A DNA stretch of 64,000 nucleotides from Sphingobacterium cavernae. Lineage in GTDB: Bacteria > Bacteroidota > Bacteroidia > Sphingobacteriales > Sphingobacteriaceae. Shown one piece after another: positions 1-64,000 of this stretch. Location of the stretch: the NCBI RefSeq assembly GCF_008520265.1, contig NZ_VIQM01000040.1, positions 124,001 to 188,000 of the forward strand, written 5' to 3'. The notes below the pieces were generated by a model, which saw only the letters and a list, made by a program, of their open reading frames with translations, was not told the origin of the DNA and made no database searches. Position numbers and translations under genes: made by a program. Positions within the stretch are counted from its first letter, which is position 1. Each line of letters opens with the position of its first letter.

Positions 1-1
1 T

Positions 2-154
2 AGAACGGATCCTGCTCTAGCACTGAAGTTTCAGGAACTCATAAAGAGTAGAACTAAGAAACGCGCAATAGTGGTCATCGCCAGAAAATTGCTATCACGA
101 ATATATCATATATGGACTAATACAAGACTCTATGAAAAAGGATTATTAAGATAA
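2..154 (+). CDS. IS110/IS116-type transposase, C-terminal fragment (cut by window start)
   Basis: An open frame runs from the first bases to a TAA at 152-154 and gives 50 residues. The segment DPALALKFQEL followed by KKRAIVVIARKLLSRIYHIW resembles the end of the transposase IS116/IS110/IS902 C-terminal domain, where a basic helix precedes an 'A-R-K-L' helix. These enzymes are DEDD/serine recombinases. Only the tail is visible, so catalytic residues, intactness and subgroup (IS110 or IS1111) cannot be judged. It lies about 285 bases from the left end of another insertion sequence, so this edge is a small mobile-DNA island. The family call rests on a short motif. Confidence 0.6.
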   Translation, partial: RTDPALALKFQELIKSRTKKRAIVVIARKLLSRIYHIWTNTRLYEKGLLR

Positions 155-438
155 ATATAAAATAAAAAGTAAGTGAAAAGATAATTTCTACTTGATGCTT
201 CTGACTACTTGAGACAGCCTGAATTAAGTTTCTTTATTAAGAGTGTGTAGCAGATCATCAAATTAAATCTAATGGATACCTGTAACTTTGATTACTAATA
301 GGAGGCTGAAATTATTATCTTTTTACTACATTTGTATAAGAAAAAAAGCTTGAGAAAGTGCCTTTTCAAAAAATTTGGGAAGGCCTTTCTTAGGAAGTTT
401 TTTGACTAAAATCTAAGAATTATAGAATTTTATTCATA
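155..438. other. Non-coding stretch after the IS110-type fragment
   Basis: No frame longer than a few dozen codons is open here on either strand. The stretch is AT-rich and holds a palindromic core near 380-392 (aaggcctt) and a TACATTTG box at about 327-334 that matches the Bacteroidota -7 consensus but has no clear -33 partner. In IS1111-group elements the guide (bridge) RNA lies between the transposase stop and the right end, so this is where one would be. I cannot show a fold or an element boundary. Confidence 0.4.
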
Positions 439-441
439 GGG

Positions 442-468
442 GGCTGTATCAGAATAAATGATACAGCC
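442..468. repeat. Left terminal hairpin of the IS1182-type element
   Basis: Stem arms GGCTGTATCA at 442-451 and TGATACAGCC at 459-468 with a 7-base loop. It is matched by the right-end copy at 2205-2232. A T-rich tract follows, so it may also stop transcription crossing the element end. Confidence 0.8.
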
Positions 469-585
469 TTTTCTATTTATGATTTTTTTGGATGAAAATA
501 GATTTCATCCGATTTCTTCAAGCTGTAAAATGTACGTTTTGAATATTAGGCAATTTTAGTCTTTAAAAATCAAAAAACAACCTTA

Positions 586-2124
586 TTAGGCTGCTTTCTT
601 TTTTATGTTTTGTGCTGTGGCTAATAATCCCCATTCAATTTCGACTTTTTTCTTAGCTCGAAGCATAAAGCGGCGGAACCCGTGGTTCTGTTTGATATTT
701 CCAAAAACTGTTTCTACATCCCAACATCGCTTTCTTATATGCTCTATTCCGGATTCAGAATTTAGTAACGCGTGCGCTTTTTTCTTGTATCTGTTTAGGT
801 CGTGATTTACAGTTATTATTCGGTTCTGAGCGGATTGATGACAAACTCCTCGCAAAGGACACCCATCACAGTTTTTAGCCTGGTTAAGGCTATGCTGCTG
901 TAGATAGCCAGATTTTGTTCTGCGGGCGCTATTACCGATATAATTCATTGCTTGCCCCATAGGACAGATGTATTGGTTCTTCTGTTGATCATAATACAGC
1001 ATATCTACTGTAAATGGAGTCTTTTTGTTCTCCTTCGCGCCCTGATTTTTGTCAAAGTAGTTGTATTTAACATAGGCTGTAATCTCGTTCTCTTCCATGA
1101 GCTCCTAGTTTTCATGGGAGCCATATCCAGCATCAGCAGTTACTGTTTTAGGTAGATTTTGATAACTCTTATTGTGCTGCTCAAGATGTGAAGCTAGCGT
1201 GAGCGTATCATTAGGATTGGGATGTATGGTGTAATTAACAATAAACTGATTTGAAGTTGATATTTGAACATTGTAGCCCGCTTTTAGTTGTCCATTTTGC
1301 ATATGGTCGTCTTTCATTCGCATAAACGTTGCCTCTGGATCAGTTTTACTATAACTATTCCTTTCGGCCAGGATTTCTTCCTGTTTTTCATATTTTTTTA
1401 TGTTTACAGGATAGTTTTTATTGATATAGCGCAACTTCGCCTTAGACTTTGGACTGATATCTTTGCGACCACTTAAGATATCATTCAACTTCTCTACTGT
1501 TGCTTTTACACTTTCACTGTCTATTTTTTCTTTCGTAGGTGGTTCAGGAGGTAGATTATCTTCGTCTTTCGCTACCTGCTGTGCGTATTCCCAAATATCG
1601 GCTAACTGTGCACGCATTTTCTCTTTATTGGTCTGAATAGCGCGTTTCCAGACAAAGGTGTACTTATTAGCATTGGCTTCTATTTTAGCACCATCAACGT
1701 AAATATTTTCAATACTCAATAATCCTTCTTTTGCTAATAAAGAAACGACTTCCTCAAAGATATTACGAAGTGCATTTTTTAAGCGAACGCCTCGGAAACG
1801 TTTGATTGTATTATGGTCAGGACGATCCATGGAACTCAACCACATAAACGGAATATGTTCTTGACACGCTTTGGCGATCTTTCTACTGGAATAGGTATTA
1901 CTTAAGTAGCCATAAACCACAACTTTTAATAACATGGCGGGATGATAACTGGAGGCTCCTTTAACGTTATAAGCATTTAATAGTGGGTCGATATTTATGG
2001 AGTCAACGACTTGGTTGACCACTCGTGCAGGATGGTTTTCTGGAATCAACTCCTCGAGTGTTGGAGGAAGCATAATAAGTTGATTCTGATAATATGGTTT
2101 AAAAGCAGACTTTTTACGACTCAT
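586..2124 (-). pseudogene. IS1182-family transposase interrupted by an in-frame amber stop
   Basis: This is one reading frame of 513 codons broken once. The upstream part (1105-2124, 339 codons from MSRKKSAFK) holds the N-terminal DUF772-type domain and the first DDE aspartate in [10 protein letters not shown]. It ends at TAG directly after DAGYGSHEN, the second aspartate region. Two sense codons later the same frame resumes at an ATG (1096-1098) and encodes 170 residues. These include the Cys-rich insert (CPMG, CDGCPLRGVC) and the glutamate motif WDVETVFGNIKQ. Relatives usually have an aromatic residue at the stop position, so TAT or TAC to TAG is the simplest change. Reinitiation at the internal ATG could still give two half-proteins, but a functional transposase is unlikely without readthrough. 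Confidence 0.85.
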
Positions 2125-2267
2125 TTATCTGATTTTTATATTATAAATATATGAAAATCAAATGATTAATTGAAATTTTAATGAAAAGAAATAAACAAAA
2201 AAAGGGCTGTATCAATGATTTATGATACAGCCCCCCCCCTTTTAGTATACTTATAACTTGGTTCATA

Positions 2268-2864
2268 TTATGAATCTCGTTTCATCTGCTCATCAAGCAA
2301 TTGACGTTTTAGTTTTTGTTCTGTTTCTAAGGCTTTCTTTTTGTGAGCTTGATATTCATTTTGAACTTCCTCAGCAGTTTTTTGATGCTCTACAGCATCT
2401 ACTTTAGCTTTTCTAAAAGAAATCAATATAATAAATAGCGCAACTGCGAGCACGCCAATAATCGTCCATACTAACGTGTGATAAGAAGATTTTCCAAAAT
2501 CAATACCTAAAAAAGAAATACTATCAGTTTTGTCTTGCTCAATTTTTAAACTTTGAGATAGTGTTTGTACCGAATCTTTCAAAGATTGTACTTGTTGTAC
2601 CGAGGAAGATGAATTGCTTTTCAGAGAGGCTATTTCCTTTGTATATTTAGCTATAGAGTCAGCGACATTTCGTTGTACGATTTCAATATTAGATTTACGA
2701 ATAATCTTGAAGTCTGCATCTTGATTTCTAGATTGATTTAACAATACTTGAAATTGCGTATGTAAAGGTAAATTAGATTGTAATTTTTGTTGTAATGTAG
2801 GTTGTTGTGCAAAAATTCCAAACGAAATCAGTGTAAAAACTGTAGAGAAAAATAATTTATACAT
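2268..2864 (-). CDS. Exported coiled-coil protein with one C-terminal membrane helix
   Basis: The 198-residue product begins with a signal peptide (MYKLFFSTVFTLISFGIFAQ). A helical, Ser/Gln-rich heptad region follows (about 45-125), then one membrane helix (about 130-150, HTLVWTIIGVLAVALFIILI). The tail is charged and helical, rich in Lys, Glu and Gln, and ends RQLLDEQMKRDS. This architecture matches a conserved Bacteroidota family that is often mislabelled 'tRNA (guanine-N1)-methyltransferase' in databases. I see no methyltransferase motif. A structural role at the envelope is possible but not shown. It is read alone. A TATTTTTG box on the minus strand at 2928-2935 may be part of its promoter. 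Confidence 0.7.
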   Translation of the reverse strand: MYKLFFSTVFTLISFGIFAQQPTLQQKLQSNLPLHTQFQVLLNQSRNQDADFKIIRKSNIEIVQRNVADSIAKYTKEIASLKSNSSSSVQQVQSLKDSVQTLSQSLKIEQDKTDSISFLGIDFGKSSYHTLVWTIIGVLAVALFIILISFRKAKVDAVEHQKTAEEVQNEYQAHKKKALETEQKLKRQLLDEQMKRDS

Positions 2865-2936
2865 AGTGTTGCTGATGCTTCTTAATATGTTGATTTACGT
2901 AAAGTTGTTAAATTATTTGTTTATAAACAAAAATAG

Positions 2937-2956
2937 CCGACCTAAATGTCGGTTTT
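2937..2956. terminator. Small hairpin in the 2865-3090 gap
   Basis: CCGAC (2937-2941) pairs with GTCGG (2948-2952) across a 6-base loop, with T-runs outside in both directions. The stem is only 5 bp and overlaps a possible promoter box. It could be a weak terminator or chance. Confidence 0.3.
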
Positions 2957-3089
2957 GGTATAAATTAATCTTTAAATAGACCTAAAGAAATTATTCTGTA
3001 TTTGGAAAGACAGATAAAGACACATTAAATTACTCTTCCAATTTTTATAAACATCGGGAGCTAATAGGAAATAGTGTTTTACTTAGAAT

Positions 3090-3117
3090 AGAAAAAGCTC
3101 CATAGGGAGCTTTTTCT
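3090..3117 (-). terminator. Rho-independent terminator after the DUF4136 lipoprotein gene
   Basis: A 12-bp stem AGAAAAAGCTCC / GGAGCTTTTTCT with a 5-base loop ends in a T-run and overlaps the TAG stop codon of the leftward gene. Confidence 0.85.
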
Positions 3118-3691
3118 ATTTGTTAATCTTTAACGGATACTGCTTCATGATACCCTGTATCAATTTTGGTAATCCGTTGATTGCTTTTTCTGGATTATCT
3201 ACTTCGGTAGTTCCACGTGCTTGCCAAATTACTGTTTTCTTATTGCGGTCTACCGCTTCCAAGATTAGATGACCATAGCGAATTCTTTCTTTGCCAACAG
3301 GATAAGATGGAGAATAAAAACCATAATAACCCCATGGTCGATACCAGCCCCAAGGACCACCCCATCCAAAACCACTGTGGTAGGATGAATAGACCATTCT
3401 ACTTTTGTTGTTTACTATGGCTACATAACGAAATAGTACATCAGGATTTTCTTTAGTATATGTTAATCCTCTATCCTCAATTTCTTTATTTGCAGTGGTC
3501 ATAATATTGTGCTTTGCAATATCATTACTGAAGTAATCTTTTGATAAAGAATCGACAGGCGGTAACCAACCGTATGTTTTATATTGCGTAAAATCTAAAT
3601 TTTGAACGCGCGTTGTATGATACCTGTTGGAAGAACAAGAAGCTAAGACCAACAGTACCAAAGCTGAAAATAGTATACCAAAATTTTTCAT
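3116..3691 (-). CDS. DUF4136 family lipoprotein
   Basis: A 191-residue lipoprotein precursor. The start chosen is ATG at 3691 (MKNFGILFSALVLLVLASC), because it gives a clean signal peptide with lipobox LASC. Another ATG four codons upstream (3703) is possible. The region DFTQYKTYGWLPP, followed by a conserved helix (NKEIEDRGLTY) and NPDVLFRY, is characteristic of DUF4136, a family of small envelope lipoproteins of unknown function. A Gly/Trp/Tyr-rich stretch (GFGWGGPWGWYRPWGYYG) in the middle is typical of Bacteroidota members. It is the only gene upstream of the strong terminator that overlaps its stop. Confidence 0.85.
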   Translation of the reverse strand: MKNFGILFSALVLLVLASCSSNRYHTTRVQNLDFTQYKTYGWLPPVDSLSKDYFSNDIAKHNIMTTANKEIEDRGLTYTKENPDVLFRYVAIVNNKSRMVYSSYHSGFGWGGPWGWYRPWGYYGFYSPSYPVGKERIRYGHLILEAVDRNKKTVIWQARGTTEVDNPEKAINGLPKLIQGIMKQYPLKINK

Positions 3692-3755
3692 AACTAAGCC
3701 CAATTATATGATGTTTGACAGTTAGATAGTAGAAAGGTTTAAAATATTTTTTCAA

Positions 3756-4544
3756 CTATCTCCATTCATCAGGAATTGCACATACAGGAATAGGTTGAAT
3801 TTTGTGTTGCGCAGCTTTATGCATTCTATCAAATATTTTGAACACTTCTAAATCTCTGCCACTGTAGTCACTTTCGGTTTTTGTACCGTACTCTTTTTGT
3901 ATTTTTTCTAATTCTGGATAAGTAGCACCAATTTGTTGTTCATCAGTACGTTCAGCATCCCATAGACCGTCCGTTGGTATCGCATTTTTGATGCTTTCTG
4001 GCAATTCAAGTGCACGAGCTAATGCATACACTTCGGTCTTATAAAGATCAGCTATTGGCGAAAGATCTACGCCACCATCACCGTATTTGGTGTAGAAACC
4101 AATACCAAAGTCTTCCACTTTATTGCCGGTGCCACATACTAATAGCGAATTGATCTGCCCATAATAGTAAAGAGACAACATACGTAAGCGTGATCTTGTA
4201 TTTGCTAATGCTAAATCTCGATTAGGAATATCTTCTTGATTTGCATCAAAAATATTGGTTAATTCATCAAATGCAGAAGTCAAATCAAGATTTAATCCTC
4301 TTACATTCGAAAATTTTGATTTTAGATAGGCGATATGCTCCGACGCACGGTCAACTTGATCGGCTTTTTGGCGAATTGGCATTTGCAACACTAATACTTC
4401 TAAACCTGTCATCGCACACAGTGTCGAAACAACGCCAGAATCTACTCCACCCGATACACCTACTACAAATCCTTTTACTCTTGCTTGTTTCGCGTAATCT
4501 TTTAACCAGATTACAATTCTATCTATAATTTTTTCTGCTTGCAT
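3756..4544 (-). CDS. nadE: NAD synthetase, ammonia-dependent
   Basis: This enzyme converts deamido-NAD to NAD with ATP and ammonia, the last step of NAD synthesis. The 262-residue protein has the PP-loop SGGVDS at residues 31-36. It continues with family blocks ANTRSRLRMLSLYYYGQ, GTGNKVEDFGIGFYTKYGDGG and DLSPIADLYKTEVYALAR, which bind deamido-NAD and ATP. It lacks the N-terminal nitrilase-like glutaminase domain, so free ammonia is the expected nitrogen source. It is read leftwards, separated from the upstream barrel gene by a very strong hairpin. In other Bacteroidota nadE sits beside gldB, as it nearly does here. Confidence 0.95.
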   Translation of the reverse strand: MQAEKIIDRIVIWLKDYAKQARVKGFVVGVSGGVDSGVVSTLCAMTGLEVLVLQMPIRQKADQVDRASEHIAYLKSKFSNVRGLNLDLTSAFDELTNIFDANQEDIPNRDLALANTRSRLRMLSLYYYGQINSLLVCGTGNKVEDFGIGFYTKYGDGGVDLSPIADLYKTEVYALARALELPESIKNAIPTDGLWDAERTDEQQIGATYPELEKIQKEYGTKTESDYSGRDLEVFKIFDRMHKAAQHKIQPIPVCAIPDEWR

Positions 4545-4563
4545 ATTAGGAATCTTTTAAAAT

Positions 4564-4614
4564 AAAACGAGGTTAATACGAATTTAAAGATAGAATTCGT
4601 ATTAACCTCGTTTT
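4564..4614 (-). terminator. Long-stem terminator between the barrel protein gene and nadE
   Basis: A perfect 21-bp inverted repeat (4564-4584 with 4594-4614, 9-base loop), flanked by A-run and T-run, lies just past the stop of the 4637-5290 gene on the minus strand. It would isolate nadE from that transcript. Confidence 0.9.
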
Positions 4615-4636
4615 TAATGTAATTTTTATGAATCTT

Positions 4637-5290
4637 TTAAAAGAAAAGACCAAAATTAAGTGCTACATATGAAGTTTTTGGTTTTCCTTCTTTGATTGCT
4701 CTTGTAAATCCATTATTAAATGTCAAACCTGTCATTAAACCTAAGTTATCACTTAATTTCCACTCTTTACCGCCACCGATTTGTAGACCTAAACGGAATA
4801 AATCATCGCCATCGATAGATTGTTTCTTATCCGCACCAGCCAGTTTTTCTTTTCCAGAAACTTTAAAACCAGTGGTGAAACCAAATTGACCATAAAATCT
4901 ACCTGTTTCATTTTCAACAGATTTCAATTTAATAGTCAAAGGGATTTCTACATACTGCAAACGAATTTTATCTCTATCTACACCTGTACTAGGAAAATCT
5001 ACCTTCGAAGCAATAGAATTGATTAATAAACCTGTAGAGAAATAGTAATTATCAGCAAATCCCAAATCTGCAACTAATCCATATGAAAAACCTGCTTTAG
5101 CACTTGCTTCATAATCATCATCATAACGCAACCAACCGATATTTGGATTTATCGAAAGACCTAAACGGAAGTTTTTATCTTCAGAAGTGTTTTGCGTACG
5201 TGTGTAGTAATCTTGCGCATTTACTTTCGTAGTGAATAATAGAGCTAATGCCATTAATGTCGCAAATGTAGTTTTTGTAAAATTTAGCAT
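4637..5290 (-). CDS. PorT-like outer-membrane beta-barrel protein
   Basis: A 217-residue precursor with a signal peptide ending KVNAQ (about residue 26). The mature part alternates polar and hydrophobic residues in strands typical of small 8-stranded barrels (PF13568-like): GLSINPNIGWLRY, AGFSYGLVADLGFADNYYFSTGLLI, LQYVEIPLTIKLKS, GRFYGQFGFTTGFKV. It ends in an aromatic residue (GLFF), the usual C-terminal signal for outer-membrane assembly. Function beyond the barrel is unknown. It is divergently transcribed from gldB with only 47 bases between the start codons. Confidence 0.85.
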   Translation of the reverse strand: MLNFTKTTFATLMALALLFTTKVNAQDYYTRTQNTSEDKNFRLGLSINPNIGWLRYDDDYEASAKAGFSYGLVADLGFADNYYFSTGLLINSIASKVDFPSTGVDRDKIRLQYVEIPLTIKLKSVENETGRFYGQFGFTTGFKVSGKEKLAGADKKQSIDGDDLFRLGLQIGGGKEWKLSDNLGLMTGLTFNNGFTRAIKEGKPKTSYVALNFGLFF

Positions 5291-5337
5291 ACTTATATTA
5301 TTAGTTTTAAATTTATGGTCTTAACTTCGTTGTACTG

Positions 5338-6375
5338 ATGAAACTAAAACCACTACAAAAGTATTTCTTTTTTTTAATAGTTACTATAGTATCTTGTCGT
5401 GAAACAACTACAATAAATCGACCAGATGTAGCGAATATAGGGGTAGACATTCATATCGAGCGATTTGATAAGGAACTTGCTAGCCTCAAATTGAAAGATA
5501 TATCCAAAATGAACAAGCAGTGGCAACAAAAGTATGGTGCGTTTTACACGAATTACGTACAAGATATGTTGCAAATTGGTCATCCCCAAGACTCTTCACG
5601 AATTAAAGAAAGTTTAGCCCAAATACTAAAACAAAAAGATTTTATTGATTTAAACAAGGCTGTTGCTAAAGTATACCCTGCTTTGGATAAACAAGAGAAG
5701 GAATTGTCAAAAGCTTTTAAATATATTAAATACTATTTTCCAACTTATGATATACCTCGGATAATATCGTATGTGAGTGGCTTTGCTTTTCAGGCCCCAC
5801 TAGGTGATAATTATGTTGGTGTTGGTTTGGATATGTTCTTAGGGGCTGATTCGGAATTTTATCCAGCGCTTGTGCAGTCTATCCCTTTGTACATTTCTAG
5901 ACGATTTACGCCCGAAAATATTACACCTCGGGTTATAGAAACCATATTGCGCGAAGAACTTTATCCGCATCCTGAAAATACACAAAATACATTGCAACAT
6001 ATGGTCTACAATGGAAAGATATTGTACGCGATGGATATTATGCTAGAAAATGTATCGGATGATTTAAAAATTGGGTATACTAAGGCACAGATACAATGGG
6101 CTCAAAAATATCAAAGCGATATATGGACTTGGTTTCTACAAGAAAGTCTGTTGTACAGTACCGATATGTTACGTATTCAAAAATACTTCACTGAAGCCCC
6201 CTTTACACCCGAACTGGGGGAGAAGAATGAATCTGCACCTAAACTTGGATCGTATATGGGCTGGATGATGGTTCGAAAATTTATGGATAGAAATCCTTCA
6301 CTGTCGTTGACAGATTTATTTGGTATAGACAATGCACAGGAAATATTAGAAGGTTCGAAATATAAAGGAAAATAA
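5338..6375 (+). CDS. gldB: Gliding motility lipoprotein GldB
   Basis: A 345-residue lipoprotein precursor with lipobox VSC at Cys20 (FFFLIVTIVSC). The body carries the GldB-family pattern: an early IERFDKEL block, the YVSGFAFQAP segment, VGLDMFLG, a helix with ILREELYPHPE, MVYNGKILYAMD, and the final GSYMGWMMVRKFM. GldB is needed for gliding in Flavobacterium and works with the type IX secretion/gliding apparatus. It is also kept in many non-gliding Bacteroidota, so motility cannot be inferred from this gene alone. Its usual neighbour nadE is close by, but gldC is not next to it. Confidence 0.9.
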   Translation: MKLKPLQKYFFFLIVTIVSCRETTTINRPDVANIGVDIHIERFDKELASLKLKDISKMNKQWQQKYGAFYTNYVQDMLQIGHPQDSSRIKESLAQILKQKDFIDLNKAVAKVYPALDKQEKELSKAFKYIKYYFPTYDIPRIISYVSGFAFQAPLGDNYVGVGLDMFLGADSEFYPALVQSIPLYISRRFTPENITPRVIETILREELYPHPENTQNTLQHMVYNGKILYAMDIMLENVSDDLKIGYTKAQIQWAQKYQSDIWTWFLQESLLYSTDMLRIQKYFTEAPFTPELGEKNESAPKLGSYMGWMMVRKFMDRNPSLSLTDLFGIDNAQEILEGSKYKGK

Positions 6376-6407
6376 AAATGGTCAATCTTTTAAGATTGAC
6401 CATTTTT
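6374..6407. terminator. Bidirectional terminator between gldB and the FKBP gene
   Basis: A 16-bp inverted repeat (6374-6389 with 6392-6407) with A-run and T-run on the two sides lies between convergent genes and serves both. Confidence 0.9.
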
Positions 6408-6408
6408 A

Positions 6409-7002
6409 TTATTGGACATCATCTTTGATGTCTATGACTTCGATTTCAAAAAACAGTGGAGAATTAGCTGGAATAGAACCCCTGCTTGTATTCCCATATG
6501 CATAATAAGAAGGTGTGATTATTCGTATAATACTTCCTTTTTTTAACCCTCGAGCTGTTAAGCCACCAAACTCTGATGATCCTATACTTTTTGGTATAAA
6601 ACTAAAATACCAAGCAGGTATTAGTTGATTTAGTTTACTTACTAACGGCTCTGATTTATCTAAATTTGAATCAAAAACGATATTGTTAGAAATTAATTTT
6701 CCTGTATATCGCACAGTGATAGTTGGTATTTGAACAGTCTTAACTGTTTGCCCATAATTATTAACGACATCTATAGTTTTGTATTCATAACTATTATCAT
6801 CACCTTGTTCTACCACCTCATACCAAATACCTGTCTCATCATTTGAGTAGACCATATCTGGATAATTTGTGTTGGCGTATGATTTTATAATAGGCTTTTC
6901 AGTTTCGAATTGAGCAATAGGATCAAACATTTCTTCCTTTGCACAGGAAAGAAATAAGAATGAGAGTACTGTAAGGTAAAATATTGGTCTTAAAAAATTC
7001 AT
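6409..7002 (-). CDS. FKBP-type peptidyl-prolyl isomerase lipoprotein (GldI-like)
   Basis: A 197-residue lipoprotein with lipobox FLSC (Cys20) and an FKBP domain in the C-terminal half. The recognisable FKBP elements are VRYTGKLISNNIVFDSN, GLKKGSIIRIITPSYYAYG and IPANSPLFFEIEVIDI, the last being the domain's terminal strand. FKBPs catalyse cis-trans isomerisation of prolyl bonds. As an anchored envelope protein it would help exported proteins fold. Bacteroidota members of this shape include GldI. The active-site aromatic set is not fully conserved by eye (for example no clear FDSS), so catalytic strength is uncertain. It follows a paralogous gene in the same direction, but a terminator hairpin lies between them. 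Confidence 0.85.
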   Translation of the reverse strand: MNFLRPIFYLTVLSFLFLSCAKEEMFDPIAQFETEKPIIKSYANTNYPDMVYSNDETGIWYEVVEQGDDNSYEYKTIDVVNNYGQTVKTVQIPTITVRYTGKLISNNIVFDSNLDKSEPLVSKLNQLIPAWYFSFIPKSIGSSEFGGLTARGLKKGSIIRIITPSYYAYGNTSRGSIPANSPLFFEIEVIDIKDDVQ

Positions 7003-7016
7003 GCTTCTAAATTAAT

Positions 7017-7054
7017 AAAAAAGAGATAAAATAGTAATGTTTTATCTCTTTTTT
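7017..7054 (-). terminator. Terminator between the two FKBP genes
   Basis: A 15-bp stem (7017-7031 with 7040-7054, 8-base loop) rich in A and T with GAGAT core, directly after the stop of the upstream FKBP gene. Confidence 0.8.
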
Positions 7055-7063
7055 ATTGTTTTG

Positions 7064-7732
7064 TTACTGAATATCTAAAATTTCAAATTCGTATACTAAA
7101 GGGGCGTTAGCAGGGATGTTTTTCGTAGTCAAGCCTTGAGCTCCGTAGGCATATATAGAAGGAACTATTACTCTAATTTTAGTGCCTTTTTTTACGCCAT
7201 CTTTAGTTAATCCGACATAATTAATGTCCTGACCATTTACTTTATATTTAGCTGGAAATAAAGCTACAACCCAAGCTGACGTAAAAATATTATTGCTATT
7301 CGATAAAGACAAATTATAATTTGATCCTTCAAGATCCGATAAAACAGGCGTTTCGCTTGTCAATAGATTTACTTTATATTTTAATTTCCAAGTTGGATAC
7401 AATACACCATTTTGACTAGCGTTCAATTTGTATTCATAAGAATTATCCGTTGCTGGAGTAATAATTTCATACCAAATACCTCTTTTTACACTTTTTTCTA
7501 AATACTGAAAATAGTGTTTGGTTGTATCTTCAATAGCGTTAGCTCCGAAATTATTACTTACGTACGCTTCAATAATTGATTTTTGTGCAGTGAATAAAGA
7601 ATCTTGTTTTCTTTCCTCTTTTTTTGCGGCCTCTATTTGTTCTTCATAATTGAAATCATCGGATTTATTACAAGAAGTGAATGTCGTTGCTAATAATGCA
7701 AATGCAGTAAGTAAGCCTAATAAGTTTTTCAT
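7064..7732 (-). CDS. FKBP-type peptidyl-prolyl isomerase lipoprotein
   Basis: Read from ATG at 7732 (MKNLLGLLTAFALLATTFTSC), this is a 222-residue lipoprotein with lipobox TSC. An in-frame ATG 13 codons upstream would put a non-signal stretch before the signal peptide and is less likely. A charged helix (YEEQIEAAKKEERKQDSLF) links the anchor to an FKBP domain with GLTKDGVKKGTKIRVIVPS, YAYG and IPANAPLVYEFEILDIQ. It shares the layout of its downstream paralogue, including the 'GIWYE' block and the NSYEYK block, so the pair arose by duplication. Role inferred: folding of exported proteins. Confidence 0.85.
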   Translation of the reverse strand: MKNLLGLLTAFALLATTFTSCNKSDDFNYEEQIEAAKKEERKQDSLFTAQKSIIEAYVSNNFGANAIEDTTKHYFQYLEKSVKRGIWYEIITPATDNSYEYKLNASQNGVLYPTWKLKYKVNLLTSETPVLSDLEGSNYNLSLSNSNNIFTSAWVVALFPAKYKVNGQDINYVGLTKDGVKKGTKIRVIVPSIYAYGAQGLTTKNIPANAPLVYEFEILDIQ

Positions 7733-7815
7733 AAGAATATTAAAATAGTTTATAGGTATAAAACGCCTCATAAGGACATTTTGCTACAAAGAAATTAAAA
7801 TATTTTTCTTTTTCA

Positions 7816-8304
7816 CTATTTATTTTTGATAGTTTCGACGATAGCGTCTAATAATTCATTAAGTTGCTGCGGATTAAGAAGGCCATTATGCCTAAAGATT
7901 GGCTGATATTGTTTGTCTAATAACACCCATGATGGGTATGAAATTTTGTTGCTGCCAATCATAACAAAAACCAATTCATGTGTCCCAATGTTGATACCAG
8001 TAGGCTTGTACACGTACTCTTTGTTTTGAAATTTGATTTTGTCTTTGCTTTCAGCATCGAAATCTACAAAATAGAAATGATCAGACTTCTGTTTAAAGTT
8101 CTTATTTCTTTGGATTTGGCGATGTTGCATAGCGCAGTATTGACACCAGTCTGTAGAAAGTAAAACTAAGATAGGTTTAGGCTGTTTAGCCATTAGACTA
8201 TCTATTTGTTCAATTTTAGTTGGTAAAATTTGTGCATGACTTACTTGCCATGCACAAATGAATAGTATAACTATAAGAAACCGAGTTAAACATCTTGTTC
8301 CCAT
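7816..8304 (-). CDS. Exported thioredoxin-fold protein
   Basis: A 162-residue protein with a signal peptide (to about SHAQ, residue 25) and a thioredoxin-like active site WCQYC (Cys54, Cys57) in LLSTDWCQYCAMQHRQI. A second segment, VDFDAESKDKIKFQNKEYVY, and the PSWVLLDKQYQPIFRHNG strand complete a short thioredoxin fold. The expected compartment is the periplasm, where it would reduce or exchange disulfides. It starts 17 bases after the stop of the TonB receptor gene and is read in the same direction, so the two are almost surely cotranscribed. That makes the receptor's CxxC plug motif or a copper/heme-handling partner a plausible client. Confidence 0.85.
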   Translation of the reverse strand: MGTRCLTRFLIVILFICAWQVSHAQILPTKIEQIDSLMAKQPKPILVLLSTDWCQYCAMQHRQIQRNKNFKQKSDHFYFVDFDAESKDKIKFQNKEYVYKPTGINIGTHELVFVMIGSNKISYPSWVLLDKQYQPIFRHNGLLNPQQLNELLDAIVETIKNK

Positions 8305-8321
8305 AATTTGTGGTTTTTTTC

Positions 8322-10562
8322 TTAAAATAAATTATACCGCACGCCCAAGAAACCACGGATACCTTGGTTCGGACCGTAAACATAACTTGGATCGAACGGC
8401 AATAAATTAGGATCATCAATTCTTTCGAACGGATCATGAGCTCTAGATATAATTTCGATTCCACCTTTGGTAGGTGTCCAATTCAATAGATTTTTGACAC
8501 CACCAAATATTTCTAAACCATTATTAAAATGTTTGGTCAACTGAATATTTTGAATACTCCAAGCTTTTGATTTATCTGGACGAGGATCTTGAATTCCGCC
8601 TACCACACTCAAAGTTGGTAAGCGCATTGCGCCAATCACATTTCCAGTATAGTCTATACTTAAGTTAGCACGTTTGATCTTGTAACCAATTGTCCACGTT
8701 CCCATTGCTTTCTCAGTCAACATTTGCCATTGTTTGATATTATTTTCTACACTATAAACATCCATTACTGTGGCGCCTATCATCGCTTTTAGACCGCTCG
8801 TGTGTGCCCAATCTAAGTTTAGGGATAATCCTTTGGATACGGCATGACCATCTAGATTTTCATAGATGATTTGATTGACATTAGTTTCGTAGTCCGGAAT
8901 AATTTTGTTGTCAAAATACGTGTAAAATGCACTCGCATCTAGTGCAAATACAGATCCGCCATCCATGTAGAACTTCTTGATATAATTAAGGTTTCCATTC
9001 CAAGATGTCTCTGGTTTAAGGTCGCCAACGAATATCACATCACGTGCCCCAGTCAGCGCAGCATGGTCTTCGGTAAAAATGTTTGCTACACGATAGCCGT
9101 TACCCACACCTAGACGAAGAACTTGTGTATTGTCGCGTGAATTCCATTTATAGTTAATGCGAGGTGATAAAATAGTACCGTGTAATGAATTATAATCCAG
9201 ACGTGCACCCAATAAAAGTTTATGCTGTCCATGTAATGTGATTTCATCTTGTACAAAGATACCTGGCAAATGCGTGTTCGAAGCCTTGGCTGTCGCTGCT
9301 GTATTGTCATTATAATAGGTATAACGATACGCTAGCCCCGTCAAAATATCGTGATTTTGGATTTCTTTGCGCCAAGTCAATTGACCGAAAGCAATTTTTT
9401 GGTCTGCCAAATATTTTGTTTCACCGTACACACTGTTTTGGTCATGACCATTAACACTAAAAGTGAATGTCAAATTTTCTGTTGTTGGCAAATCATACGC
9501 GCCCATCATTTCCCAACGTTTGGTGTAGATGCTTTCGCCGTACACCTCATTTCCACCGCGGTATTGTCTACTCCAATTCATTTCTCCACCCCAACGGTCT
9601 TCGTAGACATAACGACCCGCAAGTGTGAACACCTTATTGTCTTTACGAGAAAAGTTCCATTTATTAAATACCGAGAATCGTTGTTGCATAGTTACGTCCG
9701 TGAAATTATCGCCATTCTTGTCAATAGGATTATTGTAGTTAAAGTAGTTGGCACCGATTAATGACTGCGCTGTACCTACATTCACTTTACCTCCTAAATC
9801 CAAATTGTATTCTTGCCAAGAAGTACCCATTGTTTCCAAATTGAAAGTAGGTGCTGAACTTGGGCTTTTTGTGATGATATTGATTAATCCGCCGACAGCT
9901 TCACTACCGTAAAGCGTCGAAGCTGGACCTTTCACAATTTCTACTCTTTCGATTAAGGCTTGAGGAATACCGTTCAACCCGTATACGGTAGAAAGTCCTG
10001 ATACAATTGGCAATCCATCAATCAAGACCATCGTATATGGCCCTTCTAGGCCGTTGATATGAATGTCTCCCGTATTACATACACTACAGTTGATTTGTGG
10101 GCGAACGCCATTTATATTTTGCAACGATTCGAAAATCGTAGGCGCAGGATTGGCTTGGAAAAACTTAGAAGTAAAAACCTCAACTGGAATAGGGCTATCT
10201 AATTTTGAAACTTGTTTTAATGTGCCGGAGACAACAACCTCCTCCAAATTACGGTTGTCATTTTCTAAAAGTATTTCAATTCCATTTTGATAATCTGCTG
10301 CCGCAATATCTTTCTTGATCATCAAAAAACCGACTGCACGTGCTGCTAACTTTGTTTTTCCTGTTGGTATGTGTAGTGAAAATTGTCCCGCATTATCAGT
10401 TGAAATAGACACTTTAGTTCCGTCTACCGAAACAGTTGCATTTACGATTGGATTTCCATCTGAATCCTTAATAGTTCCTTTTAATACGTTTTGTGCATGA
10501 AGAATAAAAGCGAAGCTAACTAAAAGTACAGTCAGCATACCACTTTTCATATATTGTGACAT
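8322..10562 (-). CDS. TonB-dependent outer-membrane receptor, probably for a metal or metal complex
   Basis: The start chosen is ATG at 10562, because MSQYMKSGMLTVLLVSFAFILHAQ is a proper signal peptide; the frame stays open 30 codons further upstream. Domains in the 746-residue product: a carboxypeptidase-regulatory-like Ig domain (about 25-100, LKGTIKDSDGNPIVNATV), a TonB plug (about 120-230, with VLIDGLPIVSG and RVEIVKGPASTLYGSEAVGG), and a 22-strand-type barrel ending in GVRYNLF. The plug contains a CSVC pair (Cys159, Cys162) before GDIHINGL, unusual in sugar-uptake SusC proteins and reminiscent of metal/heme/cobalamin-type receptors. The small His-rich gene upstream and the thioredoxin gene downstream support a redox-active metal, but the substrate is not established. 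Confidence 0.9.
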   Translation of the reverse strand: MSQYMKSGMLTVLLVSFAFILHAQNVLKGTIKDSDGNPIVNATVSVDGTKVSISTDNAGQFSLHIPTGKTKLAARAVGFLMIKKDIAAADYQNGIEILLENDNRNLEEVVVSGTLKQVSKLDSPIPVEVFTSKFFQANPAPTIFESLQNINGVRPQINCSVCNTGDIHINGLEGPYTMVLIDGLPIVSGLSTVYGLNGIPQALIERVEIVKGPASTLYGSEAVGGLINIITKSPSSAPTFNLETMGTSWQEYNLDLGGKVNVGTAQSLIGANYFNYNNPIDKNGDNFTDVTMQQRFSVFNKWNFSRKDNKVFTLAGRYVYEDRWGGEMNWSRQYRGGNEVYGESIYTKRWEMMGAYDLPTTENLTFTFSVNGHDQNSVYGETKYLADQKIAFGQLTWRKEIQNHDILTGLAYRYTYYNDNTAATAKASNTHLPGIFVQDEITLHGQHKLLLGARLDYNSLHGTILSPRINYKWNSRDNTQVLRLGVGNGYRVANIFTEDHAALTGARDVIFVGDLKPETSWNGNLNYIKKFYMDGGSVFALDASAFYTYFDNKIIPDYETNVNQIIYENLDGHAVSKGLSLNLDWAHTSGLKAMIGATVMDVYSVENNIKQWQMLTEKAMGTWTIGYKIKRANLSIDYTGNVIGAMRLPTLSVVGGIQDPRPDKSKAWSIQNIQLTKHFNNGLEIFGGVKNLLNWTPTKGGIEIISRAHDPFERIDDPNLLPFDPSYVYGPNQGIRGFLGVRYNLF

Positions 10563-10743
10563 AAATAATTTCTTGTTTAAGATTAGTAAAATGTTCGGCA
10601 ATTGGATACCATTTACGATGCAATTAGAACTACACATTAGGTGTAATTCCAAAGCAGAAGAATAGCATCAATTTAATTATTGATTTTAATCAAAAAGGTC
10701 AAATCACAAACCATAATTATAGCTTGCAACACGTTAAGAATCA

Positions 10744-11106
10744 TTAGACAAGGGTGGGAGGGCCACGCAAGTAAGCGTGAAATATGGCGACAGCATTTAA
10801 AATACTGCTGTATGAAGATTCATTTTTAAGGGAGAATTCGGAGATAATTGGAACTTCGAAAGTAATGAAATCACTTTCAATAAATGTGCCTTGGAAAAGT
10901 ATATCCAAAAAGTGAATCTCCGCGTCACTTTTGTGCTGATGTTTATTTTTGTTGGTAAAATCATAAGGGTGAATGTGCGTGACAATTTTACCTTTTGAAG
11001 TAACCTCTTTGTGCATAAATACTATTCCGCTTATCACAATTAACGTCATCCAACACGCTAATAGTGAGGCGATGAGTCTGCGATATGTTGAAATAGTATT
11101 TATCAC
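10744..11106 (-). CDS. Small His-rich membrane/periplasmic protein upstream of the TonB receptor
   Basis: A 120-residue product with one N-terminal hydrophobic helix (about 11-30, LIASLLACWMTLIVISGIVF). A periplasmic part follows with clustered histidines: HIHPYD (44-49), KHQHK (56-58) and EIHF. It ends YLRGPPTLV. The layout (short signal helix, metal-binding-type residues, an Arg-x-Pro-Pro end) loosely resembles DUF2946-type small proteins that accompany copper-linked TonB receptors, although it lacks their cysteines. It lies 181 bases before the receptor start, read in the same direction. I do not recognise the family with certainty. Metal sensing or binding is inferred from the histidines and context. 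Confidence 0.6.
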   Translation of the reverse strand: MINTISTYRRLIASLLACWMTLIVISGIVFMHKEVTSKGKIVTHIHPYDFTNKNKHQHKSDAEIHFLDILFQGTFIESDFITFEVPIISEFSLKNESSYSSILNAVAIFHAYLRGPPTLV

Positions 11107-11119
11107 AAATGCTATATGC

Positions 11120-11470
11120 TTATTTTATTAGTCTATTATTATCGTCAGGGAAAACCAATCTCGGTTTGTGCGCTCTAACTTCCTCTCTATCCATCAGGGC
11201 ATAAGAAATAATGATTACGATATCACCAACTTGCACCATTCGCGCCGCCGCACCATTCAAACAGATTGTGCCTGTGCCACGTTCTCCAGGTATCACATAA
11301 GTTTCTAACCTTGCGCCGTTATTGTTATTTACGATTTGTACCTTCTCATTAGCAAGTATATCTGCTGCATCCATCAAATCTTCATCGATGGTAATACTTC
11401 CAACATAATTCAACTCGGCTTGTGTGACACGTGCACGGTGAATTTTGGATTTCATTACTTCAATCATCAT
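11120..11470 (-). CDS. panD: Aspartate 1-decarboxylase
   Basis: This enzyme makes beta-alanine from L-aspartate for pantothenate and coenzyme A synthesis. The 116-residue proenzyme has the self-cleavage site Gly24-Ser25 in NYVGSITID; Ser25 becomes the catalytic pyruvoyl group. [22 protein letters not shown] and [22 protein letters not shown] are standard PanD blocks. It follows panC by 39 bases in the same direction, so the two steps that make and use beta-alanine are coexpressed. Confidence 0.97.
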
Positions 11471-11509
11471 ATTGCAAAGTTACGCTTTATATTTAAAATC
11501 TAAATGTCA

Positions 11510-12361
11510 TTAATCGTTCAACAACATGTTGTCTATGAGCCTAACGCCCTCTATCCAAGCCACAACATGTGCTACATACTGCTTGCCTGCTTCGACGAAT
11601 TCTGCTTTTTCCAGTGTACGCGTCTCGCTAATAGCAAAGTATTCCAATTCGATTGCAGGATTTGCAGCAATCATATCTTCAGCTATATTTTGTAATTCGC
11701 CAAGTGTAACATTTTCATTGAAGGCATGTTTTACTGTTTTCAAGGTGTTGAAAAGAACTAAAGCCTTCGTTTTTCCTTCTTCGGAAAGTCGCGCATTTCT
11801 CGAGCTTAACGCCAGTCCTTTGTCACTGCGAATAATAGGGCATATGATAAGTTCGATGTTCAAATCTTTGATTTCGATCATGCGCTGAACCACCATGACC
11901 TGCTGAAAATCTTTTTGCCCAAAACAAGCTACATCTGGATTTACAAGTTTGAATAATTTGTAAACGATCTGCGTAACGCCTTGAAAATGCCCTGGTCGTT
12001 GTGCGCCTTCCCAGATTTGATCAAGTCTCCCCAGATCAATGTGCCATTCTTCATTTGTCTCCGGATACATTTCTTCGACCGAAGGGAGAAATAAAATATC
12101 ACAACCCTGTTCTTCTAAAAGTTTAATGTCTTTTTCTATAGGTCGAGGATATTTTTCTAAGTCTTTTGGATCGTTGAATTGGGTAGGGTTTACGAAGATA
12201 CTACATACCACTAAATCGGCGTGTTTTTTTGCTTCAACAATCAGAGACATATGTCCTTCATGAAGTGCGCCCATGGTAGGAACTAAAGCTATTTTCTGTT
12301 GTTGCGCACGCGGCTGAATAAGGTAGTCGCGAAGTGCTTTTTGGGTATTGAAAATTTCCAT
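11510..12361 (-). CDS. panC: Pantothenate synthetase
   Basis: This enzyme joins pantoate and beta-alanine with ATP to make pantothenate. The 283-residue protein has the nucleotidyltransferase HIGH-type motif in PTMGALHEGHMSL (HEGH at 34-37), IFVNPTQFN, FGQKDFQQVMVVQRM and the KMSKS-like loop in LALSSRNARLS. It is first in a panC-panD pair and is divergent from the glycogen synthase-like gene across about 145 bases, an arrangement common in Bacteroidota. Confidence 0.97.
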   Translation of the reverse strand: MEIFNTQKALRDYLIQPRAQQQKIALVPTMGALHEGHMSLIVEAKKHADLVVCSIFVNPTQFNDPKDLEKYPRPIEKDIKLLEEQGCDILFLPSVEEMYPETNEEWHIDLGRLDQIWEGAQRPGHFQGVTQIVYKLFKLVNPDVACFGQKDFQQVMVVQRMIEIKDLNIELIICPIIRSDKGLALSSRNARLSEEGKTKALVLFNTLKTVKHAFNENVTLGELQNIAEDMIAANPAIELEYFAISETRTLEKAEFVEAGKQYVAHVVAWIEGVRLIDNMLLND

Positions 12362-12433
12362 ATCGGTATGGGTAAAATAGGGCGCAAAATTGCATAATAA
12401 ATTTGTAATTAGAAAGCTATAAATTACAAAGAA

Positions 12434-12464
12434 TTGTAAAATCTGTTTATTATTCGTATCTTTG
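12434..12464 (+). promoter_or_regulatory. Bacteroidota-type promoter for the glycogen/starch synthase-like gene
   Basis: A TTG at 12434-12436 (-33) and TATCTTTG at 12457-12464 (-7, matching TAnnTTTG) are 20 bases apart, which is the canonical spacing. Transcription would begin near 12470, about 38 bases before the chosen ATG. Confidence 0.7.
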
Positions 12465-12507
12465 TAGACCGATTTTACTGTTCAAATAATAAAAAAAACA
12501 ATTGGAG

Positions 12508-13335
12508 ATGGCTAAAACGAAAATATTGTTTATTACCCACGAGATGTCGCCTTTCCTTGAAATAAGTAAAATTTCTGAAATAACACGCCAATTACCACAA
12601 GCAATGCAAGAAAAAGGATTTGAAATTCGAATTCTAATGCCACGTTTTGGTAATATTAATGAGCGCAGAAATCGTCTACACGAGGTGATAAGGTTGTCGG
12701 GAATGAATATAGTGGTGGATAATAACGATAATCCATTAATCATTAAAGTAGCATCATTGCCAGCGGCACGTATGCAGGTTTATTTCTTAGATAATGAGGA
12801 ATACTTCCAACGTAAAAAGGTGTTCAGAGATGAGAGTGGAAAATTCTTTGAGGACAATAACGAGCGTTCGTTATTCTTCTGCAAAGGAGCACTTGAGACT
12901 GTTAAGAAATTAGGATGGTCTCCAGATGTAGTACACTGTCATGGCTGGTTCACAGCAATGATTCCATTGTACTTGAAAAAAGTGTATCACAATGATCCTA
13001 CATTCAAAGATGCGAAAGTATTCTATTCGTTGTTCAATGAAGATGCTGACTTTGGTCAAGATACATTGACTGCGAAGTATGGTGAATTGGCAGCACAAGA
13101 AGACGTAAGTGCAGAAGATGCTGCAGTGTACGGTTCAGGAAGCTATGCGGATGTGTACAAAGGTGCATTGACGTATACAGATATCGTCGTGAAAGCTGAT
13201 GATAATTTGAATGCTGAGGTATTGAAATTTGTTGAAGAGCAAAACATTCGTGTATTCTCACCTGAATCTGCAGAAGATTACGAAGGATTCTCTACATTGT
13301 ATGAAGAGTTTGCTTCAGAAGAAGTAGAAGCGTAA
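12508..13335 (+). CDS. Glycogen/starch synthase-like protein, N-terminal GT5 domain only
   Basis: Read from ATG at 12508 (MAKTKILFITHEMSPFLE); a TTG two codons earlier is a less likely start. The 275-residue protein matches the catalytic N-terminal Rossmann domain of glycogen/starch synthases (GT5): the ISKISEITRQLPQAM segment where KxGGLxDV is usual, MPRFGNINERRNRLHEVI, VHCHGWFTAMIPLYL and FSLFNEDADFG-like segments. The C-terminal GT-B domain that holds most nucleotide-sugar contacts is absent, and the KxGGL glycines are not conserved (K-I-S-E). Such half-length homologues recur in Bacteroidota next to panC. Catalytic glycogen synthase activity is doubtful. A strong terminator follows. Confidence 0.8.
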   Translation: MAKTKILFITHEMSPFLEISKISEITRQLPQAMQEKGFEIRILMPRFGNINERRNRLHEVIRLSGMNIVVDNNDNPLIIKVASLPAARMQVYFLDNEEYFQRKKVFRDESGKFFEDNNERSLFFCKGALETVKKLGWSPDVVHCHGWFTAMIPLYLKKVYHNDPTFKDAKVFYSLFNEDADFGQDTLTAKYGELAAQEDVSAEDAAVYGSGSYADVYKGALTYTDIVVKADDNLNAEVLKFVEEQNIRVFSPESAEDYEGFSTLYEEFASEEVEA

Positions 13336-13358
13336 TATCACTTAGGTGATTTTAACAT

Positions 13359-13392
13359 AAAAAAGGCTTTCCGAATTCGGAAAGCCTTTTTT
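13359..13392. terminator. Bidirectional terminator between convergent genes
   Basis: A 15-bp stem (AAAAAAGGCTTTCCG with CGGAAAGCCTTTTTT) around an AATT centre serves both the rightward synthase-like gene and the leftward DUF493 gene. Confidence 0.92.
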
Positions 13393-13397
13393 ATGTG

Positions 13398-13718
13398 TTA
13401 TAACATGATGACTTTTTCTATAGCGGCGACTTTTTTGTAGTAATCTACTACAGCATCCGCAGAATTCACATAAGTTTCCACTGTCAAAGAATTGTATTTT
13501 CCTGTTGAAGATTCTTTGATTGATATCTTTGTGCTAGGATGATCAAATATCTTCTCTACATCTTCTCTTTTATTTTCTATTACTGGTAAAATAAATTTAA
13601 AGGTATAGATAGAAGGAAATTGTTCTATATCAATTAATTTTTGCCTGAAGCTGTTGTAAAAATCAGCACCATTGTTGTCATTTATATCTGTGATGTTGAT
13701 GTTGTTGAAGTCACTCAT
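13398..13718 (-). CDS. DUF493 family protein
   Basis: A 106-residue cytosolic protein. The pattern FPSIYTFKFILPV, then KISIKESSTGKYNSLTVETYVNSADAVVDYYKKVAAIEKVIML is that of DUF493 (YbeD-like), a small ferredoxin-fold domain of unknown or regulatory role. The acidic, Asn-rich N-terminus (residues 1-20) is an extension. It is transcribed leftwards towards the shared terminator. The GH92 gene ends 67 bases upstream, so cotranscription is possible. Confidence 0.8.
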   Translation of the reverse strand: MSDFNNINITDINDNNGADFYNSFRQKLIDIEQFPSIYTFKFILPVIENKREDVEKIFDHPSTKISIKESSTGKYNSLTVETYVNSADAVVDYYKKVAAIEKVIML

Positions 13719-13785
13719 TGTAATATCCTTTCTATTTCTTTCGGGTATATAGGCAATTTGCGTGCCGTTGCTATTATGGCAGTGC

Positions 13786-16044
13786 TTAAGGACGAAATGT
13801 CTTATTTGAGCCGAACTTTTTGTTTGGTTTGGCAGACATTTCGAATACTAATTCCCCACCGTTGATGATGTCATTATGCGTGATAAAGCTGTTTTCGTGG
13901 CTTTTTCCGTTGAGTGTAACTTTATTTATGTAAATGTTGTTTTTACCGTGGTTTTTGACCTTAATGTGAAATGTTTTTCCGCTAGGTAAATTAATTGAAG
14001 CTTGTTCCATTAGCGGTGAACCAAATACATATTTGCCATCCATTGGATTTGCTGGGTAAATACCCATCGAAGAGAATACATACCAAGCACTCATCTGACC
14101 GACATCATCATTGCCGCATATTCCAGTAGGTTCATTGGTGTAATATTTAGTCATTGCTTCATGAACCAGTGCTGCACCTTTCCATTGTTCACCTGCATAC
14201 GCATATAGATATGGAACATGATGATTGGGTTCGTTACCTTGAGCGTATTGCCCAATCATCCCCGAGATGTCCGGTGAGGCATCGTTCAAATACTCTGGTA
14301 AGGCAATAAATTCATCCAATTTATTTATGAAATTCTTCTCTCCACCGAATAGGTTAATCAATCCGTGTACATCTTGCGGTACGAGCCAAGTATATTGCCA
14401 TGCATTTCCTTCGCAATAATCATTTGCACGGTGTTTAGCCATCAACGGATCAAAAGGTCTTCTGAAATTGCCGTTTTCATGACGTCCCAAAAAATGACCG
14501 ACTTCTTTATCAAAATATTGCTCGTACAATTTATAGCGTTTTTCGAAATAAGAAGCATCTTCAGTTTTTCCCAAAAATTTGGCAGCTTGGTAGGCTCCAA
14601 AGTCTGCAATAGCATATTCTAAAGCCCATGCTACAGATTCGTGATTCATGTATTCGATTGGAATATGTTTCAAATCACGGACATATTTCAATCCGAAATC
14701 TGTTCCCATTGCTGTTGTTTTTATTGCTTCGTAAGCTAACTCTAATTCGTTTTTGTCTACTATTCCTTTCAAAATTGCATCAGCAATCACAGGAATAGCT
14801 GGTAGGCCTACCATGGTATTTGTTTCATTAGCCCACAAGTGCCACACTGGAAGTTTTCCTTGTTGCTGGTAAATTTTCAACATGGAACTCACATAGTCTT
14901 TACTTTTTGTTTCCTCTAGGATAGTCATGAGAGGATGTAATGCACGATACGTATCCCAAAGCGAAAATACCGTATAATTCTGATGGCTTTTGTCGGTGTA
15001 AACTTGCTTATCTGTTCCCATATAATCACCGTTTACATCGCTAAATACTGTAGGAGCGAAGTAAGAATGATATAATGCAGTGTAGAAAATAGTTTTTGTA
15101 TTATCATCTGCTTTGAAGTCTATTTTACCTAAAGCTTGATTCCATTTTGATTTAGTCTGATTTTTAGCTTTTTCGAAATCCCAATATGGAATTTCTGCTG
15201 CTATATTTTCTAATGCATTTACCGTGCTAACTGGCGAAATGCCGACCTTTAGTTCCACCGCTTTAGTAGGATTAATAGAAAGAATTGCTTTCATTCCTAA
15301 ACCCTTTGCTATTTGGTATCCGGTCACAGCGGTGCTGTCGTTGTACAAATCTACTTTAGTGAATTTTGTATTTGATTTTATAGCAAAATATATTTTTTGA
15401 TCGTTAGCCCATCCTGTAGAGAATCTGTAGCCTACGATAGTGGAATCATTAACGACTTTCAGGTAGGTGTCTGTTGGTTTATCCCAATTCATCTTGAAAG
15501 ACAGGTCTATCAATAAGTGTGGGTTGTCCTTTTTGTTAAAAGTATATTTGTGGTAGCCAACTCGTTCGGAAGACGTTAATTCTGCCAAGATATCGTAATC
15601 TTCCAATAATACTTTATAATATCCTGGAGAAACAGATTCATTCGCTTTGCTAATCTTAGATCCGTATCCTTCATTCATATTTTTGAATGGTGCTTGATGG
15701 ATATGATGTTTGCCATTAGCTGGTAAAATCAAAATGTCGTTTAGGTCTCCAATGCCCGTTCCACTCAAATGGGTGTGGGTAAAACCTAGGACTTCTTCAC
15801 TTTTGTAATTATAGCCACTACACCAATCCCAGCCATTGAATTTGTCCCATGTTTGCGATATTTGGCTTGGTCCTAATTGTACAGCGCCATTGGGCACATT
15901 TGCGCCTACAAAAACGTGTCCGTGGTCTGCAGAACCAATATATGGATTAACAAATTGGGTGAAATCCGTTTGTTGCGCATTCAGAATTGAACTAGAAGAA
16001 ATGGATACAAATACAGCCAACGCTGATCTAAATATCTTTCTCAT
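13786..16044 (-). CDS. GH92 family alpha-mannosidase, exported
   Basis: A 752-residue enzyme with a signal peptide ending LNAQ (about residue 24). GH92 hallmarks are present: FVNPYIGSADHGHVFVGANV near the N-terminus, the WDWCSGYNY and GFTHTHLSGTG segments, NEPNHHVPYLYAYAGEQWK, and CGNDDVGQMSAWYVFSSMG near the C-terminal active site. The family is made of calcium-dependent exo-alpha-mannosidases, mostly alpha-1,2, that trim N-glycans or yeast mannan. It is expected in the periplasm or at the surface. It is not inside a SusC/SusD polysaccharide locus here. The divergent LacI-type gene 135 bases away is a likely regulator. TATATTTG on the minus strand at 16098-16105 fits its promoter -7 box. Confidence 0.95.
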   Translation of the reverse strand: MRKIFRSALAVFVSISSSSILNAQQTDFTQFVNPYIGSADHGHVFVGANVPNGAVQLGPSQISQTWDKFNGWDWCSGYNYKSEEVLGFTHTHLSGTGIGDLNDILILPANGKHHIHQAPFKNMNEGYGSKISKANESVSPGYYKVLLEDYDILAELTSSERVGYHKYTFNKKDNPHLLIDLSFKMNWDKPTDTYLKVVNDSTIVGYRFSTGWANDQKIYFAIKSNTKFTKVDLYNDSTAVTGYQIAKGLGMKAILSINPTKAVELKVGISPVSTVNALENIAAEIPYWDFEKAKNQTKSKWNQALGKIDFKADDNTKTIFYTALYHSYFAPTVFSDVNGDYMGTDKQVYTDKSHQNYTVFSLWDTYRALHPLMTILEETKSKDYVSSMLKIYQQQGKLPVWHLWANETNTMVGLPAIPVIADAILKGIVDKNELELAYEAIKTTAMGTDFGLKYVRDLKHIPIEYMNHESVAWALEYAIADFGAYQAAKFLGKTEDASYFEKRYKLYEQYFDKEVGHFLGRHENGNFRRPFDPLMAKHRANDYCEGNAWQYTWLVPQDVHGLINLFGGEKNFINKLDEFIALPEYLNDASPDISGMIGQYAQGNEPNHHVPYLYAYAGEQWKGAALVHEAMTKYYTNEPTGICGNDDVGQMSAWYVFSSMGIYPANPMDGKYVFGSPLMEQASINLPSGKTFHIKVKNHGKNNIYINKVTLNGKSHENSFITHNDIINGGELVFEMSAKPNKKFGSNKTFRP

Positions 16045-16097
16045 AATAGGTTTTAAATTAAAATGTACTAAAATTGTTGTAAGATAAAACCTTTTAG

Positions 16098-16124
16098 CAA
16101 ATATAACATCATTTTATTTCACAA
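16098..16124 (-). promoter_or_regulatory. Probable promoter of the GH92 gene
   Basis: On the minus strand TATATTTG (16105 to 16098) matches the TAnnTTTG -7 box and TTG (16124 to 16122) could be the -33 element, 16 bases upstream, slightly short. The GH92 ATG lies about 50 bases downstream. Confidence 0.5.
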
Positions 16125-16179
16125 TTTTTGAAAGATTTGATTAGATTAGGAGAATCTATTTATCAATTATTTTAGAAAT

Positions 16180-17166
16180 ATGAAGAAAAGACTTTCCATT
16201 AGTGATATAGCTAATAATCTTGGGGTATCTGTTACTACTGTTTCTTTTATCTTGAATGGTAAAGCAAAAGAGAAGCGTATTAGCGATGCATTAACCAAAA
16301 GAGTGCTAGATTATGTAAAGAAAGTCGATTACAAACCTAATCAACTTGCAAAAAGTTTGCGTACGGGAAAATCAAAGAGTATTGGGCTTTTGGTAGAAGA
16401 TATTTCAAATCCATTTTTTGCAAATATTGCAGATCGTATTGAGAAGTTGGCGTATGACCACGGGTATCATATTATTTATTGTAGTATGAAAAATGATGAA
16501 CAGCGCGCTAAGGAATTAATTCAGCTTTTCTACGACCGTCAAATCGATGGATTCATTATTGCTCCAACAGAAGGTCTTAGTGATGATATTAATAATTTAT
16601 TAAAAAGCTCAGTTCCTGTGGTTTTATTTGATAGACCCTTAGCGGATGTTGAAACGCATACTGTGATTTCGGAAAACGTGGAAGGTGCTTATCAAGGAAC
16701 TCTATTTTTATTGGAACAAAAAAATGCTAAACGCATTGGTTTTGTGACGACCAATAGTACGCAATCTCAAATGAAAGGTCGCTTGGAGGGCTACATGAAA
16801 GCAGTTGATACTATTGGGATGGATTTGTTGGTAAAGAAAATTAATCCTGCGCAATCCGAAGACGAGGTTGTCTTACAGATGAAAGACTTTATAGCAGATA
16901 ATAAATTGGATGCTGTTTTATTTGCAACGAATTATTTGGCAATAAACGGTCTTAAAGCCATCAAAAAATATGATTTGACTGTTGATAAGCTGATTTCTTT
17001 TGATGAGAATACAACTTTTGGATTAGTCAATCCACCTGTTTCGGCTATTTCTCAGAATATCCAAGAAATAGCGCAAGAGGTAGTTCGTATTTTAGTGCAA
17101 CAAATTAATGGAAAACTTGACAAGATCGAACATGTAATTGTTCCTTGTAATTTGATAGCACGCTAA
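16180..17166 (+). CDS. LacI-family transcriptional regulator
   Basis: A 328-residue repressor-type protein. The helix-turn-helix is at residues 5-25 (SISDIANNLGVSVTTVSFIL), followed by the hinge region VDYKPNQLAKSLRTGKS. The periplasmic-binding-protein-like sensor domain (GLLVEDISNPFFANIADRIE, IDGFIIAPTEG, RIGFVTTN) binds a small sugar in this family. It is divergent from the GH92 mannosidase gene, so mannose or a derivative is a reasonable guess for the effector. I could not find a clear palindromic operator in the 135-base gap. It meets msrB tail to tail with 3 bases between stops. Confidence 0.93.
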   Translation: MKKRLSISDIANNLGVSVTTVSFILNGKAKEKRISDALTKRVLDYVKKVDYKPNQLAKSLRTGKSKSIGLLVEDISNPFFANIADRIEKLAYDHGYHIIYCSMKNDEQRAKELIQLFYDRQIDGFIIAPTEGLSDDINNLLKSSVPVVLFDRPLADVETHTVISENVEGAYQGTLFLLEQKNAKRIGFVTTNSTQSQMKGRLEGYMKAVDTIGMDLLVKKINPAQSEDEVVLQMKDFIADNKLDAVLFATNYLAINGLKAIKKYDLTVDKLISFDENTTFGLVNPPVSAISQNIQEIAQEVVRILVQQINGKLDKIEHVIVPCNLIAR

Positions 17167-17169
17167 GTT

Positions 17170-17646
17170 TTATTCACCCGGAACAAATTTCATTGAAATT
17201 GAATTCACGCAATGTCTGGTGTTTTTTACAGTAAAGCCTTCGCCTTCGAAAACATGTCCAAGATGTCCGCCACATTTATTGCATAATATTTCAACGCGTC
17301 TGCCATCGGCGTCAACTTCGCGTTTTACGGCTCCTGGTATTTCGTCATCAAAACTTGGCCAACCACAGTGCGATTCGAATTTGTCTTGAGATTTGTAAAG
17401 TGGTGCATCGCATCTTCTACAGATATACGTGCCTTTTTCTTTATTATCTAATAATTCTCCGGAAAAAGGTCTTTCTGTCCCTTTATGTAGAATAACGTAT
17501 TCTTCTTCTGCTGTAAGTTTGTTGTAATTTGTGGTATCCATATTTTCTGTTTTTACTGTTTTATAGATTTGTTTCTTTTGTTGTTGACAGGATTGCGTAA
17601 TTAATACGATCACAAGCAACAAAATATTTAATATTTTATAGTGCAT
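17170..17646 (-). CDS. msrB: Methionine-R-sulfoxide reductase lipoprotein
   Basis: This enzyme repairs methionine-R-sulfoxide in proteins using thiol reductants. Read from ATG at 17646 ([20 protein letters not shown]), it is a 158-residue lipoprotein, so it acts in the cell envelope. The MsrB fold is complete: [20 protein letters not shown], zinc-binding CxxC pairs (CRRC and CNKC), the HCGWPSFD segment and the catalytic cysteine in [14 protein letters not shown]. An in-frame ATG three codons earlier is possible. It is convergent with the LacI gene and there is no hairpin between them. Confidence 0.95.
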
Positions 17647-17956
17647 AACGGTCAAAATATATGTATTTTACTGTACAATAAATGACAAACGAAATAAAAA
17701 AATGTTTCTGATGATATTTCTTTGTATTATCCCATATCAAAGTTATTGTAAACCGCTGAATAATGGCTTTTAAAGTTAATTATTGGCATAAAAGTGCTTT
17801 ATTTAGAATGATTTTAAATTGACAATTTGCGTCATTAAATTGTCAGGGATTGCTTATAAAGTTATACTTTTGTGCATTGTTTGATGGGTGTGAACCCTTC
17901 TGACAAGAGGAGAAGTAATTTTTATATTCATAATTAAATAGTATAAAGTGCTAAAT
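17647..17956. other. 310-base gap upstream of the respiratory cluster
   Basis: No gene is seen. The left half is AT-rich and featureless. The right half holds overlapping dyads at 17816-17844, a TACTTTTG -7 box at 17865-17872, and a leader of about 80 bases containing a small GGGTGTGAACCC hairpin (17885-17896). Confidence 0.6.
17816..17872 (+). promoter_or_regulatory. Promoter and overlapping dyads in front of the ACIII/oxidase cluster
   Basis: TTG (17840-17842) and TACTTTTG (17865-17872) form a -33/-7 pair with a 22-base spacer, slightly long. Two nested dyads overlap the -33 region: AAATTG-A-CAATTT (17816-17828) and GACAATTT / AAATTGTC (17821-17828 with 17837-17844, 8-base spacer). The right arm covers the -33 TTG, where a bound repressor would block polymerase. 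No regulator is identified, and it does not match FNR or CRP consensus. Confidence 0.55.
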
Positions 17957-19240
17957 ATGAGAAATATCTCATCCGTATTGGGAAGATTTGCAAAGTCAAT
18001 ATCCGTTAGTTTGGTGTTGTTATTTGCTGTTACGATGTCGTCGAATGCGCAGGATGCTAAGGAAGGTGCGGCGTTATTTAAGGCAAACTGTACTGCTTGT
18101 CACAAGGTAGACAGAAAAATGACAGGTCCTGCATTAGCTGGAATGTCAGAAAGACATTCTGAAGAGTGGTTGGTGAAGTGGATTAAAAATTCAGGTGCTT
18201 TGATTGCTTCTGGTGATCCCGTTGCTAATCAGATTTTTGAAGAATGGAACAAAGTGGCGATGCCGGCTTTTACACAATTCTCAGATGATCAAATTAAAGG
18301 AATCATTGCGTATGTGAAAGAAGAGGAGGCGAAAGCTGCTGCTGGTGGTGATAAAGGTGGTGCTACTGCTGAAGCTGCTGCGAGTTCTGATGCAAACACA
18401 TTGATGATTCTTGGTGTTGCTGCTATTTTGTTGTTGGCTGTTGGTGTTATCGTAATTTTAAGTCGTGTTATCAAGACTTTGGAGAAGGTAATCGCTAATA
18501 ACGCTGCTGCAATTGAAGCTGCTAAAGCACGTAATGAGGCTCATGAAGAATCGGATAAAGTTAAGTTTGCGCAAAAATTCTTAAAGAATAAGAAGTTAGT
18601 TGGGTTTACAGCATTGATGGTTGTGGCGTTGTTGGCTGTTTTGGGATGGCAGACAATGTGGAATGTTGGTGTACATACTGGGTATAAACCAGTTCAACCA
18701 ATTAAATTCTCTCACCAAGTACATGCTGGTGTAAATCAAATTGATTGTCAATATTGTCACGGTGGTGCGTACAAATCTAAGAACGCATCCATTCCTTCGG
18801 CAAACGTATGTATGAACTGTCATAACACGGTTACTGCTGCAGATCATTACGATGGCGAAACTTCTCCTGAGATTATGAAGTTGTACCGCGCTGTAGATTG
18901 GAATCCAGATACACGTGAGTATGGAAATAATCCTCGTCCTATCGAGTGGGTTAGAATTCACAACTTGCCAGATTTTGCTTATTTCAATCACTCTCAACAC
19001 GTTAGTGTTGCAGGTTTGGAATGTCAAACTTGTCACGGTCCGATTGAGTCTATGGAAGAAGTTTATCAATATTCTCCATTGACAATGAAGTGGTGTGTGG
19101 ACTGTCATAAGACTACAGAAGTAAATGCTGATAATAAATACTATGATCAGTTGATCGAAGCGCACGAGAAATTGAAAAAAGGAGAGAAGATGACAGCTGC
19201 GATGATCGGTGGATTAGAGTGTGGTAAGTGTCACTATTAA
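17957..19240 (+). CDS. actA: Alternative complex III subunit ActA: hexaheme cytochrome c
   Basis: Transfers electrons within alternative complex III, the quinol:cytochrome c oxidoreductase that replaces bc1 in many Bacteroidota. Start chosen: ATG at 17957; a GTG three codons earlier is possible. The 427-residue protein has a signal peptide (to about NAQ, 31), a monoheme cytochrome c domain (CTACH, 45-49), a Gly/Ala linker, a membrane helix (about 149-168), a second helix (about 214-236), and five more heme sites: CQYCH (264), CMNCH (285), CQTCH (356), CVDCH (380) and CGKCH (422). Classical ActA is pentaheme, so the N-terminal domain is an added heme module. First gene of the cluster, 38 bases before actB. 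Confidence 0.93.
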   Translation: MRNISSVLGRFAKSISVSLVLLFAVTMSSNAQDAKEGAALFKANCTACHKVDRKMTGPALAGMSERHSEEWLVKWIKNSGALIASGDPVANQIFEEWNKVAMPAFTQFSDDQIKGIIAYVKEEEAKAAAGGDKGGATAEAAASSDANTLMILGVAAILLLAVGVIVILSRVIKTLEKVIANNAAAIEAAKARNEAHEESDKVKFAQKFLKNKKLVGFTALMVVALLAVLGWQTMWNVGVHTGYKPVQPIKFSHQVHAGVNQIDCQYCHGGAYKSKNASIPSANVCMNCHNTVTAADHYDGETSPEIMKLYRAVDWNPDTREYGNNPRPIEWVRIHNLPDFAYFNHSQHVSVAGLECQTCHGPIESMEEVYQYSPLTMKWCVDCHKTTEVNADNKYYDQLIEAHEKLKKGEKMTAAMIGGLECGKCHY

Positions 19241-19278
19241 TAATTAATTAGGAAAACGCAATCTTATATACAGCTTAA

Positions 19279-22200
19279 ATGGATAGCAATAAAAAATATT
19301 GGAAAGGTTTAGAAGAGTTAAATCAAACTCCTGCTTTCGTGAAAGAAAGTAAGAGTGAATTTGCTGAGCCTATTCCTGTAGAAGATGTATTAAACGAAGC
19401 AGGCTTAAGTACAAGAACACCACGTCGTGATTTCTTGAAGGCTTTAGGTTTTGGTTTGGGAGCTGTTACATTGGCAGCGTGTAACCGTACACCGGTTCAC
19501 AAAGCTGTTCCTTATGTAATTAAGCCGGAGGAAATCACTCCAGGTATTCCTAACTATTATGCTTCATCATTCAATGGACAAAGTATTTTAGTAAAAACAC
19601 GTGAAGGTCGTCCAATCTTTATCGAGCCAAATCCAAATGGGGTTGGTTTGACGCAAGGTACAGATGCTACTACAGTAGCTTCGGTATTGGATCTTTACGA
19701 CATGTCTAAATTACAAAATCCCCAATTAGACGGTAAAGATGTAGAGTGGTCTAAATTAGATGGCACAGTAATCGCTGCTTTGAATAAAGCTGCACAAGCT
19801 GGAAAACAAATTGCTATCGTATCGACAACAGTTAATTCTCCGTCAACTTTAGCTTCTATCGCTAAATTAACAGCTAAATATCCGACTACTTCATTAGTGC
19901 AAGTAGATGCTGTTTCTTACAGTGGTATTATTGAGGCAAATAAAAATTCTTTTGGCAAAGCTGTAGTACCTTCTTACCATTTCGGTAATGCACAGGTTGT
20001 AGTTTCAGTAGCTGCGGACTTCTTAGGTTCATGGTTGTCAGGTGAAGAACATTCACAAGATTTCATCAAAAATCGTGACTACAAATCATTGAAAAATGGT
20101 AAAATGTCACGTCATATCCAATTCGAGTCAGGTCTATCGATGACAGGTTCGAATGCAGATGTGCGTATCGCGATTAAGCCTTCGGAAGAAGGTGCTGTCT
20201 TGATTTCATTGTACAATGAAATCACTGGTCAATCTGTAACAGGTGGTACGACAAATGCAAAAGCACAAACAGCTATCAAATTAGTAGCTAAAGAATTAGT
20301 TGCTTCTAAAGGTGCTGCAGTAGTAGTAGCAGGCGCAAATGATGTGAATATTCAATCATTAGTAAACGCTATCAATACACAATTGGGTGCTTACGGCGCA
20401 ATTATCGATTTAGATAATTACTCGAAACAATACCAAGGTTCGGATGCTGCTTTCCAACAATTCTTAACTGCTGCTAAAGGTGGTCAAGTAGGTGTAGCAT
20501 TATTCTTGAACAGTAACCCTGTTTATAACTACTTCAATTCAGCCGATGTTGAAGAAGCTATTAAGAAAGTTGACTTTACGTTATCATTCGCAGACCGTAA
20601 AGATGAAACAGCTTCTTTATTAAAAGCAATTGCACCAGTTCCTAACTATTTAGAGTCATGGGGTGATGCTTCAGCAAAAGAAGGTGTATTTACAGTTGTT
20701 CAACCAACAATTAACCCAATTTATAACACACGTCAAGCTGAGCAATCTTTCTTAGTATGGGCAGGTGAGACTACGAACATTTATGATTTCGTAAGACAAA
20801 ATTGGGAAACTAATATTTTAGCAGGAACTGGTAAGTCGTGGAAAGAAGTATTACAAGCAGGTTATATTTCTAAAGCAACAGCTGCTGGTTCAGCTTATTC
20901 AGCTAACGTAGATCTGGCTTCAGTAGTTTCAGTCATTGTTGCTGATTCGAAAAAAATCGCTGGTGATGTAGAATTGAAATTATACGAATCTACTACATTG
21001 CGCGATGGTCGTTACGCTAACAACGCATATTTGCAAGAACTTCCTGATCCAGTATCAAAAGTAACTTGGGATAACTATGCTGCTATCAACCCTAAATTTG
21101 CTGAGCAATTAGGTTTAGGTGAGAATGGCAAAGTTACAGTTGAAGCTAACGGTAAATCTATCGAATTACCAGTTGTATTGCAACCAGGTCAAGCAATGGG
21201 TACAGTTTCTGTAGCTGTTGGTTATGGTCGCACTTCAGTAGGTAAGGCTGGTGATAATGTAGGTAAAAATGCTTATCCATTAGCTTCATTAATTAATGGT
21301 ACGGTTCAATTTGCGGCTAAAGCTTCAGTTTCTAAAGCTGTTGGAACATACGAGTTAGCACAAACTCAAACACACCATACAATTGAAGGTCGTAACATCA
21401 TTCGCGAAACTACTTTCGCGAAATACCAAAAAGATCCTAACTCAGAATCTGGACGTTTCGCTGATTCACACAAAACGTATGATTTGTGGAATAAATATGA
21501 GCAACCAGGTCACAAATGGGTGATGGCTATTGATTTGAATGCATGTACAGGTTGTGGTTCTTGTATCGTAGCATGTAACGTTGAAAACAATATCCCAGTA
21601 GTAGGTCGTGACGAGGTTCGTCGTCGTCGTGAGATGCACTGGTTACGTATTGACCGTTACTATACTATCGAAGAGAATGGTTCGAAATTCACAAAAGAGA
21701 ACGATATAGCAAATGTTCAAGACTTCGAGAATGTAACAGTAGTTCACCAACCAATGTTGTGTCAACACTGTGAGCATGCTCCTTGTGAGACTGTATGTCC
21801 TGTATTAGCTACAGTACACTCTTCAGAGGGTCTTAACCACATGGCTTACAACAGATGTTTCGGTACTCGTTACTGTGCAAACAACTGTCCATACAAAGTG
21901 CGTCGTTTCAACTGGTTCAACTACTGGAATGATTCACGCTTTGATAACTACTTGAATAATGAGTTTACACAATTAGTATTGAATCCAGATGTAACAACAC
22001 GTTCTCGTGGTGTGATGGAGAAATGTTCAATGTGTATTCAACGTATCCAAGCTGGTAAATTAACAGCTAAAATGGAAAACCGTAAGTTGGTAGACGGAGA
22101 TGTGAAAATGGCTTGTCAAGCTGCATGTTCGGCAAACGCTATTATCTTCGGTGATGCTAATGATCCAGAATCAGAAGTTTCAAGAGCATTACGCAATGAG

Positions 22201-22284
22201 CGTGTTTACTATGTGTTAGAAGAGATCAATGTTCAACCGAATATCGGTTACATGACTAAAGTTAGAAACACATTTGAAGCATAA
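19279..22284 (+). CDS. actB: Alternative complex III subunit ActB: TAT-variant molybdopterin-like/iron-sulfur protein
   Basis: A 1001-residue periplasmic subunit. An internal twin-arginine-type signal (RRDFLKALGFGLGAVTLAAC, 49-68) follows a 48-residue leader, hence the name TAT-variant-translocated. Residues about 80-700 resemble the molybdopterin oxidoreductase fold, although in ACIII this part is known to lack the cofactor. The C-terminal ferredoxin part has Cys clusters CTGCGSCIVAC (about 756), CQHCEHAPCETVC (about 828), CANNCPYK and CSMCIQRI with a late CQAACSANA. These bind three [4Fe-4S] and one [3Fe-4S] cluster in characterised complexes. Codon use is strongly biased, as expected for abundant respiratory proteins. 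Confidence 0.95.
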   Translation: MDSNKKYWKGLEELNQTPAFVKESKSEFAEPIPVEDVLNEAGLSTRTPRRDFLKALGFGLGAVTLAACNRTPVHKAVPYVIKPEEITPGIPNYYASSFNGQSILVKTREGRPIFIEPNPNGVGLTQGTDATTVASVLDLYDMSKLQNPQLDGKDVEWSKLDGTVIAALNKAAQAGKQIAIVSTTVNSPSTLASIAKLTAKYPTTSLVQVDAVSYSGIIEANKNSFGKAVVPSYHFGNAQVVVSVAADFLGSWLSGEEHSQDFIKNRDYKSLKNGKMSRHIQFESGLSMTGSNADVRIAIKPSEEGAVLISLYNEITGQSVTGGTTNAKAQTAIKLVAKELVASKGAAVVVAGANDVNIQSLVNAINTQLGAYGAIIDLDNYSKQYQGSDAAFQQFLTAAKGGQVGVALFLNSNPVYNYFNSADVEEAIKKVDFTLSFADRKDETASLLKAIAPVPNYLESWGDASAKEGVFTVVQPTINPIYNTRQAEQSFLVWAGETTNIYDFVRQNWETNILAGTGKSWKEVLQAGYISKATAAGSAYSANVDLASVVSVIVADSKKIAGDVELKLYESTTLRDGRYANNAYLQELPDPVSKVTWDNYAAINPKFAEQLGLGENGKVTVEANGKSIELPVVLQPGQAMGTVSVAVGYGRTSVGKAGDNVGKNAYPLASLINGTVQFAAKASVSKAVGTYELAQTQTHHTIEGRNIIRETTFAKYQKDPNSESGRFADSHKTYDLWNKYEQPGHKWVMAIDLNACTGCGSCIVACNVENNIPVVGRDEVRRRREMHWLRIDRYYTIEENGSKFTKENDIANVQDFENVTVVHQPMLCQHCEHAPCETVCPVLATVHSSEGLNHMAYNRCFGTRYCANNCPYKVRRFNWFNYWNDSRFDNYLNNEFTQLVLNPDVTTRSRGVMEKCSMCIQRIQAGKLTAKMENRKLVDGDVKMACQAACSANAIIFGDANDPESEVSRALRNERVYYVLEEINVQPNIGYMTKVRNTFEA

Positions 22285-22313
22285 TTTTATTCTTTATTTG
22301 AAATAAAACAACT

Positions 22314-23795
22314 ATGTCATCGCATAACGAATCAATATTAAGAGAACCATTAATGACCGGTAAGGACATCACGTATGCACAAATTACGGATGATATCTTA
22401 CTACCGGTTGAAAATAAACCCAACAAGGCTTGGTGGATTGGATTTATCGTAGCTGCTTGTGGAGCTATGTTATGGGTTATTAGCGTTGGATACACGTTTT
22501 GGACGGGTATCGGTGCTTGGGGTCTAAACAAAACAGTAGGTTGGGCATGGGATATCACCGACTTCGTATGGTGGGTAGGTATCGGTCACGCGGGTACACT
22601 TATCTCAGCCGTATTATTATTATTCCGTCAAAACTGGCGTAACTCCATCAACCGTTCTGCGGAAGCGATGACGATTTTCGCCGTAATTTGTGCCGCAACT
22701 TACGTTGTAGCGCACATGGGACGTCCTTGGTTAGCATACTGGATTTTCCCACTTCCGAATCAGTTTGGTTCATTATGGGTAAACTTTAACTCACCATTAG
22801 TATGGGATGCGTTCGCGATCTCTACATATTTCACTGTATCATTGGTATTCTGGTACTGTGGATTATTACCAGATATCGCATCAGTACGTGACCGTGCTTC
22901 AGGTTTAAGAAAAAGAATCTACTCTATCTTTTCATTCGGATGGAATGGTTCAGTAAAAACTTGGCAACGTTTTGAAATCGTGTCATTAATTTTGGCAGGT
23001 ATTTCTACACCACTTGTACTTTCGGTACACACTATCGTATCTATGGATTTTGCGACATCTGTGATTCCAGGATGGCACACGACAATCTTCCCTCCATATT
23101 TCGTGGCAGGTGCGATTTTCTCAGGCTTTGCGATGGTACAAACATTATTATTAATCTTACGTAAAGTATTAAACTTTGAGCACTACATCACGATGTTCCA
23201 CATCGAGTCGATGAACAAAATCATCATGGTGACAGGTTCTATCGTAGGTGTTGCATATTTGACAGAGTTGTTCATTGCTTGGTATTCGGGTTCTGAATAT
23301 GAGATGTATGCTTTTGCAAACCGTGTTGCTGGTCCGTACGCTTGGGCTTATTGGGCGATGATGACATGTAACGTAATTTCACCTCAATTGTTCTGGTTCA
23401 AAAAAATACGTACAAGTATTCCTATCTCTTGGGTATTGTCAATCATTGTAAATATTGGTATGTGGTTCGAGCGTTTCGTAATTATCGTTACTTCATTACA
23501 CCGTGATTACTTGCCATCATCATGGGCAATGTTCTACCCAACATGGGTTGACGTAGGTATCTTTGTAGGTTCGATTGGTTTATTCTTTGTATTATTCTTA
23601 TTGTTCTTACGTTTCTTACCAGGTATCGCAATCGCTGAGGTTAAGTTATTATTGAAAAGTTCTAGCTTACAACATAAAACTAAGTTGATCCAAGAAGGAG
23701 CATTCCCAGAAGATCAAGTAGAATTCTTCAAAAAATCATTGGAGAAATACGATTCAGTATCACAAGAGGAAATTAACGCATTACGTAAAAAATAA
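22314..23795 (+). CDS. actC: Alternative complex III subunit ActC: NrfD/PsrC-like quinol-binding membrane protein
   Basis: A 493-residue integral membrane protein with about ten helices of the NrfD/PsrC type. Recognisable parts are FVWWVGIGHAGTLISAVLLLFRQNWR, MGRPWLAYW, WDAFAISTYFTVSLVFWY and VLSVHTIVSMDFATSVIPGWHTTIFPPYF blocks. ActC is one of two NrfD-like subunits that carry the quinol site and possible proton path in ACIII. The tail after the last helix is cytosolic and charged (ending SQEEINALRKK). It sits between actB and actD with 29 and 5 bases of spacing. Confidence 0.95.
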   Translation: MSSHNESILREPLMTGKDITYAQITDDILLPVENKPNKAWWIGFIVAACGAMLWVISVGYTFWTGIGAWGLNKTVGWAWDITDFVWWVGIGHAGTLISAVLLLFRQNWRNSINRSAEAMTIFAVICAATYVVAHMGRPWLAYWIFPLPNQFGSLWVNFNSPLVWDAFAISTYFTVSLVFWYCGLLPDIASVRDRASGLRKRIYSIFSFGWNGSVKTWQRFEIVSLILAGISTPLVLSVHTIVSMDFATSVIPGWHTTIFPPYFVAGAIFSGFAMVQTLLLILRKVLNFEHYITMFHIESMNKIIMVTGSIVGVAYLTELFIAWYSGSEYEMYAFANRVAGPYAWAYWAMMTCNVISPQLFWFKKIRTSIPISWVLSIIVNIGMWFERFVIIVTSLHRDYLPSSWAMFYPTWVDVGIFVGSIGLFFVLFLLFLRFLPGIAIAEVKLLLKSSSLQHKTKLIQEGAFPEDQVEFFKKSLEKYDSVSQEEINALRKK

Positions 23796-23800
23796 TAGCA

Positions 23801-24337
23801 ATGAGCAATACAAAATATATATTAGGAAGTTTTGCGGATCCTGATGATTTGATGCACGGGATTGATAAATTGCAAGCAAACAATATCAGCATATATGATT
23901 GTTATACACCAATGCCGATTCACGGAATCGAAGCAAAATTGGGTGTAAAACCTTCAAGATTACCTATCGCAGCTTTTTGCTTTGGTGCGCTAGGTACGAC
24001 ATTAGGATTTAGTTTATTATACTATACTATGGCATACGATTGGCCAATGAACATCGGTGGAAAGCCATCTTTAGCATTGCCAAACTTTGTGCCTGTTACA
24101 TTCGAGGTGACTATTTTATTATGTGCTTTGGGTATGGTAGCGACATTCTTTTACCGTAATCACTTATTCCCAGGACGTGCACCACGTGTAATGGATTTGA
24201 GAGCTACGGACGATCGTTTTATCATTGCAGTAGATGCAAGCGAAAATACAGATCACGCTTTAGTGGATAGTTTGTTGAAAGAAGCTGGAGCAGTAGAAGT
24301 TAAATACAATGAAAGAAAATATGTTAGTTATGAATAA
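23801..24337 (+). CDS. actD: Alternative complex III subunit ActD (DUF3341)
   Basis: A 178-residue membrane protein of the DUF3341 family. The N-terminal part (YILGSFADPDDLMHGIDKLQANNISIYDCYTPMPIHGIEAKLGVKPSRL) and two central helices (about 53-75 and 102-120) match the ActD subunit. The C-terminal cytosolic part includes RFIIAVDASENTDH. Its exact role in the complex is structural. The stop codon overlaps the start of actE, so translation of the two is probably coupled. Confidence 0.93.
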   Translation: MSNTKYILGSFADPDDLMHGIDKLQANNISIYDCYTPMPIHGIEAKLGVKPSRLPIAAFCFGALGTTLGFSLLYYTMAYDWPMNIGGKPSLALPNFVPVTFEVTILLCALGMVATFFYRNHLFPGRAPRVMDLRATDDRFIIAVDASENTDHALVDSLLKEAGAVEVKYNERKYVSYE

Positions 24338-24965
24338 GAAGAATTTTCTTGGCGCTGTATGTATGGCTGTAGCTTTCGCAGCAGTAACTACTGCTTGTGG
24401 AGATGGTACTACGCGTAGCACAGGTTTGGAATTTTCGCGTAATATGTACGATCCGTTAGCATACAATCCAGATCAGCCAAACAATAATTTTAAAAATAAA
24501 CAAACAGCTCAAACTCCTCCAGCAGGTAGTATTCCTCAAGGTTTTGAGAAGTTTGCAGATGAATATTCAAATACACCAGAGGATTATACAAGAGCAGGAG
24601 CTGAAGTTACTAATCCACTAGATGTAAATGAAGAAAACTTAGCTCAAGGTCAACATTTATACTTAGTAAACTGTGCCGTATGTCATGGTAAAGAAGGTAA
24701 AGGTGATGGCTCTATTACTAAAGATCGTTCGATCACGGATTCAAGAGGTACTCGTCAATTAGAGAACTTCCCTAATCCTCCAGCATATGGAAGATCAAGC
24801 GGTGCAAATTCATCTAGAGGTGGGTTAATGGCAGATTTGTCTGCAGGTAAAATTTATCATACTATTTACTACGGTTTGAATACAATGGGATCACACGCAT
24901 CTCAATTGAATCCAGAGGAGCGTTGGAAAGTAGTTATGTATGTTCAAGAATTACAAAAGAAATAA
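24330..24965 (+). CDS. actE: Alternative complex III subunit ActE: monoheme cytochrome c lipoprotein
   Basis: Start chosen: ATG at 24330, which overlaps the actD stop by 8 bases and gives MNKKNFLGAVCMAVAFAAVTTAC, a lipoprotein signal with lipobox TAC. An in-frame ATG 7 codons upstream (24309) is possible. The 211-residue protein has one heme c site, CAVCH, in QHLYLVNCAVCHGKEGKGDG, and an axial Met in the NTMGSHASQLNPEERWKVVMYV end region. It is the likely exit point for electrons towards the oxidase or a soluble cytochrome. Confidence 0.93.
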   Translation: MNKKNFLGAVCMAVAFAAVTTACGDGTTRSTGLEFSRNMYDPLAYNPDQPNNNFKNKQTAQTPPAGSIPQGFEKFADEYSNTPEDYTRAGAEVTNPLDVNEENLAQGQHLYLVNCAVCHGKEGKGDGSITKDRSITDSRGTRQLENFPNPPAYGRSSGANSSRGGLMADLSAGKIYHTIYYGLNTMGSHASQLNPEERWKVVMYVQELQKK

Positions 24966-24984
24966 TCTAACATCAATTTAATAA

Positions 24985-26211
24985 ATGGGAACTCACAATC
25001 ATCATCACGATTATAATTTCAGCGAGCAATATACATTTGCTGGTACAGCGAAGATTGTTAGCTTAGTTGCTATTGTATTAGGTGTTGCTGCCATTGGATA
25101 TGGTTTGTACACTGGTGATACAATGCGAACTTTTGCCAATCTACTATTGATGGGATATTATTTCGCTTGTGTATGTGCTGCTGGAGCTTTCTTCATTGCG
25201 TTGCAAATGGTAACTCAATCTGGATGGTCTGCAGGTTTAATTCGTATTCCACAGGCTATGGCGTCAGTATTACCTATTGCATCCGTGATTTTATTAATCA
25301 TCGCGGCAGGAGGTATTTACACACATACATTATACCACCACTGGACAGATCCAACATTATTCGATCCAAATCACGCTAATTACGATAAATTAGTTGCTGG
25401 TAAACAAGCATTCTTAAACATTCCAGGATTCTTTATCCGTCAGATTTTGTTTATGGGATGTTACAGTATCTTCGCTTTTATCTTAGCTAAATTGTCATAC
25501 AAAGAGGATTTAGAAGGAGGCTTAGGATCTTACAAACAAAGCTTTAAATTATCTGCTATTTTCTTAGTAATATTTGGTTTTACAACTCCAATTTGGTCAT
25601 TCGACACAATCATGTCATTAGAGGCACACTGGTTCTCTACAATGTTTGGTTGGTACAATTTCGCAGCAATGTGGGTTAGTGGTATCGCAGTTGTTGTTGT
25701 AATCTTAATCTTATTGAAAAAAGCGGGTTACATGGCTTGGGTAAATGAGAATCATTTACATGACTTAGGTAAGTTAATGTTTGGTTTCTCTATCTTTTGG
25801 ACTTATGTTTGGTTTGCGCAATTCATGTTGATTTGGTACTCTAACATTCCAGAGGAAACAGTTTATTTCTACAAGCGTTGGGAGCCAGAATACAAACCAT
25901 GGTTTTGGTTAAGCATCATTATTAATTTCTTAGCGCCATTATTATTATTGGTAGATAGAGATGCGAAACGTAAACAGAATATAATGTTGTTCGTAGCAAT
26001 TTTATTATTGTGTGGACACTGGTTAGACTACTATATTATGATCATGCCTGGTACAGTAGAGACTGATAGAGGTTTTGGATTAATTGAAATTGGTACAGCG
26101 ATAGGTTTTGCAGGTTTATTTTCATTCTTAGTGATGAATAAAATTAGCAAGCATCCTCTTGCTCCTAAACATCATCCATTCCTTGATGAAAGTTTAAACC
26201 ATCAAATTTAA
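24985..26211 (+). CDS. actF: Alternative complex III subunit ActF: second NrfD-like membrane protein
   Basis: A 408-residue polytopic protein, about ten helices, homologous in fold to ActC but shorter. The His-rich cytosolic N-terminus (MGTHNHHHDYNF) is followed by helices including LLMGYYFACVCAAGAFFIALQ, TPIWSFDTIMSLEAHWFSTMFGWYNFAA and WYSNIPEETVYFYKRW. This is the 'quinol:cytochrome c oxidoreductase membrane protein' type. Together with ActC it makes the membrane base of the complex. It is the last act gene, with coxB starting 42 bases later and no hairpin between, which supports one transcript for ACIII and oxidase. Confidence 0.93.
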   Translation: MGTHNHHHDYNFSEQYTFAGTAKIVSLVAIVLGVAAIGYGLYTGDTMRTFANLLLMGYYFACVCAAGAFFIALQMVTQSGWSAGLIRIPQAMASVLPIASVILLIIAAGGIYTHTLYHHWTDPTLFDPNHANYDKLVAGKQAFLNIPGFFIRQILFMGCYSIFAFILAKLSYKEDLEGGLGSYKQSFKLSAIFLVIFGFTTPIWSFDTIMSLEAHWFSTMFGWYNFAAMWVSGIAVVVVILILLKKAGYMAWVNENHLHDLGKLMFGFSIFWTYVWFAQFMLIWYSNIPEETVYFYKRWEPEYKPWFWLSIIINFLAPLLLLVDRDAKRKQNIMLFVAILLLCGHWLDYYIMIMPGTVETDRGFGLIEIGTAIGFAGLFSFLVMNKISKHPLAPKHHPFLDESLNHQI

Positions 26212-26253
26212 TATAGAATTGATAGAATTTACGTTCAAACGTTTATAGAAGAA

Positions 26254-27573
26254 ATGAATTTAAAAATTAATAACGGGTTTAAATCCATAGCGGGTTTACT
26301 ACTTTTAATCAGCTTATTTTTTGCTGCGCCAGCTATGGCAATGCAGAGTGATTCGACAGTAGTTGACACAACGGCGGTAGCAGCAGCTACTGCCGGCGAG
26401 GCAACTGTTGATAGTGCAGCGGCAACTACGGATACAGCAGCTACGGCTACTGTAGCGGCAGATGCAAGTGCGGGTACTACAACTACAGCGGCTGCTAAGG
26501 TGGAAGAAGTAAAACAAATAGATCCTCAAGTCTATAAAAACTTTTTCTACTATGTATTATTGTTCTTAGTTATTTGTACAATAATCGCTGTAATTGGCAA
26601 AATTCATTCAGTGTATGTATTGACGAGAAAGATGAATGGAAAATACAATGAGTATGGTAATAATAATTTACAAGCTACATTGTTCTTAATTTTCTTATTT
26701 GCCTTCTTAACATTTGTATACTATTCATACGATGTATGGGGAAGCTGGTCTTGGAGAGATGCTGCGACTGAGCATGGTAAAGAAATTGACCGTATGTTCA
26801 TTATCACATTAGTAATTACTACTGCTGTATTAATATTGACACACATCGTTTTATTTGTGTTCACATATGTATATAGAGCTAAAGCAAAACGACAAGCGTA
26901 CTACTATCCACATAATGACTCTATCGAGAAATTGTGGACTATTGTTCCTGCGATTGTATTGACAGTTTTAGTATTGTTTGGTTTCTTCACATGGAGAGCT
27001 ATTACAAATGTGCCAGAAGAATTGCAAAAATCAGCTATTCAAATCGAGGTATTAGGTGAGCAATTTGCTTGGCATGTAAGATATCCAGGTGTAGATGGCG
27101 AAATCGGTAAGCGTAACTATAAATTGACTACGCCTACAAACCCTTACGGTATTGATTTCAACGATAAAGCATCTTGGGATGATTTACAAACACAGGATAT
27201 CGTTATTCCAGTTAATAAATCCGTGCGTTTCCATATTATTTCAAAAGACATTATTCATTCGTTTTATATTCCTGATTTCCGCGTACAAATCAACGCAGTA
27301 CCAGGTATGACGAATTACTTCCAATTTACGCCAACAGTGACTACTGAAGAGATGCGTGACAAAATGAACGATCCGAAATATGATTTCATTATGTTGTGTA
27401 ATAAAATCTGTGGTCAAGGTCACTATAACATGGGTAAAAAAGTTATCGTTGTTACTGAGGCTGAATATAAAGAATGGTTAGCTCAACAGGGTAAATACTT
27501 CACAGAAGATTTACAAAAAGAGTTTGCTAGTAACAATGTTTCAGAAGGTGTGAAAACAGCTTCAGTAAATTAA
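26254..27573 (+). CDS. coxB: Cytochrome c oxidase subunit II with CuA site
   Basis: A 439-residue subunit. A signal-like N-terminal helix (to about AMAMQ) leads into a low-complexity Ala/Thr/Val linker (about 28-85) of periplasmic type. Two membrane helices follow (about 95-115 and 180-205 by hydrophobicity, with a further hydrophobic stretch near 228-248). The CuA domain ends with the binding loop MLCNKICGQGHYNM (about 380-394), which gives the two Cys, His and Met, and has its first ligand region at IHSFYIPDFRVQINAVPG. It receives electrons from cytochrome c. No fused heme c domain is present, unlike true caa3 subunit II. The long Ala/Thr linker is unusual in length. Confidence 0.95.
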   Translation: MNLKINNGFKSIAGLLLLISLFFAAPAMAMQSDSTVVDTTAVAAATAGEATVDSAAATTDTAATATVAADASAGTTTTAAAKVEEVKQIDPQVYKNFFYYVLLFLVICTIIAVIGKIHSVYVLTRKMNGKYNEYGNNNLQATLFLIFLFAFLTFVYYSYDVWGSWSWRDAATEHGKEIDRMFIITLVITTAVLILTHIVLFVFTYVYRAKAKRQAYYYPHNDSIEKLWTIVPAIVLTVLVLFGFFTWRAITNVPEELQKSAIQIEVLGEQFAWHVRYPGVDGEIGKRNYKLTTPTNPYGIDFNDKASWDDLQTQDIVIPVNKSVRFHIISKDIIHSFYIPDFRVQINAVPGMTNYFQFTPTVTTEEMRDKMNDPKYDFIMLCNKICGQGHYNMGKKVIVVTEAEYKEWLAQQGKYFTEDLQKEFASNNVSEGVKTASVN

Positions 27574-27598
27574 TTATAAAAGATTTTTATAAAGTAAT

Positions 27599-29470
27599 AT
27601 GTCAAGTACAGTTTTATCACACGACGCAGCTCATCATGATGCACATGGTCATCACCATGAGACGTTCTTAACTAAATACATATTTAGTCAGGATCACAAG
27701 ATGATTGCGAAGCAATTCTTGATCACAGGTATCATTATGGCGGTTTTTGCCATGATCTTGTCTCTTTTGTTCCGTATTCAATTAGCTTGGCCGGACAAAG
27801 ATTTCCCTATTCTTGAAGTATTCTTGGGTAAATGGGCAGAAGGTGGTCGTATTAAGCCTGATTTCTTTTTATCATTAGTTACTATCCACGGTACAATGAT
27901 GGTATTCTTCGTATTGACTGCGGGGTTATCGGGTACATTTAGTAACTTATTAATTCCATACCAAATTGGTGCTCGCGATATGGCATCTCCATTGATGAAC
28001 ATGTTGTCATACTGGTTCTTCTTTATCGCTTGTGTTATCATGATTGGATCCTTCTTTATTGAAAGTGGTCCAGCATCACCAGGATGGACTATTTATCCAC
28101 CATTATCTGCCGTTCCTACAGCCATTTCTGGTTCTGGATTAGGTATGACGATGTGGTTAGCATCTATGACTTTATTTATCGTATCTCAAGTATTGGGCGG
28201 TGTAAACTACATTTCTACAATCTTGAATATGCGTACTAAAGGTATGGATCTTTGGAAAATGCCTTTAACTATCTGGTCTTTCTTCTTAACAGCTATCGTG
28301 GGTTTGTTATCGTTCCCAGTATTAGTTTCAGCAGTAGTGTTATTGATCTTTGACCGTTCGGCAGGTACATCATTTTACTTGTCAGACTTAGTTGTTCAAG
28401 GACAGATTTTACCTAATGAAGGTGGTTCTCCAATCTTATTCCAGCACTTATTCTGGTTCTTAGGTCACCCTGAGGTATACATCGTTGTAATGCCTGCATT
28501 AGGTTTGACTTCAGAAGTAATCTCAACAAACTCACGTAAACCAATCTTTGGTTACCACGCGATGGTTTACTCATTAGTAGGTATCACGGTATTATCATTC
28601 ATCGTATGGGGTCACCACATGTTCGTGACTGGTATGAATCCTTTCTTGGGAGGTGTTTTTATGATCACGACGTTGATTATCGCAGTTCCTTCGGCAGTAA
28701 AATCATTCAACTATATGGCTACATTGTGGAGAGGTAACATTCGTTTCACTCCAGCGATGATGTTTGCTATCGGTATGGTATCATTCTTTATCTCAGGTGG
28801 TGTTACAGGTATTTTCTTAGGTAACGCTGCATTGGATATCAACTTACACGATACTTACTTCGTAGTAGCTCACTTCCACTTGGTAATGGGATCTGCTTCT
28901 ATCTTTGGTATGTTATGTGGTGTTTATCACTGGTATCCTAAGATGTTCGGTAGAATGATGAATGAGAAGTTGGCATATTTCCACTTCTGGTTGACTTTCA
29001 TCGGTGCGTACTTAGTATTCTTCCCAATGCACTTTATGGGTATTGATGGTGTACCTCGTCGTTACTACTCATTCACTGAGTTTGCATTCATGGAAAAATG
29101 GGTTTCTGTAAATATTCTAGTTACTTGGGCTGCTATTATTGCAGGTGTTGGTCAGTTAGCATTCTTAATTAATTTCTTCGGATCTATTTGGTGCGGTAAG
29201 AGAGCAACGCAAAATCCTTGGAACTCTAATACATTAGAGTGGACTACTCCAGTAGAGCATTTCCACGGAAACTGGCCGGGTGAGATTCCTACAGTATACC
29301 GTTGGCCTTATGACTACAGTAAGCCAGGTCACCACGAGGATTTCATTCCTCAAAGTGTTCCTCATTCGCAAACTATGAGTTCGAATATGCCACATGATTT
29401 CGAAGGAAATGAAGAAGCTATTCGTATTCAAGAGCAATGGAATAAAGAAAATAACAGAGTAGAAGGTTAG
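27599..29470 (+). CDS. coxA: Cytochrome c oxidase subunit I (heme-copper oxidase)
   Basis: The catalytic subunit, which reduces oxygen to water and pumps protons. The 623-residue protein has a His-rich cytosolic N-terminus (SHDAAHHDAHGHHHE) and about 12 core helices. The CuB/Tyr motif WFLGHPEVYIVVMP, the two CuB histidines in WGHHMFVTGM and the heme ligands in DTYFVVAHFHLVMG are all intact. GHPEVY indicates an A-type oxidase with the His-Tyr cofactor. The C-terminal extension carries the tail HEDFIPQSVPHSQ. A bulged hairpin at 29461-29487 spans the stop and may reduce readthrough into ctaA. Confidence 0.97.
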   Translation: MSSTVLSHDAAHHDAHGHHHETFLTKYIFSQDHKMIAKQFLITGIIMAVFAMILSLLFRIQLAWPDKDFPILEVFLGKWAEGGRIKPDFFLSLVTIHGTMMVFFVLTAGLSGTFSNLLIPYQIGARDMASPLMNMLSYWFFFIACVIMIGSFFIESGPASPGWTIYPPLSAVPTAISGSGLGMTMWLASMTLFIVSQVLGGVNYISTILNMRTKGMDLWKMPLTIWSFFLTAIVGLLSFPVLVSAVVLLIFDRSAGTSFYLSDLVVQGQILPNEGGSPILFQHLFWFLGHPEVYIVVMPALGLTSEVISTNSRKPIFGYHAMVYSLVGITVLSFIVWGHHMFVTGMNPFLGGVFMITTLIIAVPSAVKSFNYMATLWRGNIRFTPAMMFAIGMVSFFISGGVTGIFLGNAALDINLHDTYFVVAHFHLVMGSASIFGMLCGVYHWYPKMFGRMMNEKLAYFHFWLTFIGAYLVFFPMHFMGIDGVPRRYYSFTEFAFMEKWVSVNILVTWAAIIAGVGQLAFLINFFGSIWCGKRATQNPWNSNTLEWTTPVEHFHGNWPGEIPTVYRWPYDYSKPGHHEDFIPQSVPHSQTMSSNMPHDFEGNEEAIRIQEQWNKENNRVEG

Positions 29471-29487
29471 GTTTATACCTACCTTCT
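29461..29487 (+). terminator. Imperfect hairpin at the coxA stop
   Basis: AGAAGGTTAGGT and ACCTACCTTCT pair with one bulged T and a 4-base loop. It overlaps the coxA stop codon and is followed by a moderately T-rich stretch. It is more likely an attenuator or 3'-end stabiliser than a full stop, since the operon continues. Confidence 0.4.
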
Positions 29488-29522
29488 ATTTAATACTATT
29501 TTGACAAATATAAAGAGGCGTA

Positions 29523-30566
29523 ATGTATCCAGCAGGTGAGAAGAGGTTTATAAATGTTAATAGAATTACTATTATCACCTTATTTCTTGTTATTATCGCT
29601 GGTGGCGTAGTACGAAGCACAGGTTCGGGAATGGGATGTCCAGACTGGCCTAAATGTTTCAATCAAATCATTCCACCTACTGATGTTAGCCAATTACCAG
29701 AAGGGTATGAGCAGCATTATATAGATGGTCGTGTCAAGAAAAATCAACGTTTTGCAAATATTGTTGAATTTTTTGGAGACGCGGAAAAGGCAGATAAAAT
29801 TCGTCATGATGAATCAATTTTAGTACATGAGGAATTTAACGCCGCGAAGACATGGACAGAATACATTAATCGTCTAGTCGGTGTTTTAGCAGGGTTTGCG
29901 TTATTATTTACGGCAGTATATTCGTTTATTTATATCAAGTCAAAACCTTCCATTTTCATATGGAGTGTTCTTAATGTCATCTTAGTCGTAATTCAAGCTT
30001 GGTTAGGCTCAATTGTTGTGTCAACCAACCTGATGCCTTGGATTATCACCGTGCACATGTTGTTAGCACTGATTATTGTTGGTGTAAGTATTTATACTTT
30101 CTATATAGCTACTACTCTGCGCAATAAGACGATATTAGTCAATTATCCTTCGACGGGACTTAAAGCTATCGCCATAGTATCTCTTATAGTTACATTGGTA
30201 CAAGTAGTATACGGTACAGAAGTAAGAGAGGTAATTGATCATCTGAATGCAGATGGCGTAGCACGAGGAGAATGGATTGAATCTATAGGTGTTAATTATG
30301 ATATCCATAGAATATTAGCTTATGTGACTTTATTGATTACTGTTTTGTTTTTCTTTCTAGTGAAAAATAGATTTAGCAAAACGTCAATTCAAAGTCAATA
30401 TGCATGGATAATCTTAATATTAGTAGTATTACAAATGTTGTCTGGGATAATATTAGCTAGATTTGCAGTTCCAGCTTTTGCGCAGACATCACACTTAGTA
30501 CTAGCAAGTTTGTTTTTCGGAGCACAGTATTATTTGATGCTTTTGATGACGAAGCTGAAAAGATAG
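29523..30566 (+). CDS. ctaA: Heme A synthase, COX15/CtaA family
   Basis: Converts heme O to heme A for the oxidase. The 347-residue protein has eight predicted helices and the expected conserved histidines: HEEFNAAKTWTEYINRLVG, ITVHMLLALI, NYDIHRILAYVT and QTSHLVLASL. The first extracytoplasmic loop has GMGCPDWPKCFNQ, with a Cys pair that may be redox active. Its position between coxA and ctaB fits a dedicated cofactor supply for the adjacent oxidase. Confidence 0.93.
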   Translation: MYPAGEKRFINVNRITIITLFLVIIAGGVVRSTGSGMGCPDWPKCFNQIIPPTDVSQLPEGYEQHYIDGRVKKNQRFANIVEFFGDAEKADKIRHDESILVHEEFNAAKTWTEYINRLVGVLAGFALLFTAVYSFIYIKSKPSIFIWSVLNVILVVIQAWLGSIVVSTNLMPWIITVHMLLALIIVGVSIYTFYIATTLRNKTILVNYPSTGLKAIAIVSLIVTLVQVVYGTEVREVIDHLNADGVARGEWIESIGVNYDIHRILAYVTLLITVLFFFLVKNRFSKTSIQSQYAWIILILVVLQMLSGIILARFAVPAFAQTSHLVLASLFFGAQYYLMLLMTKLKR

Positions 30567-30618
30567 ATAATAGCAAATACAATTATTATCTAGAGGAGAA
30601 AAGGAGAAAGAGCACTCA

Positions 30619-31527
30619 ATGAAAACTTTTATTTCAGATTTTAACAAACTTGTAAAATTACGTTTGACGTTAACTGTTGTATTTTCAGCATCTATTTCAT
30701 TTTTGATAGGCGCGAAGCAACAGGGTGATATCATGTGGTTCAATTGGTTATTATTAACGATTGGCGGATTCTTGGTGACAGGAGCAGCGAATGGTTTTAA
30801 TGAAATCATTGAAAAGGACATCGACAAATTAATGAAGCGCACGATGGATCGTCCATTACCAGCCGGAAGAATGACTACAGGTCAAGCTTTAGTGTTGAGT
30901 TTATTTATGGGCATTATTGGCACTTTGGTATTGGTAAAACTGAATTTTATTGCAGGATTACTATCGGTGTTTTCAATATTTTTGTATGCATTTGTGTATA
31001 CACCTTTAAAACCTAAATCCAGAATTGCTGTATTCATAGGCGCAATTCCTGGTGCATTGCCACCACTGATTGGGTATTTCGCGGCGTTCGAATCGTTAGG
31101 ATTTGGATTAGCTTATGCATCGGTTAGTGAATCTGCTATTATCATTACACCATTTATTTTGTTCCTTGTTCAGTTTTTCTGGCAATATCCACATTATTGG
31201 GCGATTGCTTGGGTAGCGGACGAAGATTACAATAGAGCTGGTATCCAATTATTACCAAGCCTAAAGAAAGATAAAGCATCAGCTGTTTTTATCTTTATAT
31301 CTGCTTTACTAATGATTCCAGTTGGCTTTTTGCCAATGTATTATGGATTTGGTGGTTGGATATTTACGATAGTATCGCTGTTAGGTGGTTTAGCATTCAC
31401 TTGGTACGGATACAAGCATCTTGTAGAGTTAAAAGACGAGACGGCTAAAAAGGTAATGTATATCTCGTTCTTATATTTACCGTTGACACAATTAGTATTA
31501 CTTTTTGATTTTATTCCTTTTAAATAA
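30619..31527 (+). CDS. ctaB: Heme O synthase (protoheme IX farnesyltransferase)
   Basis: Attaches a farnesyl group to heme b, the step before heme A synthase. The 302-residue UbiA-family protein has about nine helices, with the aspartate-rich substrate motif NGFNEIIEKDIDKLMKRTMDRPLP and the second motif around YPHYWAIAWVADEDYNRAG. It directly follows ctaA, so heme A synthesis is coregulated with its oxidase. It lies 5 bases before the first subunit III gene. Confidence 0.96.
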   Translation: MKTFISDFNKLVKLRLTLTVVFSASISFLIGAKQQGDIMWFNWLLLTIGGFLVTGAANGFNEIIEKDIDKLMKRTMDRPLPAGRMTTGQALVLSLFMGIIGTLVLVKLNFIAGLLSVFSIFLYAFVYTPLKPKSRIAVFIGAIPGALPPLIGYFAAFESLGFGLAYASVSESAIIITPFILFLVQFFWQYPHYWAIAWVADEDYNRAGIQLLPSLKKDKASAVFIFISALLMIPVGFLPMYYGFGGWIFTIVSLLGGLAFTWYGYKHLVELKDETAKKVMYISFLYLPLTQLVLLFDFIPFK

Positions 31528-31532
31528 TATAA

Positions 31533-32117
31533 ATGGGAGCTAACGAAATAGAATTGGAAGACTTGCAAAGAAAGCGTAAAGCTCAAAAATTCAACCTTTG
31601 GTTGGGTTTGATTGGGATGTTTATGATGTTCGCTGCACTTTCAAGTGGATTTATCGTATATACGGCAAGTGGTGTTGATAAAGGAATTAAAACAATATTA
31701 CCACAAGCGTTTATTTACAGTACACTAGTAATAGTGGCAAGTAGTTTGACTTTGCATTTCGCGGTTAAAGCTGCTCAGTTAAATCAGCTTGCAAAACAAA
31801 AGATGCTATTGATTATCACGATCGTGTTAGGCATAGTATTTTTTATACTTCAAGTACAATCGTGGGGTATATTGACAGAGCAGGGCGTTTATTTTATAAA
31901 CAACAATGCTTCACAGTCATTTATCTACATCTTCACTGGATTGCACTTGGCACACATTGTAGCTGGACTTTTGGTGTTGGTACGCGCATATTTCGGTGCT
32001 GTTAAGCCAATTGCTTCCGACCGCAATGTTTTTAGAATGGATCTAGCAGCTATTTTTTGGCATTTTCTAGATCTTTTATGGATTTATATATATGTTTTCT
32101 TACTTTTGAATCAATAA
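31533..32117 (+). CDS. Heme-copper oxidase subunit III family protein (first copy)
   Basis: A 194-residue membrane protein with five helices of the CoxC/CyoC type: FNLWLGLIGMFMMFAALSSGFIVY, FIYSTLVIVASSLTLHFAVKAAQL, LIITIVLGIVFFILQVQSWGIL, FTGLHLAHIVAGLLVLV and LAAIFWHFLDLLWIYIYVFLLL. The WHFLDLLWI block is a subunit III signature. Shorter than mitochondrial subunit III (seven helices). The next gene encodes a second, longer member, and the two may form a split or paired subunit III. Confidence 0.9.
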   Translation: MGANEIELEDLQRKRKAQKFNLWLGLIGMFMMFAALSSGFIVYTASGVDKGIKTILPQAFIYSTLVIVASSLTLHFAVKAAQLNQLAKQKMLLIITIVLGIVFFILQVQSWGILTEQGVYFINNNASQSFIYIFTGLHLAHIVAGLLVLVRAYFGAVKPIASDRNVFRMDLAAIFWHFLDLLWIYIYVFLLLNQ

Positions 32118-32126
32118 TAGTAAACA

Positions 32127-32867
32127 ATGAGTACAACAACTGTATCGCAATTGGATAAGGTAAAAGACGGACCATGGTCTGGTGGTAAGTCACCTTGGAA
32201 TTTAGAGTATGGAAAAATCATGATGTGGTTTTTCTTAGTTTCAGATGCTTTTACGTTTTCGGCATTCCTAATTTATTATGGTGCTCAAAAATTTGCTCAA
32301 CCTACATGGATAGATGCGGATAAAATTTTCCAATCTGTACCAGGTATTGCTGAGTCAGGTCAACCTTTGGTTTTTGTAGGTATCATGACCTTCATTTTGA
32401 TTATGTCTTCTGTGACGATGGTATTAGCCGTAGAAGCAGGGCATCGAAATTCAAAACAAGAAGTTGTTAAATGGATGATCTGGACCATTTTAGGTGGTTT
32501 ATTATTCGTTGGCTGTCAAGCTATCGAGTGGTCTCACTTGCATCACCAAGGATTTTGGTTTGGAAGAAACCCTGCTACAGGATTAGTTGATCCAGATGCT
32601 ATTGCAGCAGCTTTAGAGCCATATTTTACAAAGGATATTTCTTATACAGCAGCATTACAATTCTCTAATTTATTCTTTACTATCACTGGTTTCCACGGTT
32701 TCCACGTTTCGATCGGTATTTTGTTGAATATCATTATTCTTTGTATGACATTGAATAATACATTTGAGAATAGAGGTACTTATTTAATGGTTGAAAAAGT
32801 AGGTCTTTACTGGCACTTTGTAGATTTAGTGTGGGTATTCGTATTTACATTCTTCTACTTAATCTAA
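32127..32867 (+). CDS. Cytochrome c oxidase subunit III (second copy)
   Basis: A 246-residue protein with about six helices. Family blocks are GKIMMWFFLVSDAFTFSAFLIYY, VGIMTFILIMSSVTMVLAVEAGHR, LFVGCQAIEWSHLHHQG, FFTITGFHGFHVSIGILLNIIILC and WHFVDLVWVFVFTFFYLI. The soluble loop between helices (GRNPATGLVDPDAIAAALEPYF) is an insert. It stabilises the catalytic subunit and proton uptake in this family. It is 9 bases after its paralogue and the two are the same family but not near-identical. Confidence 0.93.
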   Translation: MSTTTVSQLDKVKDGPWSGGKSPWNLEYGKIMMWFFLVSDAFTFSAFLIYYGAQKFAQPTWIDADKIFQSVPGIAESGQPLVFVGIMTFILIMSSVTMVLAVEAGHRNSKQEVVKWMIWTILGGLLFVGCQAIEWSHLHHQGFWFGRNPATGLVDPDAIAAALEPYFTKDISYTAALQFSNLFFTITGFHGFHVSIGILLNIIILCMTLNNTFENRGTYLMVEKVGLYWHFVDLVWVFVFTFFYLI

Positions 32868-32894
32868 TTATTGACTTTTATCGAATTATAGAAA

Positions 32895-33272
32895 ATGGCA
32901 CATCACGATCATATAGCTACACACGATGCTCACGAGCATGGTGAGGGAATGGGGAAAAAGCAAATCTGGCAAGTATTCTTTGTATTGTTGGCATTAACAG
33001 CATTAGAATTCTTAATCGCATTAGGTTTTGTTCATCACTGGGGAATTTTGCAAAAAGGCGCTTTAGTTAATACGATTTATATCGTTTTGACACTTGTGAA
33101 AGCATACTATATTGTTGCATACTTTATGCACTTGAAGTTTGAAAAATCAAGTTTTATTGTTACTTGTAGTATAGTATTTATTTTGATCATCTATTTCATC
33201 GTATTGATGTTGGTAGAAGGTGATTATTTATTATATCACTTACAAGAGCATGATATTTTTCCTAATAAATAA
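32895..33272 (+). CDS. Cytochrome c oxidase subunit IV family protein
   Basis: A 125-residue protein with a His-rich soluble N-terminus (MAHHDHIATHDAHEHGEG) and three membrane helices: IWQVFFVLLALTALEFLIAL, VNTIYIVLTLVKAYYIVAYFMHL and VTCSIVFILIIYFIVLMLVEGDY. This fits the prokaryotic subunit IV (COX4_pro). Its role is assembly or stability of the oxidase. The histidines at the N-terminus echo those in subunit I and ActF. Next gene starts 2 bases later. Confidence 0.9.
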   Translation: MAHHDHIATHDAHEHGEGMGKKQIWQVFFVLLALTALEFLIALGFVHHWGILQKGALVNTIYIVLTLVKAYYIVAYFMHLKFEKSSFIVTCSIVFILIIYFIVLMLVEGDYLLYHLQEHDIFPNK

Positions 33273-33274
33273 GA

Positions 33275-33988
33275 ATGAATAATAACTCTAAAAAGAGAAA
33301 TATATCAACTTTTATAATCCTGGCTATAGTATTACTAGTGCCAGGATTTTTGTATATAACGCTTAATAAAATTGGTTCAAACCAATATTTGAAGCTTCCA
33401 GTATACGGTGAGAAAGTGCTTTCTGGTAAGATGAATCGCAAGATGGGACGGGAGATTCCCGATACGGTTTATCATCAGATCGAACCATTAACTGTGTTTA
33501 ATGCTAATGGTGAGAAAGTTGATTTTCTAAATCAAGATACTGTTATCACAGTTGTACATTTGTTTGCAGCGCAAGACAGTGGTTTATCTCGTACATTACT
33601 TACGAATCTTAAACCAGTGGCAGAACGTTTTAAGAATGTGCAAAAGGTGAAATTTTATTCAATTTTGCTCAATCCAAATGAAAGCAGCGAAGATTTGGAA
33701 AAAATACAACAGCTATATGCGAAAGAGTTTGGTCCAACTTGGTTTATCGTGCGTCCAGATTCGGCAATAACGGAATATGTAAAACAAAACTTTTTGATTG
33801 ATGCACATGTAAATTCAGATTCTACATTTGCTTTTAGTAACAATTATTTATTAATTGACACAGAAAGGCGAATTCGTGGTTTTTACGACATCAACGCAAA
33901 TAAGGAGATGGAACGACTGGAGGACGAGATCAAAGTTCAATTGGTAGAGGAAGCGCGTAATAATCCATTAAAAATTGAGAAGAAATAG
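33275..33988 (+). CDS. SCO-like thioredoxin-fold protein without cysteines
   Basis: A 237-residue protein with one N-terminal membrane anchor (about 12-30) and a thioredoxin-like domain laid out as in SCO1/SenC copper chaperones: the PVYGEKV and EIPDTVYHQIEPLTVFNANG entry strands, VITVVHLFAAQDSGLSRTLLTNL where SCO proteins have the CxxxC metal site, VKFYSILLNPN, and the NYLLIDTERRIRGFYD strand. There is no cysteine anywhere in it, and the distal copper-ligand His is not evident. It cannot bind copper in the SCO manner. It lies between subunit IV and the DUF420 gene, so a structural or assembly role in the oxidase is inferred. Confidence 0.75.
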   Translation: MNNNSKKRNISTFIILAIVLLVPGFLYITLNKIGSNQYLKLPVYGEKVLSGKMNRKMGREIPDTVYHQIEPLTVFNANGEKVDFLNQDTVITVVHLFAAQDSGLSRTLLTNLKPVAERFKNVQKVKFYSILLNPNESSEDLEKIQQLYAKEFGPTWFIVRPDSAITEYVKQNFLIDAHVNSDSTFAFSNNYLLIDTERRIRGFYDINANKEMERLEDEIKVQLVEEARNNPLKIEKK

Positions 33989-33989
33989 T

Positions 33990-34532
33990 ATGGCAATGAC
34001 AGAAGAAGAAAAGAAGTATAAAGGTATTATTTGGACATTATCAATTGTAGTGCCTTTAGCAGTAGCAGCATTATTTGGTATAAATTTGCAAAAAATGGGC
34101 TACGATGTAGAACCCTTATCGTTTTTACCACCAATTTATGCGACAATTAACGGCTTAACAGCTGTCTTATTGGTATGGGCGGTATCAGCAATCAAAAGAG
34201 GCAATGCTAAATTGCACGAAAACTTGATCAAAATATGTATGGTTTGCTCTGGTTTATTTTTAATAATGTATGTGGCATATCACATGACATCAGTTTCTAC
34301 ACCATATGGAGGTGAGGGAGCTATTAGTTATGTGTATTTCTTCATTTTAATTTCACATATCTTATTATCAATTATTATTATCCCTTTTGTATTGTTCACA
34401 TTTGTAAGAGGTATTGCTGGAGCATACCAACGTCATAAAAAACTAGCGCGTATCACGTATCCGATGTGGTTGTACGTAGCCGTTACTGGAGTGATAGTCT
34501 ATGTAATGATATCACCTTATTATACACATTAA
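33990..34532 (+). CDS. DUF420 family membrane protein
   Basis: Read from ATG at 33990 (MAMTEEEKKYKGIIWT), one base after the previous stop; an earlier TTG in frame is unlikely. The 180-residue protein has five helices and conserved His residues in helices (MVCSGLFLIMYVAYHMT, ILISHILLSIIIIPF, YQRHKKLARITYPMWLYVAVTGVIVY). DUF420 proteins are found with heme-copper oxidases in many bacteria and are related to cytochrome-assembly membrane proteins such as CtaG/CtaM. A role in oxidase assembly is inferred, since the SCO-like neighbour lacks copper ligands. Confidence 0.85.
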   Translation: MAMTEEEKKYKGIIWTLSIVVPLAVAALFGINLQKMGYDVEPLSFLPPIYATINGLTAVLLVWAVSAIKRGNAKLHENLIKICMVCSGLFLIMYVAYHMTSVSTPYGGEGAISYVYFFILISHILLSIIIIPFVLFTFVRGIAGAYQRHKKLARITYPMWLYVAVTGVIVYVMISPYYTH

Positions 34533-34537
34533 TAAAG

Positions 34538-34993
34538 ATGAATAGAGTTTGGATATATCAAGCTGATAGATTTTTAACTGCGGTGGAAGTATCAGAAATT
34601 ATTGATTTAGCTCAACGGTTTGTAGCTTCATGGACGGCGCATGGATCAGCATTAGCTGGAAAGGTTACGCTTATTGACAACCTATTTTTAATACTAGAAG
34701 TAGATGAAGAAGTAGCAGGAGTGACTGGATGTTCTATTGATAAGTCAGTGCATTTTATAATATCTCTAGGAGAGAAGTTTGGTATTGATTTCTTTGATAG
34801 AATGCGTGTGTCTTATATCGATGAAGAAGGCAAATTACAACTTGCAAGTCGTGAAGAATTTCAGGCTTTAGTGAATAGTAATACTGTTAATGCAGATACA
34901 TTAGTTTACAACAATCTAATTCAAACATCAGAAGAACTTTCAACAAATTGGAAAATTCCATTTTCACAAAGTTGGCACAGTAAGGTCTTTTAG
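34538..34993 (+). CDS. Conserved Bacteroidota protein of unknown function, last in the oxidase cluster
   Basis: Read from ATG at 34538 (MNRVWIYQADRFLTAVE), 5 bases after the DUF420 stop; the frame is open upstream but overlaps that gene. The 151-residue soluble protein has no signal peptide or membrane helix. It alternates helices and strands (VSEIIDLAQRFVASWTAHG, LFLILEVDEEVAGVTGCSIDKSVHFI, GIDFFDRMRV). Homologues in this phylum are often labelled 'ABC transporter ATPase', but no Walker A or B motif is present. It is followed by a strong terminator, so it is the end of the transcript. Confidence 0.75.
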   Translation: MNRVWIYQADRFLTAVEVSEIIDLAQRFVASWTAHGSALAGKVTLIDNLFLILEVDEEVAGVTGCSIDKSVHFIISLGEKFGIDFFDRMRVSYIDEEGKLQLASREEFQALVNSNTVNADTLVYNNLIQTSEELSTNWKIPFSQSWHSKVF

Positions 34994-35015
34994 AATACTC
35001 ATAAAGTAAAACAAA

Positions 35016-35043
35016 AAAGGATGTACATGACGTACATCCTTTT
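35016..35043. terminator. Bidirectional terminator closing the respiratory cluster
   Basis: An 11-bp stem AAAGGATGTAC / GTACATCCTTT with a 5-base loop, flanked by an A-run and T-run, lies between the convergent cluster and pckA. Confidence 0.92.
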
Positions 35044-35046
35044 CGT

Positions 35047-36666
35047 TTATAATGCAGTTTTTGGTGCTGCGGATAATATTTCTGCGCTTGCTTGATCCTC
35101 GTATTGCTTAAAGTTATTCACAAATAAATTAGCTAATACTAATGCTTGTTTGTCATATGCGTCTACATCAGCCCAAGTTGTTCTTGGATTTAACACCTCC
35201 GGTGGAACACCAGGACAAGATTGGGGTTTCAATACTCCAAATATCACGTGTGGTACATATTCTACATTGTCCAAATCTCCACGCATTGCCGCATTTATCA
35301 TGGCACGTGTGTATTTCAGGTTCATGCGTTTTCCTTCACCGTATTTTCCACCAGTCCATCCTGTATTGATTAACCATACATTTACTTCAGGATGTTGTTC
35401 TAATTTTTTGCCTAATAATTCAGCGTATTGTGTGGGATGCAACGGTAAAAAAACGCGCCCGAAACATGCTGAGAATGTAGTCTGCGGTTCTGTAATACCC
35501 ACTTCTGTTCCAGCTACTTTAGCCGTATAACCCGAAATGAAGTGATACATGGCTTGTGCTTTTGTTAATTTTGAAATCGGAGGAAGAATTCCGAATGCAT
35601 CGCAAGTCAAGAAAAATATATTTTTAGGAATAGCACCTAATGATGGTTGCTTTGCATTGGGGATATAATCAATAGGATAGGCTACGCGTGTGTTTTCAGT
35701 AAGTTTGGTATTTGAAAAGTCAACTACATTCGAGTTTTCGAAGAAAGTAACATTCTCTAATAATGCACCTTCTTTTATTGCTCCATAAATCTCTGGTTCT
35801 TTTTCAGCACTTAAATCTACTACTTTTGCATAACATCCACCTTCAAAATTGAAAACCGAATTATCAGCCCAGCCGTGTTCATCATCACCAATCAATGAAC
35901 GATTGGCATCTGCCGAAAGCGTAGTTTTACCAGTACCACTTAGACCAAAGAAAAGCGACACATCACCGTCTTTACCTTCGTTTGCAGAGCAATGCATAGG
36001 TAATACACCGTGTTCATGAGGAAGTATAAAATTTAGGACAGAAAATATTCCTTTTTTCATTTCTCCTGTGTAAGCAGAACCTCCTATTAAAATCACTTTT
36101 TTGGTGAAATTTACGATGGTAAAATTTGATGAACGTGTACCATCGATAGCAGGATTAGCTTCGAATTCAGGAATTTGAAGAATCAACCATTCGTGTTCAA
36201 AAAGGGCTAAATCTTCTGAGCTTGGAGTTATGAAAAGATTGTTGCAGAATAGATTCGCCCAAGGTAGCGTATTAATTACGGTAACATTTATTTTGTATCG
36301 TGGATCAGCTCCAGCATGACATTTTCTAGCCCAAATATTTTTTTCAGCAAGAAAGGAAGTCATTTTTTGAAATAAATTGTCAAAAATTTCTTCTGTAATT
36401 GGAATATTTACATCACCCCAATCTATGCTTTCTGAAGTCAAGTCATCTTTAACAATGAATTTATCTTTTGGTGATCGCCCAGTGAATTTCCCTGTCTCTA
36501 CACATAAAGCTCCTAAATCATTTTGCTTTCCTTGATTTAACTCTAACGTTTGCTGCGTTAGTTCGTCATTACTCAAATTCCAATAAACCTTTTGTGCTTG
36601 TTTTTCAATCTGGCTTATTGCTAATTTTATGGCTTCATTCCCTATTTCTATGCGCTCCATTATCAT
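35047..36666 (-). CDS. pckA: Phosphoenolpyruvate carboxykinase, ATP-dependent
   Basis: Converts oxaloacetate and ATP to phosphoenolpyruvate, the entry to gluconeogenesis. The 539-residue protein has the PEPCK P-loop GLSGTGKTTLSAD (about residue 240), the substrate and metal motifs RSPKDKFIV, GSAYTGEMKKGIFSVLN and LIGDDEHGWAD, and the later TAKVAGTEVG and INTGWTGG segments. A second in-frame ATG two codons down (36660) is an equally good start. Standalone gene sharing the terminator with the respiratory cluster. Confidence 0.97.
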   Translation of the reverse strand: MIMERIEIGNEAIKLAISQIEKQAQKVYWNLSNDELTQQTLELNQGKQNDLGALCVETGKFTGRSPKDKFIVKDDLTSESIDWGDVNIPITEEIFDNLFQKMTSFLAEKNIWARKCHAGADPRYKINVTVINTLPWANLFCNNLFITPSSEDLALFEHEWLILQIPEFEANPAIDGTRSSNFTIVNFTKKVILIGGSAYTGEMKKGIFSVLNFILPHEHGVLPMHCSANEGKDGDVSLFFGLSGTGKTTLSADANRSLIGDDEHGWADNSVFNFEGGCYAKVVDLSAEKEPEIYGAIKEGALLENVTFFENSNVVDFSNTKLTENTRVAYPIDYIPNAKQPSLGAIPKNIFFLTCDAFGILPPISKLTKAQAMYHFISGYTAKVAGTEVGITEPQTTFSACFGRVFLPLHPTQYAELLGKKLEQHPEVNVWLINTGWTGGKYGEGKRMNLKYTRAMINAAMRGDLDNVEYVPHVIFGVLKPQSCPGVPPEVLNPRTTWADVDAYDKQALVLANLFVNNFKQYEDQASAEILSAAPKTAL

Positions 36667-36836
36667 AATTTGTGAATTTATGGTACTAAGGTAGGGAGTT
36701 CATAGAGGTCGGAATTAACCTCTATTATTTTTGCAAAAATTATTATATAATGCTGATTTCTTTAACTTTTTTATCCGTAAGAAAATGGATTTTTAATATT
36801 CAATATTGAAAAGCCCGAAAGACTTAATAAAAATTT

Positions 36837-36872
36837 AATTTGAGTTTTTTGATAACTCAAAAAACTCAAATT
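36837..36872 (-). terminator. Hairpin after the broken doxX gene
   Basis: A 14-bp inverted repeat AATTTGAGTTTTTT / AAAAAACTCAAATT with an 8-base loop, just past the doxX stop on the minus strand. Confidence 0.75.
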
Positions 36873-36889
36873 AAAATGACAAAATATGT

Positions 36890-37297
36890 TTACTTTTTAT
36901 CTAAACTGTATTTCCCTGCTCCCGCAATCGCTAGTGAGATAAAAATAAACATCAACTCCATGGGGTGGGATGATTTAATAATTCCATCGCCATTTGCTAA
37001 GTGCGTAATGAAAGCAATCAACATGGTGAAGGCCAATACTAATGCTGTTGGACGAGTGAATAAACCTATAATAATTAATGCAGAGCCAATACATTCGGCC
37101 ATAGTCGCCGAAAATCCCCAAAATGAAGTCATGAATGTTATACCTATTTTGTGCATAGCAGAACCTATTTTTTCTCAATTTTCAGGACCTTTCATTAATT
37201 TCGGAATACCATGAAAGGCTAACATCGAGCCTCCTATGGCAAGCCTTATTAGTAATAGTCCTACATCTTTTCGGATGTGTGTTGTTGATCGACTCAT
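36890..37297 (-). pseudogene. DoxX-family membrane protein gene broken by a TGA
   Basis: One frame of 136 codons from ATG at 37297 (MSRSTTHIRKDVGLLLIRLA) to a TAA at 36890, with one TGA at 37175-37177 (codon 41). The interrupted text reads HGIPKLMKGPEN-stop-EKIGSAM; DoxX proteins have Trp at that place (P-E-x-W-E-x-I/L-G), so TGG to TGA is the obvious change. The remainder holds the family's helices (AECIGSALIIIGLFTRPTALVLAFTMLIAFITHL). An ATG six codons after the stop (37154-37156) could restart an 88-residue fragment with three of the four helices. It follows the LD-carboxypeptidase stop by 2 bases, so it was part of that operon. Confidence 0.85.
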
Positions 37298-37299
37298 AA

Positions 37300-38208
37300 T
37301 TAGTTCGTGTATTTAAGGTTTATATGATTTTCATTGATTGTTAATAAAACTTCTTTGCCGAAAACTAAGGCGCGGTTATCTTCTATATGTCCAGCAGGAA
37401 ATCCAAAAGCAACTGGATAATCGAACTCTTGTACCTTATCCATTATTATATCTTCATATCGCTGACCGAAAGCAGGTTCTGAGTCTTTAAGTTCGGTAAA
37501 GCCGCCAACAATTAAAGCCTGAAGCTTGTCCAATTTACCCGCTCGTTTCAATGTCCACAACATTCGATCAATATTATAATGCGATTCACCAACATCCTCT
37601 ATGAATAGGATCTTACCATCATAATTCACATCAGAATTGGAAGCTACAACACTGTGCAACAATGCTAAATTTCCACCTATTAAAATGCCTTGCGCAGTTC
37701 CTGGACGATTTGGATATTCGTTATACGTATAGCTGATGTCTATATTTCCGCCAAAAAGCGCATTGTACAAAGTATCTATTGATTCTTTACTAGCATCCAA
37801 AAATGATTTTACCATTTGACCATGGATGGTCGGGATTTGAAATTGATTTTGAATATGGCTATGAATTGCCGTTACATCGCTAAATCCAATAATCCATTTC
37901 GGATTTTTTTGGAAGGACATAAAGTCAATTTTGTCAATGATCCGTACGCAGCCATAGCCACCACGACCCGCGATTATCGCTTTGATTTCTGGATTGTCTA
38001 ACGCATATTGAAAGTCTTGTGCTCGTAATTCATCTGAGCCCGCAAATTGATTGAATTGCGCGGTGACAGAAGGATATATTATTGGCTCTAATCCCCAATT
38101 TTTCAATACGGAATAGGCTTCTGTCAAATCTGCACTGATATAACTGGCAGGACAAATAATGGCTATTTTATCTCCTTTAGTTAAGAAGGGAGGAGTATTC
38201 ATATTCAA
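37300..38208 (-). CDS. ldcA: LD-carboxypeptidase (muramoyltetrapeptide carboxypeptidase, S66)
   Basis: Removes D-alanine from murein tetrapeptides in peptidoglycan recycling. The 302-residue protein shows the S66 layout: GDKIAIICPASYIS, GRGGYGCVRIIDKIDF, nucleophile Ser in IIGFSDVTAIHSH, then the IHGQM segment, LIGGNLALLHSVV, the catalytic Glu in LFIEDVGE and the late His region AFGFPAGHIEDNRAL. It has no signal peptide, as expected for the cytosolic enzyme. Cotranscribed with the downstream doxX remnant. Confidence 0.93.
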   Translation of the reverse strand: MNMNTPPFLTKGDKIAIICPASYISADLTEAYSVLKNWGLEPIIYPSVTAQFNQFAGSDELRAQDFQYALDNPEIKAIIAGRGGYGCVRIIDKIDFMSFQKNPKWIIGFSDVTAIHSHIQNQFQIPTIHGQMVKSFLDASKESIDTLYNALFGGNIDISYTYNEYPNRPGTAQGILIGGNLALLHSVVASNSDVNYDGKILFIEDVGESHYNIDRMLWTLKRAGKLDKLQALIVGGFTELKDSEPAFGQRYEDIIMDKVQEFDYPVAFGFPAGHIEDNRALVFGKEVLLTINENHINLKYTN

Positions 38209-38298
38209 TGTGTTATTGTGATTTTTTTCAATATAAATATTTCTTATCGATTTTTTGAATATTTTGAGTAAGGCTTATTTATTAAGGACAAATTGAAT

Positions 38299-38306
38299 TA
38301 TCTTTG
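38299..38306 (+). promoter_or_regulatory. -7 box for metG
   Basis: TATCTTTG matches TAnnTTTG and lies 45 bases before the start codon. I could not place a well-spaced -33 element. Confidence 0.5.
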
Positions 38307-38350
38307 TACTCTAATTTTTTCAAAAAGTTTCACCTTAAAAATACGATATA

Positions 38351-40420
38351 TTGAGCAATTTGACTAAAAAACGTTATACGATTACTTCGGCTTTGCCCTA
38401 TGCGAATGGTCCATTGCATATTGGTCACTTGGCTGGAGCATATATTCCGGGCGATATTTTTGTGCGCTTTTTGCGTCTGAACAATAAAGATGTGGTATAT
38501 GTGTGTGGTTCAGACGAGCATGGCGCAGCTATTACGATACGAGCAAAAAAAGAAGGTGTTACGCCAAAAGAAGTTATTGATAAATATAATAAGCAGATCA
38601 AAGAATCTTTTGAAGAATTTGGTATTTCATTCGATATTTATCACCGTACTTCAGAGCCAATCCATCACGAATTATCCCAAGAATTTTTCTTGAATTTGTA
38701 CGAAAAAGGAGAGTTTATTGAGAAATTTTCAGAGCAATATTACGACGAGGAATTTCACCAATTCTTAGCCGATAGATATATTACAGGTACTTGTCCACAT
38801 TGTCAAAATGAAGGCGCTTATGGTGACCAATGTGAGAAATGTGGTACATCGTTGAGTCCAACGGATTTGATTAATCCAAAATCAACTTTAAGCGGTAAAA
38901 CTCCGATTCTTAGAGAAACCAAACACTGGTACTTGCCATTGGATAAATACCAACCTTGGTTGGAAGAATGGTTGATTGAAGGTAAAAGGAATGAACTGAA
39001 ATCGAATGTGTTTGGCCAATGTTCTTCTTGGTTGAAATCGGGTTTGCAACCACGCTCAATGACACGTGATTTGGATTGGGGAGTGGATGTTCCTTTGGAA
39101 GAAGCGACGGGTAAGAAATTGTATGTGTGGTTGGATGCACCTATCGGGTATATTTCAGCGACAAAACAATGGGCTATTGACCACGGTAAGAATTGGGAAG
39201 ACTATTGGAAGAAGCAAGAGAATTCTGGAGATGAATCTACGTTGATTCACTTCATTGGAAAAGATAATATTGTATTTCACTGCATTATTTTCCCTGCGAT
39301 CCTGCATGCACACGGTGAATATATCTTGCCAGAAAATGTACCAGCTAATGAGTTTTTGAATTTAGAAGGCGATAAACTCTCGACTTCACGTAATCACGCA
39401 GTTTGGTTACACGAGTATTTGGAAGAATTTCCAGATAAGCAAGACGAATTACGTTATGTGTTGACTTCGATCCTTCCAGAAACATCGGATTCTGAATTTA
39501 CATGGAAAGATTTCCAAGCACGTATAAACAATGAGTTGGTTGCAATTTTGGGAAATTTTGTAAACCGTGTGATGGTGCTTTCGCACAAATATTTTGACGG
39601 TAAAGTATTGAAGGGTTCTGAATTCAATGAGACAGATAACGCTGTTTTTGAAGAACTGAAAAAATATCCTGGATTGATCGAGCAATCTCTTGGAAATTAC
39701 CGCTTCCGTGAGGCGTTAGCACATTTTATGAATGCGGCACGTTTAGGGAATAAATATTTAGCCGATGAAGAGCCTTGGAAAGTTTTCAAAACGGATGAAG
39801 AGCGCGTCAAAACGGTATTGAATGTAGCGACACAAATCGTAGCTAACTTGGCTATTTTGGGTCAACCTTTCTTGCCAAAAACTTCAACTACTTTATTTGA
39901 AATGTTAGACTTACCTCAACAAAATTGGGATAAAGCAGGAACAGCTGATCTTATTGCAACAGATAAACAGTTGGGTGAAGTTCAAATGTTGTTTGATAAA
40001 ATTACGGACGCTGAAGTAGAAGCACAATTGCAAAAATTGGCTGAAGCAAAAGCGAGCAATGCTTTGGCAAATACAACTGTAGCGCCAGCAAAACCAAATA
40101 TCTCTTTCGATGATTTCATGAAAATGGATATCCGTATCGGAACAATTTTAGAAGCAGAAAAAGTAGCTAAAACGAAGAAATTGTTGAAATTAAAAATTGA
40201 TACAGGTATCGACCAACGTACAGTCGTTTCGGGTATTGCTGAGTTTTTCGCGCCTGAAGATATCGTTGGAAAACAGGTTTCTATTTTAGTAAACTTAGAA
40301 CCTCGCGAAATCAAAGGCATCCAATCGCAAGGTATGATCTTGATGGCTGAAGATGCAGATGGCAGATTAGACTTTGTAAATCCGACATCAGGTATTACAG
40401 TAGGAAGTTCAGTGCGATAA
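38351..40420 (+). CDS. metG: Methionyl-tRNA synthetase
   Basis: Charges tRNA-Met. The 689-residue enzyme starts at TTG (38351): no in-frame ATG lies upstream, and the conserved N-terminus [20 protein letters not shown] begins right after it. HIGH is at 23-26. Zinc-binding Cys pairs are at 148/151 and 161/164 (CPHC, CEKC). The KMSKS loop is KLSTS (342-346). The anticodon-binding helical domain follows, then a linker (about 560-585) and a C-terminal tRNA-binding OB-fold of the Trbp111 type ([20 protein letters not shown] onward). The TTG start probably lowers translation. It is followed by a bidirectional terminator. Confidence 0.97.
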
Positions 40421-40444
40421 TTTTTGGATTAAATATAATAGAAC

Positions 40445-40477
40445 AAAGAGCAAAGATGGTAATCGTCTTTGCTCTTT
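40445..40477. terminator. Bidirectional terminator after metG
   Basis: A 12-bp stem AAAGAGCAAAGA / TCTTTGCTCTTT with a 9-base loop, between convergent genes. Confidence 0.9.
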
Positions 40478-40482
40478 TTCGT

Positions 40483-41136
40483 TTAGTCCTTTACTCGAAT
40501 AAACGTATCAATATTCCTAAATCCATCCGAATTAAGAAATTTTTTGAATTGCTTTTTGTTTATATCGTAATTTATGGTACTTTTTGAAGTATCTTCAGGT
40601 GTTCTAGTTATTTCATTCAATAAATCAATATCTTCTTTACCTGAAATATAGGATAATGTGAGTATGTCTTTTTCTAAAGTCAACTTTCCAACGCTCCATT
40701 TCTTATCATTCTTATCTTGCCTATTGAGAAAATAATGTCCTTTGTATTTTTTCAAAACATGACCTTCTTTAAATTCGAATAGAGTATCAAGGTTCTGATA
40801 TTTTTGAATAATGGAACCATCTGTTCGGAGTACAATTTCTCTACTTTTAGATTTACTATTTATCAACGTGTCAGCTGACAATTGATATATAGTGTCTAAA
40901 GAGTCTAGTAATGTCTCGATGTAATGGCTGTAAGATTGTGTTATTAATTGATCTGTTATAAATAAAGTTGTCGCAGAATCGGAAGATTGATAAGTACCTA
41001 AATACTTTTTATCAAAGCTATTTTCATTTTTCAGGTCAATAGGTTGGGGATCGTCGAATGTTGCAGTTGGTCCGCAGCTTATGATTATCAATGTAAGTAA
41101 TCCACATATTGTGGATAAGGTGTTTAATCTGTTCAT
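40483..41136 (-). CDS. Lipoprotein of unknown function
   Basis: A 217-residue lipoprotein precursor: signal peptide with lipobox ISC (Cys21, LLTLIIISCGP). The mature part is polar, Lys/Asp-rich and mainly beta-strand-like (KYLGTYQSSDSATTLFITDQLITQS, EIVLRTDGSIIQKYQNLDTLFEFKEGHVLKKYKGHYFLN, KWSVGKLTLEKDILTLSYISG). The pattern is of a small lipocalin-like or DUF-type barrel, but I do not recognise the family. The start codon lies inside one arm of a 12-bp inverted repeat, and brnQ is upstream on the same strand. Confidence 0.75.
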   Translation of the reverse strand: MNRLNTLSTICGLLTLIIISCGPTATFDDPQPIDLKNENSFDKKYLGTYQSSDSATTLFITDQLITQSYSHYIETLLDSLDTIYQLSADTLINSKSKSREIVLRTDGSIIQKYQNLDTLFEFKEGHVLKKYKGHYFLNRQDKNDKKWSVGKLTLEKDILTLSYISGKEDIDLLNEITRTPEDTSKSTINYDINKKQFKKFLNSDGFRNIDTFIRVKD

Positions 41137-41186
41137 AACGGTTATTTTCTCTATATACTTTTAGGAGAATAAAGTAACCGTTATGA
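41133..41186 (-). repeat. 12-bp inverted repeat overlapping the lipoprotein start codon
   Basis: TCATAACGGTTA (41133-41144) and TAACCGTTATGA (41175-41186) are perfect complements 30 bases apart. One arm contains the start codon (41134-41136). In a transcript coming from brnQ the start would be paired in the hairpin; alternatively the arms may be operator half-sites. No T-run follows, so it is not a standard terminator. Confidence 0.6.
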
Positions 41187-41210
41187 AAAGTAATATGTAT
41201 GATACAAAAA

Positions 41211-42497
41211 TTAAACAGAGGATTTGCTTTGATTTTTTCTTATTAAGAATCCGATTAAGAATCCAATAGCTGATGGAACAACCCAGCCTAAATCCACATC
41301 AGCAAAAGGTAGCAATTTGTACAAATCAGCTTTCCACCAATTCAACATAATTCCTAAACCAAAAAATGCGACAATCGTAGAAGCTATTAAAGCACCTATA
41401 TATGGAGCTTTACTTTTTATAAATCCACCAAAAATAATGATGTAAAGAACCAACGTAATGGCGATAGGATATACGAAAGCCAGTGGGGGGTAAGCAAATT
41501 GAATGATTTTATCGACTCCTAGAATAGCCAATAGTGCTGAGAAAACACAACAAACAGTTACTAATAATTTATAACCTAATTTTCCACCTGTCAATTCGGA
41601 GAAAAATGAACCTACAGCAGAGGTCAAGGCGATTGATGTGGTCAAACATGCCAAGCCAATACAAATTCCGATACCAATCATACCATAGTCCCCTAAAGTA
41701 CTTTTGGCAATATGAATAAGCAACGCCGAACGGCTGATTCCTTTGTCCTCGATACCTGAAGTTGCACCTAGATATACAAGTCCTCCGTAAATAAATATCA
41801 AACAAACGGATGATATAATGCCCGAAGAAATTACCACTGAACTTTTGTCACTCATTTTAGTATAGCCTTTTGTTTGCGCTGCTGCGATAATTATTCCAGC
41901 GAATACTAACGATGCCAACATATCCACCGTTTGATAGCCTTCGGTAAATCCGAATTTAAATGACTCGGTAGTGCTTAATGTTGTCGATGCAAAATCTCCA
42001 GCAGGATTTATTATCCCCATTAAGATCAATGCGAAAAGAAGAACCAACAATAAGGGAGTGAGTATATTGCCGATAATATCTACCACTTTTGAGGGCGATA
42101 TGCTCAAAGCCCAAGTTATTCCAAAAAATATAATAGAAAAAAGGATTGGACTGAAAGTAGGGAAATTTGGAGCTATTCCAATTTCAAATGTTGTCGCTCC
42201 CGTGCGCGGTATAGCAATCAGCGGGCCGATACACAACATAATGATCGTTCCAAGAATCGGAGCAAGCAAAGGGTGTATGCGATTTCCCAAATCGTATATG
42301 GTATTCCCTGACTTTACAATAGAAAGAATGCCTAAAAAAGGTAATATAATTCCCGTTAATCCGAATGCGATAATAGTTATGAACGTGTGATGACCGACTT
42401 GCAGGCCGATGAATGGAGGAAGAAGGAGATTTCCTGCCCCAAAAAACATCGCAAATAAAGCAAATCCTATGGTGATTGTATCTTTGTTTTTCGTCAT
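41211..42497 (-). CDS. brnQ: Branched-chain amino acid carrier protein
   Basis: A cation-coupled importer for leucine, isoleucine and valine (LIVCS family). The 428-residue protein has about 12 helices. Family blocks: IGFALFAMFFGAGNLLLPPFIG near the N-terminus, IGPLIAIPRTGATTFEIGI, GYQTVDMLASLVFAGIIIAAA and the helix CLTTSIALTSAVGSFFSELTGG. A conserved GAGN motif after helix 1 is seen. It lies 11 bases after folP on the same strand, so cotranscription with folP is likely. Confidence 0.95.
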   Translation of the reverse strand: MTKNKDTITIGFALFAMFFGAGNLLLPPFIGLQVGHHTFITIIAFGLTGIILPFLGILSIVKSGNTIYDLGNRIHPLLAPILGTIIMLCIGPLIAIPRTGATTFEIGIAPNFPTFSPILFSIIFFGITWALSISPSKVVDIIGNILTPLLLVLLFALILMGIINPAGDFASTTLSTTESFKFGFTEGYQTVDMLASLVFAGIIIAAAQTKGYTKMSDKSSVVISSGIISSVCLIFIYGGLVYLGATSGIEDKGISRSALLIHIAKSTLGDYGMIGIGICIGLACLTTSIALTSAVGSFFSELTGGKLGYKLLVTVCCVFSALLAILGVDKIIQFAYPPLAFVYPIAITLVLYIIIFGGFIKSKAPYIGALIASTIVAFFGLGIMLNWWKADLYKLLPFADVDLGWVVPSAIGFLIGFLIRKNQSKSSV

Positions 42498-42508
42498 TAT
42501 AGATAGGT

Positions 42509-43348
42509 TTAGTATAATAAATGTATCAGTTGTTTTGCTTCTTTGACATCATGCACACGTAGGATTTGTACACCTCTTTCGAGTAAAATAGTATTCAATG
42601 CCGTAGTGGCATTTAGAGATTCTTGTGGCGTGATACCAAGTTTTTTATAAATCATGGATTTTCGGGAGATGCCTCCCAGAATAGGTAGCCCATGATAATG
42701 CAATTCATTTACACGCAACAGCAATTCGTAATTCTGTTCGATCGTTTTGGCGAAGCCATATCCTGGGTCCAGAATAATATCCTTAACGCCCAATGCTCGT
42801 AATTTAGCAATTTTAGTACCCAAATCCACTGCCACATCATTCACGACATCGTCGTAATCCGTGAGTTGTTGCATAGTTTCTGGTGTGCCACGCATGTGCA
42901 TCAATATATAAGGTACTTGCAATTCTGCAACAGTTGCAAACATTTCATCATCCAAAATTCCTCCTGAAATATCGTTGATAATATGTGCGCCAGCTTGAAT
43001 TGCAGCTTTTGCCACATCAGCACGAAACGTATCAATTGATAGTGGAATCTCTGGGAATTTCTCAGTAATGGCTTCGATAATCGGGATCACTCTATCTATT
43101 TCTTCTTGTGAAGATATAAGTGTCGCACCTGGACGTGAAGAATAAGCACCAATGTCAATTATATCTACACCATCCGCTATCATTTGTACTGTGCGTTTTA
43201 ACGCATTTTCTAATGAATTGTGCATCCCCCCATCAAAAAATGAATCAGGTGTAACATTCAAAATTCCCATGATTAAGGGCTTTTCAAATGTCATCAACGT
43301 GCCTTTAATATTGATAGATTGACAAGGAGAAGTCTTCAGCTTATTCAT
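42509..43348 (-). CDS. folP: Dihydropteroate synthase
   Basis: Joins the pterin diphosphate to 4-aminobenzoate in folate synthesis; it is the target of sulfonamides. Start chosen at 43348 (MNKLKTSPCQSINIKG). The frame continues 12 codons upstream through the terminator of the previous gene, which is improbable as coding. The 279-residue protein has ILNVTPDSFFDGG, DIGAYSSRPGA, SIDTFRADVAKAA, HIINDISGG, LILDPGYGFAKT-like and GISRKSMI segments, all pterin or phosphate-binding. It heads a folP-brnQ unit. Confidence 0.96.
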   Translation of the reverse strand: MNKLKTSPCQSINIKGTLMTFEKPLIMGILNVTPDSFFDGGMHNSLENALKRTVQMIADGVDIIDIGAYSSRPGATLISSQEEIDRVIPIIEAITEKFPEIPLSIDTFRADVAKAAIQAGAHIINDISGGILDDEMFATVAELQVPYILMHMRGTPETMQQLTDYDDVVNDVAVDLGTKIAKLRALGVKDIILDPGYGFAKTIEQNYELLLRVNELHYHGLPILGGISRKSMIYKKLGITPQESLNATTALNTILLERGVQILRVHDVKEAKQLIHLLY

Positions 43349-43366
43349 ACTTTGTAAAAATATAAA

Positions 43367-43394
43367 AAAGGCTGTAATATTCACTACAGCCTTT
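43367..43394 (-). terminator. Terminator after the DUF4920 gene
   Basis: A 10-bp stem AAAGGCTGTA / TACAGCCTTT with an 8-base loop followed on the minus strand by a T-rich run, between the DUF4920 gene and folP. Confidence 0.85.
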
Positions 43395-43414
43395 CCTCAA
43401 TGTGGTATAAAATA

Positions 43415-43894
43415 CTATTTTACAACCAAAACACCATCAGCTACGATGCTAATATCTGTTTTGGGTTGTGTAATTTTAGCAATATCTTCTTTGGTTTTGC
43501 CTTCATCTTCTGCATTGTGTTGCAATTGCTTTACAGAAAGCTCTTTTACTTTTGCTTTTCCTTCAACAACAACAGTTTTTCCGATAAGATCAGCGGGAAC
43601 AAAATAACCGTAATCCGTGAAACGTACATTGATAGGATCAACCTCTCCAGCACGTTTCAAGGTCAAGAAACAACCTTTCTTTTTGCATACTCCGACTACT
43701 TCACCCTCTATTTTACCTGAATATTGTTTTTTGGTTTTTAAAGTGCTTTCTAGTTTTGCTACAGAAATAGCATCTTTGCTCGTGATCGCTTTTCCGTATT
43801 GAACACCTACTTTTGCAGGCTTAATGTCTTGTTGGGCAAAAGCTACAGCAGTCATCGCCATCAAAGACACACACAGTGTAATTAACTTTTTCAT
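43415..43894 (-). CDS. DUF4920 family exported protein
   Basis: Read from ATG at 43894 (MKKLITLCVSLMAMTAVAFAQ), a proper signal peptide; the frame is open nine codons upstream. The 159-residue protein carries the DUF4920 pattern: YGKAITSKDAISVAKLES, YSGKIEGEVVGVCKKKGCFLTLK with a conserved Cys pair (GVCKKKGC), VRFTDYGYFVPADLIGKTVVVEG. This is an OB-fold-like periplasmic domain of unknown function; the cysteines could bind metal or form a disulfide. It starts 7 bases after the stop of the Sua5-type gene, so the two are cotranscribed. Confidence 0.85.
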   Translation of the reverse strand: MKKLITLCVSLMAMTAVAFAQQDIKPAKVGVQYGKAITSKDAISVAKLESTLKTKKQYSGKIEGEVVGVCKKKGCFLTLKRAGEVDPINVRFTDYGYFVPADLIGKTVVVEGKAKVKELSVKQLQHNAEDEGKTKEDIAKITQPKTDISIVADGVLVVK

Positions 43895-43901
43895 AGAATT
43901 A

Positions 43902-44483
43902 TTATTTACGTATAAATTCAAATTTTCCAGAAGGATCTAATTTCATTATTAGAGACGGTTTCCCTTTAGAGGTATCATGTTGACCAAACTTAACGATATA
44001 ATCAACACCATCTTTGATTTCATCAGAGATTTCATCAAAATTACCAGCAGATGATTGACCACTAATATTTGCTGATGTCGAAATAATAGGTTTTCTAAAC
44101 CGTTGCAATAATTGTTGACAAAAAGGATGATTTACAACGCGAATACCTATGGTGCCATCTTCAGCAATAGCATTTTCTGCCAAATTTTTAGCCCCAGAAT
44201 AAATAATAGTTAATGGTCTTTCCGTAACTTCTATCAATTCATAAGCAACTTCTGGAATTTCGCGTACATAACTTGCCAATTGATTGTCATTATGCAGAAG
44301 AATCAACATACTTTTGCTTTTATCTCTTCCTTTCAAGGCAAATACTTTCTCTACCGCTTCTGGATTCGTCGCATCACAACCTATACCCCAAATCGTATCC
44401 GTTGGGTACAAAATGAGATCACCGTTTTTCAATGTCTCTAATGCTTGATTGATATCCTCTCTATCTACAAATGTACTGGCCAT
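43902..44483 (-). CDS. Threonylcarbamoyl-AMP synthase, Sua5/YciO/YrdC family
   Basis: Makes threonylcarbamoyl-AMP from threonine, bicarbonate and ATP for the t6A modification of tRNA. The 193-residue protein has the YrdC core: LKNGDLILYPTDTIWGIGCDATN, VEKVFALKGRDKSKSMLILL, RPLTIIYSG, GTIGIRVVNHPFCQQLL and PIISTSANISGQ. It lacks the extra C-terminal Sua5 domain, so it is TsaC-sized. It follows dapD by 12 bases on the same strand; the mixed operon is common in the phylum. Confidence 0.93.
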   Translation of the reverse strand: MASTFVDREDINQALETLKNGDLILYPTDTIWGIGCDATNPEAVEKVFALKGRDKSKSMLILLHNDNQLASYVREIPEVAYELIEVTERPLTIIYSGAKNLAENAIAEDGTIGIRVVNHPFCQQLLQRFRKPIISTSANISGQSSAGNFDEISDEIKDGVDYIVKFGQHDTSKGKPSLIMKLDPSGKFEFIRK

Positions 44484-44495
44484 GTCGAAATTAGA

Positions 44496-45317
44496 TTAAA
44501 CAGCTACGTTGTGCTCGCGCAATGCATCATTCAATGATGTTTTCTTATCTGTAGATTCTTTACGTTGACCAATGATTAAAGCACAAGGGACTTGGTATTC
44601 ACCCGCAGGGAATTTCTTTGTATATGAACCTGGGATTACTACCGAACGCGCTGGAACATAGCCTTTGTATTCTACTGGTTCTGGACCTGAAACATCGATA
44701 ATTTTTGTTGACGCAGTCAAAACTACATTAGCTCCCAATACAGCTTCTGTTTCTACGCGAATACCTTCTACCACGATTGCACGAGAACCGACGAATACGT
44801 TGTCTTCGATAATCACTGGAGCAGCTTGTACAGGCTCTAATACACCACCGATACCTACACCACCAGATAAATGCACATTTTTACCAATTTGCGCACATGA
44901 ACCTACAGTAGCCCAAGTGTCGACCATAGTACCTTCATCAACGAATGCACCTATATTTACGTATGAAGGCATCATGATTACACCTTTAGCTAAATAAGCA
45001 CCGTAACGTGCAGAAGCTCCAGGTACAACACGTACACCTAATTCTTTGTAGTTAGTTTTTAATTTCATTTTATCGTGATACACAAAAGGCGTGTTTTCAA
45101 TGACTTTCATATCACGGATTGGGAAATAAAGAATTACAGCTTTTTTGATCCAATCATTTACATGCCAACGGTTGCCAATTGGTTCTGCTACACGCAATTC
45201 GCCAATATCCAGTTTCATAATGATAGTCTGTACAGCCTCAAAATATTCTTTATTGCCTAATAATTGTCTATCTTCCCAAGCTTCTTCGATTAATTTTTGA
45301 AGTTTTTGAATTTCCAT
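44496..45317 (-). CDS. dapD: Tetrahydrodipicolinate N-succinyltransferase
   Basis: Acyl transfer step from tetrahydrodipicolinate in lysine and diaminopimelate synthesis. The 273-residue protein has a left-handed beta-helix of hexapeptide repeats (GVIMMPSYVNIGAFVDEGTM, VGSCAQIGKNVHLSGGVGIG, PVIIEDNVFVGSRAIVVEGI) after an N-terminal helical domain, and DapD-type GVRVVPGASARYGAYLAKG. First gene of the dapD/tsaC-type/DUF4920 run. Confidence 0.95.
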   Translation of the reverse strand: MEIQKLQKLIEEAWEDRQLLGNKEYFEAVQTIIMKLDIGELRVAEPIGNRWHVNDWIKKAVILYFPIRDMKVIENTPFVYHDKMKLKTNYKELGVRVVPGASARYGAYLAKGVIMMPSYVNIGAFVDEGTMVDTWATVGSCAQIGKNVHLSGGVGIGGVLEPVQAAPVIIEDNVFVGSRAIVVEGIRVETEAVLGANVVLTASTKIIDVSGPEPVEYKGYVPARSVVIPGSYTKKFPAGEYQVPCALIIGQRKESTDKKTSLNDALREHNVAV

Positions 45318-45423
45318 TTTTTCTTTTATAAATCACTAAATACTAACTACAAATATGCTCATTTTTCTCGAAATGAATAGCCAATTAAGGTCATTATTTT
45401 GAAAGAATGTAGTATTTTTGGGC

Positions 45424-45831
45424 ATGGCAAATGAATCTGAAAAATTACGTATTGACAAATATTTATGGGCTATTCGGGTTTTCAAGACGCGTAGTTTGGC
45501 GACTGAAGCCTGCAAAGCTGGACGTGTCAAATTGAATGGACAGAATATAAAGCCTTCATACGTTGTGAAGGTGGGAGATACGTATGCCGTACAAAAAGGT
45601 ATCGAACGCAAACTTATCTATGTAGTTGGACTTTTAGAGCGTCGCGTAGATGCAAAAACTGCTGTGCAATTTTATGAAGATCGTACGCCTGTGGAAGAAA
45701 CACATAGTTATAAATCAATGTTCCAAGCTCCGATTCTAAAACGTGATCGTGGAACAGGTAGACCTACAAAACGTGATCGCCGTGAAATCGATGATTTGAA
45801 AGCGAGTGAATGGTGGGAAAACGAAGAATAA
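45424..45831 (+). CDS. RNA-binding S4-domain protein, Hsp15-like
   Basis: Start chosen: ATG at 45424 (MANESEKLRIDKYLWAIRVFKTRSLA); a TTG two codons earlier is less likely. The 135-residue protein has an S4 domain at about 8-65 (RIDKYLWAIRVFKTRSLATEACKAGRVKLNGQ), then a basic tail with KRDRGTGRPTKRDRREID and an acidic tryptophan-containing end. This is the Hsp15 (HslR) layout. In E. coli it binds stalled 50S subunits carrying tRNA. Its stop abuts the stop of the convergent TPR gene with no terminator between. Confidence 0.9.
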   Translation: MANESEKLRIDKYLWAIRVFKTRSLATEACKAGRVKLNGQNIKPSYVVKVGDTYAVQKGIERKLIYVVGLLERRVDAKTAVQFYEDRTPVEETHSYKSMFQAPILKRDRGTGRPTKRDRREIDDLKASEWWENEE

Positions 45832-46407
45832 TTACTTTATTATAATATCAATTATTCGTCGTCTGTTATCGATGTATTTCAGAATGGAATCACCTATTCC
45901 CACATTTCTTACCTTAACATTATTTTCCAGAATAAGTTTTTTGGCTTGAGTGGTGTCACCTAATAGAAAATATGTAAGTGCTATTGACATGTTTTCCGCG
46001 GCAATTTTATTTTCAGGAAGTGTATCGATATGGTTTTGATGTATAGTAAGAGCTTTTTTGTAAGTAAGTTGTGCTTCTTCAGTATCATCACCTAATTTCT
46101 CTAGTAGCATTCCTTTCATTTGTAGAGCTTCTGGGTATTCTTTTTTAGCTAATAATTCGTCTACTGCTACTTTTGCCTCTTCATATCTGCGTTGATCGAT
46201 CAGAAGATTAGCTTTATTTTGAATAGGTAAATGATAGGACGAATCTAGGGCAATTGCTTCATCGAATAAGATTAAAGCGCTATCAGGGTTGGTAAGAAAT
46301 AGCTGTGTAGCTTTGTTATTCAATGCGATAGCCTCCTTTTTATAAGGGGAAGATGAAGTACATCCTATGAATATTATAACAGTTAATAGGCTTAAAATTG
46401 ATTTCAT
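45832..46407 (-). CDS. TPR-repeat lipoprotein
   Basis: A 191-residue lipoprotein precursor: signal peptide with lipobox GC (FIGCTSS, Cys16) and three to four helix pairs of tetratricopeptide type (PDSALILFDEAIALDSSYHLPIQNKANLLID, YEEAKVAVDELLAKKEYPEALQMKGMLLEKLG, EEAQLTYKKALTIHQNHID). It would be a scaffold at the periplasmic face; partner unknown. Convergent with the S4 gene. Confidence 0.85.
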   Translation of the reverse strand: MKSILSLLTVIIFIGCTSSSPYKKEAIALNNKATQLFLTNPDSALILFDEAIALDSSYHLPIQNKANLLIDQRRYEEAKVAVDELLAKKEYPEALQMKGMLLEKLGDDTEEAQLTYKKALTIHQNHIDTLPENKIAAENMSIALTYFLLGDTTQAKKLILENNVKVRNVGIGDSILKYIDNRRRIIDIIIK

Positions 46408-46432
46408 AACAAACGAAAATGGGATATAACTA

Positions 46433-46461
46433 AAAAGGCAGAACGTTACATTCTGCCTTTT
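46433..46461 (-). terminator. Terminator after gltA
   Basis: An 11-bp stem AAAAGGCAGAA / TTCTGCCTTTT with a 7-base loop, 20 bases past the gltA stop on the minus strand. Confidence 0.9.
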
Positions 46462-46480
46462 ATATAATTATTATTGAAAA

Positions 46481-47773
46481 TTATCTCTTATCTAAATCGA
46501 TATAAACGCTATCTACATCACCTGTGTATACTTGACGCGGACGACCGATAGGCTCTTTGTTGTCACGCATTTCTTTCCATTGTGCGATCCATCCTGGAAG
46601 ACGACCTAATGCAAATAATACAGTAAACATTTCTGAGTTAAAACCTAAGGCGCGATAGATAATACCCGAGTAAAAGTCAACATTTGGATATAATTTTCTG
46701 TCAATGAAATATTGATCTTCTAAAGCTGCTTTTTCAAGTCCTTTTGCGATATCCAATACAGGATCATTGATACCTAATTTCTCCAATACATCATCTGCTG
46801 CTTTCTTGATGATTTTAGCACGAGGATCGAAGTTTTTGTATACGCGGTGACCGAATCCCATCAAACGGAAAGGATCGTTTTTGTCTTTCGCTTTGTCTAA
46901 ATATTTTTTTACATCGCCACCATCGTTTTTGATGTCTTCCAACATCTCAATTACTGCTTGGTTAGCTCCACCGTGAAGTGGTCCCCATAAAGCATTGATA
47001 CCTGCCGAAATAGAAGCATATAAATTCGCATTCGAAGAACCTACGATACGTACTGTCGATGTAGAACAGTTTTGCTCGTGGTCTGCGTGTAAGATTAATA
47101 AAACGCGCATAGCGTCAAGTACTGCATCATCAAAGATTTTATCGCAGTTCACTTCACCAAAGATCATGTTCATGAAGTTGTCAATATATCCTAAATCTTT
47201 TTTAGGATATACAACTGGATGACCTAATGATTTCTTTTGAATCCAAGAAACGATTGTTGGCATTTTACCCAACAAGTTTACGATCGTTTCGTATTCTTCT
47301 TCTTCGTTTTGATTTGGATTTAATGATTCTGGATAGAATGCCGATAAAGCACCTACTAAACACGAAAGTTGACCCATAGGGTGGGATTTCGATGGAAAAC
47401 CAGCGAAGAAATTTTTCATGTCTTCGTGTACCAACATTTTCCCTTTGATATCAGATCTGAATTTTTCTAAAACTTTTCTAGATGGTAATTCGCCGTATAT
47501 CAATAAGTAAGCAACTTCTAAGAAAGTGGATTTTTCTGCTAATTCTTCAATTTTATATCCACGGTATTTAAGAATACCTTTTTCGCCATCCAAAAATGTA
47601 ATTGCACTTTTAGTTGCACCTGTATTTTTGAATCCTGGGTCTAAAGTAATATATCCTGATTGGTCTCTTAATTTTGAAATATCAATAGCTTTCTCGTTCT
47701 CCGTTCCTGTGATTACAGACAACTCGATCGTCTTGCCATTTAAAGTAATAGATGCTGTTTCCGACATAATCAA
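46481..47773 (-). CDS. gltA: Citrate synthase
   Basis: Condenses acetyl-CoA and oxaloacetate in the first TCA step. The 430-residue type II (hexameric-like) enzyme has ILKYRGYKIEELAEKSTFLEVAYLL, ILHADHEQNCSTSTVRIVGSS with the first catalytic His, GALWGPLHGGANQAV with the second, and FGHRVYKNFDPRAKI with catalytic His and substrate Arg. The late VDFYSGIIYRALGF block carries a further conserved Asp. A second ATG two codons down (47767) is equally likely as start. TACTTTTG on the minus strand at 47790-47797 fits the promoter. Confidence 0.97.
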   Translation of the reverse strand: MIMSETASITLNGKTIELSVITGTENEKAIDISKLRDQSGYITLDPGFKNTGATKSAITFLDGEKGILKYRGYKIEELAEKSTFLEVAYLLIYGELPSRKVLEKFRSDIKGKMLVHEDMKNFFAGFPSKSHPMGQLSCLVGALSAFYPESLNPNQNEEEEYETIVNLLGKMPTIVSWIQKKSLGHPVVYPKKDLGYIDNFMNMIFGEVNCDKIFDDAVLDAMRVLLILHADHEQNCSTSTVRIVGSSNANLYASISAGINALWGPLHGGANQAVIEMLEDIKNDGGDVKKYLDKAKDKNDPFRLMGFGHRVYKNFDPRAKIIKKAADDVLEKLGINDPVLDIAKGLEKAALEDQYFIDRKLYPNVDFYSGIIYRALGFNSEMFTVLFALGRLPGWIAQWKEMRDNKEPIGRPRQVYTGDVDSVYIDLDKR

Positions 47774-47789
47774 ATTTCTTGTATATACA

Positions 47790-47797
47790 CAAAAGTA
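47790..47797 (-). promoter_or_regulatory. -7 box for gltA
   Basis: On the minus strand the sequence reads TACTTTTG, a match to TAnnTTTG, 17-24 bases before the first possible start. No well-spaced -33 was found. Confidence 0.45.
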
Positions 47798-47939
47798 TAA
47801 AATTCAACAAGAAAAACTAAACTTAAAACAAGTTTAAATGACATTTATCAGTCATAAATCGTAAACTAAATAATTCTTTAACTATCTGATTATCTATTTC
47901 CGTCAAAAAGTGTTAAATATTTTACGAAAAATTTTTTAT

Positions 47940-47958
47940 TCTACGAAATTTTCGTAGA
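47940..47958. promoter_or_regulatory. BlaI-type operator upstream of the repressor gene
   Basis: A perfect 19-base dyad TCTACGAAA-T-TTTCGTAGA. A related half-site TTTACGAAAA lies about 19 bases upstream (47921-47930). The dyad's right arm overlaps a near -7 box (TAGATTAG, 47955-47962), so repressor binding would block transcription. BlaI-family proteins bind this kind of TACxxA/TxxGTA dyad. Confidence 0.75.
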
Positions 47959-47987
47959 TTAGTGTTGTGAAATATAATCATGACGAT

Positions 47988-48359
47988 ATGAACTTAGAGA
48001 AATTAACGATACAAGAAGAAGAGGCAATGTTATCCATTTGGCAATTGAATGGTGGTTTTGTGAAAGAAATATTAGATAATATGAAGCCAGAAGAGCAAGT
48101 TCCTTACACTACACTTGCTTCTACAGTCAAAAACTTAGAACGTAAAGGCTATGTAAAGGCTGTTAAATACGCAAATGCCAAACGTTATGAGCCACTTATT
48201 TCATTGGAGGATTACCGCGCTAAATTTATGAATTCATTCGTGGGCGATTATTTCAAAAACTCGTACAAAGAAATGGTTTCATTCTTTATCAAGGAAGAGA
48301 AGCTTAGTGAAAGTGAATTGAAAGAAATTCTCAATATGATCAAGGACAATAAATCTTAA
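47988..48359 (+). CDS. BlaI/MecI-family transcriptional repressor
   Basis: Start chosen: ATG at 47988 ([20 protein letters not shown]). A GTG seven codons earlier (47967) would fall near the predicted transcription start, so it is less likely. The 123-residue winged-helix repressor has [33 protein letters not shown] as the recognition and wing region. A C-terminal dimerisation helix pair follows. Members are inactivated by cleavage by an M56 sensor protease, here encoded immediately downstream (4 bases). Likely autoregulated through the dyad at 47940-47958. Confidence 0.92.
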
Positions 48360-48363
48360 AGAG

Positions 48364-50598
48364 ATGGAAAATCTACTAACCTACATACTTCAAGTAAACC
48401 TTCTTATATCGTTAATCTTTTTGGGTTATTATTTCTTATTGAAGGGTTTGACTTTTTACACGTTGAATAGGGTGTACTTTGTCGTAGGGAGTCTGTATGC
48501 ATTTGCGTACCCGTTTATCGATATTAAATCTTGGTTTACGAGAAACGAAGTTATGCTAACTGTTCTACCACCAGAATTAATTACAACATTCGATATGCCA
48601 GCTACTAGTACTAGTCAAATTACATTGTTGGATGTCATTATCACGGTTGTAGCCATCTTGGCAGTGCTATTTGTATTTAAATTGCTGATGCAGCTATTTA
48701 GTTTGTTGCGAATACATTTGCATTCCAAAAATTCTTCGTGGCAATCCTACATCTTTCGCAATGTAGTTTTTCCAATTGTTCCTTTTTCATTTTTCAATAA
48801 AATATATATACACAAAGAGCAACATCAGGAAACTGAATTGCAAGATATTTTCGCGCACGAGATTGTACATGTGAGAGGCCATCACACGGTAGATATTTTG
48901 TTGTTCGAAATCATATTGGTGGTTTGTTGGTACAATCCCTTCGTATGGTTAATGCGCAAAGCTGTACGTCAAAATTTAGAATTCCTGACCGATCAACAGG
49001 TGCTGAATAAGGGCGTGGACAAGCAAACCTATCAATATTCTCTATTGCATGTCACGCGACAAGGTGTTGCGGTGGGCATGAGTAACCATTTTAATTTTAA
49101 AACCCTAAAAAAGCGCATTATGATGATGAACAAAAAGCGCTCTTCCAAATTGGAATTGAGCAAGTATGCTTTCTTACTACCAGTTTTTCTGATCGCGGGA
49201 ATGTCTTTTACAGTAAGTAAAGCCGAAAATAATATTGAGAAAATAGTTGAGAAATCACAACAAACTACTGTAATATCTGAACCACTAAAAGTAAAAATGC
49301 AAGGTGAAGTAGGTGAATTGTTGAAAAATACGATTGGTACGGATATTATATCCGTCGACACTAGTCAACAAATTTATAATGCGGATTATCCGTTAGCTCC
49401 TTCAACTTTTAACAAAGAAGAATTGAGAGGTAAGAATCTCTTTTTCAAAATTGATGAGAAGTTAGTGTCATTAGATGAATTTTATGATTTCTCTAGATCC
49501 GACATTTATGCAGTAGATATTTATACAGATAAAGAGTATATACGGAAGAAGATAGGCAAAGAAAACGCTGAAGGATATTTTGTGATTACTTCGCGTGATT
49601 GGATTGCGAAAAATTATCCGGTAGAGCAGTTGCAAAAGATGGTGAACGAGGGAAACGAACGTGGCCTTACTTTTACAGTAGAAGAAAATGGTAAAAAACG
49701 TGTAATAAAAGGTCAATCTGCAGATTTTGAAGCTTTGAAAAAGTTAGCTCCATTCTATGATTACGAATCTTCAAAGAATAGGAAAAATGCTCAAACTAAT
49801 GAGAAGTTTGAATTGACTTTTATGAAATCAGATACTTCTAGTCCAATAAAGCTAATTTCCAAAGATAGCCTAGGTAAGGATATTATATCGTCAAGTAAAA
49901 GTGGCGCATCTGTTATTCTTTCAAATCCAGATATAAAACCTCTTTATGTAGTGGATGGTAAAGTAAGCACAGGCGAAATTGTAAGATCTTTAAGTCCCGA
50001 TAACATTAAATCTATTTCGGTATTAAAAGATAAAAGTGCCACAGCGATTTATGGTGATAAAGGAAAGGATGGGGTTGTGGTGATAAATACTAAGGATTAC
50101 GACCAAAAGAAAGTTAATGTTAAAATCAAGGAAGCAATAACTAGAGAAATTGAAAATGAACGTCAGAAAAATGAAGTTTTAGTAGTAGGCTATAAACAGG
50201 AACCTCAATCTAAAATAGAGCTAAAAGGAGTCATTAATGGGATTTCAATAGATGATGCTTCTTTAATTACTAAAGAAAAGCGTGTAAATTTTAGTTCTTT
50301 TCAAACGAATAAGCCTTTGATCATTGTTGATGAAAAGGAAATGGAGAGTAATTTTGATTTGAATTCTTTAAATGTAAATAATATTCAGTCAATTTCTGTG
50401 TTAAAGGATCAAAGTGCAACAGCCTTATATGGTGATAAAGGAAAAAATGGAGTTATTTCCATTCAAACAAAAGGTAATGATCAGAAAGAGGTAGTAGTTA
50501 CAGGTTTCAAAATCGATAAATCACATACAGATTCAAGCAAAACTATGTCAAATGACAAGGTGAAAGAAGTTGTAGTTACAGGGCACAAAAAGAAATAA
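48364..50598 (+). CDS. M56 (BlaR1-like) membrane metallopeptidase with two TonB-plug-like repeats
   Basis: A 744-residue protein. The N-terminal membrane part has helices around 5-25, 35-50, 85-110 and 180-195. It holds the zinc motif HEIVH (165-169) in [19 protein letters not shown], with the downstream glutamate region [25 protein letters not shown] further helix near 265-280 passes out of the membrane. The C-terminal sensor region holds two related copies of the TonB-receptor plug motif: PLYVVDGK...[21 protein letters not shown] (about 527-578) and PLIIVDEKE...[21 protein letters not shown] (about 651-702). No penicillin-binding domain is seen, so the signal is probably not a beta-lactam. 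It forms an operon with the repressor. Confidence 0.88.
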
Positions 50599-50624
50599 AT
50601 ATATTTCCAAATTCTAAATTATAT

Positions 50625-50660
50625 AAAAAAGGGTTCGAACATATTTTCAAACCCTTTTTT
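50625..50660. terminator. Bidirectional terminator after the M56 gene
   Basis: An imperfect stem AAAAAAGGGTT...AACCCTTTTTT with A-run and T-run, between the rightward M56 gene and the leftward carbonic anhydrase gene. Confidence 0.9.
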
Positions 50661-50681
50661 AAGCTATACAAATTCAGCTTC

Positions 50682-51329
50682 CTATTTATAAGCGAATACT
50701 TCACCAAGATCTTCGTTACTTGTAAAAGTACAGCCTAAGTCAGTTAATTCACCTGTACCAATATTGATAACCATTCCATGAACCGCTAAATCATCACGAT
50801 CTTTCCAAGCATTTTGTACGATAGAAGTTGTACATAGGTTGAAAACTTGCTCCTGAACATTCAATTCAATAAGACGATTTACTTTATCCTCGTGATTTTC
50901 GATAGCATCAATTTCAGCAGCATGCAAGCGGTAAACATCTTTGATATGGCACAACCAGTTGTCAATTACACCAAATTGTTGACGGCTCAAAGAAGCAGCT
51001 ACACCGCCACAACCGTAGTGACCTGCAATGATTACGTGTTTCACTTTCAATACATTAACCGCATAATCCAATACAGATAACATACTCATGTCAGAGTGGA
51101 TTACCATGTTTGCAATATTACGGTGTACAAATACTTCACCTGGTTTTTTACCTGTGATTTCATTTGCCGGAACTCTACTATCCGCACAGCCAATCCACAA
51201 TACTTCTGGACTTTGACCTTTTGCTAATTGTTGAAATCTGCCTGATTCGTCTTGTTTTACGAAATCAACCCACTCTTTGTTCCCTTGTAATATTTTTTTA
51301 AATCCTAATTCTAATTCTTTGTTACCCAT
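50682..51329 (-). CDS. Beta-carbonic anhydrase (first)
   Basis: Interconverts carbon dioxide and bicarbonate. The 215-residue protein has the complete beta-class zinc site: Cys48 with Asp50/Arg52 in IGCADSRVPANEI, and His104 and Cys107 in AGHYGCGGVAAS. The EVFVHRNIANMV and LDYAVNVLKVKHVI segments are standard. No signal peptide, so cytosolic. It lies downstream of the second carbonic anhydrase gene and SulP, same strand, with a 240-base gap holding a hairpin. Confidence 0.95.
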   Translation of the reverse strand: MGNKELELGFKKILQGNKEWVDFVKQDESGRFQQLAKGQSPEVLWIGCADSRVPANEITGKKPGEVFVHRNIANMVIHSDMSMLSVLDYAVNVLKVKHVIIAGHYGCGGVAASLSRQQFGVIDNWLCHIKDVYRLHAAEIDAIENHEDKVNRLIELNVQEQVFNLCTTSIVQNAWKDRDDLAVHGMVINIGTGELTDLGCTFTSNEDLGEVFAYK

Positions 51330-51465
51330 TTTAATAATTATTAGGTTTTTTTTGTTTGAATATACGAATTACCGTATTTATTATTAATAATTCGAATCTT
51401 CGATATGATAATTTGTGTTTTTGGAATTTTATTTACAAGGCATTGTAAAAAGGTATATTAGAACA

Positions 51466-51502
51466 ATAAAGCAGTAGCAAAATTAAATTACTACTGCTTT
51501 AT
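51466..51502 (-). terminator. Hairpin between the two carbonic anhydrase genes
   Basis: A 12-bp stem ATAAAGCAGTAG / CTACTGCTTTAT with a 13-base loop, 68 bases past the stop of the 51570-52205 gene. The T-run is short, so termination may be partial. Confidence 0.65.
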
Positions 51503-51569
51503 GAGGTCTTTTACTTCTCCAGTTATTTTTTTCGCAGAAAGAATAACCTAATGAAAAGTGTGATCGAAA

Positions 51570-52205
51570 TTATATCCAGCTTACCACACCAGTTTCTACA
51601 TTATAGTTCGCACCTATTATTTTGATCTTTCCATCTTTTTCCATTTTATTCAAAGTGTTACTTTGATTGCGGATATCTTCCATTGTTTGTTTTACGTTTT
51701 GAACGTTTAATCTTTCCAACAAATCCTCATTTTTAGAAGAACGCTCTTCTCCTTCCTCAAGTATATTCTCAATGATAGGGTTGAAATGACCAACTAAATG
51801 GCTAAGATTATTCATCTCCGTCTGCTGGATTGCAGCCGCATCTAAACCTCCTTTTAATGCACCACATTTCGAGTGTCCTAAAACAACAATTAATTTAGAG
51901 CCAGCGACGTTACAAGCAAATTCCATAGAACCCAAAATATCTTGATTTACAAAATTTCCAGCAATACGAATACTGAAAATATCTCCTAATCCCTGATCAA
52001 ATATTAATTCTGCAGATGTACGACTATCTATACAGCTTAAAATAACCGCAAATGGCCACTGTCCTTCTCTCGTATCATTTACTTGAGATAATAAGTCTCT
52101 ATTAGCTTTTAAGTTTTGAACAAATCTATCGTTACCAATTTTTAATATTTCAAATGCTTTATCTGGAGTAATTGTCGCTTGAGTTTCTAAAGTATGTGCC
52201 TTCAT
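51570..52205 (-). CDS. Beta-carbonic anhydrase (second)
   Basis: A 211-residue beta-class carbonic anhydrase with Cys58/Asp60/Arg62 in LSCIDSRTSAEL and His111/Cys114 in LGHSKCGALKGG. FSIRIAGNFVNQDILGSMEFACN differs clearly from the first enzyme, so the two are not a recent duplicate. It starts 34 bases after the SulP gene stop on the same strand. Supplying or consuming bicarbonate at a transporter is the obvious role. Cytosolic, no signal peptide. Confidence 0.95.
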   Translation of the reverse strand: MKAHTLETQATITPDKAFEILKIGNDRFVQNLKANRDLLSQVNDTREGQWPFAVILSCIDSRTSAELIFDQGLGDIFSIRIAGNFVNQDILGSMEFACNVAGSKLIVVLGHSKCGALKGGLDAAAIQQTEMNNLSHLVGHFNPIIENILEEGEERSSKNEDLLERLNVQNVKQTMEDIRNQSNTLNKMEKDGKIKIIGANYNVETGVVSWI

Positions 52206-52239
52206 TATATATTTTTAATTTGTTATTGCTTGATAAATA

Positions 52240-53808
52240 TTATACTATTTTCTGTAGTTTGTTTTGTTTGGTGCGTGCTGTCCTGCGTTTGTATGTCACG
52301 TCATTCAGCTCGATTTCAAGACCTTTGCTCATGGCATTCTGTTCAAAATCTTTTAACACTTCCAATACATCTTTATCAATAAATTTACTGTTCTCGCCAT
52401 TGATGATTACCTTATCAACGGATTTTGGTAAGCTATATAGCTTTTGCTGGATTGGTACTTTATTTAAGAAAGAAACCTCTTCTGCCAAAGTCAATACCGC
52501 AATTTGCTCTTCGGTGATTTCAAATTTATAGGCATTTTGCATATTTGCACGCAAGATGTAAAATGTAGCTACTAGGATACCAATACCTACACCCATTAAT
52601 AAATCTGTAAATACAATCGCTACTACAGTAGTTGCAAATGGTATAAATTGATCTAATCCTTTGCGAAACATTTGTTGGAATAAAGCAGGTTTAGCTAGTT
52701 TGAATCCTGTGTGCAAAAGAATGGCAGCCAAACATGCTAATGGAATTAGATTGATGATTGCTGGAATTGCCATCAATGCAACTAATAACCAGATACCATG
52801 GAAAATAGCGGATTGACGTGTACGACCACCAGAGTTTACATTGGCTGATGAACGAACAATAACGGATGTCATTGGTAGACCACCTAGAAAACCAGAAGTC
52901 ATATTACCTACACCTTGAGCAACTAATTCTCTATTTGTTGGCGAATTTCTTTTGAATGGATCCAACTTATCCACAGCTTCTAAGCTTAATAATGTCTCCA
53001 AACTTGCAATAATTGCCAAAGTGAAGGCAACTATCCAAACTTCTTTATTCGCAATTTGCGTGAAGTCTGGGAAAACAAATAACTGTGTAAACTGTGCTAT
53101 AGATGATACTTCCGGTATGGAAACATAATGCGATGGAATTAACGCCATTTCGGTACCTTGAAAAGCAAAGCCTAATCCTACCCCCAACAATACCACCACA
53201 AGTGGTGCCGGCATTTTGTTCAGGTATTTAATAGATGGCCAAAATATAAGTATTGCCAACGATAAGAAACAAATGATTGTAGCTCCCCAATTCACACTGG
53301 AAAAGATCGTATCCGTATATGCAGCAATGCCACCTCCGTTATCCAATTCAAACGCGTGCGCTTCTGTCATTCCAAATGCCAAAGGCAATTGTTTTAAAAT
53401 TATCGTAATACCAATTGCTGCAAGCATTCCTAAGATTACAGATGATGGAAAATAATTTCCAATCATACCTGCTTTGATAATTCCCAGAATTAATTGAAGC
53501 ACACCAGCAATAACGACTGCTAATAAGAAAGTTTCGTAAGCGCCTAATTTCTGAATTGCTCCAAAAACAATAACTGTTAATCCCGCAGCAGGTCCAGATA
53601 CGCTCAACGGAGAACCGGAGATAGCACCTACCACTATTCCTCCAATAACACCTGTTAATACTCCAGCGAATAATGGTGCTCCTGATGCCATAGCAATACC
53701 TAAACACAAGGGTAAAGCGACTAAGAATACGACTATTGACGCTGGTAAATCATATTTTAAGTCCCTTTTCGATAATTTAAGAAAAGCGGACACACGAGTT
53801 CCAAACAT
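52240..53808 (-). CDS. SulP/SLC26-family anion transporter with STAS domain, likely bicarbonate
   Basis: A 522-residue transporter. The N-terminal core (KRDLKYDLPASIVVFLVALPLCLGIAMASGAP) and the TGFLGGLPMTSVIVRSSANVNSGGRTR block are SulP signatures; about 12 helices extend to about residue 420. The C-terminal STAS domain (about 430-520) holds VDKVIINGENSKFIDKDVLEVLKDFEQ. Members move sulfate, bicarbonate or other anions. The adjacent carbonic anhydrases make bicarbonate the best guess, with sulfate not excluded. It heads a SulP-carbonic anhydrase unit. Confidence 0.92.
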   Translation of the reverse strand: MFGTRVSAFLKLSKRDLKYDLPASIVVFLVALPLCLGIAMASGAPLFAGVLTGVIGGIVVGAISGSPLSVSGPAAGLTVIVFGAIQKLGAYETFLLAVVIAGVLQLILGIIKAGMIGNYFPSSVILGMLAAIGITIILKQLPLAFGMTEAHAFELDNGGGIAAYTDTIFSSVNWGATIICFLSLAILIFWPSIKYLNKMPAPLVVVLLGVGLGFAFQGTEMALIPSHYVSIPEVSSIAQFTQLFVFPDFTQIANKEVWIVAFTLAIIASLETLLSLEAVDKLDPFKRNSPTNRELVAQGVGNMTSGFLGGLPMTSVIVRSSANVNSGGRTRQSAIFHGIWLLVALMAIPAIINLIPLACLAAILLHTGFKLAKPALFQQMFRKGLDQFIPFATTVVAIVFTDLLMGVGIGILVATFYILRANMQNAYKFEITEEQIAVLTLAEEVSFLNKVPIQQKLYSLPKSVDKVIINGENSKFIDKDVLEVLKDFEQNAMSKGLEIELNDVTYKRRTARTKQNKLQKIV

Positions 53809-53931
53809 AATAATTTATGATAATTGTTGTTTATTTATTAAAAATCAAGATTGAAAATGCCATCTCATTAAGAATATGTCTTAATAAGGGTTAATACCTT
53901 GGCAAAGCCCAATAAAAACGTTAAAAATAAA

Positions 53932-54273
53932 CTAACAGTTCGGAGGCGGGGTCGGAACTCTTGGATGGAAGCTGCAAATGGATTTTTCGTTTCTTAAATA
54001 ATTTCTTTGCTTGCCACTATTTTCTACGGCAGGATTGAAACTTAAATCTATTGCGTCAGGTTTAAAAATCTTTATAGAATGCTCATGTAAATCTTCATTG
54101 CTTGAGTTTGCATTTTTAGCACCAAGTTCTATTTCAAGTTGCAAGACAACTTGTAAAACCGTGCCTTTGTCAAGCATATTATTAAAAATGGGTGTAGCGG
54201 AAATAAGCATCTTCGTAAAGAAGACAAAAAAACAAAGCTTTGCAGCTATGATTCTTTTTCCCTTATCAAACAT
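53932..54273 (-). CDS. Small exported protein with a Pro-rich, Cys-ending tail, unknown function
   Basis: Start chosen: ATG at 54273 (MFDKGKRIIAAKLCFFVFFTKMLI); ATG at 54291 is also possible. The 113-residue product has a hydrophobic N-terminal segment, possibly a signal anchor. A polar middle with ELGAKNANSSNEDLHEHSIKIFKPDAIDLSF follows, and the tail HPRVPTPPPNC ends in cysteine. I do not recognise the family. It is the first gene upstream of SulP on the same strand, 123 bases away, so shared control with the bicarbonate genes is possible. The opposite strand also has a frame here, but it looks less protein-like. Confidence 0.5.
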   Translation of the reverse strand: MFDKGKRIIAAKLCFFVFFTKMLISATPIFNNMLDKGTVLQVVLQLEIELGAKNANSSNEDLHEHSIKIFKPDAIDLSFNPAVENSGKQRNYLRNEKSICSFHPRVPTPPPNC

Positions 54274-54486
54274 TGCAGATTTTCCTTTCATACCCTACAA
54301 AAATAACTTTTCTCACAAAAAAAACAAGTGAAAAAGGAATTTTGTTGTGAAATTGTGACAAAAACAAGATAAAATTTCAAATAATTTCAATTTTGGAAAT
54401 TAAATTCTTGTTAAAGTGATGGTTATAATTTGATCATAGAGATTTGTATATTTATCTCTAAATTAGAAAATCTTATTTTTAAACTA

Positions 54487-56034
54487 ATGAAACAGGAATT
54501 CATCAATAAAATCACAACTTCATATAGTCCGAAGGGAGAGTATATTCAATTAGGCTCTGGAATACTAAATGGGGAAGTGGTAACGGACGCGAAGGTAAAT
54601 TTAGCCTTAAAGATGATGAATCGTCATGGTCTGATCGCAGGAGCTACGGGTACAGGAAAGACGAGAACATTACAATTGATGGCAGAACAGTTGTCTGACA
54701 AGGGTGTCCCTGTTTTCATGCTGGATGTAAAAGGTGATTTGTCTGGGTTAGCTGAGCCAGGGAAGACGAATGATGCTCTAATAGAACGAGGCAATGCTGT
54801 AGGTATTCCTTTCGAACCCTCAAATTTTCCTATTGAAATATTTTCACTGACAGGCAAATTGGGAGCTTCCATGCGTTTGACAGTAGAAGATTTTGGCCCA
54901 GTGATGTTAGCACGAATTTTGGATTTGAACGATACGCAATCTGGGGTCTTAAGCGTTATATTTAAATATGCGCAAGACAACAATATGCCGATTGTTGATT
55001 TCGATGATATAAAACGATTGCTATCTTATTTGTCAGAAGGAGCTGGAGCCGCTGAGATTAAGGATGATTATGGAAAGATAAGTTCGGCAAGCTCGGGTGC
55101 TATTTTACGTAAGCTTGTGGCAATAGAACAACAAGGCGTGGCTCATATTTTTGGAGAAAAAGAATTTGATATTCAAGATTTGTTCGGAAGAGTAGATGGT
55201 AAAGGTGTGATTACATTATTAAATATTTCTGATATTCAAGATCAACCCGTCTTATATTCGACTTTTCTATTGAGTTTATTAGCACAGTTATTCAAAAAGT
55301 TACCCGAGGCAGGCGACCTAGATAAACCTAAGTTGGTATTCTTTTTAGATGAAGCACACTTGTTATTTAGCGACGCCCCAAAGGCATTTTTGGCGCAAAT
55401 AGAACAAATTATTAGACTTATTCGATCGAAGGGAGTTGGTGTGTTTTTCTGTACACAAGCCGCTACAGATGTTTCAGAAAGTGTATTGAGTCAATTGGGT
55501 AATCGCATTCAACATGCGTTACGGGCTTTTACACCTAATGATGCTGAGAATTTGCGAAAAACTGTCAAAACCTATCCAACATCTCAATTTTACGAGATTG
55601 ACAAAGTATTGACTTCTTTGGGGACTGGGCAAGCGTTAGTGACTGTGTTAAATGATAAAGGTATACCGACTGAAGTGGTCGCTACGCATTTGGTGCCTGC
55701 ACGAGCTGTAATGGGACCTTGTACAGCACAAACGTATAATCAAATCACACAATCCTCCGAATTCTATAGCAAGTACCAACAGCGGGTCGAAAGACGTACA
55801 GCAGCGGAAATAATAGAAGAAAAAGAAGCACATGACTTGCAAGTGGAAGCGCGTGAAAAAGCTCAAGCAGAGGCAGCAAAACAATCCTCAAAATCAAGTT
55901 CTTCAAGCTCGAGAAGACAATCTCCGTTAGAAGCAGCGCAGACGCAAGCTAGTCGAACATTAGCACGTGAAGGTGTAAAACTTTTAGGTAAATTGGCAAC
56001 AGGATTATTGAACACATTCTTTAAAAAGAAATAG
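54487..56034 (+). CDS. HerA-like ATPase, DUF853 family
   Basis: Start chosen: ATG at 54487 (MKQEFINKITTSYSPKGEYIQLGSG); the frame is open 19 codons upstream but without a plausible start context. The 515-residue protein has Walker A GATGTGKT, the DVKGDLSGLAEPG block typical of DUF853, Walker B LVFFLDEAHLLF, and an arginine-finger region near LIRSKGVGVFFCTQAATDVSESVLSQLGNRIQHALRAF. The C-terminal tail is Ser/Lys-rich low complexity (SSKSSSSSSRRQ). This RecA-like helicase/translocase family is annotated as HerA-like. Its substrate is unknown. Stand-alone gene; the next starts 34 bases later. Confidence 0.9.
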   Translation: MKQEFINKITTSYSPKGEYIQLGSGILNGEVVTDAKVNLALKMMNRHGLIAGATGTGKTRTLQLMAEQLSDKGVPVFMLDVKGDLSGLAEPGKTNDALIERGNAVGIPFEPSNFPIEIFSLTGKLGASMRLTVEDFGPVMLARILDLNDTQSGVLSVIFKYAQDNNMPIVDFDDIKRLLSYLSEGAGAAEIKDDYGKISSASSGAILRKLVAIEQQGVAHIFGEKEFDIQDLFGRVDGKGVITLLNISDIQDQPVLYSTFLLSLLAQLFKKLPEAGDLDKPKLVFFLDEAHLLFSDAPKAFLAQIEQIIRLIRSKGVGVFFCTQAATDVSESVLSQLGNRIQHALRAFTPNDAENLRKTVKTYPTSQFYEIDKVLTSLGTGQALVTVLNDKGIPTEVVATHLVPARAVMGPCTAQTYNQITQSSEFYSKYQQRVERRTAAEIIEEKEAHDLQVEAREKAQAEAAKQSSKSSSSSSRRQSPLEAAQTQASRTLAREGVKLLGKLATGLLNTFFKKK

Positions 56035-56068
56035 TATATTTGCGGAATTTAATTATTTACTAAACAAT

Positions 56069-56980
56069 ATGGAAAAACCTACTTTATTAGTGCTTGCAGC
56101 TGGAATGGCAAGTCGTTATGGATCATTGAAGCAAGTGGACGGATTCGGGCCACACGGTGAGACAATCGTCGATTATTCTATTTACGATGCTATTCAGGCA
56201 GGTTTCGGAAAAGTAGTATTTATTATTCGTCAGGAATTTGAAGAAATGATGCGTGCTAAATTTGATGCTAAATTAGCAGGTAAAATAGATGTGGATTACG
56301 CTTTTCAAGATTTTGATTTGACTAAATTTGGCGTAGATCGCGTCATCGAACGTTCTAAACCTTGGGGTACAGCACATGCGGTAATGAGTGCTAAAGATAA
56401 AATTAATGGTCCATTCTGTGTAATTAATGCAGATGATTTCTACGGTACAGATGCATTTCAGAAAATGGCTAAGTTTTTAACAGCGGATGTCTCAGATAGC
56501 AATATGTCGTTAATGGGATTTGAAGTAGGAAATACAATGTCTGATTACGGATATGTATCTCGTGGTGTATGTGAAGTAAGTCCAGAGGGTAATATGGACT
56601 CTGTAACTGAACGTACAAATATATATTATAAAGGCGAAGGTGAAGACCGTAAAATTGTATTTAATGAGAATGATGTAGAATACGATTTGGATCCAAAAAC
56701 ACGTGTTTCAATGAATTTTTGGGGTTTTACGCCCAAAGTTTTTGACGTGTGTCTCGATTTATTTCCAGCTTTTGTGGAAGCGAACACCAATAATCCGAAA
56801 GCAGAATTCTTTATTCCATCTATTCCAGATCATATGGTAAAAAATGGAATGGCTGATTTCAAAGTTATTCCAACATCGTCTAAATGGTTTGGTGTGACAT
56901 ATCCGGAAGACAAACCGATTGTTCAAGAAAGCATTTCGACATTAATTGCTCAAGGAGCTTATCCAGAAAAACTTTTCTAA
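56069..56980 (+). CDS. Sugar-phosphate nucleotidyltransferase
   Basis: A 303-residue enzyme of the NTP-transferase superfamily. The N-terminal nucleotide-binding loop is LLVLAAGMASRYGSLKQVDGFGPHGE. The VINADDFYG block with catalytic Asp pairs follows, and KAEFFIPSIPDHMV lies near the end. Substrate sugar and nucleotide cannot be told from the sequence. It may be cotranscribed with the preceding ATPase gene. It is closed by a terminator. Confidence 0.9.
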   Translation: MEKPTLLVLAAGMASRYGSLKQVDGFGPHGETIVDYSIYDAIQAGFGKVVFIIRQEFEEMMRAKFDAKLAGKIDVDYAFQDFDLTKFGVDRVIERSKPWGTAHAVMSAKDKINGPFCVINADDFYGTDAFQKMAKFLTADVSDSNMSLMGFEVGNTMSDYGYVSRGVCEVSPEGNMDSVTERTNIYYKGEGEDRKIVFNENDVEYDLDPKTRVSMNFWGFTPKVFDVCLDLFPAFVEANTNNPKAEFFIPSIPDHMVKNGMADFKVIPTSSKWFGVTYPEDKPIVQESISTLIAQGAYPEKLF

Positions 56981-57005
56981 ACACAATTTGTTTTGAATAA
57001 AATAT

Positions 57006-57034
57006 AAAGTGCAGAAGTTTTTTGCACTTTTTTT
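57006..57034 (+). terminator. Terminator after the nucleotidyltransferase gene
   Basis: An 8-bp stem AAAGTGCA / TGCACTTT with a T-tract after it, 26 bases past the stop. Confidence 0.85.
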
Positions 57035-57046
57035 ATGACTTAAATT

Positions 57047-57736
57047 ATGAGATTTTTCAAAATGGTACTGCTGTATATTTTAGGTATTTTGGTGGTATTT
57101 GTAGCGTTGTATTTTGCCGCGGATGCAATCTTGTCGCGCATTCCTGCAAACTCACAATCTTCTGCTAGTACGGAAACGCATTACAACATCTATTTGCTAT
57201 CCAATGATGTGCACACAGATATTGTATTCCCCGTACAGACAGATTTGTTGGATTGGCGTGAAATTTTTCCGACTTCAGATACAAAAAGTAAAGATACTAC
57301 CTACAAATGGGTTGGAATTGGTTGGGGAGACAAAGGATTCTATCTCAATACACCCGAATGGAAAGATCTAACTGCCAAAACAGCATTAGTTGCTGCATTG
57401 GGAATAGGAGAAACAGCATTGCATGTGACCTTTCATCACAGCGTAGTTGAAGATAAGTTATGTTATAAAATTGAAGTTAGTAAAGATCAATATCAAAAAC
57501 TGATTGAACATGTGCTTGAAAGTTTAGAAACTAAGGAGGACAAAAAGCCTATCTATATTGAAACTAATGCCCAATATGGTGATACCGATGCTTTTTATGA
57601 AGCACTGGGTTCTTATAGTATGTTCTATTCTTGCAATACTTGGACTAATATTGCACTCAAAAAGGCCGATCTTCCGTCTGGTATCTGGACGGTGTTTGAT
57701 AAAGGGATATTACGGTGGTATGGGTACGATAAGTAG
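57047..57736 (+). CDS. DUF2459/TIGR02117-like membrane-anchored protein
   Basis: A 229-residue protein with one N-terminal membrane helix (about 7-28) and a soluble part. The segment YNIYLLSNDVHTDIVFPV with a His-containing core, YKWVGIGWGDKGFYLNTPEW, VTFHHSVV and SYSMFYSCNTWTNIALKKADLPSGIWTVF match the TIGR02117 (DUF2459) family, of unknown function. The Cys and His positions (HTDI, FYSCNTW) recall NlpC/P60-type cysteine peptidases; that resemblance is by eye only. It has no obvious partner gene. Confidence 0.75.
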   Translation: MRFFKMVLLYILGILVVFVALYFAADAILSRIPANSQSSASTETHYNIYLLSNDVHTDIVFPVQTDLLDWREIFPTSDTKSKDTTYKWVGIGWGDKGFYLNTPEWKDLTAKTALVAALGIGETALHVTFHHSVVEDKLCYKIEVSKDQYQKLIEHVLESLETKEDKKPIYIETNAQYGDTDAFYEALGSYSMFYSCNTWTNIALKKADLPSGIWTVFDKGILRWYGYDK

Positions 57737-57795
57737 CTAGCGATTTGTAACAACTCTTTTATATCTAATATTTTAATTATAAAGGTTTTATGATT

Positions 57796-57803
57796 TATAT
57801 TTG
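57796..57803 (+). promoter_or_regulatory. -7 box before the small membrane protein gene
   Basis: TATATTTG matches TAnnTTTG; transcription would begin near 57810, 12 bases before the ATG at 57822, giving a very short leader. Confidence 0.55.
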
Positions 57804-57821
57804 GGTAATAAATCAAACCAT

Positions 57822-58037
57822 ATGAACTTTTATCCACTTTTTGGTCGTTTAGGACGAATTATAATTGCGACTGTATTATTGGTTGCAGCTGTAAATTATG
57901 TTCAAGAATCTTTGTGCGATATAAAAGTTGTTGAAATTGCTAAGAAGTTAGAAGGCGAATTTTCTATTCAATTTGATGAGATTGGTGTTAAATTGGCTTT
58001 AAATGATAGTACCTTTATATTAAAGGTTGAAGCTTAA
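57822..58037 (+). CDS. Small single-helix membrane protein, unknown function
   Basis: Read from ATG at 57822 (MNFYPLFGRLGRIIIATVLLVAAVNYV), 71 residues. It has one hydrophobic helix (about 12-28), then a soluble tail with CDIKVVEIAKKLEGEFSIQFDEIGVKLALNDSTFILKVEA, which looks like two short strands. A longer frame from a TTG at 57801 exists. No family recognised. A promoter box in front supports it as a real gene, and it is followed by an intergenic end of 41 bases before the next, oppositely read gene. Confidence 0.5.
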   Translation: MNFYPLFGRLGRIIIATVLLVAAVNYVQESLCDIKVVEIAKKLEGEFSIQFDEIGVKLALNDSTFILKVEA

Positions 58038-58078
58038 GAAATAATTATATTTAAGATAAATATGAAAGCACGAATTTA

Positions 58079-58675
58079 TTAATTTTCGAGCTTTTCTACT
58101 TTTATAATTTTAATGCCTGTGAAGCAGTCATCTTGACATCCATTATGTACATATCCCGCTAAGGAAATTAATCCATTATTATTAGTTTCGAAGTGTATTT
58201 GTGCATTTGCTCGTTTAATCAACCATTCTTCTTTAGCTTTATCATAAATTTGGTCTAAAGTCCATATGTTTAAGGGGGCTGCTTCCATTGTGCCTAATTG
58301 GTCTTTTTCCTCTACCCATTCTAATTTAGAAATCAGATTTGCAATTGCTTCATCGGTATAATCAGTAGCTTGGAAAGCTAATCTTGCTGATTCTTCTGTC
58401 CAACCTGTTTCTGGACGTTTATTGTTGCCAATTTCTTTGAACATAAAGGATCGTTTTGTTACCACCCCTTCAACAATTTCAAATGTTTACTCGCGAACAA
58501 TCCCATCATAATACGATTGTACAGTTGTTTTATATGTATAGGTGTTCTTTGTTTCTTTTTTAAATTTTTGAAAAGTGGCATAGCTTTTTTCAAAATCATT
58601 TTGATTCTCCAATTTATCTTTACCACAACCAATTAGTATCAGTGTAAAGAATAGGAAGTGAAGGAGTTTGTTCAT
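58079..58675 (-). pseudogene. DUF6174-like lipoprotein gene broken by a TAA
   Basis: A single frame of 199 codons from ATG at 58675 (MNKLLHFLFFTLILIGC, lipobox IGC) to a TAA at 58079, with one TAA at 58487-58489. The two parts read SYYDGIVRE-stop-TFEIVEGVVTKRSF, so strand-like sequence runs unbroken across the stop. The pattern NTYTYKTTVQSYYDG, EIVEGVVTKRSF, TLDQIYDKAKEEW, IHFETNNNGLISLAGY resembles DUF6174 domains. Changing CAA (Gln) to TAA would explain it. A GTG eight codons past the stop could restart a fragment, but without a signal peptide. Family call is moderate; the break is clear. Confidence 0.75.
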
Positions 58676-58721
58676 AATTGTAAGTTTATATTAATATATC
58701 GAAGAGATACTTAGACTGCTA

Positions 58722-58773
58722 CAATACAAAAAAATCCCCTAAGAAAATTTTCTTAGGGGATTTTTTTGTATTG
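58722..58773. terminator. Very strong bidirectional terminator after dnaK
   Basis: A perfect 52-base palindrome (26-bp arms, no loop; centre between 58747 and 58748) with a TCCCCTAAGAAAA core and outer A-run and T-run. It lies 11 bases past the dnaK stop codon. Confidence 0.95.
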
Positions 58774-58783
58774 GTGAAATAGA

Positions 58784-60688
58784 TTATTTAACCTCTTCGA
58801 ATTCTACGTCTTGAACGTCATCGCCACCTTTTTGTTGTGAAGATTGACCAGCGTCACCTTGAGGTTGTTGTGCACCACCTTGTTGTGAAGCTGCATACAT
58901 TTCTTCAGAAGCAGCAGTCCAAGCATTGTTCAATTCAGCTGAAGCTGTATCAATGTCTTCGAAATTACGTGCTGCATAAGCTGCTTTTAATTTCTCTAAA
59001 CCTGCTTCGATAGGCGCTTTTTTATCAGCTGAGATTTTATCGCCGTATTCTTTCAATTGTTTTTCAGTAGAGAACACTAAAGCATCTGCAGCATTGATTT
59101 TATCCGCCTCTTCTTTTATTTTTTTATCCGCTTCAGCGTTAGCTTCTGCTTCTTGTTTCATTTTTTGGATTTCTTCATCCGACAAACCTGAAGAAGCTTC
59201 GATGCGAATATTTTGCTCTTTACCAGTTGCTTTATCTTTCGCAGATACTTTGATGATACCATTCGCATCGATGTCAAATATAACTTCGATTTGAGGAATA
59301 CCACGAGGAGCAGGAGGGATGTCAGCCAATTGGAAACGACCTAAAGTACGGTTGTTTGCAGCCATTGGACGCTCACCTTGCAATACGTGAATTTCTACGG
59401 ATGGTTGGTTGTCAGATGCTGTAGAGAATACTTCTGATTTCTTAGTTGGAATAGTAGTATTCGCTTCGATCAATTTAGTGAATACACCACCCATTGTCTC
59501 GATACCTAAAGAAAGAGGAGTAACGTCTAATAACAATACGTCTTTCACTTCACCTGTCAATACACCACCTTGGATAGCAGCACCTAAAGCTACAACTTCA
59601 TCCGGGTTAACACCTTTAGAAGGCTCTTTACCGAAGAATTCTTTTACTGCATCAACGATAGCAGGGATACGTGTAGAACCACCTACTAAAATGATTTCAT
59701 CGATGTCAGCTGTTGTGTAACCTGCATTTTTCAATGCTGTACGACAAGGATCGATTGTACGTTTTACTAAATCAGCTACTAAAGACTCGAATTTGGCACG
59801 TGATAATGTTCGTACTAAGTGCTTAGGACCTGTAGCGTCAGCAGTAATATATGGTAAGTTGATTTCTGTTGAAGTAGTGCTTGAAAGCTCGATTTTAGCT
59901 TTTTCAGCTGCTTCTTTCAAACGTTGTAACGCCATAGCGTCATTTTTCAAATCAAAACCATTGTTTTCCGCTTTGAACTCATCGTTCAACCAGTTGATTA
60001 CTGCGTTGTCAAAGTCATCACCACCTAAGTGTGTATCACCATCAGTAGATTTTACTTCGAATACACCATCACCTAATTCTAAGATAGAAACGTCATGTGT
60101 ACCACCACCACAGTCAAAAACTGCGATTTTCATATCTTTGTTTGCCTTATCAAGACCGTAAGCTAAAGCTGCAGCTGTAGGCTCATTGATAATACGCTCA
60201 ACTTTAAGACCAGCGATCTCACCAGCTTCTTTAGTTGCTTGACGTTGTGCATCATTGAAGTAAGCAGGTACAGTGATTACCGCACGTGTTACTTCTTGAC
60301 CCAAATAATCTTCTGCAGTTTTCTTCATTTTTTGAAGTGTCATCGCAGAGATTTCTTGAGGTGTATATTTACGGTCATCAATCTCCACACGAGGAGTATT
60401 GTTGTCACCTTTTACTACTTTGTAAGGTACGTGAGATGTTTCTTTTGAAGCCTCATCAAAAGAAGTTCCCATGAAACGTTTGATAGAATAAATCGTTTTG
60501 TATGGATTTGTGATTGCTTGACGTTTTGCAGGATCACCTACTTTACGCTCACCACCATCTACAAATGCTACGATTGAAGGTGTAGTACGTTTTCCTTCGT
60601 TGTTAGCAATTACTACTGGCTCATTACCCTCCATTACAGCGACACATGAGTTCGTAGTTCCTAAGTCGATTCCTATTATTTTAGACAT
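58784..60688 (-). CDS. dnaK: Molecular chaperone DnaK (Hsp70)
   Basis: ATP-driven chaperone. The 634-residue protein has the actin-like ATPase signatures [36 protein letters not shown] and [17 protein letters not shown]-type block ([12 protein letters not shown]), the linker [15 protein letters not shown], and the beta-sandwich substrate domain. The C-terminal lid follows, with a Gln/Gly-rich tail ending [11 protein letters not shown]. In Gram-negative form GGGT has Cys before it. dnaJ and grpE are not adjacent, so it is a single-gene unit. No CIRCE element was found upstream. Confidence 0.98.
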
Positions 60689-60833
60689 ATTATGTATTTT
60701 GTTGTTTACTATTTATTCAAATTTGATAAGTATATATCAACCCTTGTGCCAACAACTATTTTGACCATAAAATCTAATGTTTATCATCAATATGTCTTAA
60801 TTCTGCCACAATAGTGTGACAAATTGTCTTTGA

Positions 60834-61724
60834 TTAGTAAATTAATTGTTCTTGAATTTGCCTTTTTGCCGTATTACTGTCACGTCCACGTTGAAACATT
60901 CTGCCAAAATTTTTGACAAAATCATCTAATGTCAATGCATTGGCTTTTTTGTCTTTCCAATCTGTAGGTGTAGTATCATTTGTATAATCCACTTTTGTTG
61001 CCCAATATTGAATATGCATTTCCGGTATAGCCAATCCCATAATCATGCCCGGAAGACCACTACTTAAGGCTGGTCCGGCTGAAACGGGAATCTGATCCGT
61101 ATAAAATGCGACTAAATAAAGGGAATCAGGTGTAGAACCATTTACTCTTCGGCATTCGAAACCTGCAATTTCTCGGTATTCGTTGGTGAATCGCCATGTA
61201 ATATTGTTAAGGCTGTCAGATATGATGTACTTTTCGTCGATTTCCAATTGCACATTACTGGTGCCATCTTTTAGATTTTGATGAAAAACTTTAGAATTGT
61301 TATTCATTCTACCTCGAGGCATATTTCCACCGACACCAGCATTCATCCTAAAATTTCCACCGCCCATATTTCCACCTCTACCGCCACCTGCGCCAGCTCT
61401 CACAACAGCTCTATTGCCCGAATTATTTGGTGTTGCAGTTTCTTCGGCCGAAGGGTCTACTGTCAATACGGTGCTATTTTCATCAAAATATAACATCAAC
61501 TTTTGTGTGGTCGATTCGGGCATATTATCCAAATTAAATCCGCCTCCACCACCAAATCGCATCATCATATTTGGATCCGCATTTTGAGTCATGCTGCGTA
61601 CTCTTGCTTTGGTGAACGTGACTTTGTCAAATGAAATTTTACCTCTTGTACCGAAATAGGCGTACTGTGCATCACTCTGCCCCCAGCAGATTAATAATAT
61701 AAATGTTAGTATTAGCTTATTCAT
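60834..61724 (-). CDS. GLPGLI family protein
   Basis: A 296-residue exported protein (signal peptide to about SDAQ, residue 19). The family motif is seen as GLPGMIMGLAIPEM (about 230). The upstream pattern EIDEKYIISDSLNNITWRFTNEYREIAGFECRRV is also typical. A low-complexity insert of Gly, Asn, Met and Arg (about 110-150, GAGGGRGGNMGGGNFRMN) is longer than usual. Function unknown; GLPGLI proteins are commonly found with a TonB-type beta-barrel, as here, since the start overlaps the barrel stop by 8 bases. Confidence 0.85.
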   Translation of the reverse strand: MNKLILTFILLICWGQSDAQYAYFGTRGKISFDKVTFTKARVRSMTQNADPNMMMRFGGGGGFNLDNMPESTTQKLMLYFDENSTVLTVDPSAEETATPNNSGNRAVVRAGAGGGRGGNMGGGNFRMNAGVGGNMPRGRMNNNSKVFHQNLKDGTSNVQLEIDEKYIISDSLNNITWRFTNEYREIAGFECRRVNGSTPDSLYLVAFYTDQIPVSAGPALSSGLPGMIMGLAIPEMHIQYWATKVDYTNDTTPTDWKDKKANALTLDDFVKNFGRMFQRGRDSNTAKRQIQEQLIY

Positions 61725-64000
61725 TGTTTTTCTTTCCTAAATTTTTGTTAAAATCCCATTTTAGACCAAATAAAAAGTATCGTGTCAACATCAATTGTGT
61801 TGATTCTGAGAATTGTGTATCCGAGACATTTCTATTTGTTGTATTGAATGTTTTGAATATGTCAAATGCTTTTACGCTAGCTACTAAACTTTGATTTTTT
61901 AATAGCTTCTTGCTCATTTCCAGGTTTGTGTAGAATTGATGAATTGATTTGTTATAAAATTTGGTTGGTCCTTCTACACTATAATTTATGTGTGTGGTAA
62001 TATTAAACTGTTTTGGTAAAAAGTAGCGTAAATAAGTTGATCCGCCAGTACTTAGATTTGTATAATTCAAATCACGTTGTAGGCTGTTACGTTGATTATT
62101 TACATTCACACGCCAGTTAAAATCATAGTCCAAACCTTTTGAATCTTGTTCATTAAAACTAAATCCTGTAAAAACAGATGCGTTTTGCGTATTGTTTAGT
62201 TCATACTGCCCCTGATCGTTTCGTGAACCATCTTCCGAATAGCGTGTATATGTAAATCCATTTCCATAATTCGCTCCTGAAAATATATTCAATTGCACCT
62301 TGCGGTCAAATATAGGTCTGCCATGGTTTGCATTTAAGTTTGCGTTCCAACTGGATCTACCCATTACATTGACATAGGTGCTTGTCGTCAATGTGTCAGT
62401 TACAGTTCGTTTGTTTACGATTGGATTGTTTTTAAAACTTATTGCAGAATTTAAATTCCAGCTTGTCCCTTTTAAAAGACTCATAGTATTGTAATTCAAC
62501 CTGAAATTATTGTTCACAGCTCGCTGCAAATCTGGATTTCCTAATTGTAAAAAGATAGGTGAAGTTTGTGGTTGCAATGGTTGCAATTGTCCAAATGAAG
62601 GTACATCAAAACTATTTTGGTAAGATGCAGATAGATTTTTTCGATTAGAAATTCTATAATTACCATTAATATTTAAATCATTATCCCAAAAACTTCTGCT
62701 AAGATCAATATCTCGGTAAGAGTCATTTATCCCCTGATCTCTATAGTTCGTTCGATTTGAAAGAGAGAAATTTAATTTTTCAGTATTATAATTCAAATTT
62801 GCTACGACGCTTTGATTGCTAGACTCATTTATTAGATTTTGTGAATATTGTTCGTCAATTGTTTGATTCCCACCATCATTATTAAATGCATCAATTTTAT
62901 TCTTGTTTTTATTGTACCCAAAATTATAGCCTATAGAGTAATACATTTGTTGGGTAATGCGATCAGAAAACTGTAATTGTGTAGAAAAATTATTACCATC
63001 AGATTCATTTATCCTTGTCTGATCGACGATTGTTTCTCTATTGTCTTTGTGTAAATAAGTGCGTTGAAAGACTTCACTTTCTTGGTTGGACTGATTCATG
63101 TCATTACTCACGTGAATATTAATCGATCTTCCATTGGCGTTGAGTCGTTTGCGATAATTTATTCGGAAATCGTTGGAAAGATTGTCTCCGAAATTGCGGT
63201 TAGAACTCCTAAAGTCACGTACAGAGTCGGTCGCATTGTTAAGCATAAAACTCTCCGAGCTACTAAAGCCTGTACTTTGATTTTGTCGTGCATTTAAATG
63301 CACTTCCATATTGGACGTCGAATCTATACGCCATCTAAATTGTGATCTAAAGTTATGTCCTTGGTTAGCATTCTCATTTTTGGAGCTGCTGTTTGTCTCT
63401 TGGATTTGATCATTAGAAACAATCTCTTTATTGTAGCTATCACGTTCGTTGCGGTTACTCGCATCATTAAAATTATAATTGGCGTTCACGTTCAGCTTTT
63501 TGCTAAAGAACTGATTTTCATAATTAGCTCCAATAGATGAGTTTTTTGGTTCACCTGTTATTTGGCTATTCATGCGTAATCCACCTTCACGCCCTCCCGC
63601 TGATGCGCCCATATTGTTGGTGTTAGCGGTGATTCCAATGCGTTCTGTTCGGTTAAACTTTGCAGCAAAGAGATTGGCTGTATATAATTCTTCCGTTCCG
63701 AGGTTAGCTTCGATGTTGCCGAATACACCAACGCGTGCTTCTTCTTTGAGCACTACATTCAACGTCTGAATACGCTGCCCATCATCGATGCCCGTTAACT
63801 CAGCTTGTTCAGACTTACGTTCATACACTTGAACTTTGTCAACCGCATCAGCGCGGACATTACGAATAGCGATTTTAGGATCATAACCAAAAAATTCCTC
63901 TCCATCAATCAATACCTTAGCAACTGATTTTCCGTGAGCGGTGATTGCACCATCACCAGAAACTGTAAGCCCCGGAAGCCTTCTCAATAGATCTTCTAAT
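61717..64000 (-). CDS. TonB-dependent receptor-type outer-membrane barrel, partial (cut by window end)
   Basis: The frame is open past 64000; a TTG near 63987 is internal, since the text before it (EDLLRRLPGL) is the standard plug motif. The visible 761 codons hold the plug (VSGDGAITAHGKSVAKVLIDGEEFFG, RNVRADAVDKVQVYERKSEQAELTGIDDGQ) and a long Asn/Ser-rich barrel of the OMP_b-brl_3 type. The latter has many N-x-N repeats and ends TRYFLFGLKWDFNKNLGKKNNE. The C-terminal residue is not aromatic, but TRYFLFGLKWDF just before it is. It is the upstream partner of the GLPGLI gene. Substrate unknown. Confidence 0.85.
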   Translation of the reverse strand, partial: LEDLLRRLPGLTVSGDGAITAHGKSVAKVLIDGEEFFGYDPKIAIRNVRADAVDKVQVYERKSEQAELTGIDDGQRIQTLNVVLKEEARVGVFGNIEANLGTEELYTANLFAAKFNRTERIGITANTNNMGASAGGREGGLRMNSQITGEPKNSSIGANYENQFFSKKLNVNANYNFNDASNRNERDSYNKEIVSNDQIQETNSSSKNENANQGHNFRSQFRWRIDSTSNMEVHLNARQNQSTGFSSSESFMLNNATDSVRDFRSSNRNFGDNLSNDFRINYRKRLNANGRSINIHVSNDMNQSNQESEVFQRTYLHKDNRETIVDQTRINESDGNNFSTQLQFSDRITQQMYYSIGYNFGYNKNKNKIDAFNNDGGNQTIDEQYSQNLINESSNQSVVANLNYNTEKLNFSLSNRTNYRDQGINDSYRDIDLSRSFWDNDLNINGNYRISNRKNLSASYQNSFDVPSFGQLQPLQPQTSPIFLQLGNPDLQRAVNNNFRLNYNTMSLLKGTSWNLNSAISFKNNPIVNKRTVTDTLTTSTYVNVMGRSSWNANLNANHGRPIFDRKVQLNIFSGANYGNGFTYTRYSEDGSRNDQGQYELNNTQNASVFTGFSFNEQDSKGLDYDFNWRVNVNNQRNSLQRDLNYTNLSTGGSTYLRYFLPKQFNITTHINYSVEGPTKFYNKSIHQFYTNLEMSKKLLKNQSLVASVKAFDIFKTFNTTNRNVSDTQFSESTQLMLTRYFLFGLKWDFNKNLGKKNNE

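Follow-up and report, generated by a model that had tools for sequence, protein, structure and literature searches.

We identified, in a window of 64,000 nucleotides of Sphingobacterium cavernae DNA (the whole stretch analysed), an M56 sensor protease gene paired with a BlaI-type repressor gene that may form a BlaR1/BlaI-type circuit, with a sensor rebuilt from TonB-receptor parts and with envelope genes under its control; we put the probability of this reading at roughly 0.45, a little short of even. Computation supports the domain make-up of the sensor, its folds, its conservation, the operator and the genomic targets (Table 1). The known role of M56/BlaI pairs is that of beta-lactam switches, and Bacteroidota depend heavily on TonB-dependent import; to our knowledge, Bacteroidota genomes carry several M56 genes each, whose signals and targets are undefined.

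An M56 sensor protease with half-plug modules

The sensor is encoded by a 744-aa ORF, listed with an ATG start directly behind the BlaI-like gene. Pfam placed Peptidase_M56 on its product (E 2.8e-15; 56.7 bits vs. a cut-off of 31), and the zinc protease residues (HExxH and a downstream Glu: H165, E166, H169 and E206) are invariant in 46/46 aligned proteins; the protease therefore looks intact. The membrane and protease fold aligned with that of Staphylococcus aureus BlaR1 in VIA (8exs, Z 17.3, 227 residues, rmsd 5.1 Å, residues 4-250; and 8exr, Z 14.6, 207 residues, rmsd 2.9 Å). The NCBIfam model blaR1_generic scored 39 bits vs. a cut-off of 400, and Pfam found no penicillin-binding or transpeptidase domain at E up to 1. 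As the beta-lactam-binding sensor domain is absent and a plug stands in its place, we class the protein as an M56 sensor protease and not as a beta-lactam BlaR1; the ORF list, Pfam and NCBIfam thus confirm what an earlier note had read from the letters, namely an M56 sensor ORF in which two plug-like copies replace the penicillin-binding sensor. The S. cavernae genome has three M56 genes, each with an adjoining BlaI gene: the window gene, one whose product was found to carry neither plug nor TonB_C (L001), and one whose product carries TonB C-terminal repeats (L003). There are 71 Plug matches in this genome, of which only the window copy falls on an M56 gene, and 8 TonB_C matches. An 883-aa S. 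cavernae protein (L126) also has a plug and, by eye, is not a receptor.

Table 1. Features of the sensor locus (window coordinates) and genes associated with the operator dyad elsewhere
Feature	Position	Strand	Details
Upstream half-site TACGA	47923..47927		19 nt before operator; spacing as in tandem operators of relatives (e.g. L059); function inferred
Predicted BlaI operator TACGAAATTTTCGTA, dyad TACGA-N5-TCGTA	47942..47956		31 nt before likely blaI ATG at 47988
BlaI/MecI-type repressor gene	47967..48359	+	Listed start GTG 47967, likely ATG 47988; Penicillinase_R PF03965 E 3.3e-24
M56 sensor protease with half-plug repeats	48364..50598	+	744 aa; Pfam, NCBIfam, alignment, AlphaFold2
Membrane helices and M56 zinc protease part, aa 1-285	48364..49218	+	Invariant zinc protease residues; BlaR1 fold match
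Half-plug module 1, degenerate, aa 358-410	49435..49593	+	Profile match 363-410; AlphaFold2 pLDDT block means 83-92
Half-plug module 2, aa 525-578	49936..50097	+	Iterated profile; RagA 6sm3 E 3.6e-9; 6z9a Z 5.3
TonB-box-like NEVLVVGY, aa 603-610, disordered linker	50170..50193	+	PSSM 15.9 vs. threshold 13.5; pLDDT < 50 at 597-648
Half-plug module 3, aa 650-704	50311..50475	+	Pfam, iterated profile; SusC homolog 8aa4 E 2e-9; YncD Z 5.1
TonB-box-like KEVVVTGF, aa 708-715, disordered tail	50485..50508	+	PSSM 16.5; pLDDT < 50 at 705-744
Weaker TonB-box-like KEVVVTGH, aa 734-741	50563..50586	+	PSSM 11.9, below threshold
S. cavernae GLPGLI gene	L235:4840-5730	-	Two imperfect tandem operator copies, 19 nt apart, just before ATG
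~895-aa CarboxypepD_reg outer-membrane-type proteins behind dyad	L272, L273		L272 distance about 200 nt
~400-aa CarboxypepD_reg exported proteins behind dyad	L267, L271
Thioredoxin-like exported proteins, dyad at start	L269, L270		By eye; mutual BLAST E 8.6e-11
Uncharacterised ORF, two copies, each behind dyad	L224
Dyads inside genes	L228, L268

The plug assignment rests on E-values far beyond chance: Pfam scored Plug (PF07715) at E 1.8e-11 (45 bits vs. a gathering score of 23.9), and NCBIfam scored the SusC/RagA signature TIGR04057 above its cut-off in two stretches (E 8.8e-25). Neither a receptor nor a complete plug domain is encoded, as the SusC/RagA model TIGR04056 stays below threshold (115 bits vs. 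a cut-off of 368) and aligns best within the plug part alone, only 40 residues follow module 3 and no beta-barrel is present, and the best plug stretch covers profile positions 33-107 of 107, that is, the C-terminal half. A half-plug profile iterated from the two clear repeats recovered both of them (aa 526-577 and 651-703), each module being about 53 residues long, together with a third, degenerate copy at 363-410 that the earlier note had missed, as it had the three TonB-box-like motifs and the operator of the repressor. In a sequence search of solved structures, aa 523-705 matched SusC and RagA homologs (E 2e-9 to 4e-9).

The AlphaFold2 model of the window protein (46 sequences, mean pLDDT 66.6, pTM 0.41) gave the three modules much the same order of strands and helices at pLDDT mostly above 80, and placed linkers 466-522 and 597-648 and the tail 705-744 below 50. 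When the full model was searched against the PDB with Foldseek, BlaR1 came first and supplied the sole matches at E ≤ 0.001; plugs followed at E 0.03 and above with high probability, among them the RagA plug 6sml_B, which aligned to a clear module over 52 columns (rmsd 1.4 Å, 50% identity, probability 1.00, E 0.03). VIA matched aa 514-578 to the SusC structure 6z9a (Z 5.3) and aa 649-703 to YncD (Z 5.1), so that for the clear modules homology to plugs holds up in structural alignment. Module 1 folded alone had receptor plugs near the top of its Foldseek matches, with Cir (probability 0.85) and RagA (probability 0.80, 2.1 Å over 52 columns), though no match reached E ≤ 0.001, and weak VIA matches to plugs (Z 4.5 for 6zlt, and 4.3); given these weak matches we call it degenerate and plug-like, not a proven plug. 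The stretch that follows it, aa 411-464, weakly resembles a domain of the secretin HofQ (Z 3.7, VIA).

The earlier note had proposed that the repeats may mimic the receptor plug and bind TonB or a partner. As a literal plug mimic, the repeats would enter or cap SusC-type barrels from the inner membrane and report receptor state, and their similarity to SusC/RagA plugs in sequence and fold speaks for this. We consider it very improbable: each module is only half a plug and belongs to a protein anchored in the inner membrane, whose arm would need to extend into outer-membrane barrels that are presumably already filled by their own plugs. Moreover, the core motif is identical in both groups, but the loop that reads YG-S-R-A/G-A-NG in receptor half-plugs reads YG-D/E-K-G-K-NG in the M56 modules, and the charged fraction rises from 0.17 to 0.28 (195 M56 modules, some loci counted twice, vs. 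28/30 S. cavernae receptor half-plugs, two short ones having been dropped). We read the charged loop and the raised charged fraction as adaptation to solvent and not to a barrel lumen.

The modules are widely kept among relatives. Half-plugs, one to four per protein, occur in 67/83 M56 proteins (range over the set 0 to 4), drawn from 79 related loci and the S. cavernae genome with the window copy included; at least two of the 16 proteins lacking a half-plug (L053 and L056) stop at a contig end. Conservation of the repeats in relatives, on which the earlier note's proposal had been made to depend, is thus seen. In 79/83 cases a BlaI gene precedes the M56 gene at a distance of no more than about 200 nt, and in L035 and L037 it does so at about 660 nt. 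Across the phylum, 94/296 genomes hold a relative of the window protein at E ≤ 1e-10 (up to three candidates scored per genome), and 20 of the 31 M56 ORFs read from this search, the window's included, carry a half-plug. We then combined the phylum-wide search, further stretches chosen from its list and the S. cavernae genome into 72 distinct M56 proteins, whose fractions are not phylum-wide rates since the set was picked by similarity to the window protein and from listed places: 20 had a half-plug only, 12 a half-plug and TonB_C, 8 TonB_C only and 32 neither. Pfam, whose Plug model is less sensitive to half-plugs than the iterated profile, found TonB_C on 20 of these proteins, Plug on 16, CarbopepD_reg_2 on 4 and CarboxypepD_reg on 3. 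A BlaI gene stands directly upstream in 61 of the 63 cases with upstream DNA. TonB_C is present on 12/32 plug-bearing proteins vs. 8/40 others, no clear association as judged from the counts alone, and, with 32/72 sensors having neither domain, a tie to TonB is not a general property of M56 sensors.

That the sensor is a decaying gene fusion with no present function we find scarcely credible. Sensor lengths and linkers are variable, and in one relative (L042) the sensor ORF is broken into two frames; against decay, the protease residues are invariant across the 46 proteins, the operator is kept in 72/78 loci and the modules show few amino-acid changes between close relatives. In the closest named relative, S. 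bovisgrunnientis (L005; 97% identity over the sensor protein), changing and silent differences number 1 and 2 in module 1, 1 and 3 in module 2, and 1 and 0 in module 3, counts too small for firm ratios; dS is saturated beyond this relative.

Operator and predicted regulon

The dyad TACGA-N5-TCGTA occurs at two sites in the window vs. a shuffle expectation of 0.04, and it stands at the blaI start (from 200 nt before the called ORF to 30 nt into it) in 72 of the 78 loci scanned, the window included. The other S. cavernae blaI genes do without it, the L001 gene having TACGA-N6-TCGTA copies and the L003 gene a different sequence. The second window site (47279) lies inside gltA and was rejected as chance, with a score of -0.2 in a wider operator profile (minus strand near 47301); it recurs in a 97%-identical relative. 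We considered a role for gltA, the divergent neighbour, and assign it none: it is present in 51/79 loci, all of them Sphingobacterium and close kin, which looks like genus synteny.

A wide regulon under the strict operator in S. cavernae was discarded, as N5-spacer forms occur at 4 places in this genome, where the control with the reversed pattern gives 11, and the AT-spacer form occurs only once. Over 40 Sphingobacterium genomes (200 Mb), the AT-spacer dyad has 52 sites vs. 45 for the reversed-pattern control, and 8/40 genomes have none. The number of sites in the genus is therefore near chance; their positions are non-random. Thirty-one of the 52 stand 38-82 nt upstream of an ortholog of the window blaI (31/36 orthologs), 11 precede genes of the GLPGLI family (the 40 genomes have 15 close orthologs, of which these are 11; chance 0.0006), and the remaining 10, all of which we read, lie elsewhere. 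The link to GLPGLI was found by reading 16 second-site regions, of which 10 were GLPGLI and two were the blaI site itself.

The GLPGLI association extends beyond perfect sites. Among 30 GLPGLI upstream rows (29 distinct, L266 repeating the S. cavernae genome), the dyad is perfect in 19 and departs by at most one mismatch in 23, or 22/29 distinct (shuffle means of 0.01 and 0.215, respectively). Close GLPGLI orthologs occur in 23/60 genus genomes, and all 23 carry a dyad with at most two mismatches; among six remote GLPGLI paralogs, none (0/6) has one with at most one mismatch. In S. cavernae itself, 12 one-mismatch sites are present in the genome, and the one at GLPGLI is the only intergenic one. 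The product of the gene after GLPGLI is 894 aa long and carries a CarboxypepD_reg domain at its N-terminus, as in SusC-like receptors; this outer-membrane protein has no sequence relative among solved structures and no NCBIfam match at E up to 1. By eye only, it contains a plug-like region. A class of ~400-aa CarboxypepD_reg proteins, present in 9/60 genus genomes and absent from S. cavernae, has the dyad at no more than one mismatch in 6/9 upstream regions vs. a shuffle mean of 0.06. Further afield, homologous proteins lie behind the same dyad near two other blaI genes: in a Mucilaginibacter MAG (L058), where three genes have a dyad each in front of them, and in Chitinophaga skermanii (L068), directly before blaI. 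At one of the thioredoxin-like genes (L270), the longest ORF starts before the dyad. An operator in front of outer-membrane-protein genes supports a link to outer-membrane function on the output side; the tie between this sensor and the outer membrane that the earlier note had proposed thus survives in the predicted GLPGLI/outer-membrane-protein operon and is disfavoured as mimicry of a plug inside the SusC barrel.

These targets also bear on a reading of the sensor as one of assembly stress, much as DegS senses unfolded porins: the half-plugs would detect TonB-dependent receptors that are not assembled or are wrongly inserted, either by pairing with their plugs or by exchanging strands, and envelope proteins would be induced in response. 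The non-blaI operator sites are mostly before exported or outer-membrane-type proteins, the modules retain the plug fold with a solvent-type loop, and the 71 plug matches in the S. cavernae genome mean that receptors would be an abundant signal. On the other hand, no known envelope-stress chaperone or protease was recognised among the targets read, and the TonB_C domain on sibling sensors fits a reading by TonB boxes better. We consider assembly stress unlikely as the signal.

Proposed circuit and the periplasmic arm

By homology with S. aureus BlaR1/BlaI, we infer the membrane topology of the sensor, the cleavage of BlaI by the M56 protease and repression by BlaI. In the resting state, BlaI would occupy TACGA-N5-TCGTA operators and repress both the blaI-M56 operon itself and a set of envelope genes. 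These would be chiefly the genes for the GLPGLI protein and the CarboxypepD_reg outer-membrane protein of ~890 aa; other species would have the exported CarboxypepD_reg proteins of ~400 aa in the set. The M56 protein would be an inner-membrane protein whose zinc site faces BlaI, and its periplasmic arm of ~460 residues would consist of the three half-plug modules on disordered linkers with TonB-box-like motifs. Altered binding to this arm, most likely by some component of the TonB / TonB-dependent-receptor system, would turn on the protease, BlaI would be cut and the envelope genes would be expressed.

That the half-plug arm senses a partner in the TonB or receptor system is our conjecture. 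We favour it for two reasons: members of the M56 family repeatedly carry TonB_C, plug and CarboxypepD_reg domains, and it is on the plug-bearing sensors that TonB-box-like motifs are concentrated. A matrix built from 27 candidates out of 30 S. cavernae receptors (three gave no box, and two boxes were swapped by hand for another candidate from the same receptor) found 18 sites over threshold in 16 of the 67 plug-bearing sensors with repeats masked, and none in the other 51; rows of this set are not independent, as the window protein is counted alongside a nearly identical relative. Shuffled sequences gave 0.055 sites on average and never more than 1, the N-terminal parts of the same 67 sensors contained no site, and 1/16 non-plug sensors contained one. 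These motifs may also have come along with the plug by descent from a receptor, without having a function. A bolder version of the conjecture, which we hold to be doubtful, is that one class of Bacteroidota inner-membrane sensor proteases reads the TonB system directly via TonB boxes and half-plugs (or, on siblings, TonB C-terminal domains): whether or not TonB engages or pulls on the arm would switch BlaI cleavage and so reset a TonB-receptor-like outer-membrane regulon.

It is also possible, if somewhat improbable, that the half-plug is merely a small, stable fold put to repeated use in Bacteroidota, for binding or as a spacer, and that the sensor binds a small ligand or an envelope polymer with no tie to TonB. 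Copy numbers that vary from 0 to 4, diverging linkers, the plug on the 883-aa non-receptor protein and the 32/72 sensors with neither plug nor TonB_C would all fit such a generic module. It would leave aside the concentration of TonB-box-like motifs on plug-bearing sensors, the TonB_C and CarboxypepD_reg domains on the same protease family, and the CarboxypepD_reg outer-membrane-type proteins among the targets.

Relation to known systems

We found no literature on M56 proteins with plug domains or on the TACGA-N5-TCGTA operator and its regulon, in a search that covered mainly open-access journals; a plug on M56 that is visible to Pfam is likely to have been noted in domain databases. Earlier work has described TonB proteins whose N-termini resemble MecR1.

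A close counterpart of the circuit is BlaR1/MecR1 with BlaI/MecI (S. aureus; cryo-EM structures 8exp-8ext), with which it shares a membrane M56 zinc protease with HExxH (fold Z 17.3), a paired Penicillinase_R repressor gene and a dyad just before its own gene; unlike that system, the window sensor has half-plugs in place of the beta-lactam-binding domain, and its predicted regulon is one of the envelope, no beta-lactamase having been recognised among the targets read. With the SusC/RagA plug (6sli, 6sml, 6z9a) the arm shares the C-terminal plug half in sequence and fold and the EVVVTG TonB-box-like motifs, whereas the window sensor repeats the half-plug, has no barrel, carries a solvent-type loop and is attached to a membrane protease. 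The M56-TonB_C fusions of Bacteroidota (e.g. L003 in S. cavernae) are alike in their M56 family, BlaI partner and TonB-system sensor domain; they differ in carrying the TonB side and not the receptor side, both being found together on 12/72 proteins, and the blaI gene of L003 lacks the TACGA-N5-TCGTA dyad. FecR/PupR-type anti-sigma factors are inner-membrane signalling proteins with an STN-like periplasmic domain related to TonB receptors; unlike the window sensor, they act on an ECF sigma factor and not on BlaI, and carry STN and not a plug.

One M56/BlaI pair now has a defined candidate operator and a predicted envelope regulon, and its signal can thereby be tested by a reporter. The sensor may allow these bacteria to adjust gene expression to the condition of their import machinery. 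If it does read the TonB system, import capacity would control outer-membrane composition, and the energy coupling of outer-membrane import would feed back on gene expression by a route apart from that of sigma and anti-sigma factors.

Further architectures of the M56 protein

We found the M56 protease joined to half-plugs (the C-terminal half of the TonB-receptor Plug domain) in other arrangements among relatives. A single protein at L060:4001-5581, read by eye, carries all three domain types (M56, TonB_C and half-plug), and one of 1228 aa at L194:242-3928 combines M56 with three half-plugs and three TonB_C domains. In S. faecale (L042:4001-6122), the M56-plug gene is broken into a pair of overlapping frames that each match the half-plug, reflecting either a true frameshift or a sequencing error. 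Further domains were seen on a few of the 72 distinct M56 proteins collected: Por_Secre_tail (3/72), Amidase_3 (1/72) and DUF2807 (1/72).

In the M56 protein of the window, a segment made of a helix and a strand pair (aa 411-464) lies C-terminal of module 1, its first and degenerate half-plug, and bears a weak likeness to a domain of the secretin HofQ (Z 3.7); relatives such as that at L007 lack this segment.

Neighbouring genes

The citrate synthase gene, which in the window is divergent from blaI, the BlaI-like repressor gene, is present at 51 of 79 loci, every one of them from Sphingobacterium or close kin. The consecutive carbonic anhydrase and sulfate-permease-family genes possibly form a bicarbonate unit.

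Other genes of the window
Feature	Position	Strand	Remark
TonB-dependent receptor (domains: CarboxypepD_reg, Plug, barrel)	8322-10652	-	
Citrate synthase gene, divergent from blaI	46481-47773	-	
Consecutive genes for two carbonic anhydrases (Pro_CA) and one sulfate-permease-family protein	50682-53808	-	
GLPGLI-type gene and adjoining OMP_b-brl_3 outer-membrane protein gene	60834-63987	-	Porph_ging E 2.1e-8 (GLPGLI-type gene)

GLPGLI genes and operator-linked ORFs

A strict search of the window for the predicted BlaI operator (TACGA-N5-TCGTA) found no site near the GLPGLI-type/OMP_b-brl_3 pair. Elsewhere in the same genome, a second GLPGLI copy (G000 C27:20301-21080; L231, L235), broken by stop codons, adjoins the GLPGLI gene predicted to be operator-controlled, and past this interrupted copy lie transposase-like ORFs, as read by eye (L235:6551-7774 and L235:7861-8364).

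At L224 (G331 C1:1070000-1077000), an uncharacterised ORF (MNNLDAIYDF...) occurs in two copies with ~4.3 kb between them, each starting 44 nt past the first base of a predicted operator dyad.
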